Translations under genes and position numbers: made by a program
In this document: piece after piece, positions 1 to 64,000 of the stretch
Layout: each line of letters begins with the position of its first letter
How positions within the stretch are numbered: position 1 is the stretch's first letter
DNA from: Limnohabitans sp. Hippo3
GTDB lineage: Bacteria; Pseudomonadota; Gammaproteobacteria; Burkholderiales; Burkholderiaceae_C
Direction: 5' to 3'
NCBI RefSeq assembly: GCF_003063665.1
Contig: NZ_NESF01000014.1
Span: 1 to 64,000 of the forward strand
Length of the DNA stretch: 64,000 bases
Notes under the pieces: generated by a model
What the model was told of the DNA's origin: nothing
The model's database searches: none
Seen by the model: only the letters and a program-made list of their open reading frames with translations

Positions 1-114
1 AATCTTCGGGTGACCGATGCGATCAGGCGATGGCAGGACCTACGCTACCGTTTGGCTGAACCGAGCCGAAAACGCCGCTCACAGAGGGCAACGTTGCGTA
101 AGATATTAAGTTAG
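1..114 (+). CDS. possible C-terminal end of an unidentified protein (partial)
   Basis: The first reading frame is open from the window edge to a TAG at 112-114, giving 37 residues rich in arginine and lysine (it ends KILS). Its composition looks like a basic protein tail, but 37 codons are too few to identify a family, and a chance open frame is possible. The repeat region at 115-184 starts directly after it. It would have to be read together with sequence to the left. Confidence 0.25.
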   Translation, partial: NLRVTDAIRRWQDLRYRLAEPSRKRRSQRATLRKILS

Positions 115-184
115 CGCATATGCGCATGCGCGGGTATGACAGGTAGAGTGGGTATGACAAGTGAAGCAGGTATGACAGATGAAG
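115..184. repeat. REP-like half-site followed by three 18-bp tandem repeats
   Basis: The core GGTATGACA occurs at 133-141, 151-159 and 169-177, an exact 18-bp period. The first copy is preceded by the GCATGCGCG core of the hairpin repeat seen at 5480-5750. Bases 124-147 are identical to 5724-5747, on the other side of the tct genes. The array ends at the tctA stop codon, so it forms the 3' flank of that gene. Confidence 0.7.
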
Positions 185-1675
185 TCAACGCCCAGCGCGG
201 TAGCGCTTCCACAGTGGTGGCAGGATCAGTAGCAGAGCCGCAATGGTCATCAGGCTGCCCGACAAGGGTCGCGTGAGGAAGGTGGACCAATCGCCCTGGC
301 TGATGGTCAGCGCCTGGCGCATGGATTGCTCGGCCATGGGTGCCAAGATCAGACCCACAATGAGCGGAGCCGCTGGGAAGTCGAATCGCCGCATCGCGTA
401 GCCGATCAGACCAAAAGCGAACAACAAGCCAACGTTGAAGACCGAGTTACCCGCGCCATAAACGCCTGCAGTCGAGATCACGATGATCCCTGCATACAAC
501 CAAGGCGGTGGGATCTTGAGCAGTTTGACCCAAAGGCCGACCAGGGGCAGATTCAGGATCAGCAAGATCACGTTACCTATGTAGAGGCTGGCGATCAGAG
601 TCCAGACCAGACTGCTTTGAGATGCGAACAGTTGCGGGCCGGTTTGAATGCCGTAGCCTTCAAATGCTGACAACATGATGGCTGCTGTGGCAGATGTGGG
701 AATACCCAAGGTGAGCAGTGGCATCAAAACACCTGCGGCGGCCGCATTGTTAGCGGCCTCTGGGCCAGCGACTCCTTCGATCGCACCTTTGCCAAACTCT
801 TCCGGGTGCTTGCTGAGTTTTTTCTCGGTGTAGTACGACAGTAAGGTGGGTAACTCGGCTCCACCTGCGGGCATGGCACCAATGGGGAAACCATAAAACG
901 CACCACGCAGCCAGGGTTTCCAAGAGCGGGACCAGTCGTTTTTACTCATCCACAGGCTACCGGAGACTTTCATCACTTCGCCTGTTTTGGTTTCGCGTCC
1001 TTGCCAGGCCAGATACAGGGCTTCACCTACCGCGAAAATGCCGACCGCTGCTACAGTGACTTCAATGCCATCGAGCAGTGACGCATGTCCAAATGTGAAG
1101 CGGGCCTGACCGGTTTGCAGGTCAATGCCCACCAGACCCAGCAAGGCCCCGACGGTCAAGGCGATCAGGCCACGCAGCATGGAGTTACCTAGCACTGCCG
1201 AGACGGCAACCACCGACACGATCATGAGGCTGAAGTATTCGGCAGGGCCAAAGGCGAGCGCTGCGTCAACCACCAAGGGCGCAAAAAAAGTCAGCGCCAA
1301 AGTACCAATGGTGCCTGCCACAAAGCTGCCAATGGCGGCCGTGGCCAGGGCCTGACCGGCCCGCCCGTTGCGCGCCATTTTGTTGCCTTCCAGCGCGGTC
1401 ATCATGGAAGAGGCTTCGCCGGGTGTCTTGATCAAAATGGACGTGGTGGAGCCGCCATAGGCTGCGCCGTAGTAAATACCGGCGAACATGACGAACATGC
1501 TGGTCGCCGGGACGTGGTAAGTCAGGGGCAGCAGCAGGGCAATGGTGAGCGCTGGGCCAATGCCCGGCAATACGCCCACCAGGGTGCCAATGAAGCAGCC
1601 CACAAACCCCCACATCAGGGTTACGGGCTGCAGCGCATTGGCAAAACCACCCATCAGGGCGTCAAAAGAGGACAT
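185..1675 (-). CDS. tctA: tripartite tricarboxylate transporter, large membrane subunit TctA
   Basis: This is the large integral-membrane subunit of a tripartite tricarboxylate transporter (TTT), which imports carboxylates using an ion gradient and a periplasmic receptor. The 496-residue protein has about a dozen hydrophobic segments and the conserved TctA motifs [11 protein letters not shown] (residues 34-44) and [13 protein letters not shown], which form the paired substrate loops. I chose the ATG at 1675 because the open frame upstream (to 1828) encodes a non-hydrophobic, Arg/Pro-rich stretch unlike the family. It is the last gene of tctC-tctB-tctA, 76 bp after tctB. The substrate is probably citrate or a related tri/dicarboxylate, but the sequence does not fix it. 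Confidence 0.95.
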
Positions 1676-1751
1676 GGTGTGAATCCAGCAAGGGCTCCGG
1701 GCGGGTGCCCGGAGACGGGAACAAATCAAAACAGGGTTCTGTGGCTGTCTC

Positions 1752-2216
1752 TCAGAACCACGCGGGTAGCGCTGGGCCCAGACCCACGCCCAGAATGCGC
1801 GCAAACAACAACCAGAAGGTGCTGGCAATCAAGGCACAGATGATGAGCGATTTGGCATTGAGCGGTGCATCGAACGACCGCGCCACGCCCATGCCGCACA
1901 GCGTGCCCGGAATGACAAAACCCAGCGGCATCACCAGCAAAATGAAAGCCAGCCCGCCCCCGAGCAAAGACAGAAGACGGCGGTTGGCCCCGGGCAGGGG
2001 CGTCTGGTCTTCGGCCAGGCTTTCGTCGGTCTGCTCGCCACGCCAGGCGCTGATGCCGTAAATGAGGGCCAGCAAGGCCAGCCCACCCACCACGACCGCA
2101 GGCACCAGGGTGGGGCCCACGGTCATTTGCATCAGCGACTCCGGGATCAGGCTGACTTGCCAGGCTGCTACGCCGCACAGGCTCACCAGTGCCAAGGCCA
2201 CATGCAACGGTGTCAT
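1752..2216 (-). CDS. tctB: tripartite tricarboxylate transporter, small membrane subunit TctB
   Basis: This is the small integral-membrane subunit of the TTT system, pairing with TctA in the inner membrane. At 154 residues it has the usual family length. It shows four hydrophobic segments, with a polar linker around residues 58-80 between the second and third. Its ATG overlaps the stop of tctC by 4 bp (ATGA), which implies translational coupling. TctB proteins are poorly conserved, so identification rests on size, topology and position between tctC and tctA. Confidence 0.9.
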
Positions 2217-3187
2217 GCCAGACCCAGCTCTTTCATGAGCACTTCTTTTTCGGCGATATCCTTCGCCAGATCACGCTCAAAGGGGCGTTCGGTCATGAAG
2301 GCATGGGTCCATTTGCGGGTTTCGAGCTCCTGCTTCCAGCCAGCCGACTGGGTCAGTTTGGTGATGAAGTCGATCAGCAAGTTGCGCTGCGCCTCGCTGA
2401 TGCCAGGCGCTGCAAAGACACCGCGCCAGTTGGACTCGGTGACATTCACGCTCAGCTCGGTCAATGTGGGGACATTGACGCCCGGAATGCGGCTCTTGCC
2501 TGATACGGCCAAGGGGATCATCTTGCCCGCTTTGATTTGTTCTTCAAATTCAGAGTAGCCTGAGATGCCGGCCACGACTTGGTTTCCCAAAATCGCCGCA
2601 TTGGCAGGGCCGCCGCCCGCGAAGGCCACATAGGCGGCTTCGCGTGGGTTTTTGCCCAGCGCCTTGATCAGCATGCCCAGGATCAGGTGGTCCGTGCCAC
2701 CTGCGCTGCCCCCCGCCACCGACACGGCCTTGGGATTGGCCTTGATAGCAGCCTCGAGTTCTTTCCAGGTTTTGATTTTGCCCGCAGTAGGGACCACAAT
2801 CACGCCCGCCTCTTCGGTCAGGCGGGCAATAGGCGTGACGTTTTTGATGGTGACGGGGCTCTTGTTGGCAATGCCTGCGCCAATCATGACCGAGCCGCCA
2901 ACCATGAGGCTATTGCCTTGACCTTTGCGCTGGTTCACAAAGCGGGGCAGACCCACCATGCCGCCAGCGCCGCCGACGTTTTCAAAAGCCATGTTGCCCA
3001 CCAGGCCAGCAGCCTTGGCTGCGCGTTCGATGGCACGGGCAGTGCCATCCCAGCCACCGCCCGGAGCGGCGGGGACAAACATGTTCAAGGTGTCGAACAG
3101 GGGTTTGGCCTGTGCCCAGGCGGGCAGGGTCAAGGATGCGCCAGCGGCAGCGCCGAGGGCCAGGAAGTCGCGTTTGGAAATGGACAT
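2213..3187 (-). CDS. tctC: tricarboxylate-binding periplasmic receptor TctC (Bug family)
   Basis: This is the periplasmic substrate-binding protein of the TTT system. The 324 residues begin with an export signal (SKRDFLALGAAAG, then a hydrophobic run to PAWA), with cleavage likely after Ala-Trp-Ala near residue 24. The KR pair could direct it to the Tat route, but a Sec signal is equally possible. The mature part carries the Bug/TctC motif VPAAPGGGWDGTAR, the phosphate-like loop that holds carboxylates. Start ATG 3187 is preceded by a good purine-rich site (GGAGA). It is the first gene of the minus-strand tctCBA operon, divergent from tctDE, which presumably senses the same ligand. Confidence 0.95.
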   Translation of the reverse strand: MSISKRDFLALGAAAGASLTLPAWAQAKPLFDTLNMFVPAAPGGGWDGTARAIERAAKAAGLVGNMAFENVGGAGGMVGLPRFVNQRKGQGNSLMVGGSVMIGAGIANKSPVTIKNVTPIARLTEEAGVIVVPTAGKIKTWKELEAAIKANPKAVSVAGGSAGGTDHLILGMLIKALGKNPREAAYVAFAGGGPANAAILGNQVVAGISGYSEFEEQIKAGKMIPLAVSGKSRIPGVNVPTLTELSVNVTESNWRGVFAAPGISEAQRNLLIDFITKLTQSAGWKQELETRKWTHAFMTERPFERDLAKDIAEKEVLMKELGLA

Positions 3188-3253
3188 GCAGGTCTCCTGT
3201 GTGAAAATAAAAACACCACTGCCGGGCACGCACCACGGACAGATGGCACGATT

Positions 3254-3294
3254 TTGGTGCCGGGCCGGGCACCAAGCTGTCAATCACCTGTCAA
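3254..3294. promoter_or_regulatory. candidate operator between tctC and tctD
   Basis: The 136-bp divergent gap holds two ordered structures. One is an inverted repeat, TTGGTGCC (3254-3261) and GGCACCAA (3268-3275), with a 6-bp GC spacer. The other is a pair of direct repeats CTGTCAA at 3277-3283 and 3288-3294, spaced 11 bp apart. Tandem direct repeats about one helical turn apart are typical OmpR-family response regulator sites, and TctD belongs to that family. Assignment to TctD is inference. Confidence 0.45.
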
Positions 3295-3323
3295 ATCCAT
3301 TCAGTAATTACCCTCAACCGCCC

Positions 3324-4031
3324 ATGACGCCCCGAATCCTGCTGGTGGAGGACACCCCCGACATTGCCCTGTGGTTGGGCACCGCATTGCGCCAAGGGGG
3401 CATGCAGGTCGAATTTGCCACCGACGGCCATGCGGCCGACCGTTGCCTGCAGCCGGGCCACGGCTTTGACGCGGTGCTGCTCGATTTGCAGCTGCCCGGG
3501 CAAGACGGCTTGAGCGTGTTGCAGGCCTTGCGGGGGCGGGGTGATGAGGTGCCGGTGCTGGTGCTCACGGCGCGGGCCAGCGTGCCCGACCGGGTGCTGG
3601 GCCTGAACATGGGCGCTGACGATTACTTGCCCAAGCCTTTTGATCTGAGCGAACTCGAGGCCCGGCTGCAGGTGCTGCTGCGCCGCCATGGCCGCGCCAA
3701 AACCACCGCGCTGCGGTGGGGGCCGCTGGAGATGCAGCCGGAAAACGGCACCGCACAACTGCACGGCCAGGTGTTGGCGCTGACCCAGCGCGAAGCCGCT
3801 GCGCTTCGGGTATTGCTGTCTTCCCCGCAACGCACCGTGAGCAAAGAGCAGCTGCACACCGAAGTGTTCGTGGGTGACGACACCGGACTGGATGCGGTGG
3901 AGGTGCTGATTTACCGCCTGCGCAAAAAGCTCGAATCGTCTGCGGCATCGCAAGGGCGAGTGCCCGAGGTGGTGATCACCACCTTCCGTGGCATGGGCTA
4001 CATGTTGACTTCTCCGGTCGGCACCCCATGA
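3324..4031 (+). CDS. tctD: OmpR-family response regulator TctD
   Basis: This is a response regulator that, when phosphorylated by TctE, should activate the divergent tctCBA operon. The 235-residue protein has an N-terminal receiver (1-115) with acidic residues E9/D10, phosphoacceptor D54 in VLLDLQLPG, and a conserved Lys in LPKPF. The C-terminal winged-helix domain ends in TFRGMGYML, the usual OmpR/PhoB signature. An ATG at 3324 was chosen; the frame is open further upstream but that part is antisense to the tctC promoter and start. Its stop overlaps tctE by 4 bp. Confidence 0.93.
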   Translation: MTPRILLVEDTPDIALWLGTALRQGGMQVEFATDGHAADRCLQPGHGFDAVLLDLQLPGQDGLSVLQALRGRGDEVPVLVLTARASVPDRVLGLNMGADDYLPKPFDLSELEARLQVLLRRHGRAKTTALRWGPLEMQPENGTAQLHGQVLALTQREAAALRVLLSSPQRTVSKEQLHTEVFVGDDTGLDAVEVLIYRLRKKLESSAASQGRVPEVVITTFRGMGYMLTSPVGTP

Positions 4032-5443
4032 CGCCGACACCTGCGCCATCGAATCGTGCCGTGGCATCGCTGCGCAGGCGTTTGCTCAGCTGGATCTTGC
4101 TGCCCTTGGCTGCACTGATTGGCGTGAACGCCTGGGTGGGCTATGGCAACGCGGTGCAGGCGGCCAACGAGGCCTACGATCGGTCCTTGTACCTGGCTGC
4201 CCGCACCTTGGCGGAAGAGCTGGCTTGGCGCGATGGCCGCGTTCAGCTGGACGTGATGAAGGCCGCGGGCTACCTGTTCGAGAACCACACCGGATCGCGT
4301 TTGTTCTACAAAGTCACCACCCCCGGCGGTCAGTGGCTGGCGGGGGTGGCGGCCTTGCCCGATGCCCCCGTGCGTGCGCAGTCGGCTGTGAAGTACTTTG
4401 CCTTGGTGCAGTTTGACGATGGGGTGTACCTGAACCAGCCCGTGCGTCTGGCGCAGCTCACACATGTCATGGAAGACGCGGGCCTGGCCGACCCGTTGAT
4501 CAAGATCACCGTGGCCGAGACCATGGAGGCGCGACAGCAACTGATCCAGCATATTTTGTGGGACACCTTGGGCAGCCAGGGCTTGTTGCTGCTGGCCGCT
4601 GCGGGCTTGGTGGTCTGGGGTGTGCAGCGCGGCATCCGGCCGCTGGAGGCCTTTCGCCAGCAACTGGCGAGCAAGGCCGACGATGATTTCTCGCCCATTC
4701 AGCCGCCAGACTTGCCGCGCGAGTTGCGGCCCCTGATCGAGACCCTCAACAGCTATCTGGACCGGCTGGGGCGCTTGATCGACATTCGCAAACGTTTTCT
4801 GGACAACGCCGCGCACCAGCTGCGCACACCGCTCACGGCCCTCAAGACGCAGCTGGCGCTGGCCCAACGCAACACCGAGCCTGAACAGGCGCAGACCTTG
4901 TTGACCGCTGCGCGCCAAACCACCGAGGATGCCGTGCGCCTGACCGAGCAGCTGCTGGCCATGACCCGTGTGGAGCACGCCCGGGAAATGCACAGCCCTC
5001 AAACCGTGGACCTGGTGGCGTTGGCACGGCGCGTGACGCAAGAGCATCTGGTGCGGGCCCACCAGCTGGGCGATGACCTGGGGCTGGAGGCACAGGTGGT
5101 GCAATGTGAAGTGCAAGGCGTGGACCTGCTACTGCATGAAGCCTTGAGCAACCTGATTGATAACGCGATTCACCACGGCCCTGTGGGCACGCACATCACG
5201 GTGCGTGTGGGCCATGGTTGGTTCGAGGTGGAAGACGATGGCCCGGGCATCGCGCCCGAGCACCAGGCGCATGTGTTCGAGCGCTTTTACCGCGCGGCCC
5301 CTTCAGGGGTGACGGGCAGCGGTTTGGGTTTGGCCATCGTGAAAGAGATCGCCAGCCAGCACGGCGCGCAAGTGCGTGTGCGCAGTCCTTTGCGCGATGG
5401 TCAGGGCACGGTCATCCGTATGGCTTGGGTGAGTCACGGTTGA
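4028..5443 (+). CDS. tctE: sensor histidine kinase TctE
   Basis: This is the membrane sensor kinase of the tricarboxylate system. The 471 residues contain two transmembrane segments (about 18-38 and 180-200) enclosing a periplasmic sensor domain of the 2CSK type. The HisKA H-box follows (NAAHQLRTPLTALKT), then an ATPase with N-box LIDNAIHHG, G1 box DDGPGI and G2 box GSGLGLAIV. All kinase motifs are intact. It is coupled to tctD by a 4-bp overlap and is followed by the tandem repeat block at 5480-5750, with no other gene in the same direction. Confidence 0.93.
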   Translation: MTPTPAPSNRAVASLRRRLLSWILLPLAALIGVNAWVGYGNAVQAANEAYDRSLYLAARTLAEELAWRDGRVQLDVMKAAGYLFENHTGSRLFYKVTTPGGQWLAGVAALPDAPVRAQSAVKYFALVQFDDGVYLNQPVRLAQLTHVMEDAGLADPLIKITVAETMEARQQLIQHILWDTLGSQGLLLLAAAGLVVWGVQRGIRPLEAFRQQLASKADDDFSPIQPPDLPRELRPLIETLNSYLDRLGRLIDIRKRFLDNAAHQLRTPLTALKTQLALAQRNTEPEQAQTLLTAARQTTEDAVRLTEQLLAMTRVEHAREMHSPQTVDLVALARRVTQEHLVRAHQLGDDLGLEAQVVQCEVQGVDLLLHEALSNLIDNAIHHGPVGTHITVRVGHGWFEVEDDGPGIAPEHQAHVFERFYRAAPSGVTGSGLGLAIVKEIASQHGAQVRVRSPLRDGQGTVIRMAWVSHG

Positions 5444-5479
5444 TCTTCGTGACCGAGCGCCACTGCGCCTTTGTTTGTC

Positions 5480-5760
5480 ACGCCCGATTGGATCGGGCGT
5501 TTATGCCTTCGTTAGCTATGGATACCCGCATGCGCGGGTATGACAAACCCTCATCAAGCCTGGTCCAAAGCCTCTTCACGCCCGATTTGATCGGGGGTCT
5601 ATGCCTTCGTCAGCCATGGATACCCGCATGCGCGGGTATGACAAATTCTCGTTACGCCTGACCCAAAGCCTCGTCACCCCTGACTTGATCGGGGGTCTAT
5701 GCCTTCGTCAGCCATGGATACCTGCATGCGCGGGTATGACAGGTAGATCGGTGTGACGGG
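5480..5760. repeat. three tandem copies of a 98-bp REP-containing unit
   Basis: The 324-bp gap between tctE and hexR is filled by this array. Hairpin cores starting GGATAC occur at 5520, 5618 and 5716, an exact 98-bp period. Each unit has a GATCGGGC-type palindrome, then ATGCCTTCGT, then a hairpin with arms ATACCCGC and GCGGGTAT around ATGC, then TATGACA. Unit 3 carries one arm mismatch (CCTGC). The array also separates the converging ends of tctE and hexR and its hairpins may stop transcription. Confidence 0.85.
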
Positions 5761-5767
5761 TGCTAGC

Positions 5768-6613
5768 TCAGGTATAGCGTTTGCTACGCAGGTTGTTTTT
5801 CATGTCGCGCAGCACGGGTTGCAGTTCTTCGCCAATGCGCAGCGCCACCGTGGTGGCCAGGATATCGATGATGAGCAGGTGCAGCAATCGCGAGACCATG
5901 GGGCTGTATTTGTCGTAGCCCTCGGGGTGGTCGGCCGTCAGGTGGATGTGCCCTGCGCTGGCCAGGGGGGAGCCGCTGGCGGTGATGACGATGGTTGTTG
6001 CGCCTTGCTTTTTGGCGATGTCGCAGGCGTCCATCAGGTCACGCGTGCGGCCGGAGTTGGAGATGATCACCGCGCAGTCGCCGGGCCTGAGCATGGACGC
6101 GCTCATGACCTGCATGTGGCCATCGCTGTAGGCGATGGCGTTCACGCCGAGGCGGAAGAATTTGTGCTGTGCGTCCTGCGCCACGATGCCGGAGTTGCCC
6201 GCACCGTAAAACTCGATGCGGCGGTTGGTTTTTTGTGTGGCGGCCAGGGCTTGGGCCGCATGCTCCAGCGCGAAAGAGCTGGCGTCGTTGCGGTATTTCA
6301 AGAATGCGGCCACGGTGTTGTCAATCACCTTGACTGCGATGTCACTGGTTTTGTCGTCTACATCCACACTGCGGTGAATGAAGGGCACGCCCTCGCTGAC
6401 GCTGCCCGCCAGCTTGAGCTTGAAATCGGACAGGCCGTCGTAACCCATGCTGCGGCAAAAACGCACCACGGTGGGTTTACTCACATGGGCGCGGTCAGCC
6501 AGCTCGGTCACGGGCAGGTTGGCAAAAGCCCGGGGGTCGGCCAGCACGAGTTTGCCCACACGTTGCTCGGCCGGGGCCAGGGAGGGCAAAGAGGCTTTGA
6601 TTCGGTCGAGCAT
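5768..6613 (-). CDS. hexR: RpiR-family regulator HexR with SIS domain
   Basis: This is a sugar-phosphate-responsive transcription regulator. In proteobacteria HexR controls zwf, Entner-Doudoroff and related genes and is released from DNA by KDPG (family knowledge). The 281-residue protein has an N-terminal RpiR-type helix-turn-helix (HVSKPTVVRFCRSMGYDGLSD within 45-70) and a C-terminal SIS sugar-isomerase domain (from about 120; EFYGAGNSG and IISNSGRTRD are typical). I start it at ATG 6613. An upstream in-frame start at 6670 would only add translated REP sequence (DPRVKPWDDK), a known artefact. It lies downstream of zwf on the same strand, and a HexR-like site lies in front of zwf. Confidence 0.9.
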   Translation of the reverse strand: MLDRIKASLPSLAPAEQRVGKLVLADPRAFANLPVTELADRAHVSKPTVVRFCRSMGYDGLSDFKLKLAGSVSEGVPFIHRSVDVDDKTSDIAVKVIDNTVAAFLKYRNDASSFALEHAAQALAATQKTNRRIEFYGAGNSGIVAQDAQHKFFRLGVNAIAYSDGHMQVMSASMLRPGDCAVIISNSGRTRDLMDACDIAKKQGATTIVITASGSPLASAGHIHLTADHPEGYDKYSPMVSRLLHLLIIDILATTVALRIGEELQPVLRDMKNNLRSKRYT

Positions 6614-6640
6614 GGTGTGCCTTTCGTGTGGTGTCAATTT

Positions 6641-6696
6641 GTCATCCCAGGGCTTGACCCGGGGATCCATGGATTCCCGATCAAGTCGGGAATGAC
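6641..6696. repeat. REP-type palindromic repeat pair
   Basis: Two adjacent palindromes, GGCTTGACCCGGGGATCC-like and TTCCCGATCAAGTCGGGAA, are flanked by GTCAT and ATGAC. This is the widespread intergenic REP family whose translation gives spurious DPRVKPWDDK peptides. It lies between zwf and hexR, so it could give differential expression of the two genes. Confidence 0.75.
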
Positions 6697-6724
6697 GTGA
6701 AAGAGGGTCGGGAATGACTGCGTG

Positions 6725-8188
6725 TCAGACCTCTTCGCTCCAGCAAAAGCCGTCGCGCGCGATCATGGCGCTCGATGCGCTGGGGCCCCAGGACCCGGCG
6801 GCGTAGGGCCGTGGCCCGATGGTGTCGCTGGCCCAGTGTTGCAAGATGGGTTCGACCCAGCGCCAGGCTTCTTCCTGTTCGTCGCTGCGCACGAACAGGT
6901 TCAGGCGGCCATCGAGCACATCGAGCAGCAAGCGTTCGTAAGCCCCCACGCGCTCGCTGCCAAAGCGTTTGTCAAAGTCCAGGTCCAGGTGCACCGGGCT
7001 CAGGGTCTGTCCGCCTGCACTCTGACCGCGTTTGCTTTGGCCTTGGGCAAACAGGTGCAGCTCCAGCCCGTCTTTGGGCTGCAGGTGGATGACGAGTTTG
7101 TTCACCTGGCCCACGGGGGTTCTGAAAATATCGTGGGGTGTGGGGCGGAAGTTGATCTCGATGTGCGCCTCACGCGAAGCCATGCGTTTGCCCGTGCGGA
7201 TGTAAAACGGCACACCCGCCCAGCGCCAGTTCGCGATTTCGGTGCGCAGGGCCACGAAAGTTTCGGTGTTGCTGTCGGGGCTCACGCCGGGCTCGTCGCG
7301 GTAGCCGGGCACCGCTTTGCCTTCCACATTGCCCGCGCTGTACTGGCCGCGGATCACATGCTGGCTCAGGGTTTCGGGGGTCCAACGTTTCAGGGCACGC
7401 AGCACCTTGAGCTTTTCGTCGCGGATGGCGTCGGCGTGGGCGTTGATGGGGGGCTCCATCGCAATGGCGCACAGCAGTTGCAGCGCATGGTTTTGCACCA
7501 TGTCGCGCAGGGCACCTGTGGTTTCGTAAAAGCCGCCGCGCTTTTCCACGCCCAGCTCTTCGGCCATGGTGATCTGGATGTTGGCGATGTGCTCGCGCCG
7601 CCACAGGGGCTCGAACAGCGCGTTGCCAAAGCGCATGGCAAACAGGTTTTGTACGGCGGGCTTGCCCAGGTAGTGGTCGATGCGGAAGACCTGCTGCTCT
7701 TTGAAGGCCAGGCCCACCGCATGGTTGATGGCACGGTTGGAGGCCAGGTCGTGGCCCAGTGGTTTTTCGAGCACGATGCGCGTTTTGGGCGTGTTCAGGC
7801 CGCTGGCCGCGAGCTGTTCGCAGACGGTGGTGAACAGGCTGGGCGCGGTGGACAAATACATCACCACATGGTCGGTTTCGCGCTCGGCCAGGCGGCTGGC
7901 CAGCGCCGCATAGGCTTCGGGTTGGGACAGGTCCATGCGCACGTAGCACAGCAGGGCGGCGAAACGGGCGAACTCTTCAGGGTTGGGGCGCTTGTCGCCC
8001 TCGACCTGCTCAAAGCGCGACTGGATTTGCTGGCGGTATTGCTCGTCACTCAAATTGTCACGACCCACACCGATGATGCGGCCCCCTTCGGGCAAACTGC
8101 CGTGGCGGTAGGCCTGAAACAGGGCGGGCATGAGTTTGCGCCAGACCAGATCGCCTGTGCCGCCGAAGAAAACCAGATCAAAAGCCAT
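6725..8188 (-). CDS. zwf: glucose-6-phosphate 1-dehydrogenase
   Basis: This enzyme oxidises glucose 6-phosphate to 6-phosphogluconolactone with NADP(+) or NAD(+), the entry step to the pentose phosphate and Entner-Doudoroff routes. At 487 residues it has the normal family length. The nucleotide-binding motif GGTGDLVWRKLMPALF lies at residues 9-24, and the substrate/active-site motif RIDHYLGK at 169-176. ATG 8188 is the only sensible start, because the coenzyme motif begins nine residues later. It is transcribed divergently from tal across an 84-bp gap and upstream of hexR. Confidence 0.97.
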   Translation of the reverse strand: MAFDLVFFGGTGDLVWRKLMPALFQAYRHGSLPEGGRIIGVGRDNLSDEQYRQQIQSRFEQVEGDKRPNPEEFARFAALLCYVRMDLSQPEAYAALASRLAERETDHVVMYLSTAPSLFTTVCEQLAASGLNTPKTRIVLEKPLGHDLASNRAINHAVGLAFKEQQVFRIDHYLGKPAVQNLFAMRFGNALFEPLWRREHIANIQITMAEELGVEKRGGFYETTGALRDMVQNHALQLLCAIAMEPPINAHADAIRDEKLKVLRALKRWTPETLSQHVIRGQYSAGNVEGKAVPGYRDEPGVSPDSNTETFVALRTEIANWRWAGVPFYIRTGKRMASREAHIEINFRPTPHDIFRTPVGQVNKLVIHLQPKDGLELHLFAQGQSKRGQSAGGQTLSPVHLDLDFDKRFGSERVGAYERLLLDVLDGRLNLFVRSDEQEEAWRWVEPILQHWASDTIGPRPYAAGSWGPSASSAMIARDGFCWSEEV

Positions 8189-8190
8189 GA

Positions 8191-8224
8191 TGTTCTGAAA
8201 TTACATGAAAAATTGGTTTGTAAT
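8191..8224. promoter_or_regulatory. candidate HexR operator between zwf and tal
   Basis: The gap contains TGTTCTGAAATTACA (8191-8205), which matches 12 of 15 positions of the gammaproteobacterial HexR consensus TGTARTTWWWTTACA as I recall it. A second half-site TGTAAT (8219-8224) forms an inverted repeat with ATTACA (8200-8205). The AT-rich gap presumably contains the promoters of both genes. Assignment to HexR is inference. Confidence 0.5.
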
Positions 8225-8272
8225 GTAACTTTGTTTCATCGATAATTCAAGCCACACCTCCTGAAAACCGCC

Positions 8273-9220
8273 ATGAACCAACTCGACGCCCTCAAACAAT
8301 TCACCACCGTGGTGGCCGATACCGGTGATTTCAAGCAGCTCAGCGCTTTCCAGCCGCAGGACGCGACGACCAACCCGTCACTGATTCTCAAAGCGGTGCA
8401 AAAGCCCGACTACGCGCCTCTGCTGGCCGAAACCGTGGCGATACACCGGGGCCAACCGCTGGATGTGGTGATGGACCACTTGCTGGTGCGTTTTGGTTGC
8501 GAAATTTTGAAAACCATTCCCGGCCGTGTCTCGACCGAAGTGGACGCTCGCCTGAGTTTTGACACCGCCGCCACGCTGGCGCGTGCGCGCCGCCTCATGG
8601 CGCTGTACGAGGCGCAGGGCATCGGCCGCGAGCGCGTGCTGATCAAGATCGCCTCGACCTGGGAAGGCATTCAGGCCGCAGCCGAACTCCAGCGCGAAGG
8701 CATCCGCTGCAACCTGACGCTGCTGTTCGCTTTTTGCCAGGCGGTGGCCTGTGGCCAGGCGGGTGTGCAGCTGATCTCGCCTTTTGTGGGCCGCATCTAC
8801 GACTGGTACAAAAAAGCCGCAGGCCCCAACTGGGTGGAAGCCGACAACGCTGGCGCGAACGATCCCGGCGTGCAGTCGGTGCGGGCCATCTTCAACCACT
8901 ACAAAAAGCACGGCATCGCCACCGAGGTGATGGGCGCGTCATTCCGCAACATCGGCCAGATCACCGCGTTGGCCGGATGTGACTTGCTGACCATCAGCCC
9001 TGAGTTGCTGGCGCAGCTGGCCGCGACCGAGGCACCTTTGGGCCGCGCACTCGATGCCGATGCGGCACGCGCCATGGACCTGCCCGCCATCACTTATGAC
9101 GAAGCCTCTTTCCGCCTCGCCTTGAACGAAGACGCCATGGCCACCGAGAAATTGGCCGAGGGCATTCGCGCTTTCTGTGCCGATGCGGTCAAACTTGAAG
9201 TGCTGATGCAGCAAGCCTGA
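8273..9220 (+). CDS. tal: transaldolase
   Basis: This enzyme transfers a dihydroxyacetone unit from sedoheptulose 7-phosphate to glyceraldehyde 3-phosphate in the non-oxidative pentose phosphate pathway. The 315-residue length fits the TalA/TalB class. TTNPSLIL (32-39) is the N-terminal signature, and the Schiff-base Lys is K125 in [12 protein letters not shown]. It is divergent from zwf and 208 bp upstream of pgi, so the block links zwf, tal and pgi with a shared regulator gene, hexR. Confidence 0.96.
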
Positions 9221-9255
9221 TTCGCGCCAAGTTTGGCTTGGCCCATCTTGTTTTT

Positions 9256-9384
9256 GTGGGAGGCCGCCCCTGCGGCCGAATGCACGTTGGGTTCGTATAG
9301 GCATTCGCGAGCAGGGGCTCGCTCCCACATAGTCAAACGCCTTGATGAAGCATTTTTGTAGGAGCGAGCCCCGCTCGCGAATCG
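9256..9384. repeat. cluster of three REP-like palindromes (GCTCGC family)
   Basis: The 208-bp tal-pgi gap holds three related hairpins: 9256-9282 (GTGGGAGGCCGCCCCTGCGG), 9301-9329 (ATTCGCGAGCAGGGGCTCGC) and 9357-9384 (GTAGGAGCGAGCCCCGCTCG). The second and third are in opposite orientation, like a BIME. A further copy lies at 41617-41643. This family differs from the GGATACCCGC and TTCCCG repeats. Confidence 0.75.
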
Positions 9385-9428
9385 CTGAATCCACCGCTAT
9401 TTTTGAAACCGCTCGATTGAAAGCCCTT

Positions 9429-10961
9429 ATGCGTTGTGACCAGACCCTCGCCTGGAAAAATCTACAAGCCCATGCCCAAGGCTTCGCGGGCTTTGATTTG
9501 CGCACCGCTTTTGCGGCCGATGCACAGCGTGCGCAGACCCTGAGCCAGTCGGCACCGCATGTGTTTGCCGACCTGTCGAAAAACCACACCGACAGCGCCA
9601 CTGAAGCTTTGTTGATGGCGTTGGCGCAGCAGACAGGCCTGGCCGCGCACCGCGACGCCATGTTCCGTGGTGAGCACATCAACGCGACCGAAGACCGCGC
9701 TGTCATGCACTGGCTGCTGCGCCAACCCGCGGGCAGCCTGCAGGGGGCGCTGGCAGCGCCGCTGGCACAGGTGCATGAAACGCAGGGTGCCATGCTGCAG
9801 TATGCCGAGCAGGTGCGCGCCGATGCGCAGATCACCGACGTGGTGAACATCGGTATTGGCGGCTCGGACCTGGGGCCGCAGATGGCGGTGCTGGCGCTGC
9901 AGGACTTCGTGATCCCGGGCAAGCGCTTTCATTTTGTGTCGAATGTGGATGGGCATGAACTGGCCGCGGTGCTCCAAGGCCTGAAGGCAGAGAACACCCT
10001 GTTCCTCATCGCGTCTAAAACCTTCACCACCATCGAGACCATGACCAACGCCCGCTCGGCGCTGGCCTGGTTCCAGGCGAAGGGCGGTACCGATGTGTCG
10101 CACCACTTTGCGGCGCTCACCACCCACGTGTCGGCAGCAGCCGCGTTCGGCATCACCACCACTTTCGGCTTTTGGGACTGGGTGGGCGGGCGTTATTCGG
10201 TGTGGTCGGCCATTGGGTTGCCTGTGGCCATCGCCATCGGTGCACAGGGCTTCAAGAATTTTCTGGCTGGGGCGCACGCGATGGACCAGCACTTCCAGAC
10301 CGCGCCGCTGGAGGCTAACTTGCCGGTACGCCTGGGCTTGCTCGATGTCTGGTACCGAAATTTTCTCGGCTACACCAGCCGAAGCATTGCGCCCTACCAC
10401 AGCGCCTTGCGCCGGGTGCCTGCGTATTTGCAGCAGTTGGAGATGGAGAGCAACGGCAAGCGTGTAGACCGCAACGGGCAGGCGCTTTCTTACGGCACCT
10501 CGCCTGTGCTCTGGGGCGAGCCCGGCACCAACGGGCAGCACGCTTACTTCCAGATGATGCACCAAGGGACCGATGTGGTGCCGCTAGAGTTCATCGCCGT
10601 GAAAAAGCCCACGCACAGCCTGAAAGACCACCACGAACTGCTGTTGGCCAACGCGATTGCACAGGCGCAGGCGCTGATGCTGGGCCAGGCCGATGAAGGT
10701 GGTCACAGGCACTTCACGGGCAACCGGCCCAGCACCTTTTTGTTGCTGGACGAACTCACGCCTGCCAGCCTGGGGGCGCTGATCGCCTTGCAGGAACATC
10801 GCGTGTTCACGAGCGGCTCGGTCTGGGGCATCAACAGCTTTGACCAGTGGGGCGTCGAGCTGGGCAAGGTGCTGGCCAAAGACATCCATGCGCGCATGCT
10901 GTCTGGCGATGCCTCGGGGCTGGATGCTTCAAGCGCCGAGTTGCTTCGCCGGGTCCGCTGA
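9429..10961 (+). CDS. pgi: glucose-6-phosphate isomerase
   Basis: This enzyme interconverts glucose 6-phosphate and fructose 6-phosphate. The 510-residue protein contains the isomerase signatures DWVGGRYSVWSAIGLP and GQHAYFQMMHQGT. I chose ATG 9429 (MRCDQTLAW) because the upstream in-frame part to 9342 is translated REP sequence. It follows tal on the same strand; the REP cluster between them may separate expression. Confidence 0.96.
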   Translation: MRCDQTLAWKNLQAHAQGFAGFDLRTAFAADAQRAQTLSQSAPHVFADLSKNHTDSATEALLMALAQQTGLAAHRDAMFRGEHINATEDRAVMHWLLRQPAGSLQGALAAPLAQVHETQGAMLQYAEQVRADAQITDVVNIGIGGSDLGPQMAVLALQDFVIPGKRFHFVSNVDGHELAAVLQGLKAENTLFLIASKTFTTIETMTNARSALAWFQAKGGTDVSHHFAALTTHVSAAAAFGITTTFGFWDWVGGRYSVWSAIGLPVAIAIGAQGFKNFLAGAHAMDQHFQTAPLEANLPVRLGLLDVWYRNFLGYTSRSIAPYHSALRRVPAYLQQLEMESNGKRVDRNGQALSYGTSPVLWGEPGTNGQHAYFQMMHQGTDVVPLEFIAVKKPTHSLKDHHELLLANAIAQAQALMLGQADEGGHRHFTGNRPSTFLLLDELTPASLGALIALQEHRVFTSGSVWGINSFDQWGVELGKVLAKDIHARMLSGDASGLDASSAELLRRVR

Positions 10962-11015
10962 GGGGTTTGCCTGCCAGCGAGTCCAGCTGGGTGATCCTTG
11001 GCTTATGATTTGACC

Positions 11016-11432
11016 ATGCGCCGACTTTTCCTTTGCTTTCTGCTGTGCCTGATGCCCCTGCGGCTGTGGGCGGGCGCATGGATGCCTGTGGCGGAAAGTG
11101 GTGCGCGCCATCCCTCTGCAGTGACGGTGCTCAGCTTGGCGCAATACGCGCCAGCGGAAGCTGTGCATGACTGCCATGACGCCATGGCAGATTTTGTGCC
11201 CGAGGTGCACGCCAGCCATGCGCAGCCAGCCGCGCAGACCGATTCAGGCGTTCAAAATGCCGATTGCCAAGATGGCACCTGCCAACTCTGCGGCGTTTGC
11301 CACCAGAGCGCGAGCCTCACGGCATGGCCTTTGGTGCTGCCTGTTTTTCAGGCCCATCCGCTGCCTGTCGGTGCTTCTGTGGCGCATCTCGCCCTGACAG
11401 CGCCGCCGCTCACCAAGCCCCCCATTTCCTGA
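11016..11432 (+). CDS. uncharacterised exported Cys/His-rich protein of the copper cluster
   Basis: This 138-residue protein has a signal peptide (RRLFLCFLLCLMPLRLWAGA) and a mature part with HDCHDAM (51-57) and a cysteine group at C84, C89, C92 and C95 (CQDGTCQLCGVCHQ). Such a pattern suggests metal binding, and similar small proteins (DUF2946-like) precede heavy-metal operons. I do not recognise a defined family with certainty. It is the first gene of a five-gene block, 74 bp ahead of the TolC-like gene, followed by clear copper proteins. A role in periplasmic copper sensing or binding is inferred from this context. Confidence 0.75.
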   Translation: MRRLFLCFLLCLMPLRLWAGAWMPVAESGARHPSAVTVLSLAQYAPAEAVHDCHDAMADFVPEVHASHAQPAAQTDSGVQNADCQDGTCQLCGVCHQSASLTAWPLVLPVFQAHPLPVGASVAHLALTAPPLTKPPIS

Positions 11433-11506
11433 ACCTCACGCCACAGGTGCGTCCGTTGGCCGTCAAGGCGGGCGGGTGCCGTGTTCGTCTGTTTCAGGAA
11501 ATTGAC

Positions 11507-12793
11507 ATGAATCCCCTTTTGAAACGTGCCCTGGGTCCTTGGGCCTTGGGTGCCGCGCTGGCGGCAGGCCTGGGGCCTGCTGCCTGGGCGCAATCGAGCA
11601 ACGCGCCATCACCCCTGACTTGGCAGGATGCCAACCGGGCCGTGGCGCAGTTTCCCCGTGGCCATGCGGATGTGCTGCGTTGGGAGCAAAAAAACCTGCC
11701 GCCCTTGCAGGAAGCACCCGCGCACCCCGATACGGGGCAGCTGACGCTGGCTGTGGCCCAGCGCCTGGCGCTGCAGGACGAAGCCCAGTGGCTCAAACCC
11801 GGCATGAGCGTCGTGGAGGAGGCCGAAGTGCGCCAGCAGATGGCGGCTGTGCGCCGTGATGTGCAAAAGCTTTGGGTCGATGCGGTGGCCAGCCGCCAGT
11901 CGGTGGCGCACAGCCGAGACATTCTGGCCGTGGCGCAAGCCGGGGCCGAACTGGGCCAGCGCATGGCGCAGGTCGGCAACTGGAGCCGTGCCCGGCAAAT
12001 CCAGGAAGAGCTGTCGCTGTGGGACGCACGCGCCCGGCTGGACAAGGCGCTGCTGCAAGCCGACCGTGCGCTGCAGGCCTTGTGGCAGCGCATCGGAGCA
12101 GGCATGACGCCCCAGACCCTGGCGCAGCAGTTGCCTTTGCATCTGCCCTTGGGCGCACCCACAGAGGGTGCGGTTGAGGTCTTGAGCGGCACGCCGGCAC
12201 AAGGCAGTGTTCCTGCGGATGCTCTGGCGGCCTTGCAGGCGCGGGCGTTGCAGGCCCATTTGCGCTGGCCTCTGGAGGACCTGCAGGCGCGGCGTTTGAT
12301 GGCCGGGCTGGGCTTGAGTGCGCAAGATTTGCAAGCCGCGCAAAAAGCCATGCAAGAGCTGGCCGGGCAGGAACGGCCGATGTGGGACCCGCGCAACATG
12401 CGCTGGGGCCATGCGTTTGAAAAGGCGTGGCAAGCCCGCCTGCAAGCCGACCGGCTGGCGCGGCAGGTGCGTGCCGATGTGCAGCTGGCGGTGAACGCTT
12501 ACCAGCTGGCACGCCAGACGGCGCAGCACACGCAGGCGCAGGTGCTGCGCTTGCACACCGAGCTCTCGCAGGAGACCCTGCTGCGCTACAACGGCATGCT
12601 CAAAAGCACCTGGGACCTGCTGGCCAGCGCCCGCACGCGCATCGACAGCGTAGACGCGGCCCTGCAGGCACAGCGCCAGCTCTGGCTGGCCCATGCCGAT
12701 CTGATGACCGTGCTGGCGGGCTTGCCTTATCCAGCCGTGGCCAGCGATGCGTCTGGCGCAACCGGCCCTACCACCAACTCCGCAGGACACTGA
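11507..12793 (+). CDS. TolC-family outer-membrane-factor-like protein
   Basis: This 428-residue exported protein has a signal peptide ending near AAWAQS (residue 27) and long alpha-helical stretches rich in Ala, Gln and Arg. The C-terminal repeat LLRYNGMLKSTWDLLASART resembles the conserved TolC/CusC coiled-coil segment. Compared with classical outer membrane factors I see little obvious beta-barrel sequence, so its pore-forming ability is uncertain. No periplasmic adaptor or RND pump gene is adjacent. It lies 2 bp upstream of the multicopper oxidase, so the two are co-expressed, and it probably serves copper export or delivery of periplasmic copper proteins. Confidence 0.75.
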   Translation: MNPLLKRALGPWALGAALAAGLGPAAWAQSSNAPSPLTWQDANRAVAQFPRGHADVLRWEQKNLPPLQEAPAHPDTGQLTLAVAQRLALQDEAQWLKPGMSVVEEAEVRQQMAAVRRDVQKLWVDAVASRQSVAHSRDILAVAQAGAELGQRMAQVGNWSRARQIQEELSLWDARARLDKALLQADRALQALWQRIGAGMTPQTLAQQLPLHLPLGAPTEGAVEVLSGTPAQGSVPADALAALQARALQAHLRWPLEDLQARRLMAGLGLSAQDLQAAQKAMQELAGQERPMWDPRNMRWGHAFEKAWQARLQADRLARQVRADVQLAVNAYQLARQTAQHTQAQVLRLHTELSQETLLRYNGMLKSTWDLLASARTRIDSVDAALQAQRQLWLAHADLMTVLAGLPYPAVASDASGATGPTTNSAGH

Positions 12794-12795
12794 CC

Positions 12796-14220
12796 ATGCA
12801 ACGCCGAGATTTTTTCCAGAAAGCCATGGCCGCTGCAGGCTCTATCGCCGGTGTAGCGGTGGCCACCACCGCCGTCAGCCGCAGCGCGCTGGCTGGCCTG
12901 CCCGAACCCGTGATCCAGACGCGCCCCGACACCGCCCCGCCCTGGACGCCCCCGGGCGTGACCGGGGCCGGACGCCCCTACAACCCGGTCGTCACCCTGA
13001 ACGGCTGGACCTTGCCTTTTCGCATGAAAGACGGCGTCAAGGAGTTCCATCTGGTGGCCGAGCCGGTGTTGCGCGAGATGGCACCGGGCTTTGTCGTCAA
13101 CATGTGGGGCTACAACGGCCAAAGCCCCGGCCCGACCATCGAAGTGGTTGAAGGCGACAAGGTGCGGATTTTTGTCACCAACCAACTGCCCGAGCACACC
13201 ACCATCCACTGGCACGGCCAGCGCCTGCCCAATGGCATGGACGGCGTGGGCGGCCTGAACCAGAAGCAGATCCCCGTGGGCAAGACCTTTGTGTACGAGT
13301 TTGTGGCGCGCAGGCCGGGCACCTTCATGTACCACCCGCATGCCGACGAGATGACGCAAATGGCCATGGGCATGATGGGCCTGTGGATCACCCACCCCAA
13401 GGGCCAACACCCGCTGATCGCCGAGGTGGACCGCGACTACGCCTTCCTGTTGAGTGCCTACGACGTCAGCCCGGGTGCCAAAACCCCCAATGTGAACACC
13501 ATGCTGGACCAGAACATCTGGAGCTGGAACAGCCGGGTGTTCCCGGGCATCAGCCCGCTGGTGGCTCGCCTGAACGACCGGGTGCGGGTGCGGGTGGGCA
13601 ACCTGACCATGACCAACCACCCGATCCACATCCACGGCATCGAGTTCGAGGTGACCGGCACCGACGGCGGCCCCCTGCCCAAAACCGCGCGTTGGCCCGA
13701 GGTGACCACCGACGTGGCCGTGGGCCAGATGCGGCAGCTGGAGTTCATCGCCGACGAGCCCGGCGACTGGGCCATGCACTGCCACAAGAGCCACCACACC
13801 ATGGGGGCCATGGGCCACGACGTGCCCACCATGATCGGTGTCGACCACCGCGGCCTGGTGCAAAAAATCCAGAAGCTCATCCCGGAGTACATGGTCATGG
13901 GCGAGCGCGGCATGGCCGACATGGGCGAGATGGAAATGGAGCTGCCCGAGAACACCTTCCCCATGATGACCGGCACCGGCCCTTATGGCCCCATCGAGAT
14001 GGGCGGTATGTTCACCACGCTCAAGGTGCGCGCCGAGCAAAAACCGGGCGACTACAGCGACCCGGGCGATTACAAACAACCGCCCGGCACGCAATCTTTC
14101 GAGTACACCGGACCAGTGGCGGCGACTCCTCATGCCACGCGTGCACCCGAGGCGAACGCCCAAGCTGCGGCGGCACCGGCAAGCCAGGTGCGCAAACCGC
14201 AGGGCCATGCACACCACTGA
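12796..14220 (+). CDS. Tat-exported multicopper oxidase
   Basis: This is a periplasmic multicopper oxidase, likely oxidising Cu(I) to less toxic Cu(II). The 474-residue protein starts with a twin-arginine signal (RRDFF at 3-7, then a hydrophobic run to ALA). All copper ligands are visible: HWHG (H138, H140), YHPHAD (H180, H182), HPIHIHG (H275, H278, H280) and HCHKSHHTMGAM (H328, C329, H330, H334, M339), where C329 is the type 1 cysteine and M339 the likely axial ligand. The C-terminus has a Met/Asp/Glu-rich segment (GMADMGEMEMELPE), reminiscent of copper-binding loops in CueO/CopA. It follows the TolC-like gene by 2 bp and precedes a cupredoxin. Confidence 0.93.
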   Translation: MQRRDFFQKAMAAAGSIAGVAVATTAVSRSALAGLPEPVIQTRPDTAPPWTPPGVTGAGRPYNPVVTLNGWTLPFRMKDGVKEFHLVAEPVLREMAPGFVVNMWGYNGQSPGPTIEVVEGDKVRIFVTNQLPEHTTIHWHGQRLPNGMDGVGGLNQKQIPVGKTFVYEFVARRPGTFMYHPHADEMTQMAMGMMGLWITHPKGQHPLIAEVDRDYAFLLSAYDVSPGAKTPNVNTMLDQNIWSWNSRVFPGISPLVARLNDRVRVRVGNLTMTNHPIHIHGIEFEVTGTDGGPLPKTARWPEVTTDVAVGQMRQLEFIADEPGDWAMHCHKSHHTMGAMGHDVPTMIGVDHRGLVQKIQKLIPEYMVMGERGMADMGEMEMELPENTFPMMTGTGPYGPIEMGGMFTTLKVRAEQKPGDYSDPGDYKQPPGTQSFEYTGPVAATPHATRAPEANAQAAAAPASQVRKPQGHAHH

Positions 14221-14264
14221 GTGCAGCCCGCATGCATCTTCGATATCGACAAAAAGGACTTTTC

Positions 14265-14762
14265 ATGAACACCACACTGAACACCACACTACTGATCGCT
14301 GGCCTGCTGGCGCTGCCGCTGGCGCAGGCCCATTCGCCTTCGGCCCATGCCAGCCATTCGAACCACCACGCCCGGGCAGCTGCCGAGCAAAAAGATTGGG
14401 GCATCGCAGGCGACCCGAAGAAAGCACAGCGCACCATTGAGATCCGCATGACCGACGACATGCGTTTTGCCCCCAAGGAGATCCAGGTCAAGCTGGGCGA
14501 GACCGTGCGCCTGGTGGCGGTGAACGCGGGCAAGGTCTTGCACGAGATCGTGATCGGCACGCCACAAGAGCTCAAGGCGCATGCCGAGATGATGAAAAAA
14601 CACCCTGGCATGGAACACGACGAGCCCTACATGGCGCATGTCGATCCCGGCAAAAAAGGCGACATCGTCTGGACCTTCAACCGCGCGGGCACGTTTGAAT
14701 TTGCCTGCCTGATCCCCGGCCACTTTGAAGCGGGCATGATCGGCCGCATCACTGTCAAGTGA
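14265..14762 (+). CDS. exported type 1 cupredoxin
   Basis: This is a periplasmic blue-copper-like electron carrier or copper chaperone. The 165-residue protein has a signal peptide ending near AQA (residue 22) and then a His-rich stretch (HSPSAHASHSNHHA) that could bind extra metal. The cupredoxin domain (56-165) retains all four ligands: H93 in VLHE, C148, H153 and M158 in CLIPGHFEAGM. It sits between the multicopper oxidase and the DUF411-CusF protein, so it is a plausible redox or copper partner of the oxidase. Confidence 0.9.
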   Translation: MNTTLNTTLLIAGLLALPLAQAHSPSAHASHSNHHARAAAEQKDWGIAGDPKKAQRTIEIRMTDDMRFAPKEIQVKLGETVRLVAVNAGKVLHEIVIGTPQELKAHAEMMKKHPGMEHDEPYMAHVDPGKKGDIVWTFNRAGTFEFACLIPGHFEAGMIGRITVK

Positions 14763-14773
14763 GGGTATACACC

Positions 14774-15520
14774 ATGCAAAGACGTCAATGGCTTCGTGCC
14801 GCAGCCCTGGTGGGGCTGTTGGCCGCCGGTTTTCAGCGCAGCGCGCTGGCGCAGGCCACCACCGTTCAGGTCTGGAAAGACCCCAACTGCGGCTGCTGTC
14901 ACCTGTGGGTGGAGCACCTGCAGGCCAGTGGCTTCAAGGTCGAGGTGCGCGATGTCGGCAACACCGCTGCGCGCAAACGCCTGGGCATGCCCGAGCAACT
15001 CGGCTCCTGCCACACCGCGTCGGTGGGCGGCTACGTCATCGAGGGCCATGTGCCTGCTGCCGACATCCACCGCCTGCTGAAGGAGCGGCCCGTGGCTTTG
15101 GGCCTGTCGGTGCCGGGCATGCCGATTGGCAGTCCGGGCATGGATGGCCCGGAGTACAAAGGCCGCAAAGACGCTTACGACGTGTTGTTGGTGCAAAAAG
15201 ACGGCAGCACCAAAAGGTTTCAGCGCTACCCGGGCCAGGCGCGCATGGCGCAGCGCGGGGGTGTGCAACGGGTGAGCGACACGGCGGCGGCCCTGCCTTG
15301 GGCCACGGCCGAGGTGCGGCGCATCGACAAGGCTGCGGGCAAGGTGTCGCTCAAGCACGGCGACATCAAAAACCTCGACATGCCGCCCATGAGCATGGTG
15401 TTCCAGGTCAAAGACCCCAGCCAACTCGATGCCTTGCAGGTCGGCCAGCAAGTGCGTTTTCAGGCCGTGCAGGAAAAAGGTGCTTACTGGGTGGTGAAGA
15501 TCGAAGCGGCGGCGATGTGA
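14774..15520 (+). CDS. DUF411-CusF two-domain copper-binding protein
   Basis: This 248-residue exported protein joins two metal-binding modules. Residues 1-26 are a signal peptide with an RR pair (QRRQWLRAAALVG). Residues 30-150 match DUF411, a thioredoxin-like family tied to copper resistance, with NCGCC (38-42), the pair C79-H80 and Met-rich GMPIGSPGMDG. Residues about 170-248 resemble CusF, the Cu(I)/Ag(I) metallochaperone: W176, H195 and DMPPMSMVF (M203, M206, M208) match its ligand pattern. It is the last gene of the copper block, 11 bp after the cupredoxin, and is followed by a strong terminator. Confidence 0.88.
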   Translation: MQRRQWLRAAALVGLLAAGFQRSALAQATTVQVWKDPNCGCCHLWVEHLQASGFKVEVRDVGNTAARKRLGMPEQLGSCHTASVGGYVIEGHVPAADIHRLLKERPVALGLSVPGMPIGSPGMDGPEYKGRKDAYDVLLVQKDGSTKRFQRYPGQARMAQRGGVQRVSDTAAALPWATAEVRRIDKAAGKVSLKHGDIKNLDMPPMSMVFQVKDPSQLDALQVGQQVRFQAVQEKGAYWVVKIEAAAM

Positions 15521-15556
15521 AGGACCATGGGGTCAATCAAAGACCTTTCGCCCAAG

Positions 15557-15594
15557 AAAAAGCCCTGCAAGATGTGAACCTTGCAGGGCTTTTT
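15557..15594. terminator. bidirectional intrinsic terminator between the copper cluster and groEL
   Basis: A perfect stem AGCCCTGCAAG / CTTGCAGGGCT with an 8-base loop is preceded by AAAA and followed by TTTT. It therefore has a T-tract on both strands. It can end the plus-strand copper operon (stop at 15520) and the minus-strand groESL operon (stop at 15676). Confidence 0.9.
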
Positions 15595-15600
15595 GAAGTC

Positions 15601-15632
15601 ATGGACCCCGGGTCAAGCCCGGGGTGACAGAC
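15601..15632. repeat. REP-like palindrome
   Basis: GACCCCGGGTCAAGCCCGGG followed by GTGAC is one unit of the same repeat family as 6641-6696. It lies just downstream of the terminator and beyond the groEL 3' end. Confidence 0.65.
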
Positions 15633-15675
15633 TTGGCCGGGGTTACCTGCCAAGTCCTTTTGACCGGTTGGGCAT

Positions 15676-17346
<1,671 letters not shown>

Positions 17347-17368
17347 TTAAAAAATGGAAAAGTGAGAC

Positions 17369-17656
17369 TTATTCGACAACGGCGAACAGGTCTTCTTCTT
17401 TCATGACCAACAGCTCGTCGCCGCCGACCTTGACGGTCTGGCCGCTGTACTTGCCGAACAAGACGCGGTCGCCGACTTTGACGGTCAGGGCCTTGGTTTC
17501 GCCTTTGTCGTTGGTTTTGCCAGGGCCGACGGCCAGGACTTCACCTTGATCGGGCTTTTCAGCGGCGGAGTCGGGGATCACGATGCCCGAGGCTGTTTTG
17601 GTTTCGCTTTCGACACGCTTGACGATCACGCGATCGCCCAAAGGACGCAGTTTCAT
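17369..17656 (-). CDS. groS: co-chaperonin GroES (Hsp10)
   Basis: This is the heptameric lid of the chaperonin. The 95-residue sequence starts [14 protein letters not shown], includes the mobile-loop region [12 protein letters not shown] and ends [15 protein letters not shown], all typical. ATG 17656 follows a clear AGGAG ribosome site. It is the first gene of groSL. The 5' region contains CIRCE (17739-17765). Confidence 0.98.
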
Positions 17657-17738
17657 GGAATCTCCTGGATTTGAAACAAGGGTTGAAAAACAAAAGCACC
17701 AGAAAACGGGTGCAGCTGAAATCTGAGGAGGGGTGCTG

Positions 17739-17765
17739 TTAGCACTCAACTCCATCGAGTGCTAA
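17739..17765. promoter_or_regulatory. CIRCE operator (HrcA binding site)
   Basis: A perfect CIRCE: TTAGCACTC (17739-17747), nine bases, then GAGTGCTAA (17757-17765). It lies 83 bp upstream of groS, immediately downstream of the -10 box. By established knowledge HrcA represses groESL through this element at normal temperature. Confidence 0.97.
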
Positions 17766-17792
17766 TGATAAGGGCTTTTGGGCATATTTCAA
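17765..17792 (-). promoter_or_regulatory. sigma-70-type promoter of groSL
   Basis: On the minus strand TTGAAA (17792-17787) is followed after 16 bp by TATCAT (17770-17765). Transcription would start inside CIRCE, the usual arrangement for HrcA-controlled operons. I see no better sigma-32 match. Confidence 0.7.
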
Positions 17793-17806
17793 GCCCGGGG
17801 CGTTTT

Positions 17807-18391
17807 TTACTGGTGGACGGGGCGGGGCGCGTCGGTGCTGCTGGCCTGCGAACTGCCGAGCATGTAGCCATAGACCAGGTCGGTGCTGATGTCGCCTTCG
17901 AACAGGTTGATCTTTCGAGCCAGGTGCAAAGGGCTGTTGGCTGGCAGGTGAGCGCTGTTGTAGACCACGATGTGGGCGTTTTGCATCAAGTTGTCTTGCA
18001 GGTGCAGCGGGGTCGTGTGCAGCTATGGAATGCGCGCATCGATGAAAAACACCCCCACCGCCTGGTGAGTGCCCATCAAGTCCAGCGGGTGGGTGATGAC
18101 CTTGACGTGCTCCCAGTGGTTCATCTTCTCGAGTGCGGGCGGCAGATGCTGGCTGTCGTGCAACACACAGACCCAAGGGGCGTCGGACGAGCTCAGCAGG
18201 CCCGGAAACCCCTTTTGCTTGCAGTATTGGTTCAGGGACGAGGACAGGATGCGTCGGTGCCCACCTTGGGTGACAAAAGCCTTGAAAACGCCGTTTTCCA
18301 CCATGCGCTGGATGGTGCCGACCGACAGGCCCAACATTTTGGCGGCTTGGCTGGTGCTGAAGTAGTTGGGGTGAATTGGGTGATTTTTCAT
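17807..18391 (-). pseudogene. helix-turn-helix/receiver-like regulator with in-frame TAG
   Basis: From ATG 18391 the protein reads NHPIHPNYFSTSQAAKMLGL, then SVGTIQRMVENGVFKAFVTQ, an excisionase/MerR-type helix-turn-helix. Then comes a receiver-like fold (PWVCVLHDSQHL, VGVFFIDARIP). A TAG at 18025-18023 stops it after 122 residues, but the same frame continues for 72 codons (LHTTPLHLQDN ... FEGDISTDLVYGYMLGSSQ) to TAA at 17807. The downstream part looks like the natural continuation of the same domain, so a single change (for example CAG to TAG) probably broke a protein of about 194 residues. A sequencing error or a still functional short form (18023-18391) is possible. It lies just upstream of the groSL promoter on the same strand. 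Confidence 0.7.
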
Positions 18392-18615
18392 GGTGAAGGC
18401 CTTGTGTGCGCTGAAAAGAATGAAATGGGTGTTTTCAGGCTCTGCAGCCATGGTAGGGCCCGCCGGGCGAGCTGGGCTTGGCATGAACCGGTAGCGGACC
18501 AGACTGAAAACAGGTAGCGCACGGGCCGGGTCCGCGCTTGTGCAGGGCCGGGTGTGACACGCCCAGAAGCAGGGCCTGCCAGGTCGCTGGCGGTTCAGGG
18601 CAAAATCACCCCCCT
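18392..18615. other. intergenic region, no clear features
   Basis: This 224-bp gap separates the divergent regulator pseudogene (minus) and the first acyltransferase gene (plus). It must hold both promoters, but I see no strong -35/-10 pair, repeat or RNA gene. Confidence 0.4.
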
Positions 18616-19443
18616 ATGTTGCGCTGGTTCCGTTTTTTTTCCCGTTGGCCTTTGTGGGCCTTGCACCTGCTGGGCAGCGCGGGGGGATGGCTGGCCTGGT
18701 GTTTTTCAGGGCGTTACAGAAGCCGTTTTTTGCACAACGCACGCCAAGCCGGTCTGGGGTGGGGTGGGGTGTGGCGGGCCGTAGGACAGGCCGGGCGCAT
18801 GTCGGCCGAGTTGCCCCGCTTGTGGCTGGGCCGCACGCCACCTGTGGTGTGGGCCGACGACCGCGCTGCGGTAGAGGCCTATGCCAGCGGCCAAGGGGTG
18901 TTGTTTTTGACCCCGCACATGGGGTGCTTTGAAATCACGGCCCAAGCGCTGGCCTTGCGTTTTTCGGCCGAACACGGCCCCCTCACGGTGCTTTACCGCC
19001 CCGCCCGTCATGCCGGACTGGGCGAAGTCATGACGCTGGCGCGCCAGCGGCCAGGCCTGGAGGCTGTGCCCACCACCTTGGCGGGGGTGCGGCAAATGAT
19101 CAAGGCCCTGCGTTCGGGGCGTGCCGTGGGTTTGTTGCCCGACCAGGTGCCCCCCGAGGGCATGGGTCAATGGGCACCGTTTTTCGGCCAATCCGCCTAC
19201 ACCATGACCTTGGCGGCGCGTTTGGCCTTGCAAACCAGCGCCCGGGTGGTGCTGATTTGGGGCGAGCGCTTGTCCTGGGGCCGTGGCTACCGTCTGCACA
19301 CCCAGGCGCTGGGGCACGCCTTGTCCCAAGACCTGGACACCGCGGTGGTGCAGATCAACCAGGCCATGGAGTCGCTGATTCTCCAGTGCCCATCGCAATA
19401 CATCTGGGGCTATGCCCGCTACAAAAACCCCAGACAGGCCTGA
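18616..19443 (+). CDS. lipid A biosynthesis acyltransferase (LpxL/HtrB family), copy 1
   Basis: This inner-membrane enzyme transfers a secondary acyl chain to the lipid A precursor. The 275-residue protein has an N-terminal membrane anchor (WPLWALHLLGSAGGWLAWCF) and the acyltransferase catalytic motif HX4E at H101-E106 (TPHMGCFE). The LLPDQVPP segment is the usual second conserved block. ATG 18616 was chosen because the upstream extension lacks family features. A second paralogue follows after 16 bp; the pair probably adds two different acyl chains. Confidence 0.88.
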   Translation: MLRWFRFFSRWPLWALHLLGSAGGWLAWCFSGRYRSRFLHNARQAGLGWGGVWRAVGQAGRMSAELPRLWLGRTPPVVWADDRAAVEAYASGQGVLFLTPHMGCFEITAQALALRFSAEHGPLTVLYRPARHAGLGEVMTLARQRPGLEAVPTTLAGVRQMIKALRSGRAVGLLPDQVPPEGMGQWAPFFGQSAYTMTLAARLALQTSARVVLIWGERLSWGRGYRLHTQALGHALSQDLDTAVVQINQAMESLILQCPSQYIWGYARYKNPRQA

Positions 19444-19459
19444 GCGGACCCGAATAACC

Positions 19460-20326
19460 ATGGTGAATGTGCTGATCGCTGTTTTGCGCCTGTTTGCGCG
19501 CTTGCCTTTGTCCTGGGTCCGGGTTGCGGGCCATGGCTTGGGCTGGTTGCTGTGGCATCTGGCACGCAAGCGCCGCCGCATTGTCCTGGTCAACCTGAAG
19601 CAGTGCCTGCCCGAGTTGTCTGCGCCTGAGCGTGAGGCCCTGGCCTACCGCCACTTTGTGGCCTTCGGTCAGTCGGTCATGGACCGGTCCTGGCTTTGGC
19701 ATGCGCCCGAGGCACTGGTGCGGCAGCGCCTGCGCTGGGTGGGGGATGTGCAGGCTTTGCAGCAGTCAGGCCCCTTGGTGATGTTTGCGCCGCATTTTGT
19801 CGGGCTGGATGCGGGTGGCATGGCGGTGTCTTTCGATGTGCCTGGGCCGGTGGCTTTCATTTTTGTGGGGCAGTCGCGCCCGGCGGTCGAGGCTTGGGTG
19901 CGCCGGGGGCGCGAGCGTTCGGGTAATGTGCGGCCGTATTTCCGCCACCAGGGCATGCGCCAGATTTTGGCGGGCATCAAAAAAGGCGAGCCCTTGCACC
20001 TGTCGCCCGACATGGATTTCGGACGCGAAGAGTCGATCTTTGTGCCCTTCATGGGGGTCGAAAAAGCAGCCACCGTGCCGTCACTGTCGCGCTTGTCACG
20101 CGTGGTCGGGGCGCGGGTCGTGCCTGTGGTGACCCGCATGACGCCTGCGGGTTACGACATCGAGGTGCATGCCGCGCTGCAAGACTTTCCCACCGCCGAC
20201 CTGGCTGAAGACACCACCCGCATGAACCGCCTGCTGGCCGAGTGGGTGCGCACCATGCCCGAGCAGTATTACTGGGTGCACAAGCGTTTCAAGACCCGGC
20301 CCGAGGGCGAGCCGGCTTTTTACTGA
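19460..20326 (+). CDS. lipid A biosynthesis acyltransferase (LpxL/HtrB family), copy 2
   Basis: This is the second acyltransferase of the pair, 288 residues. It has a membrane anchor near the N-terminus (LPLSWVRVAGHGLGWLLWHL) and the motif HX4D at H112-D117 (APHFVGLD), in contrast to HX4E in the first copy. LSPDMDFG and the C-terminal YYWVHKRFKTRP are conserved in the family. Translational linkage with the first copy (16-bp gap) suggests one transcript. Acyl specificity cannot be read from the sequence. Its 3' end overlaps the convergent hydrolase gene by 7 bp. Confidence 0.88.
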   Translation: MVNVLIAVLRLFARLPLSWVRVAGHGLGWLLWHLARKRRRIVLVNLKQCLPELSAPEREALAYRHFVAFGQSVMDRSWLWHAPEALVRQRLRWVGDVQALQQSGPLVMFAPHFVGLDAGGMAVSFDVPGPVAFIFVGQSRPAVEAWVRRGRERSGNVRPYFRHQGMRQILAGIKKGEPLHLSPDMDFGREESIFVPFMGVEKAATVPSLSRLSRVVGARVVPVVTRMTPAGYDIEVHAALQDFPTADLAEDTTRMNRLLAEWVRTMPEQYYWVHKRFKTRPEGEPAFY

Positions 20327-21285
20327 GGTGGCCGGGCAGCCTGCGGCTGCAAAAAGTCAGCGATTTCGGTGATGACGCGCTCGGCTTGCTCGTGCACCAC
20401 CCAGTGCGTGGCCTGTTCAATGGGCACCAGCTTCATCGTGGGGACGTGCGCGTCCAGACCTTCGGTCAGGCAAGGCAGCAGGGCCACGTCGTCCTGGGCC
20501 CAGAGCACCAGCGTGGGCACCTCGATGCGCAAAGCCTCGAGCGGGATCTGTACTGCATTGGCGCCCGGGTCGGCGGCGGTGGCCGGGCGCAGGGGCGATG
20601 CGCGGTAGTAGTTGAGGCCACCTTGCAGGCCGTGTTGCCAGACCTCGCGGTATTGCGCCTTCACGGCGGGTGTGAGCCAGTGCGCCGGGGCTTTGGCGGT
20701 TTGCGCGGTGAGCGATTGCAGCGAGCGGTCCTGGCCCGTCAAAAAACCGAACAGGCGCTCAAAATCGTTGGCCGCCAATTGCGCGGCCGCATCGGGCTGC
20801 ACCAGAAAATTCATGTAGGCACTGGCCGCTTGCTGCGCCGGGTCGTGTTGCAAGGCCCGCAGGAAGGGGCCGGGGTGGGGCGAGTTGACGATGACCAGCT
20901 GGCGCAGCCGCTCCGGGTGCTGGTTGGCCAGGCTCCAGGCCACGGCACCGCCCCAGTCGTGGGCGATCAGGGCGGCCAGCGGGGCTGGACTTGATTCGAG
21001 TGCGATCAGGGCCACGATGTCCTGCACCAGGTGTTTGGCACGGTAGGCCTTCACGTCTTGCGGGGCGCTGGAGCGCTCGTAGCCGCGCAGGTTGGGGGCC
21101 ACACAGCGGTAGCCGCCGTTTTCGGGTTTCGAAAAGTGCAGCAAAAGAGGGTCCCAGACCCAGGCCCCTTCGGGGAAGCCGTGCAAAAACAGCAGTACCG
21201 GGCGTCCGGGCTCGCCGCAGGCGCGGCAGCTCAAGGTGATGCCGTGGGGCAGGGCTTGCTGCCAGGTCTGGATGTCGGGATGCAC
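20320..21285 (-). CDS. alpha/beta hydrolase, epoxide-hydrolase-like
   Basis: This is a cytosolic alpha/beta-hydrolase of 321 residues. The oxyanion-hole motif is LHGFPE (H35-G36-F37-P38). The nucleophile elbow is HDWGG with Asp110 as nucleophile, as in epoxide hydrolases and haloalkane dehalogenases rather than serine esterases. A catalytic His near the C-terminus (ATHWVVHEQAE) fits. The HGxP motif favours epoxide hydrolase. Substrate unknown. It lies downstream of engB on the same strand. Confidence 0.8.
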   Translation of the reverse strand: MHPDIQTWQQALPHGITLSCRACGEPGRPVLLFLHGFPEGAWVWDPLLLHFSKPENGGYRCVAPNLRGYERSSAPQDVKAYRAKHLVQDIVALIALESSPAPLAALIAHDWGGAVAWSLANQHPERLRQLVIVNSPHPGPFLRALQHDPAQQAASAYMNFLVQPDAAAQLAANDFERLFGFLTGQDRSLQSLTAQTAKAPAHWLTPAVKAQYREVWQHGLQGGLNYYRASPLRPATAADPGANAVQIPLEALRIEVPTLVLWAQDDVALLPCLTEGLDAHVPTMKLVPIEQATHWVVHEQAERVITEIADFLQPQAARPPQ

Positions 21286-21335
21286 GGCGGATCACTCCAT
21301 GAGGGACGGTGAGCCGTGGCGGTTTCAGCGCGGGC

Positions 21336-22085
21336 TCACTCGTCCAGGGCTTCAGGTTCTTCTTCGGGTGGCTCGGCAGCAGGGGCAGCAGACGCTGCAG
21401 CGCCCGCAGGGTGTGTCCAGTCCCACAGCAGTTGGGCCACTTCGTCCACCCCTTGCTTTTTCAGGGCCGAAAAGAGTTTGACCTCGCCGCCCCCAGCTTG
21501 CAGTCGCGCAATCGACAAGGCCTTGGCCTGTTCCGATCGGGTGAGCTTGTCGGCCTTGGTCAGGATGATCAAAAACTTCAGGCCCTGCTCCACCCGGGGG
21601 CGGATCACTTCCAGCAGGATGTCGTCCAGCTCGGTCAGGCCGTGGCGCGGGTCGCACATCATGACGATGCCGGTCAGGTTCTCGCGGCTGACCAAATAGT
21701 TGGCCATGACCTGCTGCCAGCGCAACTTGTCCATCTTGGCCACAGCGGCGTAGCCGTAGCCGGGCAGGTCGGCCAGCACCGCGTCGGTGACGCCCTGCTT
21801 GCCCAGGGCAAACAAATTGATGTGCTGGGTACGGCCGGGTTTTTTGGAGGCAAAGGCCAGTTGTTTCTTCTGCGTCAGGGTGTTGATGCAGGTGGATTTG
21901 CCCGCATTGGAGCGGCCCACAAAAGCGATTTCGGGGGTGTCCATCGCGGGCAGGTGGTGCAGCTGCGCGGCGGTGGTCAAAAAGCGGGCCGTGTGCATCC
22001 AGCCCATGGGGGTCACGGCGGGGGCAGCCTGAGCGGGTGCTGAAGGCTTGGGGGCCGAAGAGGGGGCGGGCGAATGGGCGGTCAT
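21336..22085 (-). CDS. engB: ribosome biogenesis GTPase EngB (YsxC/YihA)
   Basis: This is an essential GTPase of large-subunit ribosome assembly. The 249 residues include a Pro/Ala-rich N-terminal extension (about 1-28) and a C-terminal acidic tail (EPPEEEPEALDE). The G1 loop is GRSNAGKS (57-64), G3 is DLPGYGYA and G4 is ILTKADKL. I chose ATG 22085; a longer in-frame extension upstream runs antisense through the cytochrome c4 gene and is not credible. It is divergent from the cytochrome gene. Confidence 0.94.
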   Translation of the reverse strand: MTAHSPAPSSAPKPSAPAQAAPAVTPMGWMHTARFLTTAAQLHHLPAMDTPEIAFVGRSNAGKSTCINTLTQKKQLAFASKKPGRTQHINLFALGKQGVTDAVLADLPGYGYAAVAKMDKLRWQQVMANYLVSRENLTGIVMMCDPRHGLTELDDILLEVIRPRVEQGLKFLIILTKADKLTRSEQAKALSIARLQAGGGEVKLFSALKKQGVDEVAQLLWDWTHPAGAAASAAPAAEPPEEEPEALDE

Positions 22086-22172
22086 AAATCGGGGTGGCCT
22101 TTGGGCGTCAGGAAACTGGCGCAGGACGCATTGTAGAATCCTTGGGTTTTGCGCCAACTCTTGGATCACGCC

Positions 22173-22805
22173 ATGAAGTCGATTAATTCTTTTCTGATCA
22201 CCGCCCTGTCGGCCGCGTTTGTGGCCGGTTCTGCCTTGGCTGCCGGCCCTGCGCCCCAAGCTGCCAAACCCGACCTGGCCAAAGGCGAGGCCATTTACAG
22301 CGCAGCCTGTGTGGCTTGCCACGCCGCTGATGGCAACTCCGGCACCCCCGTCAACCCCAAATTGGCGCAACAGCACCCCGAGTACCTGCTCAAGCAATTG
22401 CAGGAATTCAAGTCTGGCAAGCGTGCCAACGCCGTGATGAGCGGCATGGTGGCTGGTTTGAGCAACGACGACATGCGCAACATCGCTTATTGGCTCGCCT
22501 CCAAGCCTGCCAAACCCGGCTTTGCCAAAGAGAAAGACACCGTGGCCCTGGGTGAGCGCATCTACCGCGGCGGCATTCCGGATCGCCAGATCGCGGCTTG
22601 CGCCAGCTGCCACTCGCCCAATGGCGCAGGCATGCCTGCCCAGTACCCCCGCATGTCGGGTCAGCACGCCGACTACACCGCTGCCCAGTTGATCGCCTTC
22701 CGTGAAGGCGTTCGCAAGAACAGCGTTCAGATGACCCAGGTCGCCTCCAAAATGAACGACCGCGAAATCAAGGCTGTGTCCGACTACATCGCAGGTCTGC
22801 GCTGA
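22173..22805 (+). CDS. cytochrome c4-type dihaem cytochrome
   Basis: This is a periplasmic dihaem cytochrome c that passes electrons to terminal oxidases. The 210 residues start with a signal peptide cleaved after ALA near residue 24. There are two haem-binding motifs, CVACH (46-50) and CASCH (143-147), in two similar domains, with methionine ligands in VMSGMVAGLS and YPRMSGQH. It is followed by a terminator and the ResB/CcsB maturation genes that attach its haem. A TAGAAT -10 box at 22134-22139 precedes the gene. Confidence 0.92.
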   Translation: MKSINSFLITALSAAFVAGSALAAGPAPQAAKPDLAKGEAIYSAACVACHAADGNSGTPVNPKLAQQHPEYLLKQLQEFKSGKRANAVMSGMVAGLSNDDMRNIAYWLASKPAKPGFAKEKDTVALGERIYRGGIPDRQIAACASCHSPNGAGMPAQYPRMSGQHADYTAAQLIAFREGVRKNSVQMTQVASKMNDREIKAVSDYIAGLR

Positions 22806-22915
22806 AGCGCTCAGCACGTCTCTGACCCCGGGCAATCCCTTGGGTCAAGGGGGGTCTTCAGTCTGTCTTCAGCAGACTGCGCCACAATCGGGCTCCCGAC
22901 TGCGACACCACCACC

Positions 22916-22940
22916 AAGGCCGGATTTCCGGCCTTTTTTT
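22916..22940 (+). terminator. intrinsic terminator downstream of cytochrome c4
   Basis: Stem AAGGCCGGA / TCCGGCCTT with a 2-base loop is followed by a run of seven T. It lies 110 bp beyond the cytochrome stop and before resB, so resB probably has its own promoter or depends on read-through. Confidence 0.85.
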
Positions 22941-22992
22941 CGGGTAACGGGCCAGCGGCCCGCTTTTCTTTGCCTGTGGACACCTTTGCACC

Positions 22993-25119
22993 ATGATGCC
23001 TGCCGCTTCCAGTCCTGAATCCGAACGTGGCTCGTCTCGCTGGGAAGCCGTGCTGGAGCTTCTGTCGTCAATGCGTTTTGCGATCTCGCTGTTGACGGTC
23101 ATCTGCATCGCCTCGGTGATCGGCACCGTCCTCAAGCAAAACGAGCCCACCAACAACTACATCAACCAGTTCGGGCCGTTTTGGGCCGAGTTGTTTGCCA
23201 CGCTCAAGCTCAACACCGTCTACAGCGCCTGGTGGTTCCTGCTGATCCTGGCGTTTCTGGTGGTCAGCACCAGCCTGTGCATCGCCCGCAACACGCCCAA
23301 GATCCTGGTGGATCTGAAGAACTACAAGGAAAACATCCGCGAGCAAAGCCTCAAGGCCTTTCACCACAAAGCCGAGGGCCATTTGAACGAAGCGCCCGAA
23401 GCCGCCGCCAAGCGCCTGGGGGCCTTGCTGGCCACGGGCGGCTGGAAGGTCAAGCTGCAAGCGCGCGATACCCCGGCCGGCAAAGGCTGGATGCTGGCGG
23501 CCAAGGCGGGCGCGGCCAACAAGATCGGCTACATCGCGGCCCACTCGGCCATCGTGCTGGTGTGTGTGGGCGGTTTGCTCGATGGCGACCTGATGGTGCG
23601 CGCCCAGATGTGGTTTGGTGGCAAGGAAATCTACAACGGCGGGGGCTTGATCGCCGATGTGCCTGCGCAGCACCGCCTGTCCGAGCGCAACCCGGCTTTC
23701 CGGGGCAATTTGCTGGTGGCCGAAGACACGGCTTCGGGCACCGCCATCCTGAACCAGTCCAACGGCATCTTGCTGCAGGAGCTGCCCTTTGTCATCGAGC
23801 TGAAAAAGTTCATCGTCGAGTATTACTCGACCGGCATGCCCAAGCTGTTTGCCAGCGACATCGTCATCCACGACAAAGCCACGGGCGAGAAGCGCGAAGC
23901 GCGGGTCGAGGTGAACCACCCGGCCAGCTTCAAGGGCATCAACATTTACCAGTCCAGCTTTGACGACGGTGGCTCCAGCGTCAAACTGCAGGCCGTGCCC
24001 ATGTCGGCCGCCACCCAATCTTTTGAGGTGGAAGGCACCATCGGCGGCAGCACCGACTTGACCAATGGCAACGAGAAGATGAGCCTGGAGTTCACCGGGC
24101 TGCGCGTGATCAACGTGGAAAACATGTCCGGTGGTGCAAGCCCCGAGGGCTCGGGGGTGGATGTGCGCAAAGTCGATTTGCGCAGCGCCATCGACGAGCG
24201 CCTGGGTGCCGGGCACAAAACCACCCAAACCAAAGAGCTGCGCAATGTGGGCCCGAGCGTGAGCTACAAGCTGCGCGATGCGGCCGGCCAGGCGCGTGAG
24301 TACAACAACTACATGCTGCCCGTGGATGCGGGCGATGGCGTGCCGGTGTTCTTGCTCGGCATGCGCGAGACCCCCAGCGAACCTTACCGTTACCTGCGCC
24401 CCCCGGCCGATGAGAACGGCGAGTTGAACGGCTTCATCCGCCTGCGCGCGGCGCTGGAAACGCCCGCGCTGCGCGAGCGTGCGGTGCAGCGTTACGCCCG
24501 CAAGGCGGTCGATCCGCAGCGGCCCGAGTTGACGCAGCAGCTGGCCGATTCGGCTGAGCGTGCGCTGAGTTTGTTTGCGGGTCAGGAAGAAGTCAAGGGC
24601 AAGAAAGTGGCGGGCCTGCAGGCCTTGGCAGACTTCCTGGAGGCCAATGTGCCCGAGGCCGAGCGCCCCCGTGCGGGCGAAATGTTTGTGCGCATTCTGA
24701 ACGGCACCTTGCTGGAGCTGGACACCGTGGCCCGAGAGCAGGCGGCGGCCAAGCCCTTGCCCGCTGACAAGGTGCAGGGCTTCATGTCGCAAGCGGTGCT
24801 GGCTTTGTCAGACGCCCCGTTTTACCCCGCACCCATGACGTTTTTGCTGAAGGACTTCAGGCAGGTGCAAGCCAGCGTGTTCCAGGTGGCTCGGGCGCCG
24901 GGTCAGTCCATCGTTTATTTGGGCTGTGCCCTTTTGATCCTGGGTATTTTTGCAATGCTGTATGTTCGGGACCGTCGCTTGTGGGTCTGGCTGTCGCCGC
25001 AGGGCGAGGGTGCCCAGGCGAGCGTGGCCTTGTCGTCCAACCGCAAGACCATGGACGTGGACCGTGAATTTGACCAACTGAGTGCCCGTTTGCTGGGTCG
25101 CTCCGAGAAAACAACATGA
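22993..25119 (+). CDS. resB: cytochrome c biogenesis protein ResB (Ccs1)
   Basis: This is one half of the System II haem-ligation complex on the outer face of the inner membrane. The 708-residue protein has transmembrane segments near residues 26-46, 80-95 and 170-190, a large periplasmic domain (about 200-620) and a last segment near 640-660. It begins with the conserved SSMRFAISLLTVICIASVIG region and shows PVFLLGMRE and FKGINIYQSSF, which are common in ResB proteins. The stop overlaps ccsB by 4 bp, so both halves are co-translated. Confidence 0.93.
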   Translation: MMPAASSPESERGSSRWEAVLELLSSMRFAISLLTVICIASVIGTVLKQNEPTNNYINQFGPFWAELFATLKLNTVYSAWWFLLILAFLVVSTSLCIARNTPKILVDLKNYKENIREQSLKAFHHKAEGHLNEAPEAAAKRLGALLATGGWKVKLQARDTPAGKGWMLAAKAGAANKIGYIAAHSAIVLVCVGGLLDGDLMVRAQMWFGGKEIYNGGGLIADVPAQHRLSERNPAFRGNLLVAEDTASGTAILNQSNGILLQELPFVIELKKFIVEYYSTGMPKLFASDIVIHDKATGEKREARVEVNHPASFKGINIYQSSFDDGGSSVKLQAVPMSAATQSFEVEGTIGGSTDLTNGNEKMSLEFTGLRVINVENMSGGASPEGSGVDVRKVDLRSAIDERLGAGHKTTQTKELRNVGPSVSYKLRDAAGQAREYNNYMLPVDAGDGVPVFLLGMRETPSEPYRYLRPPADENGELNGFIRLRAALETPALRERAVQRYARKAVDPQRPELTQQLADSAERALSLFAGQEEVKGKKVAGLQALADFLEANVPEAERPRAGEMFVRILNGTLLELDTVAREQAAAKPLPADKVQGFMSQAVLALSDAPFYPAPMTFLLKDFRQVQASVFQVARAPGQSIVYLGCALLILGIFAMLYVRDRRLWVWLSPQGEGAQASVALSSNRKTMDVDREFDQLSARLLGRSEKTT

Positions 25120-26426
25120 CGACTGTCACTTTGAATCCGGGCTATTTTTCCAGCCGCTCGCTGCTGGACTGGGGCTTTGCCGTGTTGGCGCTGTTGGGTA
25201 CTGTGTTTGCCTTCAGCCGCTACCAGCACGCCATGGACGTGTACGAGCAGGCCATCCTGATTGGCAGTTTGCCGGCGGTGGTCTGGCTGGCCTGGTTCTG
25301 GCGGCCTTTGCGTACCTTGATGCTGGTGGTTTCGGGCCTGTCGCTGTTGGCCATTTCTCTCTACCAGGGTGATCTGGCACGGTCCGAACAAGTCTTTTTG
25401 CTCAAGTATTTCCTCTCCAGCCAGTCGGCCATCCTGTGGATGAGCATGCTGTTTTTCATCAGCACCGCTTTCTATTGGGCGGGCATGTTCATCCGTGGCC
25501 AGGGCGATGCGCTGGAGTCCTTGGGCTCGCGCATGGCCTGGGTGGCGGTGGGCCTGGCCCTGATCGGCACCTTGGTGCGCTGGTACGAAAGCCACCAACT
25601 GGGCCCGGACATCGGCCACATCCCGGTGAGCAACCTGTACGAAGTCTTTGTGATGTTCTGCTGGATGACGGCGGCGTTCTACCTGTACTACGAAGCCCAG
25701 TACAAGACACGCGCTTTGGGGGCCTTTGTCATGCTGGTGGTCAGTGCGGCGGTGGGCTTCTTGCTTTGGTACACCCTGGTGCGCGAGGCGCACGAAATCC
25801 AGCCCTTGGTGCCCGCGCTCAAAAGCTGGTGGATGAAGCTGCATGTGCCGGCCAACTTCATTGGCTATGGCACTTTTGCCTTGGCTGCCATGGTGGCCTT
25901 TGCCTACCTGATCAAGCAGCAAGCGACCGAGACCCGCTGGTACAAGCTGGCGCCTTTGTGGCTGCTGGGCATTGTGTTGTGCTTCGAGCCCGTGGTGTTC
26001 CGCCAATCGGCCAATGACCAGACCAGCAGCTACTGGATGGTTTACTTCGGGGTGTCCGCCTTCATCGTGGCGGGTATTTTGCTGGGCCGTCGCCGGATTG
26101 CCGAGCGTCTGCCGTCCTTTGAAATCCTGGACGATGTGATGTACAAGTCCATCGCCGTGGGTTTTGCCTTCTTCACCATCGCCACCGTGTTGGGCGCTTT
26201 GTGGGCGGCCGAGGCCTGGGGCGGCTACTGGAGTTGGGACCCGAAAGAAACCTGGGCCCTGATCGTGTGGCTGAACTACGCCGCCTGGCTGCACATGCGC
26301 CTGATGAAGGGCCTGCGCGGCACCGTGGCCGCTTGGTGGGCCCTGGTGGGCTTGGGCATCACGACCTTTGCTTTCCTGGGGGTCAACATGTTCCTGAGCG
26401 GCCTGCACAGCTACGGCACGCTGTGA
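25116..26426 (+). CDS. ccsB: cytochrome c biogenesis protein CcsB/ResC (CcsA family)
   Basis: This is the haem-handling partner of ResB. The 436-residue membrane protein carries the tryptophan-rich haem-binding motif GGYWSWDPKETWALI starting next to W368, and conserved histidines including H423 region (LSGLHSYG). About eight transmembrane helices are visible. ATG 25116 overlaps resB by 4 bp. Together they mature the cytochrome c4 encoded just upstream. Confidence 0.93.
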   Translation: MTTVTLNPGYFSSRSLLDWGFAVLALLGTVFAFSRYQHAMDVYEQAILIGSLPAVVWLAWFWRPLRTLMLVVSGLSLLAISLYQGDLARSEQVFLLKYFLSSQSAILWMSMLFFISTAFYWAGMFIRGQGDALESLGSRMAWVAVGLALIGTLVRWYESHQLGPDIGHIPVSNLYEVFVMFCWMTAAFYLYYEAQYKTRALGAFVMLVVSAAVGFLLWYTLVREAHEIQPLVPALKSWWMKLHVPANFIGYGTFALAAMVAFAYLIKQQATETRWYKLAPLWLLGIVLCFEPVVFRQSANDQTSSYWMVYFGVSAFIVAGILLGRRRIAERLPSFEILDDVMYKSIAVGFAFFTIATVLGALWAAEAWGGYWSWDPKETWALIVWLNYAAWLHMRLMKGLRGTVAAWWALVGLGITTFAFLGVNMFLSGLHSYGTL

Positions 26427-26452
26427 TCTGGAGCGAGCAAGCCCCGCCCGAT

Positions 26453-26833
26453 TCAAGGGGCTGGGGCGTCGCTCAGCACTTGGTCGATCACGGCCAGCAT
26501 TTCCCGGGTGTTGAAGGGCTTCCATAAGAAATGCACCGCGCCCGAGTCTTGGGCTGCTTGCGTTTCATGGGGCTGACTTTCACCGCTCATGAAGATCACG
26601 GGCATCAGATTGCAATTGGCTTTCATGCGGGCATTCAATTCCAGCCCGCTCATGCCCGGCATGCGCACATCGAGCAGCATCACATGGGGCGGCTGTGTGG
26701 GGGGCGCATTCAAAAAAGCAGCGCCGCTGTCGTGCACCTGTACGGTGTAGCCATGCGCCTGCAGAACCAAGGCCAGCATCTTGCGGATGTCGGCGTTGTC
26801 ATCAACCACATGGATGAAGCCTGTTTTTTTCAT
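26453..26833 (-). CDS. single-domain response regulator (CheY-like receiver)
   Basis: This 126-residue protein consists only of a receiver domain: acidic pair D11-D12, phosphoacceptor D55 in VMLLDVRMPGMSG, switch region FMSGES, and conserved Lys in LWKPFNTREM. It has no output domain, so it works as a phosphate shuttle or through protein binding. It lies 98 bp downstream of a membrane histidine kinase on the same strand, its probable partner. Confidence 0.9.
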   Translation of the reverse strand: MKKTGFIHVVDDNADIRKMLALVLQAHGYTVQVHDSGAAFLNAPPTQPPHVMLLDVRMPGMSGLELNARMKANCNLMPVIFMSGESQPHETQAAQDSGAVHFLWKPFNTREMLAVIDQVLSDAPAP

Positions 26834-26931
26834 TTTGAACTGTGAAAATCGTACGAATTGATTTTACAGTTCGCGCCTGAACCGGCCCCGCTGGGCCCAT
26901 CAGAGGCCGCAATCGCCGTTTTGTGGCCTGC

Positions 26932-28422
26932 TCAGGCGGATGCCTGGCCGGGTGTGGGTATCAACCACAGTTGCAAAATTGCGCCGGACTCACCGTGCAC
27001 CGCCAGGTTCTCCATCACGGTCTGTCCGCCCCAAAGTCGGACCATGCTTTGGGTCAACAACAGGCTCAGACCCGAGCCTTGGGCCTTGCTGGACACCACA
27101 GGCCCGCTCAGCTGTTGCAAGAGGTCTTTGGGAAAGCCCGGGCCGTTGTCCTGAATTTGCAGCACCACCCAATCCTGCCCTTCTCGCTGGCGCTCCAGAA
27201 GTTCGATCAGGATGCGGGGGGGTGAACGCATGGGCGTTGGCAGGCTGCTCATGGCGTCCATGGCATTGGCCGCCAGGTTGAACACGATTCGCTGCAGCAT
27301 CACTTCGTTGGCCTGTACCTGCCGGGCGCGCGTCAGCTGGTTGATCGACTGAATGTCGATGCCCCGCTGGTTGGCTTCGCCTTGCAGGATCGGGAAAACA
27401 GACGCGATGGCCGACTGCAAGTCGACCGGCTCCATCTGGTCCTGCCCCCGGATCATCAGCCGCCGCAAGCTGCTGACCATGTCGCTGGCTTTGCCCGACA
27501 AAACCATCAAGTCGTCAATGCGCGACTGCAACGCGGGCTTGTCTGGCACGGTTTTGACCTGGCTTTGCAGGTCGTACAGGCCCAGCTCCAGGGCCTGCAG
27601 GGGTTGGCTGATGTCGTGCACCAGCATCGCCGAGAACGACGACAGGCTGCTCAGCGCAGACACGCGGGCGTTGAGCATCAGCAATTGGTCCCGCTCCTTG
27701 ACCAAGTTGCGCATCGCGTCGCTTTCAGCCAGGGCTTGCAACTGCCCGGCTTGCGCTGTGGTTGTCTCCTGGTTGGAGCGTTCGAGGGCAAAACCCCAGT
27801 AGCCAAAACAGATCAGGATCATGGCCAGAATGCTGGTCAAGGTCACCAGATTGCTGACCCAAGAGAAAGAAAAAACGTTCAGGTAGTCGACGTTGCCAGT
27901 GACGGCATAGTGGTACATGCGGTTCAGGTAGGCCCCGGCATGGATGGCAAACGCCACTTGAATCATCATCAAGCTGCGGCTTTGGACCGTGCGCCGCAGT
28001 TGCCAGATCAGCCATGACAGGACCGTGTTCAGCAGGATGAAGGTGGCCGAATAAACCAACACGCCTGTGGTGTTCAGATCCTGGGTTTGGTACAGCCAGA
28101 TCAGAAAAATGACCCAGGCACCCACCACTGCCCCCATGCCGGGCCAGCGCCAGGGCTTCATGTTGAGTTCGCGCCGGAGCGCTTCGACCATGATCAGCCA
28201 GGATGCAAACACCCCTGACCACGCCATCAGATAAGACAGGTACCCGGAAACATAGGGCCTCAAGGCGATGGAGCACAGCGACAGGCTGTAAATCGAGATG
28301 CTGATGAACCACAGGCGTGTTTTGTCGTTGCGGCGGCCGGACAAGAGCAACCAGGTGCCCAAGGGCAGGGCGATGTGGACGGCGATCACAACCTGGATCA
28401 GCAAGCCAACGGCAGGATGCAT
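26932..28422 (-). CDS. membrane sensor histidine kinase with 7TM-like input domain
   Basis: This 496-residue kinase has about seven hydrophobic segments in residues 5-212, then a coiled region (215-255), an H-box with H269 ([17 protein letters not shown]) and a C-terminal ATPase (N-box [11 protein letters not shown]1 region QDNGPGFP, G2-like [10 protein letters not shown]). The H-box is of the HPK4-like type. A multi-pass input without a large periplasmic loop suggests sensing within the membrane. It is paired with the downstream receiver and divergent from msrPQ; whether it controls msrPQ is not shown. Confidence 0.88.
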
Positions 28423-28513
28423 GGGGGCTCCTTGGCAACAGAGGCCCTTTGGGCGAGGGTCTCTGAAAAAGTTCAGAATACACAGCTATTTTCCGCCTTC
28501 TCCAGGGACCCCC

Positions 28514-29509
<996 letters not shown>

Positions 29510-29537
29510 TGCCGGCTTGCCTCAAGGGGGTGGCGGC

Positions 29538-30137
29538 ATGAGGGCGGCGCTGCGCCACCCCGCCGCTTGGTGGGTCGTGCTGGTGCTCGGGTGCATGCCC
29601 TGGGCCTGGTTGCTCGCCCAAACCCTGCTGGACCAGCTGGGGCCCAATCCCGCCGAAACCCTGATCCGTTCGACCGGGGACTGGACACTGCGCAGCTTGT
29701 GCGTGGTGCTGGCCGTGACCCCTTTGCGCACCTGGTGGGGTTGGCCTGAGCTGTTGCGCTTTCGGCGTTTGTTGGGCTTGCTGGTGTTTGGCTATGCCAG
29801 CTTGCACCTGCTGTGCTACGCCTGGCTGGACATGGGCTTTGACCTGGCTGACACGCTCCAAGACCTCTTCAAGCGCCCCTTCATTTGGCTGGGCTTCAGC
29901 GCCTTTGTGATCCTGCTGGCGCTGGCGGCCACCTCGTTCAACCGGGCTGTGCGCTGGCTGGGCGGCAAGCGCTGGCAGCTGCTGCACCGGGGTGTCTATG
30001 CGGTGGCCGTGCTCGCCGTGCTGCACTTTTGGTGGATGCGTGCGGGCAAGCAGGACTTTGCCGAGGTGCTGGTGTACGCGGGCATCTTGGCGGTTCTGTT
30101 GGGCTGGCGCTGGGTGCGGGCAGCACGGCGAACCTGA
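29538..30137 (+). CDS. msrQ: MsrQ haem-binding membrane subunit (YedZ)
   Basis: This inner-membrane b-type haem protein feeds electrons from the quinone pool or a flavin to MsrP. The 199 residues form about six transmembrane helices. Likely haem histidines are in YASLHLLCY, LLHRGVYAV and LAVLHFWWM. ATG 29538 follows a GGGGGT purine-rich stretch; a TTG start at 29517 would add only seven residues. It is convergent with lysA (47-bp gap). Confidence 0.93.
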   Translation: MRAALRHPAAWWVVLVLGCMPWAWLLAQTLLDQLGPNPAETLIRSTGDWTLRSLCVVLAVTPLRTWWGWPELLRFRRLLGLLVFGYASLHLLCYAWLDMGFDLADTLQDLFKRPFIWLGFSAFVILLALAATSFNRAVRWLGGKRWQLLHRGVYAVAVLAVLHFWWMRAGKQDFAEVLVYAGILAVLLGWRWVRAARRT

Positions 30138-30184
30138 GCCTGCAGGAAGCGCTTGTGCAGCCGGTTCAGGCTGCGCCGCCTGTT

Positions 30185-31471
30185 TCAGACCAGCTGCTCC
30201 AGCGCAAAGGTATCGAACGCCGACTCGCGCTGGCGGATCAAATGGGCCTTTGTGCCATCGACCAGGATTTCGGCGGCGCGGCCCCGGGTGTTGTAGTTGC
30301 TGGCCATGCTCATGCAATAAGCGCCTGCCGACAGCACGGCGAGCACATCCCCGGCTTGAACCACCAGTTGGCGGTCACGGCCGATCCAGTCGCCGCTTTC
30401 GCACACCGGGCCGACTACGTCGTACACCACACCATCACCAGAGTGCTGCGAAACCGGCACGATCTGGTGGAAGGCCTGGTACATGGCCGGGCGGGGCAGG
30501 TCGTTCATGGCCGCGTCGACGATGCAGAAGTTCTTTTGTTCGCCGGGCTTCAGGTACAGCACCTCGGTCAGGCACACGCCCGCGTTGCCTACCAAAGAGC
30601 GGCCGGGCTCGATCATCAGCTGGCGCTGGCCGTAACCCCGGGCATCGAGCTTGGCCAGCAGCTGCGCCCACAGCGCATCGGCCTCGGGCGGCGTGTCGCC
30701 GTTGTAGTTGATGCCCAGGCCACCACCAAAGTCGATGTGGTGGATAGCGATGCCCGCCGCTTCGATGTCGGCCACCAGGTCCAGCACGCGGTCCATGGCG
30801 TCCAGGTAGGGCGTGCTGTCGGTGATTTGCGAGCCGATGTGGCAGTCGATGCCCACCACCTTCAGGCCCGGCAGGCTGGCTGCGTGGCGGTAAGCACGCT
30901 GCGCGTCTTCGTGGGCGATGCCGAATTTGTTGCCCTTCAGACCGGTCGAGATGTAAGGGTGCGTCTTGGGGTCGACATTGGGGTTCACGCGCAGGCTGAC
31001 CGGGGCCACCTTGCCCAGGTCCGCGGCCACGGCGCTCAGCACATCGAGTTCGGCTTCGCTTTCCACATTGAAGCAGCCAATGCCCACTTGCAGCGCTTGC
31101 TTCATCTCGTGGCGGGTTTTGCCCACGCCGGAAAAAATCACCTTGGCCGGGTCGCCGCCCGCAGCCAGCACGCGGGCCAGCTCGCCGCCCGAGACGATGT
31201 CAAAGCCGCAGCCGGCATCTGCAAAGACCTGCAGCACCGCTAGGCTGGAGTTGGCTTTCATGGCGTAGCAAATTTGCGCGTTCCGACCGGCAAAGCCGCG
31301 CTGGTAGGCGGCCAGGGCCGAGAGCATGGCGGCCTTGGAATAAACGAACAAAGGCGTGCCGTGTTCGCGTGCCAGCTCGGACAGGCAAACGCCCTCGACA
31401 TGCAGCTGATCGCCCGCATAGGCGACCTGGGGCTGGCCGGGCAGGCCTTGAGGGGTGGTGGGAGCGTTCAT
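30185..31471 (-). CDS. lysA: diaminopimelate decarboxylase
   Basis: This PLP enzyme makes L-lysine from meso-diaminopimelate, the last step of lysine synthesis. The 428-residue protein belongs to fold type III. The PLP lysine is K72 in CYAMKANSS. HIGSQ and GGGLGI are the usual substrate/phosphate motifs, and the ALYCM-like end region (SAGAYCMSMASNYN) is typical. ATG 31471 overlaps the stop of lptM by 4 bp, so the two are translationally coupled. Confidence 0.96.
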   Translation of the reverse strand: MNAPTTPQGLPGQPQVAYAGDQLHVEGVCLSELAREHGTPLFVYSKAAMLSALAAYQRGFAGRNAQICYAMKANSSLAVLQVFADAGCGFDIVSGGELARVLAAGGDPAKVIFSGVGKTRHEMKQALQVGIGCFNVESEAELDVLSAVAADLGKVAPVSLRVNPNVDPKTHPYISTGLKGNKFGIAHEDAQRAYRHAASLPGLKVVGIDCHIGSQITDSTPYLDAMDRVLDLVADIEAAGIAIHHIDFGGGLGINYNGDTPPEADALWAQLLAKLDARGYGQRQLMIEPGRSLVGNAGVCLTEVLYLKPGEQKNFCIVDAAMNDLPRPAMYQAFHQIVPVSQHSGDGVVYDVVGPVCESGDWIGRDRQLVVQAGDVLAVLSAGAYCMSMASNYNTRGRAAEILVDGTKAHLIRQRESAFDTFALEQLV

Positions 31472-31713
31472 GGTGGGGTGAGTTGGGGGGGCGTCGGCGC
31501 CGGGGTGTTTGTCGTTGGGTCTGACGGCACGGTGGTTGTAGCGGGCGCGGTTTTGGCGGGCCAGACCTTGAGCGTTTCGGGCAAGGTGGCACGTCCGGCA
31601 GACTCCGGGGTAGTGGGCAAAAACAGGGGGCCTTTTTGACCGCATGCGCTCAGCATCGCCGCACCGCCGACAAGGGCATGCGCCGTGACTAGAATCTTCA
31701 AGACCTTCAACAT
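31468..31713 (-). CDS. lptM: LPS translocon maturation lipoprotein LptM (YifL-like)
   Basis: This small lipoprotein assists maturation of the LptD LPS translocon (known for E. coli YifL/LptM). It has 81 residues: a signal with lipobox LSAC (C24), then the family hallmark [10 protein letters not shown], then a Pro/Thr-rich tail. It precedes lysA, as lptM does in many proteobacteria (lptM near dapF/lysA and cyaY). Its start is only 12 bp from the divergent cyaY start. Confidence 0.9.
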
Positions 31714-31725
31714 GCACCGATTGTA

Positions 31726-32055
31726 ATGACCGACCTTGAATTTCTGGACCAAGCTGAACGCCTGCTGGCGGGCGTAGAGATCAGCAGTGACCGTTTGAAC
31801 GACGACACCGACGCCGACATCGACAACCAGCGCGTGGGCGGCATGGTCACGCTCACCTTTCCCAACCGCAGCCAGATCGTGGTCAACTTGCAAAAGCCCC
31901 TGCACGAGGTGTGGTTGGCGGCCCGTTGCGGTGGCTTTCATTACAAGTTTGATGGCACGCACTGGATGGACACCAAGGGTCAAGGGGAGTTCTGGGAGAG
32001 CCTGTCACGCTACGCGTCCGAACAGGCGGGCCAAAACTTGTTGTTCAAGCCCTGA
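31726..32055 (+). CDS. cyaY: frataxin-like iron donor CyaY
   Basis: This small acidic protein regulates iron delivery to the IscS/IscU iron-sulfur assembly machinery. The 109-residue length fits. The acidic N-terminal helix ([13 protein letters not shown]) and the segment [31 protein letters not shown] and GGFHYKF are the frataxin fold. A TAGAAT -10 box at 31690-31695 lies within the divergent lptM gene. Confidence 0.94.
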
Positions 32056-32082
32056 CAAGACCAGAGCAGGTCGCCCCATACA

Positions 32083-32113
32083 GGCCACCCGGCGCCAGGG
32101 TGGCCAGGGTTTT
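32083..32113 (+). terminator. probable terminator between cyaY and mrcA
   Basis: Stem GGCCACCC (32083-32090) / GGGTGGCC (32098-32105) with a 7-base loop is followed by AGGGTTTT. It lies 27 bp beyond the cyaY stop, between convergent genes. The T-tract is short. Confidence 0.5.
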
Positions 32114-32124
32114 GCGGCCGCGAC

Positions 32125-34512
32125 TCAGTTCCTGAACAAATCCAGAATCCGGTTGCGCTCTTCGCCCGGAGGCGTGGCGTTGGGGGACTTGCCTGAGCCC
32201 TCCTGGCCTGTGCCCAGTGTGCTGACGCCGCCTCCGCGGGCGTATTCTTCGTACACCCAGTCGCCACCCACGTTCACCAAACCTTCGGGCACAGGCGGCT
32301 CCGAGACCGGCATGCCGCGCAAAGCGGTTTCCATGAAGCTGATCCACACGGGCAAACTCAGGCCGCCGCCAGTTTCGCGGTCACCCAGTTTGCGCGGCGT
32401 GTCGTAGCCAACCCAGACCACAGCCGCCAGATTGGGCTGGTAGCCCGCAAACCAGGCGTCCATGGCGTCGTTGGTGGTGCCGGTTTTGCCGTATATGTCC
32501 GGGCGACGCAGTGTGCCCTGCGCTCTGGCGGCAGTGCCGGAGCGCGTGACCTCTTGCAGCAAGCTGGTCATGACAAAGGCGTTGCGCGGCGGGATGGCCG
32601 GCGCTTCGCTCATTTGCACCACGGCGGGGCTGTCCACCAGCACCCGGTCCTTGAAATCGGTGATGCGCGTGATCAGATGAGGCTGAACTTTGTAGCCGCC
32701 GTTGGCAAACACCGCATAGCCTGTGGCCATCTGCATGGGGGTGACCGATCCTGCGCCGAGCGCCATCGTCAAAAAGGCCGGGTGCTTGTCTTCGTCAAAG
32801 CCGAAACGGGTCACCCATTCCTGGGCGGGGCGAGGGCCGACCGCCTGCAAAACGCGAATGGACACCATGTTCTTGGACTTCGCCAAACCTGTGCGCAGGC
32901 TCATGGGGCCGTCAAACTTGCCGTCGTAGTTCTTGGGCTCCCAGGGCTGACCGCCCGTCACGCCGCTGTCAAAAAACAAAGGCGCGTCGTTGACCACCGT
33001 GGCGGGCGTGAAGCCTTTTTCAAGTGCAGCCGAATAGATGAAGGGCTTGAAGCTCGAGCCCGGCTGTCGCCAGGCCTGCGTCACATGATTGAATTTGTTT
33101 TTGGCAAAGTCAAAGCCGCCCACCAAGGCCCGAATGGCGCCCGTTTGGGGCGTGATGGCCACCAAAGCGCCCTCCACTTCTGGCAGTTGGGTGATCTCCC
33201 AAGCCCCTTTGGGGGTTTGGGTGATGCGGACCAGGGCGCCTTTGCGCACTTGTTTGGCGGGGGGCGTTTTGTCGGACAGGCCCGATTGCGCAGGTTTGAG
33301 GCCGTCGCCCGTGATGGTGATTTGCTCGCCGTTCTGGCGAATCACCACCACCTTGCGGGGCGAGGCTTCCAGCACCACGGCCGACAGCACGTCGCCATTG
33401 TCAGGGTGGTCTTCGAGCGCGTCGTCTATGGCGTCTTCCATCTTTTTGGGGTCTGCAGGCAGATCGATGAACTTCTCGGGGCCACGGTAAATCTGGCGGC
33501 GCTCGAAATCCATGATGCCCTGGCGCAAGGCTTTGTAGGCGGCCATTTGCTCGGCCGATTGCACGGTGGTGTACACATTCAGGCCTCGTGTGTAGGTTTC
33601 CTGGCCGTATTGTGCAAAGACCATTTGACGCACGGTTTCGGCCACATATTCCGCGTGCAGGATTTTTTTGTCAGCAGCCGAGCGCAGTTTGAGCGGTTCG
33701 GCCTTGGCCGCCTTGGCCTGGGCGGCCGTGATGTACTTGTTGTCCTCCATCCGCTCGATGATGTAGAGCTGGCGTGAACGGGCGCGCTTGGGGTTGTTGA
33801 TCGGGTTGTAGGCCGAAGGGGCCTTGGGCAAGCCTGCCAGCATGGCCGCTTCGGCAATGCTGATGTCCTTGAGCGGTTTGCCGAAATAAGTTTCGGCCGC
33901 CGAAGCAAAACCATAAGCCCGGTTGCCCAGAAAAATCTGGTTCATGTAAATCTCAAGGATCTGGTCCTTGGTCAGCATGTGTTCGAGTTTGTAGGTCAGC
34001 AAAATTTCATAAATCTTGCGTGTGTAGGTTTTTTCGGACGACAGGTACACGTTGCGGGCGACCTGCATGGTGATGGTGGAGGCCCCCTGGCTTTTCATGC
34101 GGCCCACGTTGGCAATGCCCGCACGCAAGATGCCCAAGTAGTCCACGCCGCCGTGTTGGTAAAAGCGGTTGTCTTCGATGGACAACACCGCATCTTTCAT
34201 GACTTGGGGAATGTCCTGGATGGGCGTGAGGTTGCGCCGCTCTTCGCCGAATTCGCCCATCAACTGCCCGTCCTCCGTGAACACACGCAGCGGCAACTTG
34301 GGCTTGTAATCGGCCAGGTCGGAAATGTCCGGCAGGTTGGGGTAGGCGATCACCATGGCCACACCCACCACCAGCAAGATGGACGCCAGTCCAGCGGCAG
34401 CCAGGCCAACGGCCCATGCGGCCAGTTTCAAAACCCACGACAAAAGGTCAGGTGTGGCGCCCTTCGCTGGGGCGTTTTGTTTGTCTGGGGAGGCGGTGTC
34501 TTTGGAGGGCAT
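32125..34512 (-). CDS. mrcA: penicillin-binding protein 1A
   Basis: This bifunctional enzyme polymerises and cross-links peptidoglycan. The 795-residue protein has an N-terminal membrane anchor (about 22-50), a GT51 transglycosylase domain (EDNRFYQHGGVDYLGILRA, then GASTITMQVARN), an OB-like insert, and a transpeptidase domain with SSFK (active-site Ser), SKN and KTGTT. ATG 34512 was preferred; the frame extends 15 codons upstream. A TATAAT -10 box on the minus strand lies at 34561-34556. It is divergent from the pilM cluster, the layout seen around mrcA/ponA and pil/hof genes in other proteobacteria. Confidence 0.95.
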   Translation of the reverse strand: MPSKDTASPDKQNAPAKGATPDLLSWVLKLAAWAVGLAAAGLASILLVVGVAMVIAYPNLPDISDLADYKPKLPLRVFTEDGQLMGEFGEERRNLTPIQDIPQVMKDAVLSIEDNRFYQHGGVDYLGILRAGIANVGRMKSQGASTITMQVARNVYLSSEKTYTRKIYEILLTYKLEHMLTKDQILEIYMNQIFLGNRAYGFASAAETYFGKPLKDISIAEAAMLAGLPKAPSAYNPINNPKRARSRQLYIIERMEDNKYITAAQAKAAKAEPLKLRSAADKKILHAEYVAETVRQMVFAQYGQETYTRGLNVYTTVQSAEQMAAYKALRQGIMDFERRQIYRGPEKFIDLPADPKKMEDAIDDALEDHPDNGDVLSAVVLEASPRKVVVIRQNGEQITITGDGLKPAQSGLSDKTPPAKQVRKGALVRITQTPKGAWEITQLPEVEGALVAITPQTGAIRALVGGFDFAKNKFNHVTQAWRQPGSSFKPFIYSAALEKGFTPATVVNDAPLFFDSGVTGGQPWEPKNYDGKFDGPMSLRTGLAKSKNMVSIRVLQAVGPRPAQEWVTRFGFDEDKHPAFLTMALGAGSVTPMQMATGYAVFANGGYKVQPHLITRITDFKDRVLVDSPAVVQMSEAPAIPPRNAFVMTSLLQEVTRSGTAARAQGTLRRPDIYGKTGTTNDAMDAWFAGYQPNLAAVVWVGYDTPRKLGDRETGGGLSLPVWISFMETALRGMPVSEPPVPEGLVNVGGDWVYEEYARGGGVSTLGTGQEGSGKSPNATPPGEERNRILDLFRN

Positions 34513-34699
34513 AGGTGGGCTGTTGGGGCAGCCAACAAGGCGCGGGCTGCGGGTCATTATAAAAATTCCGGCCTCTGTGCTTGGAAAATTCGAAGAACTT
34601 ATTAAACACTTTGGTTTTCAAAAAATTGCCACCTCGGCCGAATCATGTTACAAAACCTTGCAGTGAAGACCATTCAGGTCGTTTCAGGGGAGGCTCGAC

Positions 34700-35467
34700 A
34701 TGCAGGCATGGGTGCAGTGGTGGCAACGGTGGGCCCGGGGATCGGTCCGCCATGCCTGGGGCCTGGCACCACTCGACGGTGCCTGGGTGTTGGGCGGCTT
34801 GACGCGACCCATCCACAACCTGGCCAAAGTCCAGACCCTGGTGGCTTTGCCCGCACCCGCTGATGTGGACGCTTCAGACCTGAGCTGGCTGAGTCAGCAC
34901 TTGCGCCAGCATGGGCGCTTGGGTGGCGGGGCGCGTCATCGCCTCAACATGGCCTTGCCTTTGGCGCTGATCCAGCAGGGGTACATCGACTTTCCCGCCG
35001 ACTTGCCCGAAGAAGACTGGGTCTACGAGGTGCAGCTGGAAGTAGCCCAGGCCTTGCAGCTGGAGCCCGACGCGGTGAATTTCGATTTTGAACCCGCGCC
35101 ACTGACCGATGGCCTGGTCCAGCGCGTGCACTGGATGGGCTGTGCGCAAGCCCGGATGGCGGACTTCAAAAGCTGCACCCGCGCGGCAGGCTGGCGACTG
35201 GCCGCCGTCGAGTCCGAACTGCAGGCCGCACAGCGGGGTGCGCGTGCGTTGCGCGGCGGGGTGGCCAGTCTGTGGACCCAGGCGCCGCAGGACTGGCAGT
35301 TTAGGCTGGACAGGCTGGGCGGACCAGTTGCTCGGTCAGAACACGATGCCGCTCAGGTGTCGGTGGACTCCGAAGCCGACATCGAAGAAGCCCTGCGGCA
35401 GGTGATGGCCACGCCCGGTGGCCCACGCCTGGTGGCGGCAGGCTTGGCCCTGAAGGCGTGGCAGTGA
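34700..35467 (+). CDS. pilM: PilM-like protein of a reduced pilMNOPQ cluster
   Basis: This protein is the likely cytoplasmic actin-like scaffold of the pilus/DNA-uptake alignment complex. At 255 residues it is shorter than classical PilM (about 350), closer to HofM/ComA types. The segment HRLNMALPLALIQQGYIDFP then EVQLEVAQALQLEPDAVNFDF is PilM-like (hydrophobic strand, then the acidic region before the second subdomain). No clear nucleotide-binding loop is left. Identification leans on gene order: mrcA divergent, pilN, pilO-P and pilQ downstream. Its stop overlaps the pilN start by one base. Confidence 0.75.
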   Translation: MQAWVQWWQRWARGSVRHAWGLAPLDGAWVLGGLTRPIHNLAKVQTLVALPAPADVDASDLSWLSQHLRQHGRLGGGARHRLNMALPLALIQQGYIDFPADLPEEDWVYEVQLEVAQALQLEPDAVNFDFEPAPLTDGLVQRVHWMGCAQARMADFKSCTRAAGWRLAAVESELQAAQRGARALRGGVASLWTQAPQDWQFRLDRLGGPVARSEHDAAQVSVDSEADIEEALRQVMATPGGPRLVAAGLALKAWQ

Positions 35468-36048
35468 TGCGTGCGCTGAATTTGCTCCATCACCCAGGCC
35501 TGGCTCGGCAGCAAAAGGTTTTTCACCGCTGGTGGAGCGGCTTGGCCGGGCTGCTGGTCGGCACTTCGCTGGCTTGGGCTTGGCACCATGTGCAGGTGAT
35601 CGAGACGGCGCAGCTGCAGTTGGCGCAAAGCCGTTTGCAAGGGGCATTGCGGGCGCAGCAACAGCAGGCCCAGGAAGCCGCACGCCAGCAAACCCGGCTG
35701 CGCGGGCAAGCCGAACAAGCCCGCCAGCTCCAGCAGATCGCCGAGCACCAGCACACCTGGGTGAGCCTGCACGAGAGCTTGCAGCAAGAAGCCAGGGAGC
35801 GGGGCCTGAAGCTGCTGCGCTTGCACTCTGATGCAGAAAAAATCGAGTTGCACGGCACCCTGCAGCGCGCTGACGCTGTGTCTGAAGTACGGCAAAGCTT
35901 GTCGGCGCAATGGCCGCAAGCGCTGGCCTTGACCAGTATGACAGCCGGTCCCGCAGGTGAGGTGAACGTTGTCTGGCAAACCCAGTGGCCACAGGCCCAA
36001 GCGGTGGTGGCCACTTCGCCTGCGCGCAGCCAGAGGGCCAAACCATGA
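35467..36048 (+). CDS. pilN: PilN-like inner-membrane protein
   Basis: This 193-residue bitopic protein has a short cytoplasmic start (MRALNLLHHP, resembling the PilN INLLP motif), one transmembrane segment (about 24-42), a long Gln/Ala-rich coiled coil (50-100) and a small periplasmic domain. This is the PilN plan. It links cytoplasmic PilM to the PilO/PilP complex. Start ATG 35467 overlaps the pilM stop; a GTG at 35458 would add only three residues. Confidence 0.8.
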   Translation: MRALNLLHHPGLARQQKVFHRWWSGLAGLLVGTSLAWAWHHVQVIETAQLQLAQSRLQGALRAQQQQAQEAARQQTRLRGQAEQARQLQQIAEHQHTWVSLHESLQQEARERGLKLLRLHSDAEKIELHGTLQRADAVSEVRQSLSAQWPQALALTSMTAGPAGEVNVVWQTQWPQAQAVVATSPARSQRAKP

Positions 36049-37145
36049 AGCGTTGGGCTGTGTCGCAGCTGGGCGCTTTGCACTGGCCCCACCTGCAGCG
36101 GCTGGCCGCACGCTGGTGGCGTCGGTGGGTCTACGCCCTGACCGGCTGCTCGCTGGGCGTGGCGCTGGTGTGGCTGGCGCAGCCAGAGGTGCGCGAAGAA
36201 CATGCACAGGCCGAACAAGCGGTGACCAATTTGGCGCAGCAGTTGGGCGCCTTGCCTGTGGCCGCAGCCATGCCCCCAGCCCAGGCCATGCCAAGCGATG
36301 TGCAGGGCCGACTGGCCAGCTTGCCTGCCGTGACACAGCAGGGGCAAATCTGGACCGATTGGCAGCAGTTCTTGGCGGCGCATGGTTTGCGCTTGCAATC
36401 GCTGCGCCCCTTGGCCGCAGAGTCCATCGTCTCGTCCGCGTCCGCCAGTGGCGGTGCCGCGCAGCCTGCCAGCTTGCCTCATCAGGTAGCGGCTTTGCGT
36501 GTGCAGGGTCGTTTCGAGAACTGGACCCGGGCATGGGCGGCCTGCGCCGAGACAGGGCCGGTCTGCAGCCTGGACCGCATCAGCGTGGCGGCCCTGCCAC
36601 AAGCGGCCGAAGTCCAGATCGATGTGGTGCTGCGCATCTGGATGCGTCCGGCCGAAGAAGGCGCTGGTGAACAGGCAATGCAAACGGCCTTGATCGTGCC
36701 CTCGTCGACGTCCCCCCTGTCCCGTTCGGCGCCTGCATTGTTTGCTGCAGAGGCGGCTGTTTCCGGGGCCCTCGCGGGCGCTGCCGCGCGTGCGGAAGGC
36801 GCGCGTTCGGAAGATGAGCGGCAAACCACTGGCGCAGCGGCAACGGGCACAGGGCTCGTCAGCGCAGCCGCCGAAGACTTGTCGCCGGACCCTCGTCATT
36901 GGCCACTGGCCCGGGTGCGTTGGGTGGGCTTGTGGCAGCAGGGCAGCGATCGGCACGCGATTTTGTCGGCCGGACCGCACGGGGCCAAGGTGCGTCTGGG
37001 GCAACGTGTCACGCAGGAAGGCCATCGGGTGGTCGCCATCGCCGAGGACGGCGTGAGCCTGCGCTTGGCGCAAGAACCGGTGATCAAGCTCGACGGTATG
37101 CGGCCCGCTGCAGAGGGTCACAGCATGGGGAGTGGGAAGCCATGA
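36045..37145 (+). CDS. PilO-PilP fusion protein
   Basis: This 366-residue protein appears to join two components of the pilus alignment complex. The first part (1-200) has a cytoplasmic lead, a transmembrane segment near 30-48 (VYALTGCSLGVALVWLAQP), a coiled coil and a ferredoxin-like domain ending LRIWMRP, as in PilO. After an Ala/Ser-rich linker (about 210-285) the end (WPLARVRWVGLWQQGSDRHA, then ILSAGPHGAKVRLGQRVTQE) resembles the PilP beta domain that docks on the secretin. It overlaps pilN and pilQ by 4 bp each. A separate pilP is absent, supporting the fusion reading. Confidence 0.72.
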   Translation: MKRWAVSQLGALHWPHLQRLAARWWRRWVYALTGCSLGVALVWLAQPEVREEHAQAEQAVTNLAQQLGALPVAAAMPPAQAMPSDVQGRLASLPAVTQQGQIWTDWQQFLAAHGLRLQSLRPLAAESIVSSASASGGAAQPASLPHQVAALRVQGRFENWTRAWAACAETGPVCSLDRISVAALPQAAEVQIDVVLRIWMRPAEEGAGEQAMQTALIVPSSTSPLSRSAPALFAAEAAVSGALAGAAARAEGARSEDERQTTGAAATGTGLVSAAAEDLSPDPRHWPLARVRWVGLWQQGSDRHAILSAGPHGAKVRLGQRVTQEGHRVVAIAEDGVSLRLAQEPVIKLDGMRPAAEGHSMGSGKP

Positions 37146-38572
37146 AGGATTTCAAACGGTACGGACTCCGCAGCAGCGTGTGGTTGGCATGCGTTTGCAG
37201 CGCAGGGTGGGTGGCGGCGCAAATGCCGGACAGCCCCGAACGGGCCTCGTCACCGTCAGGGTCACAAGCGGGTGTGGTGGCTGTGCCCGACGACAAACCG
37301 ATCAGCCTGAATTTTCAGAACATCGACATCAAAGCCCTGTTGCAGGTGTTTGCCGACTTCACAGGGCTCAACCTGGTGCCGACCGACAGCGTGAGCGGAC
37401 CCGTGACCGTGCGTTTGAACGAGGTGCCGTGGCAGCAGGCTTTGAGCATCGTGCTGCAGTCCAAGGGACTGGTGTCGCGCCAGGAAGGCCGTGTGCTGTG
37501 GATCGCACCGCAGGGCGAATGGGCCCTGCGCGAGAAAAAGCAGCTCGATGCCCAAGCCGCTTTGGAGGCGGTCAGCCCCTTGCAGATGCTGTCCTTGCGT
37601 TTGCAATATGCCCGTGCCACCGAGGTGGCCCAGCGCCTGCAAGGCGGTGCGGCGGGCAGCACAGGGGGGCGCTGGTTGAGTGCCCGGGGCAGTGTGCTGG
37701 CCGAGCCTCGCACCAACCAGCTTTTCATCTCGGACCTGCCCGCACGCGTGCTGGACCTTCAAAAAATGTTAGCGCAACTGGATGTGCCCGTTCGGCAGAT
37801 CCTGATCGAGGCCCGCATCGTGGAGGCCGATGACCAGTTTGGGCAGTCGCTCGGTGTGAAGCTGGGCACGGGTCTGGCGATCCCCATGAAGGTGCAGGGC
37901 CGCTCCAACACGCTGGCCGTGGGTGCCAGCAACCAGCCCACAGCAGCCGGTACGGTGGCCGGTAACCAGGTGAATTTGCCTGCAGGATCGGCTGGGCAAA
38001 CGCTCAACACCCCGGCCACCTTCGCCGTCTCGTTGTTCAATGCCGCAGCCGACCGTTTCATCAACGTGGAAATTTCGGCCCTCGAAGCCGCAGGGTTGGG
38101 CAAGGTGGTGTCGCGCCCCCGGGTGGTGACAGCCGACCAGACCAAGGCCTTGATCGAGCAGGGCACCGAGTTGCCTTATCAAACGGCCATGGGCAATGGC
38201 GTGACCGCGATTTCCTTCAGAAAGGCCAACCTCAAGCTGGAGGTGACGCCCCAGATCACGCCCGATGGTTCGGTGGTGCTGGATGTGGATGTGAACCGCG
38301 ACAGCGTCGGGCAAATCACTCCGGCGGGTTACGCCATCAACACCAAGCATGTGAAGACCCAGGTGCGCGTGGAGGATGGCGGCACCGTCGTGCTGGGCGG
38401 CATTTACGAAGAGACCAACCGCAACGACGAAGCCAAGGTGCCGGGTCTGGGCGATGTGCCTGGCCTGGGGTGGCTGTTCAAAAACCGGGACCAGACCCGG
38501 CGCAAAAGCGAGTTGTTGATTTTCCTCACGCCCCGCGTGGTGGCCGATGGCCCGGCCACTCTGCCGCCCTGA
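37142..38572 (+). CDS. pilQ: short type IV pilus / DNA-uptake secretin PilQ
   Basis: This is the outer-membrane channel for a pilus or imported DNA. At 476 residues it is much shorter than Pseudomonas/Neisseria PilQ (about 700) and lacks AMIN domains; it matches HofQ/ComE-type secretins. A signal peptide ends near VAAQ (28). STN/N1 domains follow (SLNFQNIDIKALLQVFADFT at 48-67), then the secretin core, with VEVTPQITPDG and the C-terminal VPGLGDVPGLGWLFK. It closes the pil block, 130 bp before aroK. Confidence 0.9.
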   Translation: MKDFKRYGLRSSVWLACVCSAGWVAAQMPDSPERASSPSGSQAGVVAVPDDKPISLNFQNIDIKALLQVFADFTGLNLVPTDSVSGPVTVRLNEVPWQQALSIVLQSKGLVSRQEGRVLWIAPQGEWALREKKQLDAQAALEAVSPLQMLSLRLQYARATEVAQRLQGGAAGSTGGRWLSARGSVLAEPRTNQLFISDLPARVLDLQKMLAQLDVPVRQILIEARIVEADDQFGQSLGVKLGTGLAIPMKVQGRSNTLAVGASNQPTAAGTVAGNQVNLPAGSAGQTLNTPATFAVSLFNAAADRFINVEISALEAAGLGKVVSRPRVVTADQTKALIEQGTELPYQTAMGNGVTAISFRKANLKLEVTPQITPDGSVVLDVDVNRDSVGQITPAGYAINTKHVKTQVRVEDGGTVVLGGIYEETNRNDEAKVPGLGDVPGLGWLFKNRDQTRRKSELLIFLTPRVVADGPATLPP

Positions 38573-38702
38573 AGCACGCTGCCCTTTGACCCCAGCGCAG
38601 CGCGCTTCAAGCTGGGCCAGGCTGGTCGAATACACTTGCAGGCTCTGAAGTGCTGGCCATTTTTTTGGGTGGACCAGCCCATATTCCCAGTGTGAGACTT
38701 TC

Positions 38703-39260
38703 TTGAGCATCATCTTCGTGGGCCTACCGGGCTCGGGCAAAACCACCATTGGCCGGCAATTGGCACGCCGCTTGGGGCTGCCTTTTGTCGACTCTGACCA
38801 TGTGATTGAGCACCAATTGGGCTGCTCGATCCGGGAGTTCTTTGCCCGTGAAGGCGAAGACAGCTTTCGCGATGTGGAGCAACAGGTGCTGGACGAGCTG
38901 ACCCAAACCCATGAGGGGGTGATCGCGACAGGTGGCGGGGCGGTCTTGCGCGAAGCCAACCGTCGTCATCTGCGTGAGCGCGGCCACGTGGTTTACCTGC
39001 GCTCGACGCCCGAAGACGTTTTTCGACGTGTGCGCCACGACACAGCCCGCCCTTTGTTGCAGGTGGACGACCCCTTGAGCCGCCTGCGTGCCTTGTTTGA
39101 GGCGCGTGACCCGCTGTACCGCGAGGCGGCCCATTTCGTCATTGAAACTGGCCGCCCCTCGGTGGCCACGCTGGTCAACATGATCATCATGCAGCTGGAG
39201 CTGGCCGGACACCTGCCCGCAAGCACGCCAGCGCCCTTGCAGCCCGCACACAAACCCTGA
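38703..39260 (+). CDS. aroK: shikimate kinase
   Basis: This enzyme phosphorylates shikimate in aromatic amino acid synthesis. The 185-residue protein has a P-loop GLPGSGKT (7-14), the shikimate-binding D in FVDSDHVIE, and TGGGAV. The start is a TTG at 38703: the frame is open from 38649 with no ATG or GTG, and the next residues ([12 protein letters not shown]) fit the usual kinase start. Ribosome binding looks weak. aroB follows after 41 bp. Confidence 0.92.
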
Positions 39261-39301
39261 AACGCCGGGATCCCCTCTCGGACCCCCTACACTTGGGGGC
39301 T

Positions 39302-40414
39302 ATGTCCGAGTCCACATTCCCCATTGAGAAGGTCGCCATTTCGCTGGACGACCGCAGTTACGACATCCTGATTGGCCAAGGCCTGCTCGGCCGCCCTGAC
39401 ACCTGGGCCGGCCTGCCCAAGGCGACAACAGCCATGATCGTGACCAATGACACGATTGCCCCGCTGTGCGAAGCCGCTTTGCGCAGCGCCATTGCCCCGC
39501 ATTACAAACAGGTGCACACCGTGGTCCTGCCCGATGGCGAGGCGCACAAGGACTGGCCCACCCTGAACCTGATTTTTGACGCGCTGCTGGGCCAAGGCTG
39601 CGATCGCAAGACGGTGCTGTTTGCCTTGGGCGGTGGCGTGGTGGGCGACATGACCGGCTTTGCAGCCGCCAGCTACATGCGCGGCGTGCCCTTTGTGCAG
39701 GTGCCGACCACGCTCTTGTCGCAGGTGGATTCGTCGGTGGGAGGCAAAACCGCCATCAACCACCCGCTGGGCAAAAACATGATCGGCGCGTTCTACCAAC
39801 CCGTGCGCGTGGTCTGCGACCTGAACACCCTAGGCACTTTGCCCCCGCGCGAGCTGAGCGCCGGCCTGGCCGAAGTCATCAAATACGGCCCGATTGCCGA
39901 CATGGCTTTCCTCGACTGGATCGAGGCCAACATCGATGCGCTCATCGCCCAAGACCCGTCCGCGCTGGCGCACGCCGTCAAGCGCAGCTGCGAGATCAAG
40001 GCCTGGGTGGTGGGGCAAGACGAGCGCGAGGCGGGTCTGCGGGCCATCCTGAATTTTGGCCACACCTTTGGCCACGCCATCGAGGCGGGTCTGGGTTTTG
40101 GCGTCTGGCTGCACGGCGAAGCCGTGGGCTGCGGCATGGTCATGGCGGCAGAACTCTCGCAGCGTCTGGGCAAAGTAGACGCCGCTTTTGTGGCGCGTTT
40201 GCGGGCCTTGATCGCGCGTGCGGGTCTGCCCGTGCGCGGCCCGGTCATTGACGCGGCTGACAACGCAGGCCATTACATCGAACACATGCGCCTCGACAAA
40301 AAAGCCATCGGCGGCGATATCCAGTTTGTGGTGATCGAGGGCCCCGGCAAAGCCACCGTGTGCGGTGCGCCCGACGCCATGGTGCGTGAGGTGATCAACG
40401 CCTGCTGCGCCTGA
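39302..40414 (+). CDS. aroB: 3-dehydroquinate synthase
   Basis: This NAD- and zinc-dependent enzyme converts DAHP to 3-dehydroquinate, the second step of the shikimate pathway. The 370 residues include [19 protein letters not shown], the [13 protein letters not shown] segment and HGEAVGCGM, all family hallmarks. The stretch before the ATG (CCCCCTACACTTGGGGG at 39283-39299) can act as a hairpin or contain a TACACT -10 box. It is followed by dgt after 3 bp. Confidence 0.96.
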
Positions 40415-40417
40415 ACC

Positions 40418-41599
40418 ATGTACGCCGAGTCATTGGATCTGTCAGTCGGTTCCAGCCAGCCATTGGCCAGCTTGTCGGCGCTGGCGTGTGACCCGCCGCA
40501 AACTCGGGGCCGACGGTTTGCCGAGCCGCCAGCGCCCACGCGCAACGCTTTTCAGCGGGACCGTGACCGCATCGTGCACTCCACCGCGTTCCGGCGGCTG
40601 GTCTACAAGACGCAGGTGTTCCTGAACCACGAGGGCGATTTGTTCCGCACGCGGCTCACCCACTCGCTTGAAGTCGCGCAGCTGGGCCGCTCGATTGCCC
40701 GGGCGTTGGGGCTCAACGAAGATTTGGTCGAAGCCGTGGCGCTGGCGCACGACCTGGGCCACACACCTTTTGGGCATGCGGGGCAAGACGCGCTGAATGA
40801 ATGCATGGCGGAGCACGGCGGCTTTGAACACAACCTGCAAAGCCTGCGTGTGGTCGATCAACTCGAAGAGCGCTACCCGGCGTTCGATGGCCTGAACCTG
40901 AGCTTTGAAACCCGCGAAGGCGTGCTCAAACACTGCTCCCGGGTCAATGCCGAGCGTCTGGAGCTGGCCGAGCCCGGTGGTGTCGGGCGGCGCTTCATCG
41001 ACCGCACCCAGCCCAGCCTGGAGGCGCAACTGTGCAACCTGGCCGATGCGATTGCCTACAACGCGCACGACATCGACGACGGTGTGCGCTCCGGGCTGAT
41101 CAGCATCGAGCAACTCCTGCAGGTGGAACTGTTTGCGCACTACCACCAGCAGACTTTGGCCGAGCATCCGGGCTTGTCGGAAAAGCCGCGCCGCGTTCTG
41201 TACGAGACCATCCGCCGCATGCTGAGTGACCAGGTGTACGACGTGATCGACACCACCCGCCAGGCCGTGTTTCAGGCGGGTGTTTCTTCGTTGGAAGAAG
41301 CTCGCCTGGCCGGGCCGTTGGTGGCGTTCAGCCCGGGCATGAAGGCGCGCACTGGCGAGCTCAAAAAGTTTTTGTTCGCGCAGCTCTACCGCCACCCGCA
41401 GGTCATGTACACCACCGCACAGGCGCAACAGGCTGTGCGCGAGTTGTTCGCCGCTTACGTGGCCCAGCCCTCCGAGATGTCCGCCGACTTCGCGGCCAGT
41501 GCCGATCTGCACCGTTCGGTGGCCGACTACATCGCCGGCATGACCGACCGCTTTGCCTTGCGCGAACACGAACGCCTGACGGGCCGCAAGCTGCTGTGA
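40418..41599 (+). CDS. dgt: dGTP triphosphohydrolase-like HD-domain protein
   Basis: This is a metal-dependent HD-domain dNTPase that splits triphosphate from deoxynucleotides. The 393-residue length fits the dGTPase-like group 2. The HD motif is visible as HSLEVAQLGRSIA, then ALAHDLGHTPFGHAG, including the conserved second histidine. The early segment RDRIVHSTAFRRLVYKTQVF is typical. It is 3 bp from aroB, the usual neighbour in Burkholderiales. Confidence 0.93.
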   Translation: MYAESLDLSVGSSQPLASLSALACDPPQTRGRRFAEPPAPTRNAFQRDRDRIVHSTAFRRLVYKTQVFLNHEGDLFRTRLTHSLEVAQLGRSIARALGLNEDLVEAVALAHDLGHTPFGHAGQDALNECMAEHGGFEHNLQSLRVVDQLEERYPAFDGLNLSFETREGVLKHCSRVNAERLELAEPGGVGRRFIDRTQPSLEAQLCNLADAIAYNAHDIDDGVRSGLISIEQLLQVELFAHYHQQTLAEHPGLSEKPRRVLYETIRRMLSDQVYDVIDTTRQAVFQAGVSSLEEARLAGPLVAFSPGMKARTGELKKFLFAQLYRHPQVMYTTAQAQQAVRELFAAYVAQPSEMSADFAASADLHRSVADYIAGMTDRFALREHERLTGRKLL

Positions 41600-41616
41600 G
41601 CCAGTGGAGCGGTCTT

Positions 41617-41643
41617 GGTGGGAGCGAGCCCCTGCTCGCGAAC
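41617..41643. repeat. REP-like palindrome (GCTCGC family)
   Basis: GGTGGGAGCGAGCCCCTGCT followed by CGCGAA, the same family as 9301-9384. It fills the 66-bp gap between dgt and the MFS gene. Confidence 0.7.
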
Positions 41644-41665
41644 GGGTGATCGGAGGCTTTGCAGC

Positions 41666-42868
41666 ATGACCACCCCGCCCCAACATCGCACCGCCTGGCT
41701 CGTCGTCCTCGCGGGCGGCGTGGCGGCCTTGCAGGTGGGTAAGCTGCCGCCCGCCTTGCCCGCGCTGCAGGCCGAGCTGGGTCTGACGCTGCTGCAGTCC
41801 GGTTTCCTTTTGTCCATGGTGCAGCTGGCTGGTTTGAGTCTGGCCGTGTTCATGGGCTTGTGGGCCGATGGCATGGGTCTCAAACGCAGCATGGTGCGGG
41901 GCCTGTGCCTGTTGGCGTTGGCCAGCGGTTTGGGTGGGTTCGCCACCTCGGTCACTGCGTTGCTGTTGCTGCGGGCCATCGAAGGCCTGGGCTTTTTGCT
42001 GGTGGCCTTGCCCGCGCCCGCTTTGATTCGCCGCCTGGTGCTACCAGTACAGCTGCCCGGCATGTTGGGCGTGTGGGGCGCGTACATGCCCACCGGCACG
42101 GCGCTGGCTTTGCTGGCTGGGCCGCTGTTCATTCCGGCCTGGGGCTGGGGCGCTTGGTGGTGGCTGTTTGCTGCCGTGTCGCTGGCCATGGCCGCGTGGT
42201 TGTGGCGCAGCGTGCCCGCCGACCCAGTGGCCCACACAGCCGCCGCTGGGCAAGGTGCCTGGCAGCGCCTGCGCCGCACCTTGAGCGCCCCCGGCCCATG
42301 GCTGGTGGCCCTCACTTTTGGCATGTATTCGGGTCAGTGGCTGGCGGTGGTGGGTTTCCTGCCGTCCATTTACGCCGCCGCTGGTGTCGGCGGTGCGTTG
42401 CTGGGCGTGCTCACGGCCTTGGCGGCGGCTGTCAACATCGTGGGCAACATGGCATCGGGCCGTTTGCTGCAGCGCGGCTGGGCACCCCGCAGCACGCTGT
42501 GGCTGGGCTTTGGCGCGATGGCATTGGGCAGCACGGTCGCCTTTGCGCCCTTCACCGAAAGCCTGCCTTGGTTGCGCTTTGCCGGGGTGCTGTTGTTCTC
42601 GGGCATGGGTGGTTTGGTGCCGGGCACGCTGTTCAGCCTGGCGGTGCGTCTGGCCCCGGGCGAGCAACAAGTGGCCACCACCGTGGGCTGGGTGCAGCAA
42701 CTCTCGGCCCTGGGCCAGTTCGTCGGCCCCCCCGTGGTGGCGGCCGTGGCCGCCCGTGCAGGCGGCTGGCAACTCACACCGCTGGTCACGGTGGGGTGTT
42801 GTGTGGTGGGGGCGGGCTTGGCTTGGGTGGTGCAGCGCTTGCTTGCGCAGGCACAATCTCGCCCATGA
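41666..42868 (+). CDS. MFS transporter
   Basis: This is an inner-membrane transporter of 400 residues with about 12 hydrophobic helices. Between helices 2 and 3 the sequence GLWADGMGLKRSMV is the major facilitator loop motif. It resembles CynX/NimT-type carriers in overall plan, but the substrate cannot be deduced. ATG 41666 sits after a GGAGG site. Its stop overlaps the next gene by 4 bp. Confidence 0.85.
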   Translation: MTTPPQHRTAWLVVLAGGVAALQVGKLPPALPALQAELGLTLLQSGFLLSMVQLAGLSLAVFMGLWADGMGLKRSMVRGLCLLALASGLGGFATSVTALLLLRAIEGLGFLLVALPAPALIRRLVLPVQLPGMLGVWGAYMPTGTALALLAGPLFIPAWGWGAWWWLFAAVSLAMAAWLWRSVPADPVAHTAAAGQGAWQRLRRTLSAPGPWLVALTFGMYSGQWLAVVGFLPSIYAAAGVGGALLGVLTALAAAVNIVGNMASGRLLQRGWAPRSTLWLGFGAMALGSTVAFAPFTESLPWLRFAGVLLFSGMGGLVPGTLFSLAVRLAPGEQQVATTVGWVQQLSALGQFVGPPVVAAVAARAGGWQLTPLVTVGCCVVGAGLAWVVQRLLAQAQSRP

Positions 42869-43416
42869 CCGACATGAACACCCCCGAAATTGCCGACACC
42901 GTGCGCTGGCTCGAACGCGCCGTGATTGGCCTGAACCTCTGCCCCTTTGCCAAAGCCCCGCACGTCAAGGGCCAGATCCATTACGTGGTGAGCGAAGCCA
43001 AAGGCCTCGAAGGCTTGCGCGACGAATTGATTGAGCAGTTGCAGGCGCTGGCCGCCATGCCCGCCGAAGAGCGCGAGACCGTGCTCTTGATCGTGCCGCA
43101 GATGCTGCAAGACTTTTTGGCGTTCAACGACTTTCTGGACGAGGCCGATGCGGTGCTGCAAGAGCTCGACATGGAGGGCGTGTTCCAGGTCGCGAGTTTT
43201 CACCCGCAGTTCCAGTTTGCCGACACCGAGCCGGACGACATCAGCAATTTCACCAACCGTTCGCCTTACCCCACGCTGCACCTGCTGCGTGAGGAAAGCA
43301 TCGATCGGGCGGTGGAGGCGTTCCCTGAAGCCGAGATGATCTACGAAACCAACATCGAGACCATGGAAAAGTTGGGAACCGAGGGCTGGAAAAAGCTCGA
43401 TGTCGGCCCGCACTGA
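42865..43416 (+). CDS. DUF1415 family protein
   Basis: This 183-residue soluble protein belongs to DUF1415, recognised by the start VRWLERAVIGLNLCPFAKAP and by SFHPQFQFADTEPDDISNFT and NRSPYPTLHLLRE. Function unknown in the family. Conserved His and Cys residues are visible but no catalytic role is established. It is coupled to the MFS gene by a 4-bp overlap and followed by a REP. Confidence 0.9.
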   Translation: MTDMNTPEIADTVRWLERAVIGLNLCPFAKAPHVKGQIHYVVSEAKGLEGLRDELIEQLQALAAMPAEERETVLLIVPQMLQDFLAFNDFLDEADAVLQELDMEGVFQVASFHPQFQFADTEPDDISNFTNRSPYPTLHLLREESIDRAVEAFPEAEMIYETNIETMEKLGTEGWKKLDVGPH

Positions 43417-43444
43417 AACCCTGGTTGGTGATTCCTGCATCCGT

Positions 43445-43472
43445 TGTCATTCCCGCGCAGGCGGGAATCCAT
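43445..43472. repeat. REP palindrome (TTCCCGC family)
   Basis: GTCATTCCCGCGCAGGCGGG followed by AATCC. This is the widespread repeat whose translation yields SFPRRRES peptides. It separates the DUF1415 gene from the methyltransferase gene. Confidence 0.8.
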
Positions 43473-43497
43473 GCCCGCACCCACTTCGCTCCACGCC

Positions 43498-44388
43498 ATG
43501 AAAAGCCCGAAACGCGCAACCCAGTCGCCCGCCGCCAACCCTGACGCACTGCCCCCCGAGGTGCGCCCCGGCCAGTCGGTTGAGTTGCTCAAGCAGCTGC
43601 ACATCCTCACGCGCGAGGGCAAGCTCAACCAGGACTCGCGCCGCAAACTCAAGCAGGTTTACCACCTGTTTCAGTTCATTGAAAAGTTGTTGCTGGAATT
43701 GCCCGCGAGCGTCAGCGACCCCACCTTGGCCGACCACGGCGCGGGCAAGTCGTATCTGGGCTTCATCATTTACGATCTGTTTTTCAAGGCGCTGGGCCAG
43801 GGCACGATCTACGGCATCGAAACGCGCAGCGAGCTGGTGGAGTCATCCAAAGCGTTGGCCCAGAAGCTGGGCTTTGAGCGCATGCGCTTTTTGAATGTGA
43901 GCGTGGCCGAATCGACGCAAAGTGATGAACTGCCCGCACAGATTGACGTGGTCACCGCACTGCACGCTTGCGACACGGCCACCGACGATGCCATCGCCTT
44001 CGGTCTGCAAAAGAAAGCCAGATACATGGTGCTGGTGCCTTGCTGCCAGGCCGAACTGGCCCGGGCGCTCAACCAGAACAAGGCGATCAATCTGCAGCGC
44101 ACCCCGCTGGCCGAGCTCTGGCGTCACCCCCTGCACACCCGCGAAGTGGGCAGTCAACTCACCAACGTGCTGCGCTGCCTGTATTTGGAGTCACAGGGTT
44201 ACCAGGTCACGGTGACCGAGCTGGTGGGCTGGGAGCATTCCATGAAAAACGAGCTGATTCTGGCCAAGTACACCGGTCAGAAAAAACGCGCCTCCGGCGA
44301 GCGCCTGCTGGCGCTGCTTCAGGAGTTTGGGGTGGAAGAACTGATGGGCGGGCGTTATCCACGGGTCGCCAGATCAGCAGCGGTCTGA
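43498..44388 (+). CDS. SAM-dependent methyltransferase-like protein
   Basis: This 296-residue protein has a class I methyltransferase fold: LADHGAGKSYLGFIIYDLFF is the SAM motif I variant, TIYGIETRSELVESS is motif II, and IDVVTALHACDTATDDAI with VLVPCCQAELAR follow. This pattern fits the Methyltransf_32 group (some act on RNA), but the target is unknown. ATG 43498 was preferred over 43471 and 43444, since those lie in or next to the REP. Confidence 0.8.
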   Translation: MKSPKRATQSPAANPDALPPEVRPGQSVELLKQLHILTREGKLNQDSRRKLKQVYHLFQFIEKLLLELPASVSDPTLADHGAGKSYLGFIIYDLFFKALGQGTIYGIETRSELVESSKALAQKLGFERMRFLNVSVAESTQSDELPAQIDVVTALHACDTATDDAIAFGLQKKARYMVLVPCCQAELARALNQNKAINLQRTPLAELWRHPLHTREVGSQLTNVLRCLYLESQGYQVTVTELVGWEHSMKNELILAKYTGQKKRASGERLLALLQEFGVEELMGGRYPRVARSAAV

Positions 44389-44395
44389 TCTGGCG
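44367..44395. terminator. hairpin between convergent genes
   Basis: A perfect 11-bp stem CGCCAGATCAG / CTGATCTGGCG with a 7-base loop overlaps the methyltransferase stop and lies before the convergent receptor gene end at 44416. It has no T-tract, so it may be a weak or Rho-aided terminator or protect the mRNA 3' end. Confidence 0.4.
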
Positions 44396-44415
44396 CCCAG
44401 CAGACATCAACCGCC

Positions 44416-45390
44416 TTATTGCGGCTCAATTTTCGCGTCGCGAATGGCCTTGGCCCATTTGGCGGTTTCGGCTTTGGAGCGTTGCGCCAGTGCTTCGGGT
44501 GAGGCGGGGGCGGTCTCAAAGCCCAGGGCCGAGAAGCGCTCCAGGATGGTCTTGTCGTTGGCCGCAGCGTTCACCGCGGCGTTGAGCTTGTTGACGATGT
44601 CGGGTGGCGTGCCGGCCGGGGCAAAGACCGCAAAATAGGCGATCAGTTCATAGTCCTTCAGGCCCAGGGCTTCGTTGACGGTGGGCAGCTCGGGGATGGC
44701 CTTGGAGCGCTGTGTCGAGGTGACGGCCAGGCCGCGGATCTTGCCCGCCTTGACCTGGGGCAGCATGACGGCAAAGTCGGCGGTGAACATGTTCACCTGG
44801 CCGCCAATCAGGTCGGTCATGGCCGCCGGGCCGCTTTTGTAGGGCACATTGGTCATCTGGATGCCCGCCATGCTGGCGAGCATTTCGCTGGACACCAGTT
44901 GCGAGGTGCTGGCGCTGGCGAACGTCACTTGTGTGGGCTTGGATTTGGCCAGGTCCACAAATTCTTTGAGGGTTTTGGCGGGAACATCGTTGTTCACCGC
45001 CACGATCAGCGGCACCGAGCCCATGTAGGCCACGGGCGCAAAGGCGGTGTCCTGGTCATAGGGCAGCTTTTTCATCAGGCTTTTCAGGGCCGCGTTGGTG
45101 CTGTTGGTGCCAATCAGGATGGTGTAGCCATCGGGTGCCGACTTGGCGACCGCGTCCGCACCCAGCATGCCGTTCACCCCAGCGCGGTTGTCCACCACCA
45201 CGGGTTGGCCCAGAACTTCCGACATTTTTTGGGCAAAGGCGCGGCCAATTTGGTCGGTGGCGCTGCCCGCCGCAAAGGGCACCACGGCCTTGATGGGTTT
45301 GTTGGGGTAGGCCTGTGCCAGGGCTTGGGATGCCACAAGGCCAAGGCCCAAGGCGGCAGACAACAAAGAAGCGATGCGCAAACGTTTCAT
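44416..45390 (-). CDS. orphan Bug/TctC-family periplasmic receptor
   Basis: This 324-residue periplasmic binding protein has a signal peptide (RIASLLSAALGLGLVASQAL, cleavage after AQA) and the Bug motif IKAVVPFAAGSATDQIGR, where the carboxylate-binding loop replaces GG by GSA. The characteristic VVDNRAGVNGMLGADAVAKS follows. No TctA/TctB genes are adjacent, as is common for Bug proteins in Burkholderiales. It is 23 bp downstream of the AtuA-like pair on the same strand, so it probably scavenges the substrate of that pathway. Confidence 0.92.
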   Translation of the reverse strand: MKRLRIASLLSAALGLGLVASQALAQAYPNKPIKAVVPFAAGSATDQIGRAFAQKMSEVLGQPVVVDNRAGVNGMLGADAVAKSAPDGYTILIGTNSTNAALKSLMKKLPYDQDTAFAPVAYMGSVPLIVAVNNDVPAKTLKEFVDLAKSKPTQVTFASASTSQLVSSEMLASMAGIQMTNVPYKSGPAAMTDLIGGQVNMFTADFAVMLPQVKAGKIRGLAVTSTQRSKAIPELPTVNEALGLKDYELIAYFAVFAPAGTPPDIVNKLNAAVNAAANDKTILERFSALGFETAPASPEALAQRSKAETAKWAKAIRDAKIEPQ

Positions 45391-45413
45391 GGGTTCTCCA
45401 GTGGGTCAAAAAA

Positions 45414-45716
45414 TCATTCAATCACAAAGTTCAGCAGGTGCGCACTCAGGCATTTCCCGTGGGCGTCCAGAGCCAGCGAGCGGGTGACCCCGCCGCCCAG
45501 CGCTTGGTGCATGACAAAGTTGAGGGCGCCCAGTTGGGGCAGGGCGTAGCGTTCCACCGGGCCGTGCACGGTGCCTGCAAAGTGGGCTTGCACCCGTTCG
45601 GCGCTCAGGTGTTGTTCCAGCAGGGCAAAGTCTTTTTTGTCGTAAGCGATGACCGACAAGGTGGACCGGTTGCCTTTGTCGCCGGTGCGGGTGTGGGCGA
45701 TGTCGCGCAGCAGCAT
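45414..45716 (-). CDS. AtuA C-terminal-domain-like small protein
   Basis: This 100-residue protein matches the ferredoxin-like C-terminal domain of AtuA-type proteins: it starts MLLRDIAHTRTGDKGNRSTL and includes RYALPQLGALNFVMHQALGG and a C-terminal LNFVIE. Its start lies 1 bp after the stop of the larger AtuA-like gene, so the two are separate subunits of one unit here. Function is uncertain; in Pseudomonas atuA is part of acyclic terpene (citronellol) utilisation. Confidence 0.88.
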   Translation of the reverse strand: MLLRDIAHTRTGDKGNRSTLSVIAYDKKDFALLEQHLSAERVQAHFAGTVHGPVERYALPQLGALNFVMHQALGGGVTRSLALDAHGKCLSAHLLNFVIE

Positions 45717-45717
45717 G

Positions 45718-47076
45718 TCAGTCTCCTTCTGCGTTGAGCAGCACGGTGGTGGTGTGCACGGCATTACGCGGCATGAGCACGGCGGCAGCGGCGATGACTT
45801 CGCGCACGGTGCGTGTGGCGCCGCCGCCACCGGCCGGGCCGTTGGTGTAAAGCGCTTCGACCTCGTGCGCCACATGCTGGGCTTGTGTCAAGGTGGGCAC
45901 GCGCAGGGCCACGCGGGCACGCACTTCGGCGGGTTCTGTCATTGCTGCGCTGGAGGGGCCGAAGATCGCGTTCACGCCGATCAGGTCGTAGCGACCTTCG
46001 AACTCGGCATAACCGGCATCGGCCAGCCGTTGTCGCACCAGCTCCAGCGCCAGTTGGCCCCGTGCCTGCGCGCCCGGCCCGGCATAGCTGATTTGGCCCT
46101 CGCCAATGAAGCCGTCGCGGTAGCCCAGGGTGACCTTGAGCGTGTCGGTTCGGGTATGGCCGCTGCCACCGGTCACTTGAACGCGATCTGGGGCCAGCTG
46201 CGTCAGCTGCACCTGAGAAAAATCGGCCACCACATCGGGCTGCAGGTAGCGGGCGGGGTTCTCGATTTCGTAGAGCAGTTGTTCCGTGCAAGTGACCACC
46301 GTGACGCAGCCGCCAGAGCCCGCCACTTTGGTGATGACGGCTTCGCCCGAGGCGCTGACTTCGGCCAGCGGAAAACCCAGTCGGGCCAGGTGGGGTACAT
46401 CCTTGTAGCCCGGATCGGCAAAGTAGCCGCCTGTGATCTGCGCCGCGCATTCCAGCAAATGCCCGACCAGGACGCCTTGGCCCAGCCGCGTCCAGTCATC
46501 GGATGCCCAGCCAAAGTGGTGCATCAAGGGGGCCAAAAACAGCGCCGGATCGGCCACGCGGCCGGTGATGATGACCTGGGCGTCGGTTTGCAGCGCGGGC
46601 AGCAGGGCTTCGGCCCCCAGGTAGGCGTTGGCCGAAATCAGTTGGGGTTGCAGATCGGCCAGGATTTGCGTGCTCTCCAGCACGGGCAGCGCCAAGCCGG
46701 TTTGGCTCAGGGTGGCCAGCACATCGTCGCCCAGCACCACCGCCACTTTGACTTGGGACAAACCCAATTCACGGGCCACAGCCAGCACCGCGTGCCCGGC
46801 CTGCAGCGGGTTGGCCGCACCCATGTTGCTGATGATGCGGGTCCCATTGCGAATGCAGGCGGGCAGCACGGCACGCATGCGGGCTGGCAGCATCAGGTCA
46901 AAGCCTGCATCCGGGTCTTTACACCGCTCCAGTTGCGCCAAGGCAATCGTCCGCTCGGCCAGGCACTCGAACACCAAATAGTCCAGCTGGCCTTTTTCGG
47001 CCAGCTCCACGGCAGGCGCAATGCGGTCGCCGGCATAACCCGCGCCTGCGCCGATGCGAAGAGTTGTTTTGTGCAT
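45718..47076 (-). CDS. AtuA-like protein, main domain (DUF1446)
   Basis: This 452-residue protein is the DUF1446 part of AtuA-type proteins. The start IGAGAGYAGDRIAPAVELAE and the segments DYLVFECLAERTIALAQ, LISANAYLGAEAL and VIITGRVADPALFLAPL are family hallmarks. The biochemical role is not established. In this window it forms a run with the small AtuA-C protein and an orphan Bug receptor. No acyl-CoA carboxylase genes of the full atu pathway are present, so terpene use cannot be claimed. Confidence 0.88.
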   Translation of the reverse strand: MHKTTLRIGAGAGYAGDRIAPAVELAEKGQLDYLVFECLAERTIALAQLERCKDPDAGFDLMLPARMRAVLPACIRNGTRIISNMGAANPLQAGHAVLAVARELGLSQVKVAVVLGDDVLATLSQTGLALPVLESTQILADLQPQLISANAYLGAEALLPALQTDAQVIITGRVADPALFLAPLMHHFGWASDDWTRLGQGVLVGHLLECAAQITGGYFADPGYKDVPHLARLGFPLAEVSASGEAVITKVAGSGGCVTVVTCTEQLLYEIENPARYLQPDVVADFSQVQLTQLAPDRVQVTGGSGHTRTDTLKVTLGYRDGFIGEGQISYAGPGAQARGQLALELVRQRLADAGYAEFEGRYDLIGVNAIFGPSSAAMTEPAEVRARVALRVPTLTQAQHVAHEVEALYTNGPAGGGGATRTVREVIAAAAVLMPRNAVHTTTVLLNAEGD

Positions 47077-47128
47077 CCTGCAAGCTTAATGGAGTAGGCA
47101 TCCACAGGCTGTCTCGAGGGAGCTTGGA

Positions 47129-47955
47129 TTTAATTGGGGTCAGATCCCAATTAAACTGCTTGTCCTCTTCAAGGAGTTCCCATGGCCCGCCAACCCCGCC
47201 TCACCGTTGCCGCTTACCCGCACCACGTCATCCAGCGCGGCAATGACCGCCAAGCCATCGTGCGCGACGATGCGGACCGCGAGCGTTTGCTGGCGCTGTG
47301 GCAAGAGCATGCACAAACTTTCAAGGTGGCCATCCATGCCTACGTGATCATGGACAACCATTTCCATCTGCTGGTCACACCCGAAACCGACACGGGTCTG
47401 CCGCAGATGATGCAGGCCGTCGGCCGGGCCTATGTGCGCTATTTCAATCTGCGGCACCAGCGCACCGGTACGCTGTGGGAAGGCCGCTACCGCAGTAACC
47501 TCATTGAGAGTGAGCGCTATCTTTTGGCGTGTATGGTCTACATCGATCTGAACCCGGTGCGGGCAGGCATGGTGGGACAGCCTGCGGATTACAAATGGTC
47601 CAGTCACAGGCACTGTATTGGGCAGGGCAGCGACAAGTTGGTGACGACGCATGCCCTGTTTTGGGGCTTGGGCAATACCCCGTTTGCGCGCGAGGCCGCT
47701 TATGCCGAGTTGGTGCAGGCCGGTCTGGCGCAGTCAGATAAAGAACAGTTGACTCAAAGCGCCTTGTCAGGATGGGCGTTGGGTTCAGCCAATTTTGTCC
47801 AGGCATTGCAGCAGTCCACGAATCGCCGACTGCAGCCGGGAAAGGCTGGGCGGCCTTTCAAGAAAACCGTCGAATCTGCATCCGATTAAATCTGTCCCCA
47901 ATTAATCCTAAGCCAATTCAAAAGCCAAATTAATTGGGATCTGACCCCAATTAAA
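47129..47955. mobile_element. RAYT-like HUH transposase element with 26-bp inverted ends
   Basis: Outer bases 47129-47154 and 47930-47955 are exact reverse complements over 26 bp. Each end is also a hairpin by itself, with stems TTAATTGGG / CCCAATTAA (GTCAGAT or its complement in the loop). A third, variant copy at 47884-47907 includes the TAA stop of the transposase gene. The element of about 0.83 kb contains one gene. Its right end is 4 bp from the gltB -35 box. Confidence 0.85.
47182..47889 (+). CDS. REP-associated tyrosine transposase-like protein (Y1/HUH family)
   Basis: This 235-residue protein belongs to the IS200/IS605-like Y1 transposases, RAYT branch. The N-terminal RLTVAAYPHHVIQRGNDRQ is typical, the HUH motif is H60-F61-H62 in DNHFHLLVTP, and the catalytic tyrosine is probably in the helix with ERYLLACMVYIDLNPVRAGM (Y113 or Y120). 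It starts after a good AAGGAG site (47171-47176). Such proteins nick single-stranded hairpin ends; the flanking hairpins are the likely substrate. A C-terminal basic tail (GKAGRPFKK) could bind DNA. The gene appears intact. Confidence 0.9.
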   Translation: MARQPRLTVAAYPHHVIQRGNDRQAIVRDDADRERLLALWQEHAQTFKVAIHAYVIMDNHFHLLVTPETDTGLPQMMQAVGRAYVRYFNLRHQRTGTLWEGRYRSNLIESERYLLACMVYIDLNPVRAGMVGQPADYKWSSHRHCIGQGSDKLVTTHALFWGLGNTPFAREAAYAELVQAGLAQSDKEQLTQSALSGWALGSANFVQALQQSTNRRLQPGKAGRPFKKTVESASD

Positions 47956-47959
47956 AAGT

Positions 47960-47988
47960 TTGGCACGGTTGCTGCAGTGCACTACACT
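47960..47988 (+). promoter_or_regulatory. sigma-70 promoter of gltBD
   Basis: TTGGCA (47960-47965), 17 bp, then TACACT (47983-47988). The gltB ATG at 48022 is preceded by TAGGAGCG. The promoter starts 4 bp after the right end of the RAYT element, so any upstream activator sites were separated or replaced by it. Confidence 0.7.
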
Positions 47989-48021
47989 CTTCGATCTGCG
48001 TGAAAACCCTTAGGAGCGCCC

Positions 48022-52716
<4,695 letters not shown>

Positions 52717-52745
52717 GCCCCACGTCAAGAAGCTAAGGAAACATC

Positions 52746-54227
52746 ATGGGAAAAATCACAGGTTTCATGGAATTTGAGCGCATCGAAGAAGGCTACAAGC
52801 CCGTCACCGAGCGCCTGAAGAATTACGGTGAGTTCGTGATCGGCTTGACACCCGAGCAGTCCAAAACCCAGGCAGCCCGCTGTATGGATTGCGGCACGCC
52901 GTTTTGCAACAACGGCTGCCCGGTCAACAACATCATTCCGGACTTCAACGACCTGGTGTACCAGGGCGACTGGAAGAACGCGATCGAGGTGCTGCACAGC
53001 ACCAACAACTTCCCGGAGTTCACGGGGCGCATTTGCCCCGCGCCTTGCGAGGCCGCTTGTGTGGTGAACTTCAACGGCGATGCCGTGGGCATCAAGTCCA
53101 TCGAGCACGCCATCATTGACCGCGCCTGGTCCGAGGGCTGGGTCACACCCCGCCCCGCCAAGGTCAAAACCGGCAAGACCGTGGCCATCATTGGGGCTGG
53201 CCCCGCTGGCCTGGCTGCAGCCCAGCAGCTGGCGCGTGCAGGCCACGACGTGACCTTGTTCGAGAAGAACGACCGCGTGGGTGGTTTGCTGCGCTACGGC
53301 ATCCCCGACTTCAAAATGGAAAAGTCGCACATCGACCGCCGCGTCAAGCAGCTGGAAGCTGAAGGCGTGAAGATCCGCACCAGCGTGTTGGTGGGCGAGT
53401 GGCCCAAGGACTCCAAGGTCACCAACTGGGCCAAGGAAACCATCAGCGCCGAGCAGCTCAAGAAAGACTTCGACGCTGTCCTGCTCACCGGTGGTTCCGA
53501 GCAGTCGCGTGACCTGCCCGTGCCTGGCCGCGACCTGGATGGCATCCATTTCGCGATGGAGTTCCTGCCCCAGCAAAACAAGGTCAACGCAGGCGACAAG
53601 CTCAAAGGCCAGCTGCGTGCCGATGGCAAGCATGTCATTGTCATTGGTGGCGGTGACACCGGCAGCGACTGCGTGGGCACCAGCACACGCCACGGCGCCG
53701 TCAGTGTGACCCAATTCGAGGTGATGCCCGAGCCCCCCGAGAAAGAAAACAAGCTGATGGTCTGGCCTTACTGGCCCATGAAGCTGCGCACCAGCTCCAG
53801 CCACGACGAGAGCGCCGAAAAAGGCCTGCTGCAGCGCGAGTTCGCCATTTCGACCAAGGCCTTCATCGGTGAAAAGGGCAAAGTCACCGGTCTGAAAACC
53901 GTGCACGTCGAATTCAAGGACGGCAAGATGGTCGAAATCGCCGGTACCGAGAAGGAATACAAAGCCGATCTGGTCCTGCTGGCCATGGGTTTCACCAACC
54001 CGGTCGCCACTGTGCTCGACGCCTTTGGCGTGGACAAAGACGCCCGCGGCAATGCCAAGGCCAGCACCGACTTCACGGGCGGCTACGCCACCAACGTGAA
54101 CAATGTGTTTGCCGCAGGCGACATGCGCCGGGGTCAGTCGCTGGTGGTGTGGGCGATCCGCGAAGGCCGCCAAGCCGCACGCGCCGTCGACGAATTCCTG
54201 ATGGGGCAAAGCGACCTGCCGCGCTGA
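52746..54227 (+). CDS. gltD: glutamate synthase small subunit
   Basis: This flavoprotein passes electrons from NADPH to GltB. The 493-residue subunit has two N-terminal iron-sulfur cysteine groups: C46, C49, C54, C58 ([13 protein letters not shown]) and C97, C101, C105 (CPAPCEAAC). The FAD loop is [20 protein letters not shown], the NADPH loop [12 protein letters not shown]. It ends with [14 protein letters not shown], typical. A strong terminator-like hairpin follows at 54301-54331. Confidence 0.98.
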
Positions 54228-54244
54228 GGCTACCCGGTTATAGG

Positions 54245-54250
54245 TAAAAT
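54245..54250 (+). promoter_or_regulatory. possible -10 box of the mla operon
   Basis: TAAAAT in GGTAAAATCCC is a typical betaproteobacterial -10 element, with no good -35 17 bp upstream. If used, the mRNA would start near 54257 and carry the 54301-54331 hairpin in its leader. Confidence 0.35.
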
Positions 54251-54300
54251 CCCTTAATCTCACGGATCGGCCCAGCGCCGACCCGGTTAAAACAACACCA

Positions 54301-54331
54301 CAAGAGCCGGATCCATCCGGCTCTTGTTTTT
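54301..54331 (+). terminator. terminator-like hairpin in front of mlaF
   Basis: A perfect stem CAAGAGCCGGA / TCCGGCTCTTG with a 4-base loop is followed by TTTTT, ending 1-2 bases before the mlaF start ATG (54333). It can terminate gltBD transcripts. Because it directly abuts mlaF, it also replaces a normal ribosome-binding site. Confidence 0.85.
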
Positions 54332-54332
54332 C

Positions 54333-55151
54333 ATGAACGCCACAGCCACACCACCGCCTCTTGTTGAATTGCGCGACCTGACTTTCGGGTACGGCGACCG
54401 TGTCATCCTGAAGAACCTCAGCTTCAAGGTGCCGCGAGGACAAGTCACGGCCCTGATGGGCGTTTCAGGGGGCGGCAAGACCACGGTGCTGCGCCTCATT
54501 GGCGGGCAGATCCGTGCCAGCCATGGGCAGCTCTTGTTTGATGGCGACGACATCACCCCGATGCGCCAAACCGAGCTGTATGCCGCACGCCGCCGCATGG
54601 GCATGCTGTTCCAGTTCGGCGCGCTGTTCACCGACATGAGTGTGTTCGACAATGTGGCGTTCCCCTTGCGCGAACACACCCGTTTGTCTGAAGATCTGAT
54701 CCGCGACATCGTGCTCATGAAGCTCGATGCGGTGGGTTTGCGCGGTGCGCGGGACCTGAAGCCTTCCGAGATTTCCGGGGGCATGAGCCGCCGCGTGGCC
54801 TTGGCCCGCGCCATCGCCTTGGACCCTGACCTGATCATGTACGACGAGCCCTTTGCAGGCCTCGACCCGATCTCGCTGGGCACGGCCGCGCGATTGATTC
54901 GCCGCTTGAACGACAGCCTGGGCATCACCAGCGTCGTGGTCTCACACGATGTCACCGAAACCTTTGAAATCGCCGACCATGTGGTCATCCTGGCCAATGG
55001 CGGTGTGGCCGCGCAGGGCACGCCTGCCGAGTTGCGGGCCAGCACGGATCCGCTGATCCACCAGTTTGTGCATGCCCTGAGCGACGGGCCGGTGCCTTTC
55101 CATTACCCGGCCCCCACGGCCGCGCAAGACTATGACCGGAGGTCGGCATGA
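54333..55151 (+). CDS. mlaF: phospholipid transport ATPase MlaF
   Basis: This is the ATPase of the Mla system, which moves phospholipids between the membranes to keep outer-membrane asymmetry. The 272 residues include Walker A GVSGGGKTT (43-51), the signature ISGGMSRRVALARA, Walker B LIMYDEPFAGLD and H-loop VVSHDV. ATG 54333 was chosen over a TTG at 54324 because the latter lies inside the hairpin. There is no Shine-Dalgarno sequence ahead of it. The stop overlaps mlaE by 4 bp. Confidence 0.95.
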   Translation: MNATATPPPLVELRDLTFGYGDRVILKNLSFKVPRGQVTALMGVSGGGKTTVLRLIGGQIRASHGQLLFDGDDITPMRQTELYAARRRMGMLFQFGALFTDMSVFDNVAFPLREHTRLSEDLIRDIVLMKLDAVGLRGARDLKPSEISGGMSRRVALARAIALDPDLIMYDEPFAGLDPISLGTAARLIRRLNDSLGITSVVVSHDVTETFEIADHVVILANGGVAAQGTPAELRASTDPLIHQFVHALSDGPVPFHYPAPTAAQDYDRRSA

Positions 55152-55930
55152 TCGCCGCCATGTTGGGCGCTTTGGGCGCATCCACCCGACAGCTGCTGGC
55201 CGACTGGGGCTTTGGCGCCCGTCTGTTTTTCAAGCTGCTGGGCATGTCGGGCGCTGCGCTCAAACGCTTCGGTCTGGTGCGTGACCAGGTGCATTTTCTG
55301 GGCAACTACTCGCTGGCCATCATCACGGTGTCGGGCCTCTTTGTGGGCTTTGTGCTGGGTTTGCAGGGCTACTACACGCTGCAGCGTTATGGTTCGGCCG
55401 AGGCGCTGGGCTTGCTGGTGGCCCTCAGCCTGGTGCGCGAGTTGGGCCCGGTGGTGGCCGCCTTGTTGTTTGCCGGTCGCGCCGGGGCATCGCTCACGGC
55501 CGAGATTGGCCTCATGCGTGCCGGTGAGCAGCTCACGGCTCTCGAGATGATGGCGGTGGACCCGGTGCAGCGCATCTTGGCGCCGCGCTTTTGGGGTGGC
55601 ATCATCGCCTTGCCCTTGTTGGCGGCCGTGTTCAGTGCGGTGGGCATCTTGGGTGGTTATGTCGTGGGCGTGTTGCTGATCGGCGTGGATGCGGGTTCTT
55701 TCTGGAGCCAGATGCAAGGCGGCGTCGATGTGTTCAAGGACGTGGGCAACGGCATCATCAAAAGTGTGGTGTTTGGCGTGGCGGTGACCTTCATCGCCTT
55801 GCTGCAAGGCTATGTGGCCAAGCCCACGCCCGAAGGTGTGGCCAGTGCCACCACGCGCAGTGTGGTGGTTTCTTCTTTGTCGGTGCTGGGGCTGGATTTC
55901 ATCCTGACCGCGATGATGTTCAGTATTTGA
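55148..55930 (+). CDS. mlaE: phospholipid transport permease MlaE
   Basis: This inner-membrane permease of the MlaFEDB complex has 260 residues with about five hydrophobic segments. VRELGPVVAALLFAGRAGAS and LTALEMMAVDPVQRILAPRF are the conserved cytoplasmic elbow and coupling region. It overlaps mlaF by 4 bp and is 10 bp ahead of mlaD. Confidence 0.95.
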   Translation: MIAAMLGALGASTRQLLADWGFGARLFFKLLGMSGAALKRFGLVRDQVHFLGNYSLAIITVSGLFVGFVLGLQGYYTLQRYGSAEALGLLVALSLVRELGPVVAALLFAGRAGASLTAEIGLMRAGEQLTALEMMAVDPVQRILAPRFWGGIIALPLLAAVFSAVGILGGYVVGVLLIGVDAGSFWSQMQGGVDVFKDVGNGIIKSVVFGVAVTFIALLQGYVAKPTPEGVASATTRSVVVSSLSVLGLDFILTAMMFSI

Positions 55931-55940
55931 GGAGGACGGC

Positions 55941-56420
55941 ATGCAACGTTCAAAAAATGATGTGTGGGTGGGTTTGTTTGTGCTGCTGGGGGCTGTGGCC
56001 ATCCTGTTCCTGGCGCTCAAGGCCGCCAACTTGCTGACCTGGAGTTTCAGTCAGGATTACGAAGTCAGCGCCAAGTTCGACAACATTGGCGGGCTCAAGC
56101 CCGGTGCGGCCGTCAAGAGTGCCGGTGTGGTGGTCGGGCGTGTCAAGAAGATCGAGTTCGATGGCGAGTCTTTTCAGGCCAAAGTCACACTGGCCTTGCA
56201 GTCCGAGCATGCCTTTCCCCAAGACAGTTCCTTGAAAATCCTCACCAGCGGTTTGTTGGGCGAGCAATACCTGGACGTGTCGCCTGGTGCTGACGAGAAA
56301 AATCTGGTCGCAGGCGACAAGATCGCTTCGACCCAGTCGGCGGTCATTCTGGAAAACCTGATCAGCCAATTCCTTTACAGCCAAGCAGAAAAACCTGCGG
56401 CAGAAAGTCAAAAACCATGA
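55941..56420 (+). CDS. mlaD: MCE-domain phospholipid-binding protein MlaD
   Basis: This is the hexameric periplasmic ring of the Mla system. The 159-residue protein has one N-terminal transmembrane helix (SKNDVWVGLFVLLGAVAILF) and one MCE domain (about 35-118: FDNIGGLKPGAAVKSAGVVV, then GRVKKIEFDG). A hydrophobic C-terminal helix (VILENLISQFLYS) lines the pore. It overlaps the mlaA gene by 4 bp. Confidence 0.95.
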   Translation: MQRSKNDVWVGLFVLLGAVAILFLALKAANLLTWSFSQDYEVSAKFDNIGGLKPGAAVKSAGVVVGRVKKIEFDGESFQAKVTLALQSEHAFPQDSSLKILTSGLLGEQYLDVSPGADEKNLVAGDKIASTQSAVILENLISQFLYSQAEKPAAESQKP

Positions 56421-57148
56421 AGTTCCTGACCCGACGAATCAGCCTGATGCTGTTGGGCTGCGTGTTGCTGGTTTTGCAAGGTTGCGCCACGGTCACCAAT
56501 CCTGACTCACGCGATCCTTGGGAGTCCATGAACCGCAGCGTCTACAAATTCAACGATGCACTGGACACTGCGGCCATCCAGCCTGCTGCCAAGGCTTATG
56601 TGGCTGTGTTGCCCAGTCCGGTGCGTACCGGGATTCACAACTTCCTAGGCAATCTCGGCGACGTGTGGTCCATGGCCAACAGCGCTTTGCAGTTGAAGGG
56701 CCAGGCCACGGCCGAGACCTTCATGCGTATCACGGTGAACACATTTTTGGGCTTGGGCGGCGTTCTGGACGTGGCCTCCGAAATGCGGCTTGAAAAGCGC
56801 AAGGAAGACTTTGGCCAGACCTTGGGCTATTGGGGTGTCAAACCCGGGCCTTACGTCGTGCTGCCCATTTTGGGCCCGTCTACCTTGCGTGACACCTTGG
56901 CCACACCGTTGGACATGAAGGGGGATGTGGTTCAGCAATTCAACGATCAGGCTGCCCGCAATGTGTTGTCAGTCACCCGTGTCATGGATGTGCGCTCAGG
57001 TTTGCTGCAGACGGTGGATGTGATCAAGGCGGCGGCTTTGGACCCTTACACCTTTGTGCGCGATGCCTATTTGCAAAAACGCGAAAACGATGTGCATGAC
57101 GGCAATCCGCCAGCCAACTTTGATTACACAGAATCAGAAACACCCTGA
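56417..57148 (+). CDS. mlaA: outer-membrane lipoprotein MlaA (VacJ)
   Basis: This lipoprotein removes misplaced phospholipids from the outer leaflet and gives them to MlaC. The 243 residues start with a lipoprotein signal whose lipobox is LQGC (C23). DPWESMNRSVYKFNDALDTA is the VacJ signature, and the YVVLPILGPSTLRD region forms the membrane-embedded doughnut. It lies inside the mla operon, as in Burkholderiales, rather than apart from it as in E. coli. Confidence 0.94.
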   Translation: MKFLTRRISLMLLGCVLLVLQGCATVTNPDSRDPWESMNRSVYKFNDALDTAAIQPAAKAYVAVLPSPVRTGIHNFLGNLGDVWSMANSALQLKGQATAETFMRITVNTFLGLGGVLDVASEMRLEKRKEDFGQTLGYWGVKPGPYVVLPILGPSTLRDTLATPLDMKGDVVQQFNDQAARNVLSVTRVMDVRSGLLQTVDVIKAAALDPYTFVRDAYLQKRENDVHDGNPPANFDYTESETP

Positions 57149-57226
57149 AACAAGGCCATGAAATTCGACCCTGGTCGCGTTACAGTTGTTCACAAGACCC
57201 GGCGCGGCTGACCGTATAGTGCACCC

Positions 57227-57880
57227 ATGAAAAACATGCTCTCCATGCTTTTGCCCCGTCGCCATATGCTGGTGATGGCCTCTGCCTTTGCCTTGCTCGC
57301 CAACGTGGGGCCGGCTTGGGCCGCAGACGAATCGCCGGATGCGTTCATCAAGCGCATCACCAATGAAACCCTGGACATGATCAAGGCCGACAAGGCCTTG
57401 CGCAATGGCGACATCGGCAAAATCATCCAGCTGGTGGATTCCAAGGTCATGCCCCATGTGAACTTTCGCCGCATGACCGCTTTGGCGACGGGCCCCGCCT
57501 GGCGCAAAGCCACACCGGAACAGCAAAAGCGTTTGCAGGAAGAGTTCAAAATTTTGCTGGTTCGGACCTATGCCGGGGCGCTCACCCAAGTCAGTGACCA
57601 GGTGGTGGTGGTCAAGCCCCTGCGTGCAGGCCAGGAAGACAAAAACCTGGTGGTCAACACCGAGGTGCGCGGCAAAGGTGACCCGATCCAGCTGGATTAC
57701 AGACTTGAAAAAACCCCGGGTGAAGGCGCTGGCTGGATGATCTTCGACCTGAACGTCCTGGGCGTTTGGTTGATCGAGAACTACCGCACCCAGTTCACCA
57801 AAGAGATCAATGCCGGAGGCATTGATGCGCTGATCGCCAGCCTGGCCGCGCGCAACAAATCCAACGCCAAGCCCGCCTGA
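57227..57880 (+). CDS. mlaC: periplasmic phospholipid carrier MlaC
   Basis: This soluble shuttle carries phospholipid between MlaA and the MlaFEDB complex. The 217 residues have a signal peptide cleaved after AWAA (about 31). The Tol_Tol_Ttg2 domain shows KVMPHVNFRRMTALATGPAW and the C-terminal VNVLGVWLIENYR-like segment (FDLNVLGVWLIENYR). A TATAGT box in the 78-bp gap upstream could give an extra promoter. Confidence 0.93.
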   Translation: MKNMLSMLLPRRHMLVMASAFALLANVGPAWAADESPDAFIKRITNETLDMIKADKALRNGDIGKIIQLVDSKVMPHVNFRRMTALATGPAWRKATPEQQKRLQEEFKILLVRTYAGALTQVSDQVVVVKPLRAGQEDKNLVVNTEVRGKGDPIQLDYRLEKTPGEGAGWMIFDLNVLGVWLIENYRTQFTKEINAGGIDALIASLAARNKSNAKPA

Positions 57881-57891
57881 ATCGTCTGCCC

Positions 57892-58179
57892 ATGATGAGT
57901 GCCTTGAAGCTGCCTGCCACCTTGTTGCACGATCAGGCCGATGCCTGCCTGGCACAGTGGGTGGCGCAGTTGGCTCAATGGCCCGCACCCTGGCCGTCTG
58001 CTGTGGCGCTCGACGCCTCGGCCCTGGCCGACTTTGACTCCTCGGCCTTGGCCGTGCTCCTGGGTTTGCGCCGGGTGGTCACACAAAAGGGCAGCGTTTT
58101 GCGGGTGGAAGGCATGACATCTCGTTTGCGAGAACTCGCCAGTTTGTACGGCGTGCTGGAGCTGCTCGAGCCCGCCTGA
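57892..58179 (+). CDS. mlaB: STAS-domain protein MlaB
   Basis: This small cytoplasmic protein stabilises and controls MlaF. The 95-residue single STAS domain includes VALDASALADFDSSALAVLL, where the Ser residues align with the conserved helix start needed for MlaF contact. It is 11 bp after mlaC and closes the mlaFEDACB order. Confidence 0.9.
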   Translation: MMSALKLPATLLHDQADACLAQWVAQLAQWPAPWPSAVALDASALADFDSSALAVLLGLRRVVTQKGSVLRVEGMTSRLRELASLYGVLELLEPA

Positions 58180-58262
58180 GGGCATGGTTCCCAGGTCTTT
58201 GGGGGTAGATCTCCAAGTCGCGCCCGGGGCCTGCGGGCCAGCACTTAAAATAGACCTCTTCC

Positions 58263-59198
58263 ATGCCAGCGCTCTCTTTCCAATCCGTCTCCAAGATTTA
58301 CCCGGCCAAACAGGCGGGCGCAGCCGCGTTCAAAGCACTGGACCAGGTCAGCTTTGACGTGGAGGAGGGCGAATTCTTCGGTCTGCTTGGTCCCAATGGG
58401 GCGGGCAAAACTACCCTGATCAGCACCCTCGCGGGCCTGAGCCGCCCCACCAGCGGGCGTGTGCTGGTTCATGGCCACGATGTGCAGACCGATTACGCTG
58501 CTGCCCGCCGCTTGTTGGGCGTGGTGCCACAAGAGCTGGTGTTTGACCCGTTTTTCACGGTGCGCGAGTCTTTGCGCATCCAGTCGGGTTATTTCGGCGT
58601 GAAGAAAAACGACGCCTGGATCGACGAGTTGCTGGACAGTCTGGGCCTGGCCGACAAGGCGGGTGCCAACATGCGCCAGCTCTCGGGCGGCATGAAGCGC
58701 CGTGTGCTGGTGGCGCAGGCCCTGGTGCACAAACCCCGCGTGATCGTGCTCGACGAGCCCACCGCCGGGGTCGATGTCGAGCTGCGCCAGACCCTGTGGC
58801 AGTTCATCGCCAAGCTCAACAAGCAAGGCCACACCGTCTTGCTCACCACCCATTACCTCGAAGAAGCCGAAGCCTTGTGCGGCCGCATTGCCATGCTCAA
58901 GCGCGGCCAGTTGCTGGCGCTCGAGCGCACATCCGACTTGCTGCGTTCGGCCACCAGCCAGGTGCTGCGCTTCAAGCTCGACGGCGACTTGCCGCCTGCC
59001 GTGGCGGCCATGGCCCGGGTCACAGGCCGCATTGTGCAGTTGCCTGTGCACAACGCGGTCGAGATCGAAAATCATCTGGCCACCCTGCGCACAGCGGGCC
59101 TGGTGGTGGAAGACGTGGAAATCCGTCAAGCCGACCTGGAAGACGTGTTCCTGGAAGTCATGAACCGCAAACAATCCGCCTCGGGAGCCCTGGCATGA
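58263..59198 (+). CDS. ABC-2 exporter ATPase (YadG-like)
   Basis: This 311-residue ATPase of the ABC-2 type has Walker A GPNGAGKTT, signature LSGGMKRRVLVAQAL, Walker B VIVLDEPTAGVD and H-loop TTHYLEEAE. The C-terminal extension (220-311) is typical of NodI/YadG. It works with the permease overlapping by 4 bp. The substrate is unknown; the position between the mla genes and murA suggests a cell-envelope role by context only. Confidence 0.9.
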   Translation: MPALSFQSVSKIYPAKQAGAAAFKALDQVSFDVEEGEFFGLLGPNGAGKTTLISTLAGLSRPTSGRVLVHGHDVQTDYAAARRLLGVVPQELVFDPFFTVRESLRIQSGYFGVKKNDAWIDELLDSLGLADKAGANMRQLSGGMKRRVLVAQALVHKPRVIVLDEPTAGVDVELRQTLWQFIAKLNKQGHTVLLTTHYLEEAEALCGRIAMLKRGQLLALERTSDLLRSATSQVLRFKLDGDLPPAVAAMARVTGRIVQLPVHNAVEIENHLATLRTAGLVVEDVEIRQADLEDVFLEVMNRKQSASGALA

Positions 59199-59950
59199 CC
59201 GGCTGGCAAACCCTGCTCTACAAAGAGGTGCTGCGTTTTTGGAAAGTCGCTTTCCAGACGGTGGCCGCACCCGTGCTCACTTCGGTGCTGTACATGCTGA
59301 TCTTCGGCCATGTGCTCGAAGACCATGTCAAAGTCTACGACCAGGTGGCCTACACCTCGTTTTTGTTGCCGGGCCTGATGATGATGGGCGTGCTGCAAAA
59401 CGCTTTTGCCAACAGCTCGTCGAGCCTGGTGCAAAGCAAGATCATGGGCAGCCTGGTGTTCTTGTTGCTCACGCCCCTGTCGCACCGCAGCTGGTTTGTG
59501 GCCTATGTGGGCTCCTCGGTGGTGCGTGGTCTGGCCGTGGGTTTGGGCGTGTTCGTCATCACCGGATGGATGGTCAACATCACGTTTGTGAACCCGCTGT
59601 GGATTTTGGCTTTTGCCGTCATGGGCGCGGCCATGATGGGCTCGCTGGGCGTGATTGCCGGGCTGTGGGCTGAAAAGTTCGACCAGATGGCCGCCTTTCA
59701 GAACTTCATCATCATGCCCATGACGTTTTTGTCGGGCGTGTTTTATTCCATCCACTCGCTGCCGCCGTTTTGGCAAAAGCTCAGCCATCTGAACCCGTTC
59801 TTCTACATGATCGACGGCTTTCGCTACGGCTTCTTTGGCCAAAGCGATGCGTCCCCCTGGGTCAGTTTGGCGGTGGTGGGCACCACCTTGGCCGTCATTG
59901 GCGGCCTGACCCTTCACCTTTTGCGCATCGGCTACAAAATCCGAAGCTGA
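59195..59950 (+). CDS. ABC-2 exporter permease (YadH-like)
   Basis: This 251-residue membrane protein has six hydrophobic segments. The segments FLLPGLMMMGVLQNAFANSS and FLSGVFYSIHSLPPFWQKLS are characteristic of ABC-2 permeases of the NodJ/YadH group. It overlaps the ATPase gene by 4 bp and the bolA-like gene starts 5 bp after it. Confidence 0.9.
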   Translation: MTGWQTLLYKEVLRFWKVAFQTVAAPVLTSVLYMLIFGHVLEDHVKVYDQVAYTSFLLPGLMMMGVLQNAFANSSSSLVQSKIMGSLVFLLLTPLSHRSWFVAYVGSSVVRGLAVGLGVFVITGWMVNITFVNPLWILAFAVMGAAMMGSLGVIAGLWAEKFDQMAAFQNFIIMPMTFLSGVFYSIHSLPPFWQKLSHLNPFFYMIDGFRYGFFGQSDASPWVSLAVVGTTLAVIGGLTLHLLRIGYKIRS

Positions 59951-59955
59951 ACCCC

Positions 59956-60198
59956 ATGAACGCTGAGCAACTCAAAGCCATCATCGCCGCAGGGCTGGAC
60001 TGTACCCATCTTGAAGTGGATGGCGATGGCCGCCACTGGAGTGCCGTGGTGGTGTCCGAAGCCTTTGCCGGCCTGCGCCCCATTGTCCGCCACCAACGGG
60101 TGTACGCCACGCTGGGGCAAAAAATGCACACCGACGAGGTACACGCCTTGTCGATGAAAACCTACACGCCCACCGAATGGGCCAAGCAAGCGCAATGA
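59956..60198 (+). CDS. BolA-family protein (IbaG/YrbA-like)
   Basis: This 80-residue BolA-like protein likely helps in iron-sulfur cluster handling with monothiol glutaredoxins. The core LEVDGDGRHWSAVVVSEAFA, the conserved RHQRVYATLGQKM and the C-terminal HALSMKTYTPTEW fit IbaG, the BolA usually found just before murA. It is 5 bp after the permease gene. Confidence 0.9.
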   Translation: MNAEQLKAIIAAGLDCTHLEVDGDGRHWSAVVVSEAFAGLRPIVRHQRVYATLGQKMHTDEVHALSMKTYTPTEWAKQAQ

Positions 60199-60236
60199 AC
60201 CGAAGGCCCTCGGGCCGCAACGCACCTACCTGACCC

Positions 60237-61502
60237 ATGGACAAACTGAAAATTCGCGGCGGCCACCGCCTGCAAGGCACGCTCGATGTGTCGGGTGCCA
60301 AAAACGCGGCCCTGCCCGAGCTGTGCGCCGCTTTGCTGAGCGCCGAGCCCGTCACACTGGCCAATGTGCCGCGGCTGCAAGACGTCTTGACCATGCTCAA
60401 GCTGATCCGCAACATGGGCGTGACGGCCGAGCACCACGAAGACGGCCGGGTCACACTGGACGCCGGAGGACTGAACAACCCCGAAGCGCCTTACGAGCTG
60501 GTGAAAACCATGCGCGCTTCGGTACTGGCGCTGGGGCCTTTGCTGGCTCGTTTTGGCCACGCCAAAGTGTCTTTGCCCGGTGGTTGCGCCATTGGTTCGC
60601 GCCCGGTCGACCAGCACATCAAAGGTCTGCAGGCCATGGGTGCGGTCATCACGGTGGACCACGGCTACATGCTGGCCAGCCTGCCCGAGGGCCGCACGCG
60701 TCTGAAAGGCGCGCGCATCACCACCGACATGGTCACCGTCACCGGCACTGAAAACTTCCTGATGGCCGCTGCTTTGGCCGAAGGCGAGACGGTTTTGGAA
60801 AACGCTGCGCAAGAACCTGAGATTCCCGACCTGGCCGAGATGCTCATCAAGATGGGCGCGAAGATCGAAGGCCACGGCACACGCCGCATCCGCATCCAGG
60901 GTGTGGAGCGCTTGCACGGTTGCCAGCACCAAGTCGTGGCCGACCGCATCGAGGCGGGCACCTTTTTGTGCGCCGTAGCCGCCACGGGCGGTGACGTGGT
61001 CTTGCGCCACGGTCGCGCTGACCACTTGGAAGTCGTGATCGAGAAGCTGCGCGATGCCGGTGCCACCATCGAGGCGGGTGATGATTTCATCCGTGTCAAA
61101 GCCGATGGCCGTCTGAAAGCTCAGAGCTTTCGCACCACCGAATACCCGGGCTTCCCGACCGACATGCAGGCGCAGTTCATGGCGCTCAACTGCATCGCGC
61201 AGGGCGCGAGCAAGGTGACCGAAACCATTTTCGAAAACCGCTTCATGCACGTCAACGAACTGGTGCGCTTGGGCGCGCACATCCAGATCGACGGCAAGGT
61301 GGCGGTGATCGATGGCGTGGAAAAACTCTCGGGCGCGACCGTCATGGCCACCGATTTGCGGGCATCGGCCAGTTTGGTGATTGCCGGTCTGGTGGCCGAA
61401 GGTGAAACCACGGTGGACCGCATTTACCACCTGGATCGCGGCTATGACCGCATGGAACTGAAACTGCGCGGCCTGGGGGCCGACATTGAAAGAGTGAAAT
61501 GA
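60237..61502 (+). CDS. murA: UDP-N-acetylglucosamine 1-carboxyvinyltransferase
   Basis: This enzyme does the first committed step of peptidoglycan synthesis by adding enolpyruvyl from PEP to UDP-GlcNAc. The 421-residue protein has K22 in SGAKNAALP and the fosfomycin-reactive cysteine C117 in [13 protein letters not shown], so fosfomycin sensitivity at this site is expected. It overlaps hisG by 4 bp. Confidence 0.97.
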
Positions 61503-62140
61503 TCACGCTGGCCCTGTCCAAAGGACGCATCTTTGACGAAACCCTGCCGCTGCTCAAGGCCGCTGGCATCGAGGTGCTCGAAGACCCCGAAAAATCGCGC
61601 AAGCTGATCTTGCCCACCAACCAGCCCAATGTGCGCGTGGTGCTGGTGCGCGCCAGCGATGTGCCCACCTATGTGGAATATGGCGGTGCTGATTTGGGCG
61701 TGACCGGCCTGGACACTTTGATCGAGCACGGCGGCCAGGGCTTGTACCAGCCGCTGGACCTGAAGATTGCCAAATGCCGCATGAGCGTGGCGGTGCGCGC
61801 CGATTTCGACTACGCTGCGCAAGTGCGCACGGGCGCGCGACTGAAGGTGGCCACCAAATACACCACGATTGCGCGCGACTTTTTCGCGACCAAGGGTGTG
61901 CACGTGGACCTGATCAAGCTCTACGGCAGCATGGAGCTGGCCCCGCTCACGGGTCTGGCCGATGCGATTGTGGACCTGGTGTCGACCGGCAACACGCTCA
62001 AGGCCAACCATTTGGTCGAGGTTGAACGCATCATGGACATCAGCTCGCGTCTGGTCGTGAACCAGGCTGCGCTCAAGCTCAAACAGGCGCCGATCCGCGC
62101 CATCATCGACGCCTTTGCGGGCGCCGTGAAGAAAGACTGA
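61499..62140 (+). CDS. hisG: ATP phosphoribosyltransferase, short form
   Basis: This enzyme catalyses the first step of histidine synthesis. The 213-residue length is the short form, which lacks the regulatory C-terminal domain and needs HisZ as partner; no hisZ is in this window. [28 protein letters not shown] and the PRPP loop [10 protein letters not shown]-like sequence ([12 protein letters not shown]) are visible. hisD follows after 2 bp. Confidence 0.96.
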
Positions 62141-62142
62141 AC

Positions 62143-63486
62143 ATGGCCCTTTACGCCAAACCATTGCAACTGAACACGGCCGACGCCGGTTTTGAAGCGG
62201 CCTTCGCGGCCCGCCTGCATTGGTCTGCCGATACTGACGCCGCCATTGAGCAGCGCGTGGCCGACATCCTGGCCGATGTGCAAAAGCGTGGCGACGCGGC
62301 CGTGCTGGCCTACACCCAGCGCTTTGACGGCCTGCAAGCGCCTGATGTGAAGGCTTTGGAAATCACCCAAGCCGAGCTGCAAGCCGCTTTGAACAGCCTG
62401 CCTGCCGTCCAGCGCGAAGCCCTGCAGGCCGCAGCCAGCCGTGTGCGCAAGTACCACGAAGCGCAAAAGAAAGCTTCTGGCGAGAGCTGGTCTTACCGCG
62501 ACGAAGATGGCACGCTGCTCGGCCAAAAAGTCACGCCGCTCGACCGCGTGGGCATTTATGTGCCCGGTGGCAAAGCCGCGTACCCGTCGTCGGTGTTGAT
62601 GAACGCCATCCCCGCGCATGTGGCCGGGGTGCAAGACATCATCATGGTGGTGCCCACGCCGCAGGGCGTGCGCAACCCGCTGGTGCTGGCCGCCGCCTGT
62701 GTGGCCGGTGTGAGCCGCGCCTTCACGGTGGGCGGCGCGCAGGCCGTCGCCGCTTTGGCTTACGGCACCGCCACCATCCCCAAAGTCGACAAGATCACCG
62801 GCCCGGGCAACGCCTATGTGGCCAGCGCCAAGAAACGTGTGTTCGGCACGGTGGGCATCGACATGATCGCGGGCCCGAGTGAAATTCTGGTGCTGGCCGA
62901 CGGCACCACGCCCGCCGAATGGGTGGCGATGGACCTCTTCAGCCAGGCCGAGCACGACGAGCTGGCGCAAAGCATTTTGCTGTGCCCCGATGCGGCCTAC
63001 ATCGCCGAGGTGCAGGCCGCCATCGACCGCCTGCTGCCCGAGATGCCCCGCCGCGAGATCATCGCCAAATCGCTCAACGACCGTGGCGCATTGATTTTGA
63101 CCCGCAGCATGGAAGAAGCCTGCGCCATCAGCAACCGCATCGCGCCCGAACACCTGGAGGTGTCGAGCCGCGAGCCGCACCGTTGGGAGCCGCTGCTGCG
63201 CCACGCGGGTGCGATCTTTTTGGGCGCCTTCACCAGCGAGTCGCTGGGCGACTACTGCGCTGGCCCCAACCATGTGCTGCCCACCAGCGGCACGGCACGT
63301 TTTTCGTCGCCTCTGGGTGTTTACGACTTCCAGAAACGCAGCAGCTTGATTGAGGTGAGCGAGGCCGGTGCCCAGCCCTTGGGCCGCATTGCCGCCGAAC
63401 TGGCCTACGGCGAAGGCCTGCAAGCGCACGCCCGTGCTGCCGAATTGCGTTTGAACCCTGTTCCCCCGATGCGAGAGTCCAAATGA
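62143..63486 (+). CDS. hisD: histidinol dehydrogenase
   Basis: This zinc enzyme oxidises histidinol to histidine in two NAD-linked steps. The 447-residue protein shows [43 protein letters not shown] and the His-rich EHDELAQ. It overlaps the hisC start by 4 bp. Confidence 0.97.
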
Positions 63487-64000
63487 ACACTGTGAGTCCG
63501 ACATTGATGCAGCGCATCCGCCAGGACGTGCAGTCCATGCACGCCTACGCCATCCAGGACTCGGTCGGCATGGTCAAGCTCGACGCGATGGAAAACCCGC
63601 ACAGATTGCCCGTTGATTTGCAAAAGGCTTTGGGCGATCGCCTGGGCGCACTGGCGCTCAACCGTTACCCCGATGGCCGTGTGAACGACTTGCGCCACGC
63701 GCTCGCGGCTTACGCTGGGATGCCCGAAGGTTTCGACATCATGTTGGGCAATGGTTCGGACGAGTTGATCTCGCTCTTGGCCATGGCCTGCGACGTGCCC
63801 GGCGCTTCCATCCTCGCGCCTTTGCCTGGCTTCGTGATGTACGCCATGAGCGCCCAGCTGCAAGGTCTGGCCTTCCACGGCGTGCCGCTGACGGCTGACT
63901 TTGAACTCGATGAAGCCGCCATGCTGGCGGCCATTGCCGAGCACAAGCCGTCCATCGTGTACTTGGCTTACCCCAACAACCCCACGGGCAATCTGTGGAA
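63483..64000 (+). CDS. hisC: histidinol-phosphate aminotransferase (partial)
   Basis: This PLP aminotransferase converts imidazole-acetol phosphate to histidinol phosphate. Only the first 172 residues are present; the gene leaves the window at 64000. The part seen includes [29 protein letters not shown] (PLP phosphate region) and YPNNPTGN at the end. It continues the hisG-hisD operon. Confidence 0.93.

Follow-up and report, generated by a model that had tools for sequence, protein, structure and literature searches.

A probably long-domesticated TIRYT-type transposase gene lies upstream of gltBD and may encode a regulator that acts through the element's old right end

In the window, i.e. the whole stretch of 64,000 nucleotides of Limnohabitans sp. 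Hippo3 DNA that was analysed, a Y1 transposase gene stands between two terminal inverted repeats directly upstream of the gltB promoter (Table 1). The original prediction had placed a RAYT-type gene with hairpin ends beside this promoter, which motifs, profile scores and folding bear out. The two arms are 26 nt each and 100% complementary, as had been claimed, with 775 nt between them. Each end also folds alone: as single-stranded DNA the left end (folded as 47129-47155) forms a hairpin of -7.5 kcal/mol, equalled by none of 200 shuffles, and the right end one of -6.3 kcal/mol, equalled by 1 of 200. A third copy of the end had been said to carry the stop codon of the transposase. The copy is present as a half copy, ATCTGTCCCCAATTAA (site 1), and as it begins right after the TAA stop (47887-47889), it abuts the stop codon and does not carry it. 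Counted on the sequence, 49 bp separate the G of GTCC in site 1 from the G of GACC in site 2, and 17 bp the latter from the -35 box. The right arm ends at 47955 and TTGGCA starts at 47960, which leaves the predicted gap of 4 bp.

Table 1. Features of the transposase-gltB locus in the window
Feature	Position	Strand	Basis or remark
Left terminal inverted repeat	47129..47154	+	hairpin TTAATTGGG-loop-CCCAATTAA; motif GGGGTCAGA
TIRYT / RAYT-like Y1 transposase gene, 235 aa	47182..47889	+	ORF, Pfam, NCBIfam, motifs
Right-end site 1, ATCTGTCCCCAATTAA	47890..47905	+	directly 3' of the stop codon
Right terminal inverted repeat	47930..47955	+	contains site 2, TCTGACCCC, at 47940-47948
gltB promoter, sigma-70-like, TTGGCA-17-TACACT	47960..47988	+	promoter scoring; relatives share its position relative to site 2
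gltB, glutamate synthase large subunit, 1564 aa	48022..52716	+	ORF; linked in relatives

The promoter scores 9 of 12, and shuffles of the region average 0.5 such sites. Rfam gave no match in 46900-48200 up to E = 1, a terminator scan made one leftward terminator-like call where shuffles give 1.4, and plasmid records returned partial matches only, to other transposase or gltB genes. The left end is kept in the 30 Limnohabitans loci read, with single changes in some and a truncation in L022. At six loci (L023, L025, L027, L028, L034, L094) tandem half copies resembling TTAATTGGGGTCA precede the left hairpin, as if ends had been added serially.

The protein matches Pfam Y1_Tnp (2.7e-13) and scores 80.2 bits against NCBIfam REP_Tyr_transpos (NF047646), barely above the cut-off of 80; with 21.3 bits against the curated IS200 cut-off of 55 it falls outside IS200/IS605. 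The HUH pair is H60/H62 and the catalytic tyrosine Y120, LWEGRY occupies residues 98-103, and the C-terminal part carries W161..LGNTPFxR and a G223-R224-P225 tail. The TIRYT or TIRtron class (Di Nocera et al. 2013, PMC3733652) equals TnpA-Y1 subclass 2.1 and RAYT group 1 (Quentin et al. 2018, PMC6006769), described with NH(V/Y/F)H, W(E/Q) and Y(I/V)xLNP motifs, long TIRs with GGGGWSAS, no GTAG REPs, about 238 aa in all and a C-terminal helix-turn-helix-like domain; Quentin et al. suggest a DnaA-like C-terminal domain for subclass 2.1. The window gene resembles this class in size (235 aa, median 238), in the Y1 core motifs of subclass 2.1 (NHFH, LWE, YIDLNP), in low copy number and in its exact 26-bp TIRs, which contain GGGGTCAG, fitting GGGGWSAS, and show no GTAG REP. 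Judged by motifs and ends, it is a TIRYT and fits subclass 2.1 / RAYT group 1. Neither Pfam nor PDB profiles matched a helix-turn-helix in the window protein, and a PDB profile search with the C-terminal part returned nothing below E = 0.17.

The predicted fold has a mean pLDDT of 68.8, which is low in the C-terminal part, and helices appear there at low confidence. Its best solved-structure match is E. coli TnpA-REP 4er8 (Foldseek TM 0.74 by target; by VIA, Z 15.3 over 160 residues, rmsd 3.1). The two proteins differ, since identity is 16-17% and 4er8, with 165 residues, is shorter at the C-terminus; 4er8 binds GTAG-tagged REP hairpins, whereas the window element has GGGGTCAGA palindromes. 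Matches to Thg1 structures were taken as a shared palm/ferredoxin-like arrangement only.

Near-identical copies of the gene are absent from the window genome (2.99 Mb), the two other protein matches being only 27-28% identical. These two, distant Y1_Tnp matches, lie at C2:67742-68062 and C27:135490-135717 (L002, L003). A search with the 25-nt core of the end, allowing up to 3 mismatches, gave 11 strand matches at 8 places, the two ends included, and the reversed pattern gave none. Searching the genome for the end, as the original prediction had proposed, yielded six further copies, one of them an inverted pair 52 bp apart (C1:579303, L008), so that dispersed inverted pairs related to the flanks of the gene, which define REPIN-RAYT systems, are found in this genome. 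At C3:62980 (L010) two copies face opposite ways at a distance of 105 bp, more than in the other inverted pairs. With up to 2 mismatches the hairpin occurs in 84 of 90 Limnohabitans genomes (1 to 29 strand matches, own ends included), and 62 of 150 family genomes have a related pattern (up to 3 mismatches); the control was 0 in both cases. Among the matches listed, inverted pairs about 46-63 bp apart recur in several genomes, and they were read in three family genomes. Tandem hairpin runs in one orientation with 30-51 bp spacing, unlike the inverted pairs elsewhere, were seen in G009 (C1:169070-169198) and on contig C64 of G008. The dispersed hairpins are REPIN-like and suggest that the enzyme, where its catalytic centre is intact, still acts, or has recently acted, on such hairpins in trans.

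The position of the gene is shared widely. A protein match at E up to 0.001 was found in 85 of 90 Limnohabitans genomes, three of which (G011, G043, G067) match only at the level of distant paralogues; among 56 good genomes G043 alone has no strong match, and its gltB was likewise not found. Stronger TIRYT matches could be placed in 82 genomes, gltB in 82 and both in 81, and in all of these 81 the TIRYT precedes gltB on the same strand, 132-217 bp from match to match. For the family, 150 genomes were drawn evenly over 141 genera; 142 gave a TIRYT match, which may include distant paralogues, and 143 a gltB match. Among the matches listed, both genes are linked on the same strand within 2 kb in 135 of the 137 genomes where both were placed; in two of these the genes are 0.9 and 1.1 kb apart. 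G121 and G138, additional to the 135, carry a diverged TIRYT at gltB. The unlinked pair consists of G163, where each gene lies near a contig end and linkage is not judgeable, and G203, a real separation. At the order level at least 25 linked genomes were found, 21 of them outside the family and in six further families, a count of entries that looked linked and not a rate; the TIRYT is within 650 bp of gltB in 19 of the 21 and at 1.5 and 3.8 kb in the other two. Many families of the order have gltB with no linked TIRYT. Among 76 named loci, gltB follows just downstream in 56 and in none of the 20 more distant ones.

Both in the genus and in the family, the TIRYT mostly gives one match per genome among the matches listed. 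The absences of the two genes overlap: within 133 good family genomes, 3 are without a gltB match, 4 without a TIRYT match and 2 without both (hypergeometric chance near 0.002). In the genus the identities of TIRYT and gltB are correlated (Spearman 0.56; none of 2,000 permutations as high). The left neighbourhood is less stable. In 8 of 30 genus loci, the window included, the TIRYT adjoins the gene that is its next neighbour to the left in the window, and in a ninth that gene lies about 1.4 kb off. By eye, the sequence left of the left hairpin varies between species (loci L012-L041), whereas the part between this hairpin and gltB is conserved, so that the left end often marks a synteny breakpoint. 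Two TIRYT-gltB loci were seen on contigs C1 and C17 of genome G069, where perhaps two strains were binned together. Two more (L094, L095), about 31 kb from each other on the MAG contig JASGCM010000001.1, have the same flanks but opposite orientations; this record, labelled Alphaproteobacteria, is probably a mislabelled Burkholderiales genome with a palindromic assembly error.

Fourteen gltB loci were fetched as having no linked TIRYT listed; a fifteenth (G178), cut at a contig edge, was left out. Two of the 14 had a TIRYT after all, three ended too soon to judge, one of these three showing the site pair described below, one was G203, and eight were without TIRYT and without the pair. The upstream regions of these eight (two in the family, six from other families) look unrelated by eye, and none is a clean empty site against which an insertion could be dated.

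The right end was read at 79 linked loci. Of these, 60 come from the family, where they have the lowest handle numbers among 133 linked loci, and 19 from the order, where G292 and G289 were left out of the 21 linked ones. Nearly all share one layout, in which the TIRYT stop codon is followed by site 1 (TGTCCC and an AT run), site 2 (TGACCC and an AT run) and the gltB promoter. The strict site pair, 47-50 bp apart, is present in 72 of 79 loci vs 43 of 7,900 shuffles, and nine other spacing windows gave 0-2 of 79. A looser pattern (65 of 79) admitted some false site 1 matches, e.g. in L122 and L148, and we relied on the strict one. The promoter, sought 11 to 24 bp from site 2, could be scored in 57 of the 79 loci; site 2 stands 17 or 18 bp from the -35 box in 55 of these 57, vs 30 of 2,850 shuffles. 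The spacing between stop codon and site 1, by contrast, is loose, at -12 to 762 bp (56 loci). At L132 a whole gene on the opposite strand, Dps-like by eye, lies between TIRYT and sites, and the sites stayed with the gltB promoter.

Within the genus the exact bipartite pattern has 62 matches in 61 of 90 genomes; 61 matches lie directly upstream of gltB, 73-74 bp before the gltB match, and the remaining one adjoins a TIRYT whose gltB was not found. The exact pair is absent from 29 genomes; loci L015, L016 and L033 carry a one-letter variant, and in one part of the genus the palindrome of site 2 is lost while TCTGACCCC and the spacing are kept. A right-end motif was found at 76 of the 79 loci and a left-end motif at 32, with opposite-strand controls of 8 and 3 (the searched stretches differ in length). 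At G203 gltB keeps the pair at 48-bp spacing, with a -35-like TTG 18 bp on (by eye), although the TIRYT, dead by eye, stands on a different contig, where the 2.1 kb read contain none of these sites. None of the eight TIRYT-less gltB loci that reach far enough upstream has the pair. Site 1 can pair near perfectly with the left half of site 2 in single loci, e.g. L130; gapless column tests for covariation in the right end gave no consistent helix.

A first reading of the promoter had used the -24/-12 consensus of sigma-54 and taken TGGCAC-N5-CTGCA for these elements. The GG is lost in many relatives whereas TTG-17-TA(N)3T stays, and sigma-70 was therefore preferred. A dyad-like TGCTGC-N3-GCANTA fills the spacer between -35 and -10 (35 of 57 loci by the loose pattern TGC-N-GCANTA) and may be the operator of another regulator. 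Because of its fixed phasing to the -35 box and its persistence after loss of left end and catalysis, the right end appears to belong to the gltB promoter region. The proposal that the element isolates gltBD from upstream regulators finds no backing in an end that is phased to the -35 box and persists without the left end.

The catalytic residues are often lost while the gene is kept. Each of the 30 genus loci read has H60, H62 and Y120. The full set is found in only 45 of the 79 family and order loci; at least one of the residues is missing from the other 34, and 19 of these have none left. The catalytic segments align plainly (e.g. MDNHFHLL vs APDEVRLL), and the dead proteins are still full length. 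On a gene tree made without the catalytic columns, intact and lost states require 13 changes (about 26 with shuffled labels), of which well-supported branches force only 2, and the counts of loss given here ignore kinship. R102, W161, G164, T166, P167, F168, R170, G223 and R224 do not vary across the 129 aligned rows, which represent 128 genes (one gene appears twice, as L127 and L222) and include 54 rows (53 genes) with lost catalytic residues. Only these motif positions are invariant, and column-averaged conservation is lower in the C-terminal part (0.59) than in the HUH part (0.68). The GRP tail in its basic surroundings may resemble an AT-hook, and AT runs flank the sites. Purifying selection is strong in Limnohabitans, with a median dN/dS of 0.082 (435 pairs), compared with 0.052 for the gltB N-terminus; L233, a gene cut at a contig end, was left out of the dN/dS and residue counts.

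One tyrosine-less genus has the gene in 21 of 21 genomes, with the tyrosine in none and both histidines in 9 of the 20 readable ones. There gltB follows in all 20 genomes where it was found; 14 of the 21 loci pass the site-pair pattern, and the seven that fail it have degenerate, palindromic or inverted forms by eye. The median dN/dS of this catalytically dead genus is 0.41 (0.16-0.82), so constraint is weaker than in Limnohabitans. Loss of catalysis goes along with loss of one end only. Where the centre is intact, 27 of 45 loci have the left-end motif, and where it is lost, 5 of 34 do (Fisher P = 6e-5, a value that overstates the evidence because the loci are related by descent), and the gltB-side pair is present at 37 of 45 vs 28 of 34 by the loose pattern (P = 1) and 41 of 45 vs 31 of 34 by the strict one. 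The suggestion that the gene may be domesticated is well supported by the fixed gltB linkage, by catalytic loss with the gene kept and by the invariant motif residues.

On balance we favour, by a small degree of belief over doubt, an ancient domesticated Y1 transposase gene of TIRYT type before gltBD, whose protein is a candidate double-strand DNA-binding regulator acting via the old right end. The putative operator would be the two direct sites, spaced by about 48 bp and phased to the promoter, and the lineages, which range from intact enzymes to proteins without catalytic residues, would represent graded domestication of a transposase. That across much of Burkholderiales a Y1 transposase serves as a catalysis-independent regulator of gltBD, with its own former right end as operator, we hold to be an evenly balanced proposition. 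The linkage, the geometry, catalytic loss with retention of the gene and the invariance of some non-catalytic motifs were observed. Binding, gltB transcription as the target and the sign of regulation are what we infer from geometry, co-occurrence and conservation.

In such a scheme the ancestor of these families would have acquired a TIRYT element upstream of gltB, the right end of which came into fixed phase with the -35 box and was then absorbed into the promoter. The two TIR-derived sites, in the same orientation and 47-50 bp apart, would thereby have become an upstream control element of the gltB promoter, and the end-recognising protein a regulator of gltBD. It would be kept for binding the site pair, for which the C-terminal domain and the basic GRP tail, not the nuclease centre, would be needed; nuclease centre and far end could then have decayed in several lineages. 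In Limnohabitans, where the catalytic residues and a small hairpin population are kept, the protein may still process single-stranded hairpins in trans. Against the regulator reading speak the helix-turn-helix that profile searches did not recover, the mean conservation of the C-terminal part, which is below that of the HUH part, the dN/dS of the dead genus and its seven loci that fail the site pattern, the mere two losses that well-supported branches force, the 29 Limnohabitans genomes that are without the exact pair and the many families with gltB that are without a linked TIRYT.

Its main rival is exaptation in cis only, which we consider unlikely though of some weight. The AT-rich right end would be an UP element, a spacer or the site of another regulator, the protein would have another job, and the TIRYT would stay because its 3' end and the gltB promoter lie together. 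A right end that serves the promoter alone would account for the site geometry without the protein. Such a view fits the AT-rich site 2 in fixed phase to the -35 box, the restriction of the exact pair in the genus to gltB, and G203, where the pair persists without an adjacent TIRYT; the displaced gene of G203 is also kept, however, and the eight TIRYT-less gltB loci with enough upstream sequence have no pair. It likewise does not account for dead proteins that are kept at full length with invariant C-terminal motif residues, and the unrelated job would have to outlast the loss of catalysis in several lineages.

It appears improbable that the gene is explained by RAYT-REPIN symbiosis, with a single-copy RAYT that keeps hairpin pairs in trans and a position at gltB that is mere history. 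The hairpin matches in genus and family genomes, the inverted pairs and the intact catalytic residues of the 30 genus loci are what this would predict, but it leaves unexplained the catalytic loss in 34 of 79 loci, the loss of the left and not the right end, and the phasing to the promoter. Positional inertia of an inert ancestral insertion that was simply never deleted is very improbable: vertical descent and the correlated identities of TIRYT and gltB agree with it, but the low dN/dS in Limnohabitans and the open reading frames across genera do not, nor does the finding that the left neighbour changes within the genus and the right one does not. A recent or still mobile insertion that cuts gltBD from its regulators, which intact hairpin ends and HUH/Y residues in the window might suggest, is refuted almost beyond doubt by the position at gltB shared by all 81 genus and 135 of 137 family genomes from a sample of 141 genera, mostly with one match each; nor did any of the eight TIRYT-less gltB loci judged offer a clean empty site.

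The locus departs from TIRYTs as described in the main texts cited above by its fixed synteny with gltB, by a bipartite right end phased to a promoter and by HUH/Y loss in many relatives. RAYTs are already regarded as probably domesticated and, at subgenus level, mostly vertically inherited (PMC6006769); Bertels et al. 2017, as cited there, called them domesticated for their housekeeping-like behaviour. For the patchy spread of class 2 overall, Quentin et al. (PMC6006769) favour horizontal transfer, and they take the classes to share one single-strand editing activity. Their tree includes sequences with HuH and Y motifs only, which may be why dead members went undiscussed in that paper. The main texts of PMC3733652 and PMC6006769 contain no word beginning with 'Burkholder', and 'glutamate' is absent from that of PMC3733652. 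With REPIN-RAYT systems (Bertels and Rainey 2011, PMC3116915) the locus shares a single-copy transposase and dispersed inverted hairpin pairs, while no REPs were reported near genes of subclass 2.1 (Quentin et al. 2018, PMC6006769), and the present protein is kept also without catalytic residues. Our literature search found no paper that ties gltB or glutamate synthase to a RAYT or tyrosine transposase; known gltB regulators of the group may exist.

A further parallel is TldR, which originated from nuclease-dead TnpB. If the regulator reading holds, the present protein would resemble these RNA-guided transcription factors (PMC13418256) as a bacterial transposon protein turned transcription factor, and would differ from the TnpB-derived, RNA-guided TldR in being derived from TnpA and in having its own transposon end as candidate operator.

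This lineage bears on the question of what single-copy RAYTs do for their hosts. Its constant position, its possible target promoter in a core nitrogen operon, its putative operator and its naturally dead versions open that question to direct tests. From the dead versions it would seem that DNA cutting is not required for the benefit, in those lineages at any rate, and the old element end in the gltB promoter region may now be a switch of nitrogen assimilation.
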